A DNA stretch of 16,489 nucleotides from Deltaproteobacteria bacterium. GTDB taxonomy: Bacteria > Desulfobacterota > Desulfobulbia > Desulfobulbales > Desulfobulbaceae. The notes beneath the pieces were generated by a model. It made no database searches. It saw only the letters and a list, made by a program, of their open reading frames with translations, and was not told the origin of the DNA. This document shows positions 1-16,489 of this stretch, one piece after another. Numbering within the stretch: the stretch's first letter is position 1; every line of letters starts with the position of its first letter. Where the stretch lies: NCBI GenBank assembly GCA_024277485.1, contig JAJRVA010000248.1, positions 1-16,489 of the forward strand, read 5' to 3'. The translations under genes were made by a program, and so were the position numbers.

Positions 1-101
1 CAGGTGACAGGTGACAGGTGACAGGTGACAGGTGACAGGTGACAGGTGACAGGTGACAGGTGACAGGTGACAGGTGACAGGTGACAGGTGACAGGTGACA
101 G
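1..101. repeat. Heptanucleotide tandem repeat (CAGGTGA, about 14.4 copies)
   Basis: The 7-bp unit CAGGTGA is repeated without interruption from base 1 to base 98, and a partial CAG follows. The array touches the window edge, so its true length is unknown. A 7-bp period is not a multiple of three, so the array is unlikely to be coding. Its last full copies abut a TATAAT box, described in the promoter entry. Confidence 0.97.
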
Positions 102-109
102 AGTATAAT
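81..109 (+). promoter_or_regulatory. Putative sigma-70 promoter whose -35 lies in the repeat array
   Basis: GTGACA at 81-86 matches the -35 consensus TTGACA at five of six positions. Exactly 17 bases later comes a perfect TATAAT at 104-109. The -35 hexamer is part of the CAGGTGA repeat. Transcription would start near 116 and run through a leader of about 200 nt to the inositol-monophosphatase gene at 318. This is read from sequence only. Confidence 0.5.
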
Positions 110-168
110 ATGGTGAAGTTTGCAGTCAACCGCCATTTTTGTTTTTTTTAATGGAACGCTGAACAGTT

Positions 169-273
169 ATGCCTGACGAAAATTATATAAAACATGGTAT
201 TAGCCGTGCCGTGGCCCTGCAGCTGCTTGACCTGCAGGCCATGCAGGATATTGCGGGCGATCCCGGCTTGTAA
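169..273 (+). CDS. Short ORF, possible small protein of unknown function
   Basis: A 34-codon ORF starts with ATG at 169 and ends with TAA at 273, between the putative promoter at 81-109 and the gene at 318. The product begins MPDENYIKHGISRAV and contains a short amphipathic Leu/Gln-rich stretch. It has no signal peptide, membrane segment or recognisable motif. There is no convincing Shine-Dalgarno sequence ahead of the ATG. It could be a small gene cotranscribed with the downstream gene, a leader ORF, a remnant of a longer gene, or chance. Confidence 0.25.
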   Translation: MPDENYIKHGISRAVALQLLDLQAMQDIAGDPGL

Positions 274-317
274 TTTTTCCTGCTCCTGACAGCTGAATTT
301 CAACGGAGACGACGTGC

Positions 318-1136
318 ATGGAACGAATAACAAACCTTGTTGACCTGTGCTCTTCCAACGAGCTCAAGAACCAGTGCCGGGCCGCCGGCAGGGCTGTCCT
401 GACAGCAGGAAATATCATCGGGGAACTCTACGACAAGCCGCACTCCATAAAGATGAAGGGTGCAATTGATCTGGTCACCGAGGCGGATGTTGCGGCTGAA
501 ACCGCCATTATCGCCTCCCTGGATGAAGATGCCCCGGGGATAGCCGTCATGGCCGAAGAGTCTTTCAACAGCGAGCTGGACCCAAGTAAGGGGAAAGTAT
601 GGGTCATCGACCCGCTGGACGGCACCACCAACTTTGCGCACGGGATTCCTTTTTTTGCCGTGTCTCTCGCCCTGCTGGAAAACGGGAAACCCCGGCTCGG
701 CATGATATACTGTCCCATGCAGGACGAGTTGTTCTGTGCCGCACCGGGCTGCGGAGCCTGGCTGAACAACAGATCCATTAAGACTACTGACACGGAATTC
801 CTTCTTCAGGCCCTGGTGGCAACGGGTTTTCCATACGATATTCACGCCCACCTGGCCCGCATCACATCGCAACTGCAAGCGGTCCTCCCCAAGGTCCGTG
901 ATATCAGGCGGTGCGGCGCCGCGGCCGTGGACCTGGCCTATGTGTCCTGCGGCCGGCTGGACGCGTTCTGGGAACTGGACCTCAAGCCCTGGGACACTGC
1001 TGCCGGCTGCCTCCTGGTCAGTGAGGCAGGCGGCCGGGTCAGTGATTTGCTGGGCCGGGAATATTCACCGTTCAAACAGGAAATTCTGGCCACAAACGGC
1101 AGGCTGCATCCCCTGATGCTTGAGCTGCTTTCATGA
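318..1136 (+). CDS. Inositol monophosphatase family protein (SuhB-like)
   Basis: This 272-aa protein belongs to the Mg-dependent, Li-sensitive phosphatase superfamily (inositol monophosphatase/SuhB/CysQ/FBPase). The family dephosphorylates inositol-1-phosphate or related sugar and nucleotide phosphates in the cytoplasm. Metal-site motifs are intact: DLVTEAD at 51-57, AEES at 79-82, WVIDPLDGTTNF at 95-106 and WDTAAG at 225-230 followed by EAGG. The length is normal for the family. The ATG at 318 is preceded by ACGGAG with good spacing. The stop overlaps the start of the downstream transporter (ATGA), so the two are probably translationally coupled. The substrate cannot be decided from sequence. 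A PAP phosphatase (CysQ-like) role would fit the PAPS synthase nearby, but the motif spacing looks more like SuhB. Confidence 0.93.
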   Translation: MERITNLVDLCSSNELKNQCRAAGRAVLTAGNIIGELYDKPHSIKMKGAIDLVTEADVAAETAIIASLDEDAPGIAVMAEESFNSELDPSKGKVWVIDPLDGTTNFAHGIPFFAVSLALLENGKPRLGMIYCPMQDELFCAAPGCGAWLNNRSIKTTDTEFLLQALVATGFPYDIHAHLARITSQLQAVLPKVRDIRRCGAAAVDLAYVSCGRLDAFWELDLKPWDTAAGCLLVSEAGGRVSDLLGREYSPFKQEILATNGRLHPLMLELLS

Positions 1137-2062
1137 ACAGGACGCTTCGCCTCGAAGCGTCACCATTGCCGCTGTGGCTGATGCACGGCCTGCTGCTGAT
1201 CGCCGCAAGCCTGGTGTCCACATCGTTTACCGTGGGCAAGGCCATTGCAGCGGGACTTGACCCGGCTGTTCTGACCCTGCTCCGCTTTTTCCTGGCCGCC
1301 CTGCTCTTCCTGCCCTATATACACATTCGTTACACCCTGGCCCGGCCATCCTGGTCAGCCCTGGGCCGGTACTCGATTATCAGCGGAGCGCTGGTCGCCT
1401 TTTTCTGGCTGATGTTTGCTGCTCTGCAATCGACCACGGCATTGAACACCAGTGTTATTTTCACGCTGGTACCGGGCATTTCAGGGATCTACAGCGCTCT
1501 TGTCCTGCGGGAACGGCTGGGCCGGTACCGATTGCTGGCCCTGGGCCTGGCCATGACCGGAGCGCTCTGGGTCATCTTCCATGGTGATATTGCACGACTG
1601 CTGCACCTGCAGCTCGGCAGGGGCGACCTGCTCTTTTTTTACGGCTGTCTCTTCATGGCCGCCTATACACCCCTGGTCAAACTCCTGCACCGGGGCGAAC
1701 CCATGGCAGTCATGACCTTCTGGGTCCTGGTAACCGGCAGCATCTGGCTTGTGGTTTTAGGAGGGAACCGCCTTGCAGCAGTGGACTGGGGCGCTGTTGC
1801 CCCCATGGTCTGGTGGGGAATTGTCTACCTGGCCATCTTCTGCACCATCATCACCTTTTTCCTGACCCAGGTCGCCACTCTCAGCCTTGGTCCTACCCGG
1901 GTCATGGCCTACAGCTACCTGTATCCACCCATGGTCCTGGTGATCGACTGGCTCATGGGACACGGACTGCCGCCACTGAGGACCATCGTAGGCGTGGTGA
2001 TCATCGTGCCGGCCATGGTTATCGTCCAGCATGGAGCAGGGAAGACAGGTAAAAGTTCATAA
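1133..2062 (+). CDS. DMT superfamily transporter (EamA family)
   Basis: This 309-aa integral membrane protein has about ten hydrophobic segments in two repeated halves, the layout of EamA-type drug/metabolite transporters. Visible features include the first hydrophobic helix at about 14-36, LLRFFLAALLFLP at about 49-61, SALVLRERLG at about 121-130 followed by the ALGLAMTGAL helix, and the second-half counterpart SYLYPPMVLVIDW at about 261-273. Residues after about 300 form a short polar cytoplasmic tail. The family exports amino acids, nucleosides or other small metabolites; this substrate is unknown. The start overlaps the previous stop by 4 bp, indicating an operon. The gene converges on pyrF with a repeat-rich 107-bp gap between them. 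Confidence 0.9.
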   Translation: MNRTLRLEASPLPLWLMHGLLLIAASLVSTSFTVGKAIAAGLDPAVLTLLRFFLAALLFLPYIHIRYTLARPSWSALGRYSIISGALVAFFWLMFAALQSTTALNTSVIFTLVPGISGIYSALVLRERLGRYRLLALGLAMTGALWVIFHGDIARLLHLQLGRGDLLFFYGCLFMAAYTPLVKLLHRGEPMAVMTFWVLVTGSIWLVVLGGNRLAAVDWGAVAPMVWWGIVYLAIFCTIITFFLTQVATLSLGPTRVMAYSYLYPPMVLVIDWLMGHGLPPLRTIVGVVIIVPAMVIVQHGAGKTGKSS

Positions 2063-2186
2063 AGTTGAAAGTTTAGAATATGCAGCCTTCGACTGATTGG
2101 AAAATATTAACGGATAAATCAACATCGATAATATTTCACAGCCTTCCAGCTTTACCAACTTTACTAACTTTATAAACTTTCAACTT
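2062..2186. repeat. Nested inverted repeats and 9-bp tandem repeat between convergent genes
   Basis: A perfect 14-bp inverted repeat, AAGTTGAAAGTTTA at 2062-2075 and its complement at 2173-2186, encloses the space between the transporter and pyrF. A second 8-bp pair, AAATATTA at 2102-2109 and TAATATTT at 2129-2136, nests inside it. The right arm is the end of four degenerate 9-bp units (CTTTAYYAA-like) at 2150-2185, and it overlaps the last codons and stop of pyrF. There is no GC-rich stem with a T-run, so this is not a classical terminator. It may be a small dispersed repeat or a fold-back element acting on both convergent transcripts. Confidence 0.7.
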
Positions 2187-2892
2187 GCGCAAGGCCTTGC
2201 GCGATCTCCTCCTGCAGGGAGAGAACCGTACCCAGGGGATCTTCAGCCGTGCTGATGGGACGACCGATAACCACGTGATCGGCTCCGTTGATGATTGCCT
2301 GTCTGGCCGTGGCAACGCGTTTCTGATCATCTTTTGCCACGTCCCTGTTCAACCCGGGCCGGATGCCCGGGGTGACGACAAGGAAATTCCCTCCCAGCGC
2401 CTCGCGCAGCGGCTCCGCCTCCAGGGCCGACGAGACCACCCCGTCGCAGCCCAGCTCCAATGCCTTGCGGGCCCGGGTCAGCACCAGGTCGCGCACTGAG
2501 CCGGTCATACCCAGCTCGACCATGTCCGACTCGTCAAAACTGGTCAGCACGGTTACGGCCAGGATCTTCATGTCCGCCCTGGCTGCTACGGCGGCCTCGA
2601 TAATCGGCCTGTTGCCGTGCACGGTGGCAAAACTCACCCCCCTGTTGCTGATCTGTTCCACTGCCAGGTGAACGGTTTCCGGGATATCAAAGAATTTCAA
2701 ATCCAGCATCACCTTGTTGCCCCGTGCGAGGATGTCATCCACCACGGGCCAGCCACCAGCTAAAAAAAGCTGCAGGCCGACCTTGAAAAACCGGATATGA
2801 CTGTCAAGCTTGCGTACCCACTCCCCGGCCAACGCGGGGTCAGCAAAATCGAGGGCAAAAATTATTCTCTCATCAAGGGGTATTTTTTTCAT
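2170..2892 (-). CDS. pyrF: Orotidine 5'-phosphate decarboxylase
   Basis: This 240-aa enzyme decarboxylates OMP to UMP, the last step of de novo pyrimidine synthesis. The catalytic signature DLKFFDIP at 64-71 provides the D64-K66-D69 triad. Other family landmarks are ALDF at 13-16, the VTPGIRP phosphate loop at 173-179 and VIGRPI at 208-213. The length matches bacterial PyrF. The ATG is preceded on the coding strand by AAGGAAA. It lies 75 bp downstream of the sulfurylase/APS kinase gene on the same strand with no terminator visible between, so cotranscription is possible. The last codons and stop lie inside a repeat element. Confidence 0.97.
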   Translation of the reverse strand: MKKIPLDERIIFALDFADPALAGEWVRKLDSHIRFFKVGLQLFLAGGWPVVDDILARGNKVMLDLKFFDIPETVHLAVEQISNRGVSFATVHGNRPIIEAAVAARADMKILAVTVLTSFDESDMVELGMTGSVRDLVLTRARKALELGCDGVVSSALEAEPLREALGGNFLVVTPGIRPGLNRDVAKDDQKRVATARQAIINGADHVVIGRPISTAEDPLGTVLSLQEEIAQGLAQVESL

Positions 2893-2967
2893 CAGGGTTT
2901 CCTTTCAGCCTCTCCAGTTCCCCGGATCTTCAGACTGTGATTTCACGTGCGGCAGGATAATGACACT

Positions 2968-4671
2968 TTACCTCAGGTAACCCTGCTCCTCAAGATAGAG
3001 CATGATTTCCTGGACCGCCTCGGCAGGGGTCAGGGTCGATGTGTCGAGGGTCAGTTCTGGATTTGAAGGTGGAATATACGGATCGGAAACACCTGTAACT
3101 CCTTTAATCTTTCCTGCCCTTGCCTTTGCGTACAGTCCCTTGCGGTCGCGCTGTTCACACACCTCAAGCGGGGTGGATACATATACCTCGATGTAGCCGC
3201 CATAACAGCTGATAAGTTCACGATTGGCCTGCCTGGACTCTTCATAGGGTGCAATGGGCGCACAGAGAGCAATACCGCCGTTTTTGGTGATCTCGCTGGC
3301 CACAAAACCTATTCTGGTCACGTTCAGGTTGCGGTGCTCCCGGGAATACGTCAACTCAGATGACAGGTTTTTCCGGACAATATCCCCATCTAGGAGGGTA
3401 ACAGGGCGGTCCCGCATTTCCATGAACTTGACCATCAGGACCTGGGCAATAGTTGATTTACCTGACCCGGACAGGCCGGTCAGGAAAATCGTAAACCCCT
3501 GTTTTGACCGTGGAGGATACGATTTACGCAGTTCAGCAACGACCTCGGGATAGGAAAACCAGTCAGGGATCTCCAGCCCCCATTCCAGCCTGCGTCGCAG
3601 TTCGCGGGAGGAAATGGTTTTCACGTCCTTCTCGTCAACATCTTTCAGAAACACGTACTGGGCCTTGTCCTCAAGGTAGCCCATCTTCCGCTGAGGTACC
3701 ATATCGATGCCGGTTTCTGAACTGTACCTGTCAACAAACTGCTGCGCGGCATGCCGGGGATAGTACAGATCCCTCTCGGTCCCGGCAAAGGGGTCCGCAT
3801 GATCGTCGGCAACCATGAAATGACTGCAGCCGAAATTTTTCCGAATGATTGCGTGCCACAGGGCTTCACGGGGTCCGGCCCACCGCCGGGCCAGCGGGGT
3901 AATGCCGAGCATCATTATATTTTTTGGAAATTTATAAATGAATTCCCGGTAACAGCGAACATGTGTATAATGGTCGATACTTCCCGGCGACTCCAACCCG
4001 ACAACGGGATGCAGGAAAATACTGGCGCCGATTTCCCGCGCTGCAGACAGGACCATCTCCCGATGGGCACAATGGAGATACTCCTCGGTGTGGAAGCCAA
4101 GGACCCGCCGCCAGCCGTACTGGGTGAAACGCCGGTGTGTTTCAGACGGTGTAAACCGCAGTTCCCTGAAATCATAATGAATCGGCAGGCTGACCCCCTC
4201 AACCGGACCGCCTATACAGACAGGATATACCTGCTGGTACAGGTGCTGAACGCCCGGATGCCGGTCAGGATCATCAGTACCGTAGACAAGCCGGGCCTCC
4301 ATCTTCCTGTCCGGCTTCCAGATATCCTCAATGGTCATGATGGCCAGCAGGAACCCCTCCTGATCATTCAGGGCCAGCTTTTGCCCGGGTTCAAGCGCCT
4401 CAGCAAATTTTTCCGGCACATCCAGGCAGATGGGAATGGGCCAGACTGTTCCGTCACCAAGACGATTATCTGCAAGGACGCTCTCATAGTCGGCCCTGTT
4501 CAGAAACCCGGTCAGCGGGTATAGCGCCCTGTTCAAAAGGAGTTCCAGGTCACAGAGCTGTCTCTGGTTCAGATCAAGGTCCTGAAAATCAAGCGCACTG
4601 TTGCGCAAATCCTCAGCTCTGCGAAAATGAACAATCAGGCTTTCAGAGTATTCCGTCTTTGTATCAAGCAT
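2968..4671 (-). CDS. sat-cysC: Bifunctional sulfate adenylyltransferase / adenylylsulfate kinase (PAPS synthase), SAT active site altered
   Basis: This 567-aa fusion has an N-terminal ATP-sulfurylase-like domain (about 1-380) and a C-terminal APS kinase (about 390-567). The kinase looks complete: P-loop GLSGSGKST at 399-407, LDGDIVR at 427-433, APIAPYEESR at 471-480 and KGLYAKAR at 511-518. Enzymes of this layout make PAPS from sulfate and ATP for assimilation or sulfation. The sulfurylase half keeps the fold landmark AGPREALWHAIIRKN at 265-279 and the ELRRRL region at 357-362. However, the usual QTRNPxHxxH motif reads HTEEYLHCAH at 194-203, and GRDHAGP reads ADDHADP at 288-294, so two conserved arginines are lost. 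SAT activity is therefore doubtful. No ribosome binding site precedes the ATG; a promoter so close that the mRNA could be leaderless is described separately. Confidence 0.9.
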   Translation of the reverse strand: MLDTKTEYSESLIVHFRRAEDLRNSALDFQDLDLNQRQLCDLELLLNRALYPLTGFLNRADYESVLADNRLGDGTVWPIPICLDVPEKFAEALEPGQKLALNDQEGFLLAIMTIEDIWKPDRKMEARLVYGTDDPDRHPGVQHLYQQVYPVCIGGPVEGVSLPIHYDFRELRFTPSETHRRFTQYGWRRVLGFHTEEYLHCAHREMVLSAAREIGASIFLHPVVGLESPGSIDHYTHVRCYREFIYKFPKNIMMLGITPLARRWAGPREALWHAIIRKNFGCSHFMVADDHADPFAGTERDLYYPRHAAQQFVDRYSSETGIDMVPQRKMGYLEDKAQYVFLKDVDEKDVKTISSRELRRRLEWGLEIPDWFSYPEVVAELRKSYPPRSKQGFTIFLTGLSGSGKSTIAQVLMVKFMEMRDRPVTLLDGDIVRKNLSSELTYSREHRNLNVTRIGFVASEITKNGGIALCAPIAPYEESRQANRELISCYGGYIEVYVSTPLEVCEQRDRKGLYAKARAGKIKGVTGVSDPYIPPSNPELTLDTSTLTPAEAVQEIMLYLEEQGYLR

Positions 4672-4678
4672 GGTTGCT

Positions 4679-4708
4679 ATGATAAATGAAAAGAATACTC
4701 GGAGTCAA
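4679..4708 (-). promoter_or_regulatory. Putative sigma-70 promoter of the sat-cysC gene, possibly leaderless
   Basis: On the minus strand TTGACT (4703-4708) is followed by an 18-bp spacer and TATCAT (4679-4684). Only seven bases separate the -10 box from the ATG at 4671, which places the expected transcription start at or next to the A of the start codon. That fits the absence of a Shine-Dalgarno sequence. Confidence 0.5.
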
Positions 4709-4802
4709 CCAAAAGCCCGCTCTTTACGCACTTTTTTTAAAGAATTTCAAAGAGTTTTGGACAAAAAAGACAGACACGGCATATCATGAGTATTTCACAG
4801 CG

Positions 4803-4845
4803 CCTGAAAAAGAAAAGCGGCCGGAGACTGTACGGCACCGGCCGC
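4803..4845 (-). terminator. Rho-independent terminator of the ComEA-like gene
   Basis: Read on the minus strand, a perfect 8-bp stem GCGGCCGG/CCGGCCGC (4838-4845 with 4817-4824, 13-nt loop) is followed by TTTTCTTTTTC. It lies 15 bp after the stop of the ComEA-like gene and upstream of the sat-cysC promoter, so it separates the two transcripts. Confidence 0.85.
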
Positions 4846-4859
4846 CATTGAGCTGGGCA

Positions 4860-5114
4860 TTATCTGCTTACTTCAATATCAGGGCCGATCTTTTCAACGA
4901 TCTTGTTTCCTATCCCCTTGACCTGAACAAGATCTTCCTTCTTTTTAAACTTTCCGTGCTCTTCACGGTATTTGACAATGGCCTCCGCTTTTGCTGCCCC
5001 AATACCGGGCAGTGCTTCCAGCTCCTGCACCGAGGCCTTATTAATATCGACCTTGGCAAAAGCGGATGTCGCCAGAAACATCATCATCATGACACAAAAA
5101 CATATTTTTTTCAT
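4860..5114 (-). CDS. Small secreted helix-hairpin-helix protein (ComEA-like)
   Basis: This 84-aa protein has a Sec signal peptide (MKK, a hydrophobic Met/Phe/Leu core, then SAFA with likely cleavage after residue 20). The remainder is a double helix-hairpin-helix domain. It carries LEALPGIGAAKAEAIV at 32-47 and LVQVKGIGNKIVEKIG at 62-77, the spacing of the ComEA C-terminal DNA-binding domain. Such proteins bind double-stranded DNA without sequence specificity outside the cytoplasm, in competence or DNA uptake. It lacks the longer membrane-anchored linker of classical ComEA, so it is a minimal periplasmic form. The ATG has a strong GGAGG six bases upstream. It is monocistronic, with an AT-rich upstream region and its own terminator. 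Confidence 0.92.
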   Translation of the reverse strand: MKKICFCVMMMMFLATSAFAKVDINKASVQELEALPGIGAAKAEAIVKYREEHGKFKKKEDLVQVKGIGNKIVEKIGPDIEVSR

Positions 5115-5436
5115 ATCTAACCTCCAGTTATTGTATTATTAATATAACCTCTACCTTGTATCTAAATATATAGAGTATATATTATCATGTCAAATACAAA
5201 ATATAATATAATAGAATATTATTAACAGTCAGTTAAATGATATATAGGTGATAGTTCGATATTTTGTAACATTATCTATGTTGAAAATTATTTTTATAGA
5301 GAAAACCGGATGAACAAATTTTCACATATTAATATATAATATTATTATTACATATAGTTAGTATTTCACCTACAATCCTCTCCAAAGGGCGGAGAGTAAG
5401 AAAAACGGGGAGGATGCGACGGGAAGGGGTGACTGC
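5115..5436. other. AT-rich intergenic region without a gene
   Basis: From about 5130 to 5370 the sequence is dominated by A and T, with many TATA/ATAT/AATATT runs, in sharp contrast to the GC-richer flanking genes. It must hold the promoter of the ComEA-like gene (minus strand), but the low complexity prevents a unique call. At 5378-5396 CTCTCC and GGAGAG form a 6-bp hairpin downstream of galE with no T-run after it on the minus strand, so it is at best a weak terminator. I see no ORF or RNA gene. Confidence 0.7.
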
Positions 5437-6420
5437 TTAAACGGAATGGAAGTGTTTCCGGTGCCATTTCCAGGCGGTATGGATGATGGATTCGAGGTCC
5501 TGGAATTGAGGGTTCCAGTTCAGATTGCTGGAGATACGGTCAGCATTGCCGATCAGACGGGAAGGGTCGCCTGGTCGACGCTGTCCCATTAGAACCGGAA
5601 TGTCCCTGCCGGTTATCCGCCGGGCTGTTTCAATCACCTGCTGTACGGAAAACCCCTGGCCGTTGCCAAGGTTATAGGCAGTGGATTCAGCTCCGTCTTC
5701 AAGGGCCTTCAGAGCCAGCACATGGGCATCGGCAAGATCGGCAACATGGATATAATCACGGACGCAGGTACCGTCCTCAGTGTCATAGTCATCACCAAAG
5801 ACCGTAATACTCTCCCGTCTACCGGCAGCAACGTCCAGCACCAGTGGAACAAGGTGGGTTTCCGGGTCATGGTCCTCGCCTGTGTCCCCGGCCCGGTCCG
5901 CACCGGCGGCATTAAAATAGCGTAAGGCAATGGACCGGAGACCATACGCGGCAGAGAAATCCTGCATGACCTGCTCCACCATCAGCTTTGAGCGGCCATA
6001 AGGATTGATCGGCTGCTGAGCGTGATCCTCGGTAATCGTACCCGGCCCCGGGAGACCATAGGTAGCGCAGGAACTGGAGAAGATGAATTTATCTATGTTG
6101 TGCTCAAGCATGGCCTCCAGCAGAGTGAGGGACCCGACCACGTTGTTCCGGTAGTACTTTGCCGGTTCCTGTACCGACTCACCCACATACGCAAAGGCAG
6201 CGAAATGCATGACTGCGGAAGGTTTGTACTGCTCAATGGCCCTGTCAAGCTGAGTGCGGTCGAGAATATCCCCCTCGACAAGCGGCCCCCACTTTACCGC
6301 CCAGGGGTGGCCATAAACCAGGTTGTCGTAGGCCACCGGGGTGTAGCCAGACCGGGCGAGGGCCTTGCATGCGTGGCTGCCGATATAACCGGCGCCGCCT
6401 GTAACGAGAATCGTATCCAT
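5437..6420 (-). CDS. galE: UDP-glucose 4-epimerase
   Basis: This 327-aa extended short-chain dehydrogenase/reductase interconverts UDP-glucose and UDP-galactose, supplying galactose for LPS or exopolysaccharide. The NAD-binding GGAGYIGSH is at 8-16. The catalytic SSSCATYG (115-122, Ser117 equivalent to the conserved serine) is followed by YGRSK (Tyr141, Lys145). GalE-typical segments include ALRYFNAAGA at 165-174, YNLGNGQGFSV at 249-259 and RRPGDPSRL at 281-289. The length is typical. It starts 9 bp after the stop of the upstream epimerase-family gene on the same strand, so the two form an operon. No clear Shine-Dalgarno sequence precedes the ATG, suggesting translational coupling. Confidence 0.96.
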   Translation of the reverse strand: MDTILVTGGAGYIGSHACKALARSGYTPVAYDNLVYGHPWAVKWGPLVEGDILDRTQLDRAIEQYKPSAVMHFAAFAYVGESVQEPAKYYRNNVVGSLTLLEAMLEHNIDKFIFSSSCATYGLPGPGTITEDHAQQPINPYGRSKLMVEQVMQDFSAAYGLRSIALRYFNAAGADRAGDTGEDHDPETHLVPLVLDVAAGRRESITVFGDDYDTEDGTCVRDYIHVADLADAHVLALKALEDGAESTAYNLGNGQGFSVQQVIETARRITGRDIPVLMGQRRPGDPSRLIGNADRISSNLNWNPQFQDLESIIHTAWKWHRKHFHSV

Positions 6421-6429
6421 GCTGCTGGT

Positions 6430-7395
6430 TCAACCGGCCGAATACCCCGTTATCAGGACACCTTCAAAGTACGAGATGGTTTTCTTCAACCCCTCATCAA
6501 GCCTGACCCTGGGTTCCCAGGCCAGCTTTTGTCTGGCCAGAGTGATGTCCGGCCGGCGCTGAATCGGGTCGTCACTTGGCAGCGGCAGGTATTCCAGTTG
6601 TGATGCGGAACCGGTGAGTTCAATGATCTTTTCAGCCAGCTCCCTGATGGTAAACTCGCCGGGATTTCCGGTATTTACCGGTCCGGTAAAATCGTCTTCA
6701 GTACCCATCAGGCGGATAAACGCCTCAATCAGATCATCAACATAGCAAAAGGAACGGCTCTGGCTGCCGTCCCCGTAAATGGTAATGGGCCTGTCCTGCA
6801 GAGCCTGCATGATGAAGTTGGAAACCACCCGGCCGTCATTGGGATGCATATTGGGGCCGTAAGTATTGAAAATGCGGGCCACCTTTATCTGCAGCCTGTG
6901 CTGGCGGTAATAATCAAAAAACAGGGTTTCAGCGCAGCGCTTGCCCTCATCATGGCAGGAACGGAAGCCAATGGGATTAACGTGGCCCCAGTATTCCTCC
7001 GGCTGAGGATGCATCTGGGGGTCGCCATACACTTCGCTGGTCGAGGCCTGAAATATTTTGGCCCCTACCCTTTTGGCCAGGCCTAACATGTTAATAGCCC
7101 CGTGTACACTGGTTTTGGTCGTCTGTACAGGATCATGCTGGTAATGGACAGGTGAGGCAGGACAGGCCAGGTTGTATATCTCATCCACCTCGACATACAG
7201 TGGAAAGGTAACGTCATGACGCAAAACCTCGAAATGCGGATTGTCAAGGAGCTCGACGATGTTATCCTTTGTTCCTGTAAAGAAGTTGTCCACACAGATA
7301 ACTTCATTCCCTGCATCAAGAAGGCGCCTGCAGAGGTGGGAGCCTAAAAAGCCGGCCCCTCCGGTTACAATGACCCTTTTACGCTGATGGTACAT
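6430..7395 (-). CDS. UDP-glucuronate decarboxylase (UDP-xylose synthase)-like epimerase, catalytic Tyr replaced by His
   Basis: This 321-aa extended SDR protein resembles UDP-xylose synthases, which convert UDP-glucuronate to UDP-xylose. The NAD site GGAGFLGSH is at 12-20. Family-typical segments include [13 protein letters not shown] at 74-86, [10 protein letters not shown] at 117-126, [10 protein letters not shown] at 134-143, [12 protein letters not shown] at 174-185, and [15 protein letters not shown] at 207-221. The usual SCYDEGKR reads SCHDEGKR at 146-153: the YxxxK tyrosine is His148 (codon CAT at 6952-6954), while Lys152 is kept. I place the start at 7395, because AAGGAAA lies just upstream; an in-frame ATG at 7500 would add 35 residues unlike any SDR. 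It heads a two-gene operon with galE. Confidence 0.9.
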
Positions 7396-7525
7396 AGTTT
7401 TCCTTGTCCATGGTATTTGCGACGTACCCGCAAAGTGTTTGAAGAACCGGCGATCACACCACAATACAGACAGGCACAACACTGAACCGTGGTTCCTCAA
7501 TACCTTTCACGAAAACCTCAAGTGG

Positions 7526-7534
7526 AGTATAATA
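7526..7534 (-). promoter_or_regulatory. Possible -10 region for the epimerase operon
   Basis: In the 222-bp gap between the terminator at 7618 and the epimerase start at 7395, the minus strand reads TATTATACT at 7526-7534, giving two overlapping -10-like hexamers. No good -35 lies at the right distance, and the same bases read AGTATAATA on the plus strand. This is a weak call. Confidence 0.25.
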
Positions 7535-7617
7535 GAAAATACACTTATATGGAACATTTAGCGTAATATTTCAACAGAGGAATTGAAACCGGACATGGAA
7601 TTGCGGCGGGAGGATAT

Positions 7618-7661
7618 AAAAAAGCGGGACCAATACACCAGGTCAGGTGTTTTGGCCCCGC
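7618..7661 (-). terminator. Rho-independent terminator of the first NrfD/MerR operon
   Basis: On the minus strand a 16-bp stem (GCGGGGCCAAAACACC pairing with GGTGTATTGGTCCCGC, one G-U and one mismatch, 6-nt loop) is followed by TTTTTT. It lies 28 bp beyond the merR stop. On the plus strand the same stem is followed by CGATTTTTC, so it may also work in the other direction. Confidence 0.9.
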
Positions 7662-7688
7662 CGATTTTTCTACCTGTAGTCAGATTTT

Positions 7689-8057
7689 TCAGGCGACATT
7701 CCAGTCAACCCTGTCAATACGTCGGGGCTGGACTTCATTCATCTTTCTTGGCACCAGGCCGTTGCACATGAAGGCGGTACACTCTTTCCGCTTTTCGTAA
7801 GGACAGTCGGAAATATTCCAGCAGGGTGTATACTGCAGCAGCTTCTTGATAGCTGCTATGGAAATACCATGTTCGTGAATCATCTCACGCAGGCACTCGA
7901 CCCACTTCACGTCATTCATCGTGTAGTAGCGCCACTTTCCCTTCCGCATGGGGCGGATAAGCTGTTCCTGCTCATAGATCCGAAGTGTTCTCGGGTGTAC
8001 GTCAAGCATCTGGGCCGCTACGCCTATGGTGAAGATTGCTTTCTTTTCGTTGATCAT
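7689..8057 (-). CDS. MerR family regulator with C-terminal Cys cluster (paralogue 1)
   Basis: This 122-aa regulator has an N-terminal MerR winged-helix domain: FTIGVAAQMLDVHPRTLRIYE at about 9-29, followed by the RYY wing at 43-45 and the KWVECLREMIHEHGISI segment. The HPRTLRIYE recognition helix resembles HspR-like MerR proteins. The C-terminus carries PCWNISDCPYEKRKECTAFMC at about 78-98, with Cys79, 85, 93 and 98 spaced like a metal or Fe-S ligand set; Cys55 is also shared with the paralogue at 14.4-14.8 kb. This suggests a redox- or metal-sensing repressor/activator. The ATG at 8057 has GAGG six bases upstream; earlier ATGs at 8069 and 8129 have poorer sites and overlap an intercistronic hairpin. 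It is last in the operon after nrfD. Confidence 0.9.
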   Translation of the reverse strand: MINEKKAIFTIGVAAQMLDVHPRTLRIYEQEQLIRPMRKGKWRYYTMNDVKWVECLREMIHEHGISIAAIKKLLQYTPCWNISDCPYEKRKECTAFMCNGLVPRKMNEVQPRRIDRVDWNVA

Positions 8058-8081
8058 CTTGAACCTCATTCCTCTTGGGTT

Positions 8082-8106
8082 GCGGGAGGAGACCAGCTCC
8101 TCCCGC
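8082..8106 (-). other. Intercistronic hairpin between nrfD and merR (copy 1)
   Basis: A perfect 10-bp inverted repeat GCGGGAGGAG / CTCCTCCCGC with a 5-nt loop sits between the NrfD stop and the chosen MerR start. No U-run follows it, so it is not a full terminator. It may stabilise the upstream message or reduce read-through or translation of merR. A similar hairpin occupies the same place in the second module. Confidence 0.75.
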
Positions 8107-8132
8107 CTGGTTTGCCTGACCTTGACCACCGG

Positions 8133-9326
8133 TTAATGATCACCGTGAAGAGCGTAGGCGCGTCCAAAAAATCTCTCTCCAAGGATAAACGCCGCGCCAA
8201 CGACTCCGATCCCGGCCATAACAAGCATGACCTCGGCAAGCGACGGAGTATAGCTGAGGGCTGCCGGGAAATTGCTGGTTCCGGAAAAGCCGGGAACTAT
8301 CTGGCCTGCAACAACAGTATTGTATGTCCTGGTGAAGAGTCCAACCAGGGTCATCAAAGAGGCGGCTGACATGGCGGCAACACTCTGCAGGCGCGTGGCA
8401 ACCAGAAGCAGCAGGGGCAGCACCAGGCCAATGGTTATCTCAAAGATCCAGAAGTTCGTGGCCAGGGGACCAGTAAGGAGCGCTTCTGCTGCCATCCGTC
8501 CGCCTTCAGCTCCGCCGACAAAGTAGGAGATAATCCGCCAGGAGCTTGCGACCGTAATCATAACAAGCATCAGGGACAGGACCTTGCCCGCGCACTGCAC
8601 TCCCTCGAAGGTATCATGGTCCATTTTCCTGCGGCGGATGACATAGGCGTAGTGAGTAAACATAATTGCCGCTGCTGCACCGGCCATGAAGGCATTGCCC
8701 AGGAAGTAAATCGGCAGTTGCGAGCCATACCAGAACGGGCGGCCGGACAGGGTTGAGAAAACAGCGCCAAGGTTGGTGTTTGCTGCTACTTCAGCCAGCG
8801 CGCCGATAACGCCCAGGGCAATGGCCAGCTTATACCGCTTGGTAAGAATGAGGAAGAACTCCACGATCATCAGGCCAACGGCCATGCCGTACAGGGTGCC
8901 CATCCACCAGATATTTGAGGTCGGATTCGGGGAGGTGATATTATAGATGGCCATCCGCCATGGACTTTCCAGTTCCATGCCGATCAGGGTAAATCCACCG
9001 ATTATGGTGATCAGGGACAGCCAGACCATCCTGTTGGCCAGGGGGGCCATTTTGTTACCGCCGAAAATGTGGCTGATTGCTGCCAGAACACAGAGGCCGG
9101 TGGAGGTAATTGCAAAAAAAGCGTAACTGGAGATCAGGATCCCCCAGGGCATTTCCCGCGTGTTGTTATATACATTGTGATGTCCTGCATAAAAACCGTA
9201 CAGCCCGGCGCTTAAACCTGCGATGACCAGCAGAGCAAAAAGCACTGTCAGGGTCTTTGTACCTGATGTCGATACTTCCGGTTCAGCTGTGGCTGTGATT
9301 GAAAATCCGTTAATTCCGTTAGCCAT
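8133..9326 (-). CDS. nrfD: NrfD/PsrC-type quinone-interacting membrane subunit (paralogue 1)
   Basis: This 397-aa polytopic membrane protein of the NrfD/PsrC/DsrP/HybB family oxidises or reduces menaquinone in the membrane and passes electrons to a partner iron-sulfur or cytochrome subunit. About ten hydrophobic helices are visible from about 27 to 386. Family-like landmarks are TREMPWG at 56-62, SPNPTSNIWWMGTLYG at 132-147 and NLGAVF at 185-190. The start has AGGAGG seven bases upstream. It lies 46 bp after the reconstructed small membrane ORF and is followed by merR. It aligns without gaps to the NrfD at 14.9-16.1 kb over residues 1-350; I count roughly 40% identity by eye. Its cognate ferredoxin and cytochrome may be those at 10.7-12.2 kb, but this is inferred from proximity. 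Confidence 0.92.
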   Translation of the reverse strand: MANGINGFSITATAEPEVSTSGTKTLTVLFALLVIAGLSAGLYGFYAGHHNVYNNTREMPWGILISSYAFFAITSTGLCVLAAISHIFGGNKMAPLANRMVWLSLITIIGGFTLIGMELESPWRMAIYNITSPNPTSNIWWMGTLYGMAVGLMIVEFFLILTKRYKLAIALGVIGALAEVAANTNLGAVFSTLSGRPFWYGSQLPIYFLGNAFMAGAAAAIMFTHYAYVIRRRKMDHDTFEGVQCAGKVLSLMLVMITVASSWRIISYFVGGAEGGRMAAEALLTGPLATNFWIFEITIGLVLPLLLLVATRLQSVAAMSAASLMTLVGLFTRTYNTVVAGQIVPGFSGTSNFPAALSYTPSLAEVMLVMAGIGVVGAAFILGERFFGRAYALHGDH

Positions 9327-9372
9327 TTTTTTTCCTCCTGGATTGTTGAAGTTGAAAACCAGTTAAATATTG

Positions 9373-9611
9373 TTAAATCCGGCAGCTTGCAGGTTCGACC
9401 ATCTTTTCTCTGTACTCTTTCGAGGCCAGGGCCCACAAACCGTACACAACGGCTATGACTGAAAAGGCCCCATGAGTACAAAGAGGAGAAAGGTGATACC
9501 AAGCCAGATTCCTTCGCTTAAACGCGATATCCTGCCTGACACTCTTTTCATGAAGGAAACATGCTCTCCGCTTCCGTGGTGTCCTGCTGGTGCATGATGT
9601 ATTGCTCTCAT
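9373..9611 (-). CDS. Small single-span membrane protein upstream of nrfD, apparently frameshifted
   Basis: As read, an ORF from ATG 9611 (AAGGAG six bases upstream) ends at TAG 9453-9455. It gives 52 aa: a His-rich N-terminus (MRAIHHAPAGHHGSGEH), a basic stretch, and a hydrophobic segment (IWLGITFLLFVLM) cut off after GPFQS. In the -1 frame from the GGGG run (CCCC at 9468-9471) the membrane helix continues as AFSVIAVVYGLWALASKEYREKM and ends at TAA 9373-9375. One extra G would give a smooth 79-aa protein with a long helix and a charged cytoplasmic-type tail. So this is a frameshifted or programmed-frameshift small subunit, or the site of a sequence error. It is the first gene behind a sigma-54 promoter and may be an accessory subunit of the NrfD complex. 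A longer N-terminus to 9713 is rejected because it covers the promoter. Confidence 0.65.
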
Positions 9612-9668
9612 TGTCGACTCCTTTTGCGTCCTTAATCCGACTGCTTTTTTCTCGTCTGCCCAGTACTT

Positions 9669-9684
9669 CGCAAGGGGCATGCCA
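9669..9684 (-). promoter_or_regulatory. Sigma-54 (-24/-12) promoter of the first NrfD operon
   Basis: The minus strand reads TGGCATGCCCCTTGCG, matching the RpoN consensus TGGCACG-N4-TTGCW with the correct ten bases between GG and GC. Only the C-to-T at one -24 position and the last base differ. The start of transcription would be near 9658, leaving a leader of about 47 nt before the small membrane gene at 9611. An RpoN-dependent activator gene lies in the window at 12497. Confidence 0.75.
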
Positions 9685-9699
9685 AAACAGATGAACACG

Positions 9700-9862
9700 C
9701 GCAAAAAAAGCACGAGAAAAGCCTAACTTCTCAAGGTTACGTTATAAATATTATATACAAGAATGCATTTCCATGTTTTACAGGCAGGCATTCCTGATAG
9801 ATTTTTTCCCGGAATGACGCAAAACGAGCCTTTCTTCAAGAGGGAGTGTGGCTTATTTTGCG
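9700..9862. promoter_or_regulatory. Repeated CGCAAAA-NN-AGC motif upstream of the sigma-54 promoter
   Basis: CGCAAAANNAGC occurs at 9700-9711 (+), 9818-9829 (+) and 9851-9862 (-). The last two form an inverted repeat with 13-nt arms at 9818-9830 and 9850-9862, matching at 11 of 13 positions, with a 19-nt spacer. The pair is centred about 180 bp upstream of the predicted start of transcription, a usual distance for an enhancer-binding protein. A looser CGCAAAA copy overlaps the ribosome binding site (9618-9628, minus), and another lies at 10062-10068 (+). The binding protein is unknown. Confidence 0.45.
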
Positions 9863-10608
9863 CCCACAGGTTGGGTAGCATGGAAAAACTCTTCAGGAGA
9901 CAGGAAACCCATGGAGATTCCCTGTTACTGGTGCTCTTGAGATGACAAAAAAAGAATGACAGGGAGAATTTTCAAGGATACATATGCTCGTGCCGCACTG
10001 GACGCATGACCGGATGCTGGAAAATTTATTCTATAAATTCAAATAAATAGGGCAAAATGGGCGCAAAAAGATCCCTGTTTTTTCCATTTACAGAGCAGAA
10101 TCCTGCATCAGCAGGCCGAACCGGTGAGCAGGTGGGCGCCCCCTGAACCGGCCTCTCCCGGTCCGGAAAGAAAGGGACCTGATACGGTGCCACAGCATGG
10201 TGCCACAGCATGGAGTGTGGTGATATTTCAGCATTTATCTCTGCCGGAAATCCCTGCCTGATTTTACCTGCCTGATAAGTGCGACCGGGCCCGGGGTGGC
10301 AACTGGTTCGAGATGCGCAGATACTGCTCATCATTTCCAGTGAACCGTACATGCAACCTCTTCCCAGGCAAACCTGACATGATGTGTGTCAAAAAAGGAG
10401 GGAAACAATACAGGGAAGACTCCTCGGCATTTCCGCTGTGTAGAATGCTGCAATATATCTGACAATGGAAATATCCAGGTTGCCGGTACAGAGACAGGGG
10501 TGGATTGCAGGACATGAGTGCCCGGAAAAGAGACCGGGCCGACAGGGGCAAAGATCCAAGGCTCAAAGAGTCCGGATTCAATAACGCATGAATGACCGGC
10601 GATGTTTT
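9863..10608. other. Non-coding gap between the first NrfD module and the cytochrome gene
   Basis: I see no convincing gene here. The ORFs available are short, lack ribosome binding sites and read as random sequence. The region contains a two-copy 13-bp tandem repeat GGTGCCACAGCAT at 10186-10211 and GC-rich potential stems around 10112-10160. It ends at a strong plus-strand terminator at 10609-10651. It may hold a plus-strand RNA, long-range regulatory DNA, or the remains of a lost gene. Confidence 0.5.
10186..10211. repeat. 13-bp direct repeat (2 copies)
   Basis: GGTGCCACAGCAT occurs twice in perfect tandem inside the non-coding gap. No function is evident. Confidence 0.85.
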
Positions 10609-10651
10609 CATCCGGCCGGGCAATAGTTGCCCGGCCGGATGAACATTTTTT
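10609..10651 (+). terminator. Strong hairpin terminator, plus strand
   Basis: A perfect 15-bp stem (CATCCGGCCGGGCAA / TTGCCCGGCCGGATG, 3-nt loop, 10609-10641) is followed by AACA and six T at 10646-10651. ATGTT/AACAT can extend the stem past a TT bulge. The T-run is on the plus strand, where no gene ends. On the minus strand the hairpin lies 86 bp beyond the cytochrome stop and lacks a U-run. It probably ends an unrecognised plus-strand transcript and may also slow the cytochrome transcript. Confidence 0.75.
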
Positions 10652-10727
10652 ATACCAAGGGTAGAGTCAAACCTTCCTGAGAATATGCGGAAAAATTATG
10701 ACCGGCCCGAGCCAGAGGCTTCCCTTG

Positions 10728-11438
10728 TCAATGACCTTCTTTCTTCTTTTCACCGTGGCCCAGGAGGCGGTCAAAGCCCATGACACCTATATGACAGGCT
10801 GTGCAGCGCGTATCAGAGGCAAAGGCCTGTTCACCATCATGGCAGACACCGCAGTATTTGCCCTTGTACAGGGATTCCATGACAAATTCATCCGGCTTTG
10901 TCTCCGCATCACCGATATGCATCTTAAAAACATCACTGTGGCAGTTGGTACAGTTAAAACCCATCTCGTCCACATGTATTTTATGATCAAAGATAACGGC
11001 CTTGACAGGCTTGGTGAAGACGATAAGGTCGGGAGCCGTATGGCAGGCGGCGCACTTTTCATAACTGTTGGTGCTGAACGCGGTATCACCGTCATGACAC
11101 GCGCCGCAGTAGCTGCCGCCGGTGAATGACTTCATGTTAAAGTCGCCTTTTTCCACAACCGCTCCGGCTTCCATCTCAAACAGGTCATCATGACACGAAT
11201 CGCATTCGAGCCCGGCATCCATGGTGTGGACCTTGTGGCTGAAGGTAACCCTGGGAACCGGTTCGTTCCAGACCATCATCTTAGCCGGACCATAGGTGTC
11301 CTCGTCATAGTCCTTCGGAATATCGGCCGGCCCGTAGGCAGGTATGTCGGTCGTAGTTGCCATGCCGGCATTAATATACAGGAGGGCCGCACCAGAAAAG
11401 AGTCCGACCATATACAATACTTTTTTACGTAACTTCAT
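10728..11438 (-). CDS. Hexahaem c-type cytochrome with two c7-like trihaem domains
   Basis: This 236-aa exported cytochrome has an uncleaved or N-terminal Sec signal (MKLRKKVLYMVGLFSGAALL) followed by six CxxCH haem sites, at residues 79-83, 111-115, 129-133, 163-167, 196-200 and 212-216. The protein is a tandem duplication of a three-haem c7-type unit. Each unit starts with a SHKVH or DHKIH element (67-71 and 151-155) that can supply distal ligands, continues with a YCGxCHDG site, and ends with a CxACH site. Such proteins carry electrons in the periplasm. The gene follows the ferredoxin gene by 23 bp and has AGAGGA before its ATG, so the two are cotranscribed. It ends in a charged His/Lys tail. 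The redox partner is inferred to be the Tat ferredoxin and an NrfD subunit. Confidence 0.93.
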   Translation of the reverse strand: MKLRKKVLYMVGLFSGAALLYINAGMATTTDIPAYGPADIPKDYDEDTYGPAKMMVWNEPVPRVTFSHKVHTMDAGLECDSCHDDLFEMEAGAVVEKGDFNMKSFTGGSYCGACHDGDTAFSTNSYEKCAACHTAPDLIVFTKPVKAVIFDHKIHVDEMGFNCTNCHSDVFKMHIGDAETKPDEFVMESLYKGKYCGVCHDGEQAFASDTRCTACHIGVMGFDRLLGHGEKKKEGH

Positions 11439-11461
11439 TGCTTTTCTTCCTCTGGCAGGGA

Positions 11462-12226
11462 TTAGTCATTCATGTAAAAAACATTGGGGAGGGCACCTGT
11501 TTCAGGACGCAATACCCAGACAATTTTGTCCTGCTGATGGACCAGCCGGGACACCCTGCTTTTCGGGTCGCTGATATCACCGAAAACCCTCACGTCTGCA
11601 GGACATGCCTCCACACAGGCTGTATCTTTCTTGCCCTTGGTCAGGCGGGTATCATAACAGAAGTTGCATTTATCAACGGCCCTGTTTTCTTCCTTGAAAT
11701 ACCTGGCATTATACGGACAGGCAGCCATACAGGTCTTGCAGCCGATACACTTCTTATAGATCATCATGACAATGCCGGTCTTTTTGTCCTTGTACGTTGC
11801 CCTGGTCGGGCAGACCCGGACACATGGGGGACGGTTGCAGTGGTTGCAGAGAACGGGCATGAAATCCCGCTCAACGCCCTGCAGGTTATCGGGACCGGCC
11901 GGACGATCGACCTCCAGTATTGTTGTTCGATACCCGTACGAGGGGACATGATTGGTTTTGACACATGCCTCCTTGCACCGCTCGCAGTCAATACAACGGT
12001 TCTGCCTGATCACCATCGAATAATGTGGGCTGTAGGGAAACTTTTTTGCCTGCGGCAAACTGCCCAGGGCACCATGGGCTTTCTGCGCCGAGGTCAGAGA
12101 CAGTACCGACCCGCCAAGAAACACCCCGGTTATAGCCAGGCCGGCCCTGAGAAAGGCCCTGCGCTCAGCGGAGGGTATGGTTTCGACACCCTCGTTCTGC
12201 AGCTTTTCAAGATCCTTAAGATTAAT
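11462..12226 (-). CDS. Tat-exported 4x[4Fe-4S] ferredoxin subunit (NrfC/HybA/DmsB type)
   Basis: This protein of about 254 aa has a twin-arginine signal (ERRAFLRAG at about 21-29, then a hydrophobic stretch) and four cysteine groups. These are CIDCERCKEAC, CNHCNRPPCVRVCP, CIGCKTCMAACP and CNFC...CVEACP, the four-cubane pattern of NrfC/PsrB/DsrO/HybA subunits. It would sit on the periplasmic face and wire an NrfD quinone site to the cytochrome encoded next. The only start with a good ribosome binding site (AAGGGAGAG) is an ATT codon at 12226. The conventional alternative is GTG at 12313, which adds 29 hydrophobic, atypical residues, has no ribosome binding site and lies inside a palindrome. 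I prefer the ATT start but this is unproven. The gene is divergent from the sigma-54 activator. Confidence 0.88.
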   Translation of the reverse strand: MNLKDLEKLQNEGVETIPSAERRAFLRAGLAITGVFLGGSVLSLTSAQKAHGALGSLPQAKKFPYSPHYSMVIRQNRCIDCERCKEACVKTNHVPSYGYRTTILEVDRPAGPDNLQGVERDFMPVLCNHCNRPPCVRVCPTRATYKDKKTGIVMMIYKKCIGCKTCMAACPYNARYFKEENRAVDKCNFCYDTRLTKGKKDTACVEACPADVRVFGDISDPKSRVSRLVHQQDKIVWVLRPETGALPNVFYMND

Positions 12227-12302
12227 TACACTCTCCCTTAAATAAAGTAATAAGGCATGTTCAATCCGTACAGTTAAGACCAGCAACCAACACAAACCCC
12301 AG

Positions 12303-12320
12303 TGAATGACCACTCATTCA
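12303..12320. promoter_or_regulatory. Palindrome in the ferredoxin/activator divergent region
   Basis: TGAATGACCACTCATTCA is a perfect inverted repeat with 7-bp arms and a 4-bp centre. It lies just downstream of the predicted start of ferredoxin transcription, where a bound regulator would block or pace transcription. It also covers the GTG that would otherwise be the conventional ferredoxin start. Confidence 0.4.
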
Positions 12321-12335
12321 AGAAGCTTGGAGTTG

Positions 12336-12364
12336 AAGATACCTTAAAACCGTTTTAAATGCAA
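12336..12364 (-). promoter_or_regulatory. Putative promoter of the ferredoxin-cytochrome operon with palindromic spacer
   Basis: On the minus strand TTGCAT (12359-12364) and TATCTT (12336-12341) are separated by 17 bp. The spacer contains the palindrome TTAAAACCGTTTTAA (12344-12358, plus-strand reading). The hexamers are weak, 3 and 4 of 6 to consensus. A dyad placed between -35 and -10 is the position used by MerR-family activators. No sigma-54 element with correct spacing was found here. Confidence 0.35.
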
Positions 12365-12437
12365 GCCTTGAAGTGAATCCAATGAAGTACCACAACGGGC
12401 GAGTTTTGACGGAAAAACACTTCTTTCTCTTTGTGGC

Positions 12438-12466
12438 TTGACCATACATCCCCGGCACGATATGCT
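12438..12466 (+). promoter_or_regulatory. Putative sigma-70 promoter of the sigma-54 activator gene
   Basis: TTGACC (12438-12443, five of six to -35 consensus) is followed by 17 bp and TATGCT (12461-12466). Transcription would start near 12473, 24 bases before the ATG at 12497. Confidence 0.5.
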
Positions 12467-12496
12467 GACGGCAGTTAAACCTCAGAACACAGACTG

Positions 12497-14218
12497 ATGA
12501 ATCCAGCTCACAATATTTCAGCCACCCCGGACCAGGATGCAGTCATGCGTGTTGACCATGCCGGGATAATTCATGCCGTCAACCGGAAAGCCGAAGACAT
12601 AACCGGCCTTACCGCGTCTGAATTAATCGGCCGGCCGGCAAAAGATATTTTCTGCACTCATGCAAAACCGGCCGGCTTTGCCGACCTGTGTGAATCCGCA
12701 AAAGCGGGAAAGGTCATCCGCAGCCATCCCGTACGCCTCTGCAGCGAAACCGGCAACACAGCCAGGTCAATCCTGGCCGACATCCTGCCCCTGCCTGATG
12801 GAAAGAACGGAGCCGGCGGAACTCTTATCTGCTTCAGGGAAGACACCTTTCTCCCCCTGGCGGAAAACATTCTTCAGTCCCTTGGGGACGGGGTGTTTAC
12901 GGTTGACCTCCAGTGGAAAATCACCTCTTTCAACCGGGCAGCTGAGGAGATTACAGGCTGGAGGGCCGATCAGGCCATCGGCCGATCCTGCAGCAAGGTC
13001 TTTCAGGCAAGCACCTGCGGCAAGAACTGCGCCATGGCCGAGAGCCTGTACAGCGGCAGAACCGTTGCAAACAGATCCATCACCATCACGAATACCGAGG
13101 GGCTGAAAATTCCCGTCAGTATCAGCGCCGCACCGCTGGCGGACCGCGAGGGGAACATTACAGGCGGGGTGCAGACGTTCCGTGACCTGAGCATACTGGA
13201 TGCCCGGCGAAAACAGCTGAGCCGGAAACACCGCTTTGACGAGATCGTTTCCAGGAGCAAGGCCATGCAGCGACTTTTCACCATTCTGCCCGAGGTTGCC
13301 GCCAGCCCGAGCAATGTGCTGGTTTCAGGCGAGAGCGGGACCGGCAAGGAACTTATCGCCACCGCCCTGTACAACTTCAGCAGCAGGAATGACAAGCCCT
13401 TTGTCGTTCTGAACTGCGGCGCCCTTCCCGAGAACCTGCTGGAATCAGAACTGTTCGGCTACAAGGCCGGTGCCTTTACCGATGCCAGGAAGGACAAGCC
13501 GGGCCGGTTTGCGGCTGCAGAGGGTGGCACCCTGTTTCTTGATGAAATCGGGGACATCCCGACCAGTGTCCAGGTCAAGCTTCTGCGGGTCCTGCAGGAA
13601 AAGATATATGAACCCCTTGGTTCAAACATACCCGTCAAAACAGATGTGCGAATCATAACCGCCACCAACCATGACCTGAAAACGCTGGTCCGGGAAGGAC
13701 GGTTCCGGGAGGATCTGTACTACCGGCTCAACGTGGTCCGGATCCACCTCCCTCCCCTTCGGGAACGGAAAGAGGACATTCCCCTGCTGATTGAACAGTT
13801 CATCACGGAGTTCAACGCCCGGTTAGGCAAAGATATTGCCGGCATCTCAAGCCCGGCCCTCAACGTGCTCATAAACCACGATTTCCCAGGCAACATCAGG
13901 GAACTGAAAAACATCATCGAATATGCGTTCATCCTGTGCGAGGGAGGATACATCCTCCAGGAACAGCTGCCGGAACCCTTCAACACCGGCGCCGGGCTGA
14001 GGCCCGAAAAAACAGGGGTACCGGTGCAGGCACCCGACCACCGCATGACCCTTGAAGAGATAGAAAAACAGGCTGTCTTTCTTGCCCTGGAAAACAACCG
14101 CTGGAAAAAAGTCGACACCTGCAGAGAACTGGGGATATCAAAAGATACCCTGCGCCGCAAAATGACAAAATATGACCTGCACAGACCAATGGACAAGGAC
14201 ACAGCAGGTAGCAGGTAG
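12497..14218 (+). CDS. Sigma-54-dependent transcriptional activator (PAS-PAS-AAA+-Fis HTH)
   Basis: This 573-aa enhancer-binding protein has two PAS domains (about 12-115 and 120-235), an AAA+ core (about 248-480) and a Fis-type helix-turn-helix (about 520-562). The core has Walker A GESGTGKE at 278-285, the sigma-54 contact loop as GAFTDA at 325-330 (usual form GAFTGA, Thr kept), Walker B GGTLFLDEIGD at 343-353, and the arginine-bearing FREDLYYRLN at 403-412. PAS2 carries CSKVFQASTCGKNC at 165-178, giving Cys165, 174 and 178, which suggests a redox, metal or haem-linked sensor; PAS1 also has several Cys. There is no receiver domain. It is divergent from the ferredoxin-cytochrome operon, and the only good RpoN promoter in the window precedes the first NrfD operon, its likely target. 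The ATG lacks a strong ribosome binding site; Met17 is an alternative. Confidence 0.95.
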   Translation: MNPAHNISATPDQDAVMRVDHAGIIHAVNRKAEDITGLTASELIGRPAKDIFCTHAKPAGFADLCESAKAGKVIRSHPVRLCSETGNTARSILADILPLPDGKNGAGGTLICFREDTFLPLAENILQSLGDGVFTVDLQWKITSFNRAAEEITGWRADQAIGRSCSKVFQASTCGKNCAMAESLYSGRTVANRSITITNTEGLKIPVSISAAPLADREGNITGGVQTFRDLSILDARRKQLSRKHRFDEIVSRSKAMQRLFTILPEVAASPSNVLVSGESGTGKELIATALYNFSSRNDKPFVVLNCGALPENLLESELFGYKAGAFTDARKDKPGRFAAAEGGTLFLDEIGDIPTSVQVKLLRVLQEKIYEPLGSNIPVKTDVRIITATNHDLKTLVREGRFREDLYYRLNVVRIHLPPLRERKEDIPLLIEQFITEFNARLGKDIAGISSPALNVLINHDFPGNIRELKNIIEYAFILCEGGYILQEQLPEPFNTGAGLRPEKTGVPVQAPDHRMTLEEIEKQAVFLALENNRWKKVDTCRELGISKDTLRRKMTKYDLHRPMDKDTAGSR

Positions 14219-14224
14219 GATGAG

Positions 14225-14259
14225 AAAAAAAAGGACACGCGGAAAGAGCGTGTCCTTTT
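14225..14259 (+). terminator. Bidirectional rho-independent terminator
   Basis: GGACACGC / GCGTGTCC (14232-14239 with 14247-14254, 7-nt loop) is flanked by seven A on the left and five T on the right. It gives a U-run on both strands. It ends the activator gene on the plus strand. On the minus strand it can also stop transcription from the second MerR gene, about 125 bp beyond its stop. Confidence 0.92.
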
Positions 14260-14384
14260 TGAAATACGTTTTACATCCGGTCAGTCAGGCAAGGCCCGTA
14301 CCGGTTTTTTCCAGGCTGGTCAGCCGAATGATCGTCGCTCCGCAGCCTGGACCGCAACCGTGGCCCTGCGCTTTCTTTCGATTT

Positions 14385-14831
14385 CTAACCAGATGACTGT
14401 TGCTTTTTTTTTTGCGCTGCCGTCCTCCTTTTCCGGTCCCGGTCAGCCTTCTTGGCCTGCCTGGCAGCTTCCTCATCACCCGCCTTATGCGGCGTGCGGG
14501 GGACAGCCCGGTCTACCTTGGCCTGGCACGGCTCGCACACCTCGGCGGGACAATCGGAAATTTCCCAGCAGGGTGCGAGGTCCAGCAGTTTTTTCAGACC
14601 TGGAATGCTGATTCCCTCATCATGTATAAGAGAACGAAGGCAGCCGATCCACTTGATATCATTGTCGGAAAACAATCTTCGCGTTCCGACATGGGCAGGA
14701 TTGATCAACCCCTCAGCCTCATAGATCCTCAAAGTACGCGGATGAACATTCAGCAGTCTGGCAGCAACACCGATGGGATATACCGGCACATCCGGTCGCA
14801 TCGGCTTTATTTCATGTTTTTTTCTGGCCAT
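14385..14831 (-). CDS. MerR family regulator with C-terminal Cys cluster (paralogue 2)
   Basis: This 148-aa paralogue of the regulator at 7.7-8.1 kb shares the MerR DNA-binding helices (IGVAARLLNVHPRTLRIYE at about 20-38, then the RRLFSDNDIKW wing region and the LIHDEGIS segment). It also shares the cysteine region PCWEISDCPAEVCEPC at 87-102 with Cys88, 94, 99 and 102, plus Cys64. After the cluster it has a long Lys/Arg/Ala-rich tail ending in KKKQQSSG, absent from paralogue 1. Part of that tail is encoded by a run of ten A (T10 at 14404-14413), a possible slippage site. The ATG at 14831 has AGGAG six bases upstream; an in-frame ATG at 14873 would overlap the intercistronic hairpin. It is last in the second NrfD operon. 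Confidence 0.9.
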   Translation of the reverse strand: MARKKHEIKPMRPDVPVYPIGVAARLLNVHPRTLRIYEAEGLINPAHVGTRRLFSDNDIKWIGCLRSLIHDEGISIPGLKKLLDLAPCWEISDCPAEVCEPCQAKVDRAVPRTPHKAGDEEAARQAKKADRDRKRRTAAQKKKQQSSG

Positions 14832-14854
14832 GCTGTACTCCTGTAGGTGGTTGA

Positions 14855-14883
14855 GTCGGGAAGGGCTGTCCACCCCTCCCGAC
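14855..14883 (-). other. Intercistronic hairpin between nrfD and merR (copy 2)
   Basis: In the minus-strand RNA GTCGGGAGGGG pairs with CCCTTCCCGAC (11 bp, one G-U, 7-nt loop), between the NrfD stop and the MerR ribosome binding site. No U-run follows. It is the positional counterpart of the hairpin at 8082-8106 and shares the CGGGAGG core. Confidence 0.7.
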
Positions 14884-14894
14884 CGGGTGCAATC

Positions 14895-16088
14895 TTAATG
14901 GTCCTCTGAAAGATGACCGCGAAACATGCGTTCGCCCATCATGAAGAGGGCCGCACAGAAAGTAAAACCAGCCAACGTTATGATATACTCGTGCAGTGTC
15001 GGCGAGTAGGGTATCAGGTGCGGCATACCCACGATGTTATATTCGTGGAAACCGGGGATAACCTGACCGATAACAACCAGGTCGTAGCGCATGAAGAAAA
15101 TGCCGATGATGCTGGAGGCGGATCCTATGGCCATTGCAGTGATGTTCTTTGCCCTGACAGCCATGATGATAATAAAGGGAATAACAAGTCCCATCGCGAC
15201 TTCCGCAACCCAGAAATTCACAGCATAGGGACCGGTCAGGAAGGACATGATGGCCTCATATTTTCCTGGCGGATGACCGGAAATACCGGAGATAATCTTC
15301 CAGGTGGTGAAAAACATGATAACCACGTACAGCAGCGCACCGAGCTTGGCAACAGTGGAAAGGGAGTTCTGCAGCGCATCACTCATTTTCCAGCCGTTAA
15401 TCTTGTATCCTGCCCAGTGAAAAAAGATGACCGCGGCACAACCGGACATCATGGCAGAGGTGATAAAATAAATCGGCATGTAGGGTCCGTGCCAGAATTC
15501 ACGACCGTTGAGCAGCCCGAAAACAGCGCCTAAATTTGAATGCGCTGCCACACCGGCAATAACGCCGGCCAGGCCGAGGTACCCGGCCTTCTTGTGTTCA
15601 CCCATCTGCAGCAGGGCAAACTCGATAAGCATGAAAAAAAGATAGGCCCCGTAGAGTGTTCCCATCCACCAGATGTTGGAAGTGGGGTTCGGGGATATCA
15701 CATTATAGATAGCCATTCTCCACGGATTCTCGATCTCAAAGGCAATGACCAGAAAACCTGCCACAATCGTGGCAATAGCGAGAAATACGGAACGCTTGGC
15801 AATGGGCTTGAAAGCCTCCACGCCAAAAACATGGCCTATGGAAGAAACAAGACACAGGCCGGTAGAGGTAACAACAAAAAAGACATACGCGGCAAGCATA
15901 AGTCCCCAGGGAAGCTCACGGCTCACACCGTAGGCATGTTCATGGCCGATAAACATGGCATGAACACCGAATGCGACTCCTATGAGCGTAAATAATCCAA
16001 GCAGCGCGATAGTTGCGTTATACGCACCGGATCGTGTACTTTCAAGGCCGCCCTCCTGGGGCAGAACCTTAGCTAATATATTATTCAT
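14895..16088 (-). CDS. nrfD: NrfD/PsrC-type quinone-interacting membrane subunit (paralogue 2)
   Basis: This 397-aa polytopic membrane protein is collinear with the NrfD at 8.1-9.3 kb and has the same length when started at ATG 16088. SRELPWG is at 56-62, SPNPTSNIWWMGTLYG at 132-147 (identical position and sequence in both), NLGAVF at 185-190 and MGERMF near the end. About ten helices are visible. It would exchange electrons with menaquinone for a periplasmic Fe-S or cytochrome partner. A GGAGGTG sequence precedes the ATG at 16088; an upstream ATG at 16142 would add 18 residues but would bury this ribosome binding site. It follows a small membrane ORF and precedes merR, repeating the organisation of the first module. 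No adjacent ferredoxin lies downstream; genes upstream are outside the window. Confidence 0.92.
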   Translation of the reverse strand: MNNILAKVLPQEGGLESTRSGAYNATIALLGLFTLIGVAFGVHAMFIGHEHAYGVSRELPWGLMLAAYVFFVVTSTGLCLVSSIGHVFGVEAFKPIAKRSVFLAIATIVAGFLVIAFEIENPWRMAIYNVISPNPTSNIWWMGTLYGAYLFFMLIEFALLQMGEHKKAGYLGLAGVIAGVAAHSNLGAVFGLLNGREFWHGPYMPIYFITSAMMSGCAAVIFFHWAGYKINGWKMSDALQNSLSTVAKLGALLYVVIMFFTTWKIISGISGHPPGKYEAIMSFLTGPYAVNFWVAEVAMGLVIPFIIIMAVRAKNITAMAIGSASSIIGIFFMRYDLVVIGQVIPGFHEYNIVGMPHLIPYSPTLHEYIITLAGFTFCAALFMMGERMFRGHLSEDH

Positions 16089-16159
16089 GAGCACTACACC
16101 TCCATTTTTTCCTTTACGTCTTAAACTCTGTGATTCAGTCAATTCGTGTGGACTCAGGG

Positions 16160-16276
16160 TCAGGAAAAATCACTTTCTTCCCTATAGGCCTGGACGACCG
16201 GTTTGACCTTGAGGTCAAACAGGGTATGGAGTGCAGCACCACTGAGCCAAAAAACGATAAACACAATACCTTCCAT
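16160..16276 (-). CDS. Small single-span membrane protein upstream of the second nrfD
   Basis: This short ORF (38 aa) has ATG at 16276 with GGAGG eight bases upstream and TGA at 16160-16162, 71 bp before the NrfD start. The product begins MEGIVFIVFWLSGAAL, a single hydrophobic helix, then a basic/charged tail ending AYREESDFS. Position, helix and YRE-containing tail parallel the small protein of the first module, so it is probably an accessory subunit. The frame is open upstream (ESFIQSRQLEDKL) to a TGA but has no standard start. A start at ATG 16328 would join it only if one A of the AAAA run at 16322-16325 were removed. Confidence 0.6.
   Translation of the reverse strand: MEGIVFIVFWLSGAALHTLFDLKVKPVVQAYREESDFS
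16201..16220. promoter_or_regulatory. 20-bp palindrome inside the small membrane ORF
   Basis: GTTTGACCTTGAGGTCAAAC has perfect 9-bp arms and a TG centre. It falls in the sequence encoding LFDLKVKP. It may be an operator or just codon coincidence. Confidence 0.3.
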
Positions 16277-16448
16277 CAGCTTGTCCTCCAGTTGCCTGGA
16301 TTGAATAAAACTCTCAACCGGTTTTCATTGGCGGATGAGCACCGGTCAACCTTCGTACCTGCTTTTTTTTACCTCCTTGTCTCCTTTGATTTTTTCATGT
16401 TGTAACTTGCAAAGTCCCATTTACATTTCTTTTCTCAAACTTATTTCC

Positions 16449-16477
16449 TTTTAACGACAAAAAAATATCATTGTCAA
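16449..16477 (-). promoter_or_regulatory. Putative sigma-70 promoter of the second NrfD operon
   Basis: On the minus strand a perfect TTGACA (16472-16477) is followed by 17 bp and TTAAAA (16449-16454), a poor -10 match. It would give a leader of about 165 nt before the small membrane ORF. No sigma-54 element with correct spacing was seen in 16277-16489, so the two NrfD operons seem to use different promoters. Confidence 0.4.
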
Positions 16478-16489
16478 GAAAAACAGACA

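Follow-up and report, generated by a model that had tools for sequence, protein, structure and literature searches.

A possible sigma-54- and RNA-mediated exchange of two NrfD membrane subunits at a ferredoxin-cytochrome locus of Desulfobulbaceae

Among the described systems closest to the locus presented here, DsrMKJOP brings together, with DsrO and DsrP, a Tat Fe-S protein, an NrfD subunit and a c-type cytochrome, and the Hmc/Nhc complexes unite a cytochrome, an Fe-S protein and a subunit of the NrfD family. The dsrOhPh-tetrahaem locus of cable bacteria is described as a separate Fe-S, NrfD and cytochrome cluster of the Desulfobulbales with a small membrane protein, in which the NrfD clusters near DsrP and has a tetrahaem partner (PMC13047784). 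Finally, alternative complex III (ACIII) has two NrfD-family subunits, one of which, ActF, is reported to be without the quinone-site serine and the acid of TMH2 that serve as the criterion for NrfD-family membrane subunits (PMC8076601).

The window, that is, the whole stretch of 16,489 nucleotides analysed (contig JAJRVA010000248.1), is ordered TM2-NrfD2-MerR2, RpoN activator, Fe-S protein-cytochrome, TM1-NrfD1-MerR1, with a MerR protein directly 3′ of each NrfD gene (NrfD lengths are counted from ATG):

16160..16276, minus strand: TM2, small membrane protein of 38 aa (alignment of 23 relatives)
14895..16088, minus strand: NrfD2, quinone-binding membrane subunit of 397 aa, with E118, R124, S137 and H183 (Pfam, alignment)
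14385..14831, minus strand: MerR2, MerR-type regulator with a CW-x4-C tail (profile match)
12497..14218, plus strand: sigma-54 activator of 573 aa, PAS-PAS-AAA+-Fis HTH (profiles; position kept in relatives)
11462..12226, minus strand: Fd, Tat-exported 4x[4Fe-4S] protein (profile, ORF)
10728..11438, minus strand: Cyt, hexahaem c7-doublet cytochrome (six CXXCH; TIGR04257 twice)
9453..9611, minus strand: TM1, small membrane protein of 52 aa, truncated here by a frame change
8133..9326, minus strand: NrfD1, 397 aa, with E118, R124 and S137, N183 replacing H183 (Pfam, alignment)
7689..8069, minus strand: MerR1, MerR-type regulator with a CW-x4-C tail (profile match)

Gene roles were assigned by profile, because the greedy ORF caller often chose antisense ORFs. 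The first-pass annotation of this DNA had described two 397-aa NrfD genes, each with its own MerR, around a Tat Fe-S protein, a hexahaem cytochrome and an RpoN activator, and this is borne out by the ORFs and Pfam matches in the first case and by profiles and haem motifs in the second. Both NrfDs pass PF03916 (92.9 and 115 bits, gathering cut-off 25.8) and share 42% identity across an alignment of 384 columns (E 5e-110). Fd probably begins with an unusual start codon, ATT at 12226 (its longest possible frame extends to 12313), and Cyt consists of two c7-type triheme domains, with TIGR04257 above cut-off in two stretches. In TM1 the frame changes at a T-run, and the relatives extend about 30 residues further. 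As TM1 and TM2 belong to different families, the two modules have only their order in common, so that the shared organization described earlier holds for the gene order and fails for the small membrane proteins.

The synteny comparison that the annotation had called for found the locus conserved in relatives: the window-type layout is kept among Desulfobulbus relatives (sulfur-cycling bacteria), NrfD2 adjoins MerR2 in 28 of 29 genome loci, and the second module lies within the same locus in 8 of the 29, counts that place the arrangement beyond chance, with copy numbers taken from the relatives' genomes, not the window's own, and with the genomes mutually related, so that these are non-independent events. 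Cultured species with the locus include Desulfobulbus elongatus (L012) and D. rhabdoformis (L009). The notion that NrfD is here parted from its Fe-S partner proved wrong, since plain Fd-Cyt-NrfD1 operons run in genomes without cysteine-tailed MerRs (MerR-CW; L156-L164) and NrfD2-Fd-Cyt clusters occur in L018 and L175.

With respect to the known complexes, Fd is NrfC/DsrO-like and scores under the cut-offs of both. An identity with DsrOP of DsrMKJOP was rejected (NrfD2 reaches 45.7 of 350 bits for DsrP, NrfD1 being unlisted, and the DsrO score is 178.5 of 200); DsrP is found above cut-off elsewhere in the genome in 11 of 12 relatives, and a second such match in three. Among the NCBIfam models, HmcC fits both NrfDs best, although an Hmc complex was also rejected, at 44.1 and 54.6 bits against a cut-off of 550, and the cytochrome here, in contrast to that of Hmc/Nhc, is small. 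Compared with the cable-bacteria locus, the present one has a hexahaem partner, two NrfDs, MerRs and a predicted sRNA, and its NrfD scores about 46 bits in the DsrP model, a low value that would tend to argue against a placement beside DsrP.

Aligned with DsrP, the quinone-site S137 and the TMH2 acid E118 are present in 63/63 NrfD1 and 59/59 NrfD2 rows, and position 183 is fixed by class, as histidine in 59/59 NrfD2 and asparagine in 63/63 NrfD1 rows. A count across 146 genomes of the order gave both NrfDs in 53, NrfD1 only in 31 and NrfD2 only in 7 (E <= 1e-150), whereby neither class seems strictly dependent on the other (genomes may be incomplete). The earlier proposal, that a single quinone-cytochrome complex could exchange its membrane subunit, thus finds backing in synteny, partner fidelity, quinone residues and single-class genomes; the exchange of subunits itself we infer. 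It could be argued instead that both NrfDs are parts of a single ACIII-like heteromer, as ActC and ActF are of ACIII, their promoters only tuning stoichiometry. Both NrfDs do occur in 53 of the 91 genomes with any NrfD, contiguous clusters hold both (L113-L116, L174, L184), and the predicted structure of NrfD2, a moderate model (pLDDT 66) used for the fold match alone, best matches ACIII subunits C and F. Yet 38 of the 91 genomes have one class only at the threshold used, the two operons carry different control elements, and both classes keep the serine and acid reported lacking in ActF (PMC8076601), so that both look quinone-competent, ActF-type residue loss being found in neither; moreover, the Fe-S protein, at 255–283 aa, leaves no room for the large ActB part. 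We regard the heteromer as unlikely, though with some weight of its own.

The control elements read from the sequence of the window are as follows:

16449..16477, minus strand: predicted sigma-70-like promoter of TM2-NrfD2-MerR2, TTGACA-N17-TTAAAA
16371..16378, minus strand: conserved AAGGAGGT(G) element of the TM2 leader (alignment of relatives)
16314..16349, minus strand: leader hairpin of TM2-NrfD2-MerR2, hexaloop CCGCCA at 16334-16329 (fold, covariation)
16287..16300, minus strand: second small hairpin UCCAG-GCAA-CUGGA, beside the TM2 Shine-Dalgarno (fold)
12336..12364, minus strand: predicted sigma-70-like promoter of Fd-Cyt, TTGCAT-N17-TATCTT
12303..12320, minus strand: palindrome TGAATGA-N4-TCATTCA, candidate Fd-Cyt operator (recurrence in Fd upstreams)
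9849..9865, minus strand: predicted activator site 1, GGGCGCAAAATAAGCCA, 181 nt upstream of the -24 element
9815..9831, minus strand: predicted activator site 2, AGGCTCGTTTTGCGTCA, 147 nt upstream of the -24 element
9669..9684, minus strand: predicted sigma-54 promoter of TM1-NrfD1-MerR1, TGGCATGCCCCTTGCG

Differential control of the two subunits would map to a sigma-54 promoter with tandem sites at NrfD1 and, for NrfD2, to the hairpin of its leader and an sRNA under sigma-54 control, predicted in relatives, with a loop complementary to that of the hairpin. For Fd, AATGA-N4-TCATT occurs 10 times and AATGA-N8-TCATT 14 times in 61 upstreams.

The first-pass annotation had assigned the choice of subunit to the MerRs, whose cysteine tails would sense the redox state. 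MerR1 and MerR2 are 55% identical over 97 columns, and the four tail cysteines it had counted become three invariant ones (C88, C94, C102) in 11 aligned rows of MerR1 and MerR2; an identity with HspR was rejected (65.5 and 62.6 bits, NCBIfam cut-off 105), and no reading is drawn from the MerR2 model, given its low confidence in the tail (mean pLDDT 70; residues 100-111 below 50). Of the 191 MerR-CW matches (redundant loci), 161 immediately follow an NrfD, and a MerR-CW is present in 53/53 two-NrfD genomes against 10/31 with NrfD1 only (Fisher p 1.4e-12), so the MerRs matter in some way; in trees of 117 of the 121 unique linked pairs, they are also faithful to their own NrfD class. However, a dyad search with arms of 5-7 nt found no operator common to the TM1 or TM2 upstreams, strong alternative control elements are present, and 23 MerR relatives are unlinked to NrfD despite room upstream, all of which leaves their role as selectors unsupported and, in our opinion, highly improbable. 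The dyads encountered before TM2 belong to small clades: TTTAT-N6-ATAAA in 7 of 42 upstreams, six of the seven being the leader hairpin, and TCCGG-N4-CCGGA in 5 of 42. Nor is a joint duplication of MerR and NrfD shown: the MerRs without NrfD linkage group on the MerR1 side of the tree.

Judged by its letters alone, the element before TM1 has the marks of a sigma-54 promoter: GG-N10-GC, a TGGCAC/TTGC context, a fixed place and activator sites. Sites scoring at least 26 lie 20–250 nt upstream of 26/37 TM1 and 5/62 NrfD1 genes (31 in total; the latter five have no annotated TM1 between site and NrfD1), while the same search gives 0/42 for TM2, 0/62 for NrfD2 and 1/61 for Fd; both strands of the 1.75 Mb hold 144 such sites. 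The score background is 300 in 20,000 random 80-nt windows. A site of at least 24 within 450 nt precedes 35 of 48 NrfD1 genes followed by MerR-CW, against 1 of 14 otherwise. Tandem activator sites exceed 99% of the null in 26/27 TM1 upstreams, at a fixed distance (-168 to -184) and a spacing of 31-34, and are found elsewhere in TM2 3/40, Fd 2/61 and other sigma-54 sites 10/108, nine of these ten being unannotated promoters of NrfD1 or of the sRNA. This suggests that the choice of membrane subunit belongs to the sigma-54 activator, the predicted master of the switch, and not to the MerRs. In four genomes (G302, G349, G391, G502) NrfD1, MerR and NrfD2 form one co-directional cluster, NrfD1 being preceded by a sigma-54 site in 4/4, an arrangement that joint use of the two subunits would fit as well as exchange.

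The NrfD2 operon starts, by contrast with NrfD1, from a sigma-70-like promoter, its TTGACA being kept in 11 of 14 aligned sequences, window included. In the leader hairpin all five inner pairs have changed on both sides across 27 sequences, with 91.9% of cells paired and a covariation score reached by 0/500 shuffles; the rows are 25 of 29 automatic picks together with two chosen by hand, L009 and a different stretch of L176 (left out: L101, L102, L179 and the automatic L176 place), so that the inner pairs, as in the sRNA hairpin, are partly selected through row picking. The stem letters of the second hairpin vary among relatives, by eye. A leader peptide around CCGCCA (Pro-Pro codons) was dropped, because by eye there is no common start codon or length and because the flanks co-vary as a stem.

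In relatives, an sRNA of about 80 nt is predicted divergent from NrfD2, with the same promoter elements as TM1-NrfD1 and a terminator loop, UGGCGG, that is the exact complement of the CCGCCA loop; its position would fall beyond the end of the window, which does include the NrfD2 leader hairpin and the control region of NrfD1. In 1.75 Mb there are 26 terminators with this loop; 23 stand upstream of NrfD2 in divergent orientation, and 20 of these have, at a suitable distance, a sigma-54 site of at least 24, a feature that played no part in picking them. The stem of the sRNA hairpin shows covariation, as that of the leader hairpin does. Of 20 upstreams tested for tandem sites (L107, L111 and L178, whose promoter was not found, being excluded), 14 pass the null and 6 fail, and 18 have their best pair at -151 to -171. 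A model (R1) of 19 of the 23 picks, excluding L102 (misaligned), L107 and L111 (NrfD1-leader loops) and L178 (promoter not found), has matches in 34 of the 146 genomes, 28 of the 36 matches lying 764-1103 nt divergent from NrfD2, and places the sRNA beside NrfD2 in 28 of 60 NrfD2 genomes (strict filters, contig ends). The terminator test covered 51 NrfD2 genes whose upstream sequence was long enough; 28 of them gave no UGGCGG terminator, and among these 28 the model recovers L019, L029 and L173. Promoter, terminator, conserved structure and target complementarity would together make this a trans-acting sRNA. Rfam 15 gave 0 matches above gathering score in the window, and in six relatives two group II introns and one tRNA only, none at the sRNA or leader.

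The two loops are distributed by paralogue. In an unbiased hexaloop scan with wobble pairs disallowed, TGGCGG is top in NrfD1 leaders (18/62 genes, next 2) and CCGCCA in NrfD2 leaders (18/54, next 4), other loops being top for Fd (3/60) and MerR (6/111). When wobble pairs are allowed, UGGCGG hairpins precede 22/61 NrfD1 genes, of several lineages, and CCGCCA none; a UGGCGG hairpin is absent from the NrfD1 message of the window and from those of its closest relatives. As the two loops hardly vary, loop-loop covariation cannot be seen, and the case for their pairing is made by exact complementarity together with which gene carries which loop. Invariant loops on variable stems are also typical of hairpins that bind proteins, and it could be that both bind proteins or other RNAs, their mutual complementarity being secondary; but the two top loops of a blind scan are exact reverse complements, divided between the paralogues, and we consider this alternative quite unlikely.

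The sRNA also ends shortly before ftsH on the same strand, about 160-240 nt away in L003, L012 and L013, and could thus be its leader, sigma-54-driven and attenuated, with a loop that regulates ftsH or merely terminates. In 15 of 18 long loci the sRNA is followed on its own strand by an ORF of one and the same cluster, which in L003 is FtsH by domains. Against such a leader are the strong terminator, an invariant loop complementary to the leader of the neighbouring NrfD2, and the same hairpins before NrfD1 genes; one would expect a needless loop to drift, which is what G045 shows, a single case with no NrfD2, whose homologous sRNA lacks both UGGCGG and the tandem sites. We therefore hold the ftsH leader to be very unlikely.

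On the reading we favour, the locus would encode a periplasm-facing quinone:cytochrome oxidoreductase made of the Tat Fe-S protein, the hexahaem c7 cytochrome and one or the other of two ancient NrfD paralogues. NrfD2, encoded in one operon with TM2 and MerR2, would be made from an ordinary promoter, its mRNA leader displaying the CCGCCA hexaloop. On some signal, the active PAS/AAA+ activator, presumably the one encoded in the locus, would bind the tandem TGGCGCA-N3-TGCGCCA-like sites and fire the sigma-54 promoters of both TM1-NrfD1-MerR1 and the divergent sRNA, whose loop would kiss that of the NrfD2 leader and most likely lower NrfD2 synthesis, the Fd-cytochrome pair thereby swapping its membrane subunit. 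That the activator moves one complex from NrfD2 to NrfD1 in this way we consider slightly favoured by the sequence evidence. More tentative, and in our estimation somewhat short of probable, is a bolder form of the idea, a respiratory gear shift in which a single sigma-54 activator fires the gene of the alternative subunit together with a kissing-loop sRNA directed at the standing one, and in which the paralogue messages have themselves evolved complementary hexaloops (UGGCGG in the sRNA and in NrfD1 messages of several lineages, CCGCCA in NrfD2), so that making one subunit lowers the other and changes the coupling of the cytochrome complex to the quinone pool. In the open-access literature searched, no description of an RNA-controlled exchange of a quinone-binding subunit in a respiratory complex was found. 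If true, two paralogues with fixed differences (e.g., H183/N183) would serve one partner pair, a compact case of paralogous messages with complementary loops, and there would be a simple genetic handle on what NrfD subunits differ in, be it proton coupling, direction or quinone.

As to regulation, OmpR controls porin exchange with the sRNAs MicF and MicC, and the Qrr RNAs of Vibrio are sigma-54-dependent sRNAs. The proposed switch resembles the former in that a regulator would raise one alternative membrane protein while an sRNA acts on the other; it differs in employing a sigma-54 activator, quinone-binding respiratory subunits and a putative hexaloop-hexaloop contact, whose complementary loop is also found in some NrfD1 messages. 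In Desulfovibrio vulgaris, an sRNA is reported to be the target of a response regulator (PMC3333781). Like this RNA, compared by its description, and like Qrr, the present one would be a small RNA driven by a regulator; unlike them, it has no Rfam match and is tied to a neighbouring paralogue.

The locus comprises three transcription units with three kinds of control, and its genes are arranged in the window as follows:

minus strand, 5′ to 3′: TM2 (small membrane protein, 38 aa), NrfD2 (membrane subunit), MerR2 (MerR regulator with a CW-x4-C tail)
plus strand, after MerR2: sigma-54 activator, PAS-PAS-AAA+-Fis
minus strand, after the activator, in order: Tat Fe-S protein (Fd), hexahaem c7-doublet cytochrome (Cyt), TM1 (small membrane protein), NrfD1, MerR1

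NrfD1 and NrfD2 are 42% identical and MerR1 and MerR2 55%; a relationship between TM1 and TM2 was rejected, these being two unrelated proteins. TM1 is shortened in this contig: by eye, a T-run at about 9458 breaks its frame and the following frame resembles the remainder of the relatives' TM1, through either sequencing error or real loss. For the Fe-S protein, the codon aligned with the ATG of relatives is ATT (12226-12224) and an ordinary start is missing there, which would be a rare start or a sequencing error. The remaining genes look ordinary, among them a fused ATP sulfurylase/APS kinase (checked) and, named from their translations, inositol monophosphatase-like, EamA, PyrF, ComEA and two nucleotide-sugar enzymes.

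A single GTDB genome scan with NrfD2 gave 29 loci, and conserved NrfD-MerR synteny, which the first-pass annotation named as a check, was borne out, with MerR2 next to NrfD2 in 28 of them; TM2 lies upstream of NrfD2 in 23, and the second module falls inside eight, the locus elsewhere stopping early or lacking it. Regulators with the CW-x4-C tail (MerR-CW) number exactly two in nine of 12 whole genomes, four in one, one in one and none in one; they occur in 76 of 146 genomes of the order (NrfD2 in 60, NrfD1 in 84) and in 67 of a phylum sample of 395. At E <= 1e-150, a threshold that overlooks split or remote copies, the 146 genomes divide into 53 with both NrfDs, 31 with NrfD1 only, seven with NrfD2 only and 55 with neither, of which 53, 10, seven and six, respectively, carry MerR-CW. 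The same annotation had NrfD separated from its Fe-S partner, and this is contradicted by a plain Fd-Cyt-NrfD1 run in nine fetched loci (L156-L164) from genomes without MerR-CW, and by the order NrfD2-Fd-Cyt in L018 and L175.

Other arrangements were also seen. In L113-L116 (G302, G349, G502, G391) a tetrahaem, Fd, a triheme Cyt, the activator, NrfD1, a single MerR and NrfD2 are all co-directional, with a sigma-54 site (score 25-26) upstream of NrfD1; L173 (G060) carries a tandem repeat of TM1-NrfD1-MerR1 whose copies score equally and have identical sigma-54 sites, and in L177 a group II intron (11627-13631) sits between cytochrome and TM1. Five-CXXCH cytochromes adjoin cysteine-tailed MerR genes in L104, L138, L118 and L119, those of L104 and L138 being NapC/NirT-like, and in L134 (G529) MerR-CW is followed by an Fe-S protein and an NrfD, both distant, a pairing that is possibly independent, in another lineage. 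The MerR-CW family may control several respiratory enzymes.

On a tree of 117 rows NrfD1 and NrfD2 stand completely apart, a split that is partly by construction, the labels having been drawn from profiles of the same proteins. The MerR tree, built from 140 rows with few columns and showing long branches, does not depend on those labels; in it, all 51 NrfD1 partners and one unlinked MerR form one starred set, the NrfD2 partners need three changes, and the unlinked MerRs are closer to the MerR1 side. The two trees point to NrfD-MerR pairs that are old and faithful, but fall short of proof that the modules duplicated together.

Both NrfDs look quinone-competent: E118 and S137 are invariant in 63 NrfD1 and 59 NrfD2 rows, and these align with the DsrP acid and serine singled out by Calisto and Pereira (PMC8076601). 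Fixed differences of NrfD2 versus NrfD1 include H183 versus N183, G179 versus E179 and E197 versus P197. The predicted structure of NrfD2 (mean pLDDT 66) best matches ACIII subunit C, then F, then PsrC, and a sequence profile search found only ACIII subunit C of 6f0k, the search with NrfD1 giving no match. NrfD2 as DsrP was rejected, its score being about 46 bits versus 350, and DsrP lying above the cut-off elsewhere in 11 of 12 relatives.

As regards promoters, TM1-NrfD1-MerR1 is preceded by a predicted sigma-54 site (9684-9669 in the window). In the fetched loci, sites of at least 26 lie 20-250 nt upstream of 26/37 TM1, 5/62 NrfD1 and 1/61 Fd genes, and of none of 42 TM2 or 62 NrfD2 genes (of 20,000 random 80-nt windows, 300 reach 24 and 44 reach 26); the five NrfD1 genes are those without an annotated TM1 between. 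Within 450 nt upstream, a count that overlooks more distant sites such as those of L173 and L194, a site of at least 24 accompanies 35 of 48 NrfD1 genes with MerR-CW directly after them and 1 of 14 without. At Fd-Cyt a sigma-70-like promoter is followed closely by an AATGA..TCATT palindrome, perfect in the window (TGAATGA-N4-TCATTCA, 12320-12303) and looser in relatives; it is similar to operators of the TetR type, FadR boxes for example. Ahead of TM2-NrfD2-MerR2 there is a TTGACA promoter-like element together with a long leader, whose CCGCCA core is invariant in 14 aligned sequences.

The TM1 promoters carry two palindromes of the TGGCGCA-N3-TGCGCCA type that are separated by 31-34 nt and lie some 180 and 148 nt upstream of the -24 element. 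They were first spotted in an alignment, and the promoter of a predicted RNA of about 80 nt divergent from NrfD2 in relatives (sRNA), examined afterwards, has the same pair at about -170/-139. Tandem sites above the 99% null occur at 26/27 TM1, 14/20 sRNA, 3/40 TM2 and 2/61 Fd upstream regions, and at 10/108 other sigma-54 sites; of these ten, L137, L180, L186 and L192 are NrfD1 promoters, L101 precedes TM1, L114 and L116 precede NrfD1, L173 and L029 are sRNA promoters, and the lone unexplained case, L171:13093 (+), precedes neither NrfD1 nor the sRNA.

The predicted sRNA ends, in relatives, in an intrinsic terminator on the opposite strand, in most about 550-650 nt upstream of TM2, whose loop, UGGCGG, is the exact complement of the CCGCCA loop of the NrfD2 leader. 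Terminators of this kind number 26 in 1.75 Mb of loci, 23 of them divergent from NrfD2 (51 NrfD2 genes having at least 1 kb of upstream sequence); for 20 of these 23 a sigma-54 site scoring 24 or higher lies at the appropriate distance, which was not a selection criterion. Counting six loop-near pairs that are selected, 14 of 19 pairs changed on both sides, 93.6% of cells are paired, and 0/500 shuffles reached the covariation score. A covariance model gave 36 hits in 34 of the 146 genomes; 28, one per genome, are divergent from NrfD2 at a distance of 764-1103 nt (28/60 NrfD2 genomes), that of G122 is near a contig end with NrfD2 beginning another contig, and the remainder are off-site or weak. 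In the phylum sample 12/395 genomes have hits, the four below 1e-6 being NrfD2 genomes also in the order sample and the next 1.8e-4. The 30 whole-genome sRNA loci, which partly overlap the genomes of the fetched loci, have a sigma-54 site (at least 22) in 27, UGGCGG in 28 and a tandem pair above 17 in 21, two of these without a sigma-54 site. Besides a weak hit in G137, UGGCGG is lacking in G045 (L214), where NrfD1 is present and NrfD2 absent; there the homologue (E 3.3e-8) keeps its sigma-54 site, is without tandem sites and has the loop CCGUGG, a single case that helps the sRNA-NrfD2 link. For the window organism the sRNA is a prediction from the nearest relatives, L001 and L013, because its position lies past the window end.

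The CCGCCA core is a hairpin loop on a stem whose letters vary in compensating fashion: each of the five inner pairs changed on both sides across 27 sequences, the innermost being partly selected because a row had to show CCGCCA flanked by two or more pairs (automatic) or three (two rows by hand), and the outer unselected; 91.9% of cells are paired, and 0/500 shuffles reached the covariation score. Folded with short flanks, the window hairpin (16349-16314) has -14.8 kcal/mol. For the isolated UGGCGG/CCGCCA loop pair -9.9 kcal/mol was computed, reached by 0/2000 random hexamer pairs and 112/2000 perfectly complementary random hexamers.

An unbiased scan, which tallied in the upstream region of each gene every hexaloop closed by four or more Watson-Crick pairs, gave CCGCCA as the commonest before NrfD2 (18/54 genes, runner-up 4) and TGGCGG before NrfD1 (18/62, runner-up 2), the top loops of Fd (3/60) and MerR (6/111) being others. 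With wobble pairs allowed, UGGCGG hairpins precede 22/61 NrfD1 genes and CCGCCA hairpins 0/61; the window NrfD1 has no UGGCGG hairpin upstream. By eye, several fall within the TM1 start, apparently in the first codons, Asn-Asp-Gly-Gly, in L007, L008, L009, L012, L028 and L176, and therefore coding and RNA constraints seem to overlap there.

These comparisons suggest a switch in which the activator between the modules would most likely raise NrfD1 and act on NrfD2 via the sRNA, repression being the simplest sign of that effect. Since there is one Fd-cytochrome pair per locus, the outcome would be that this pair exchanges its membrane subunit. All the support is comparative and the genomes are related, so that the counts are not independent events. 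At the Rfam gathering level nothing matched in the window or at the sRNA and leader places of six relatives, permissive searches gave nothing credible, and an open-access literature search turned up no account of the locus or of a switch like this one. What that literature offers for comparison is a dsrOhPh-tetrahaem locus in cable bacteria (PMC13047784), a review of the NrfD family (PMC8076601) and, from a study of a sulfate reducer, an sRNA as the target of a regulator (PMC3333781).
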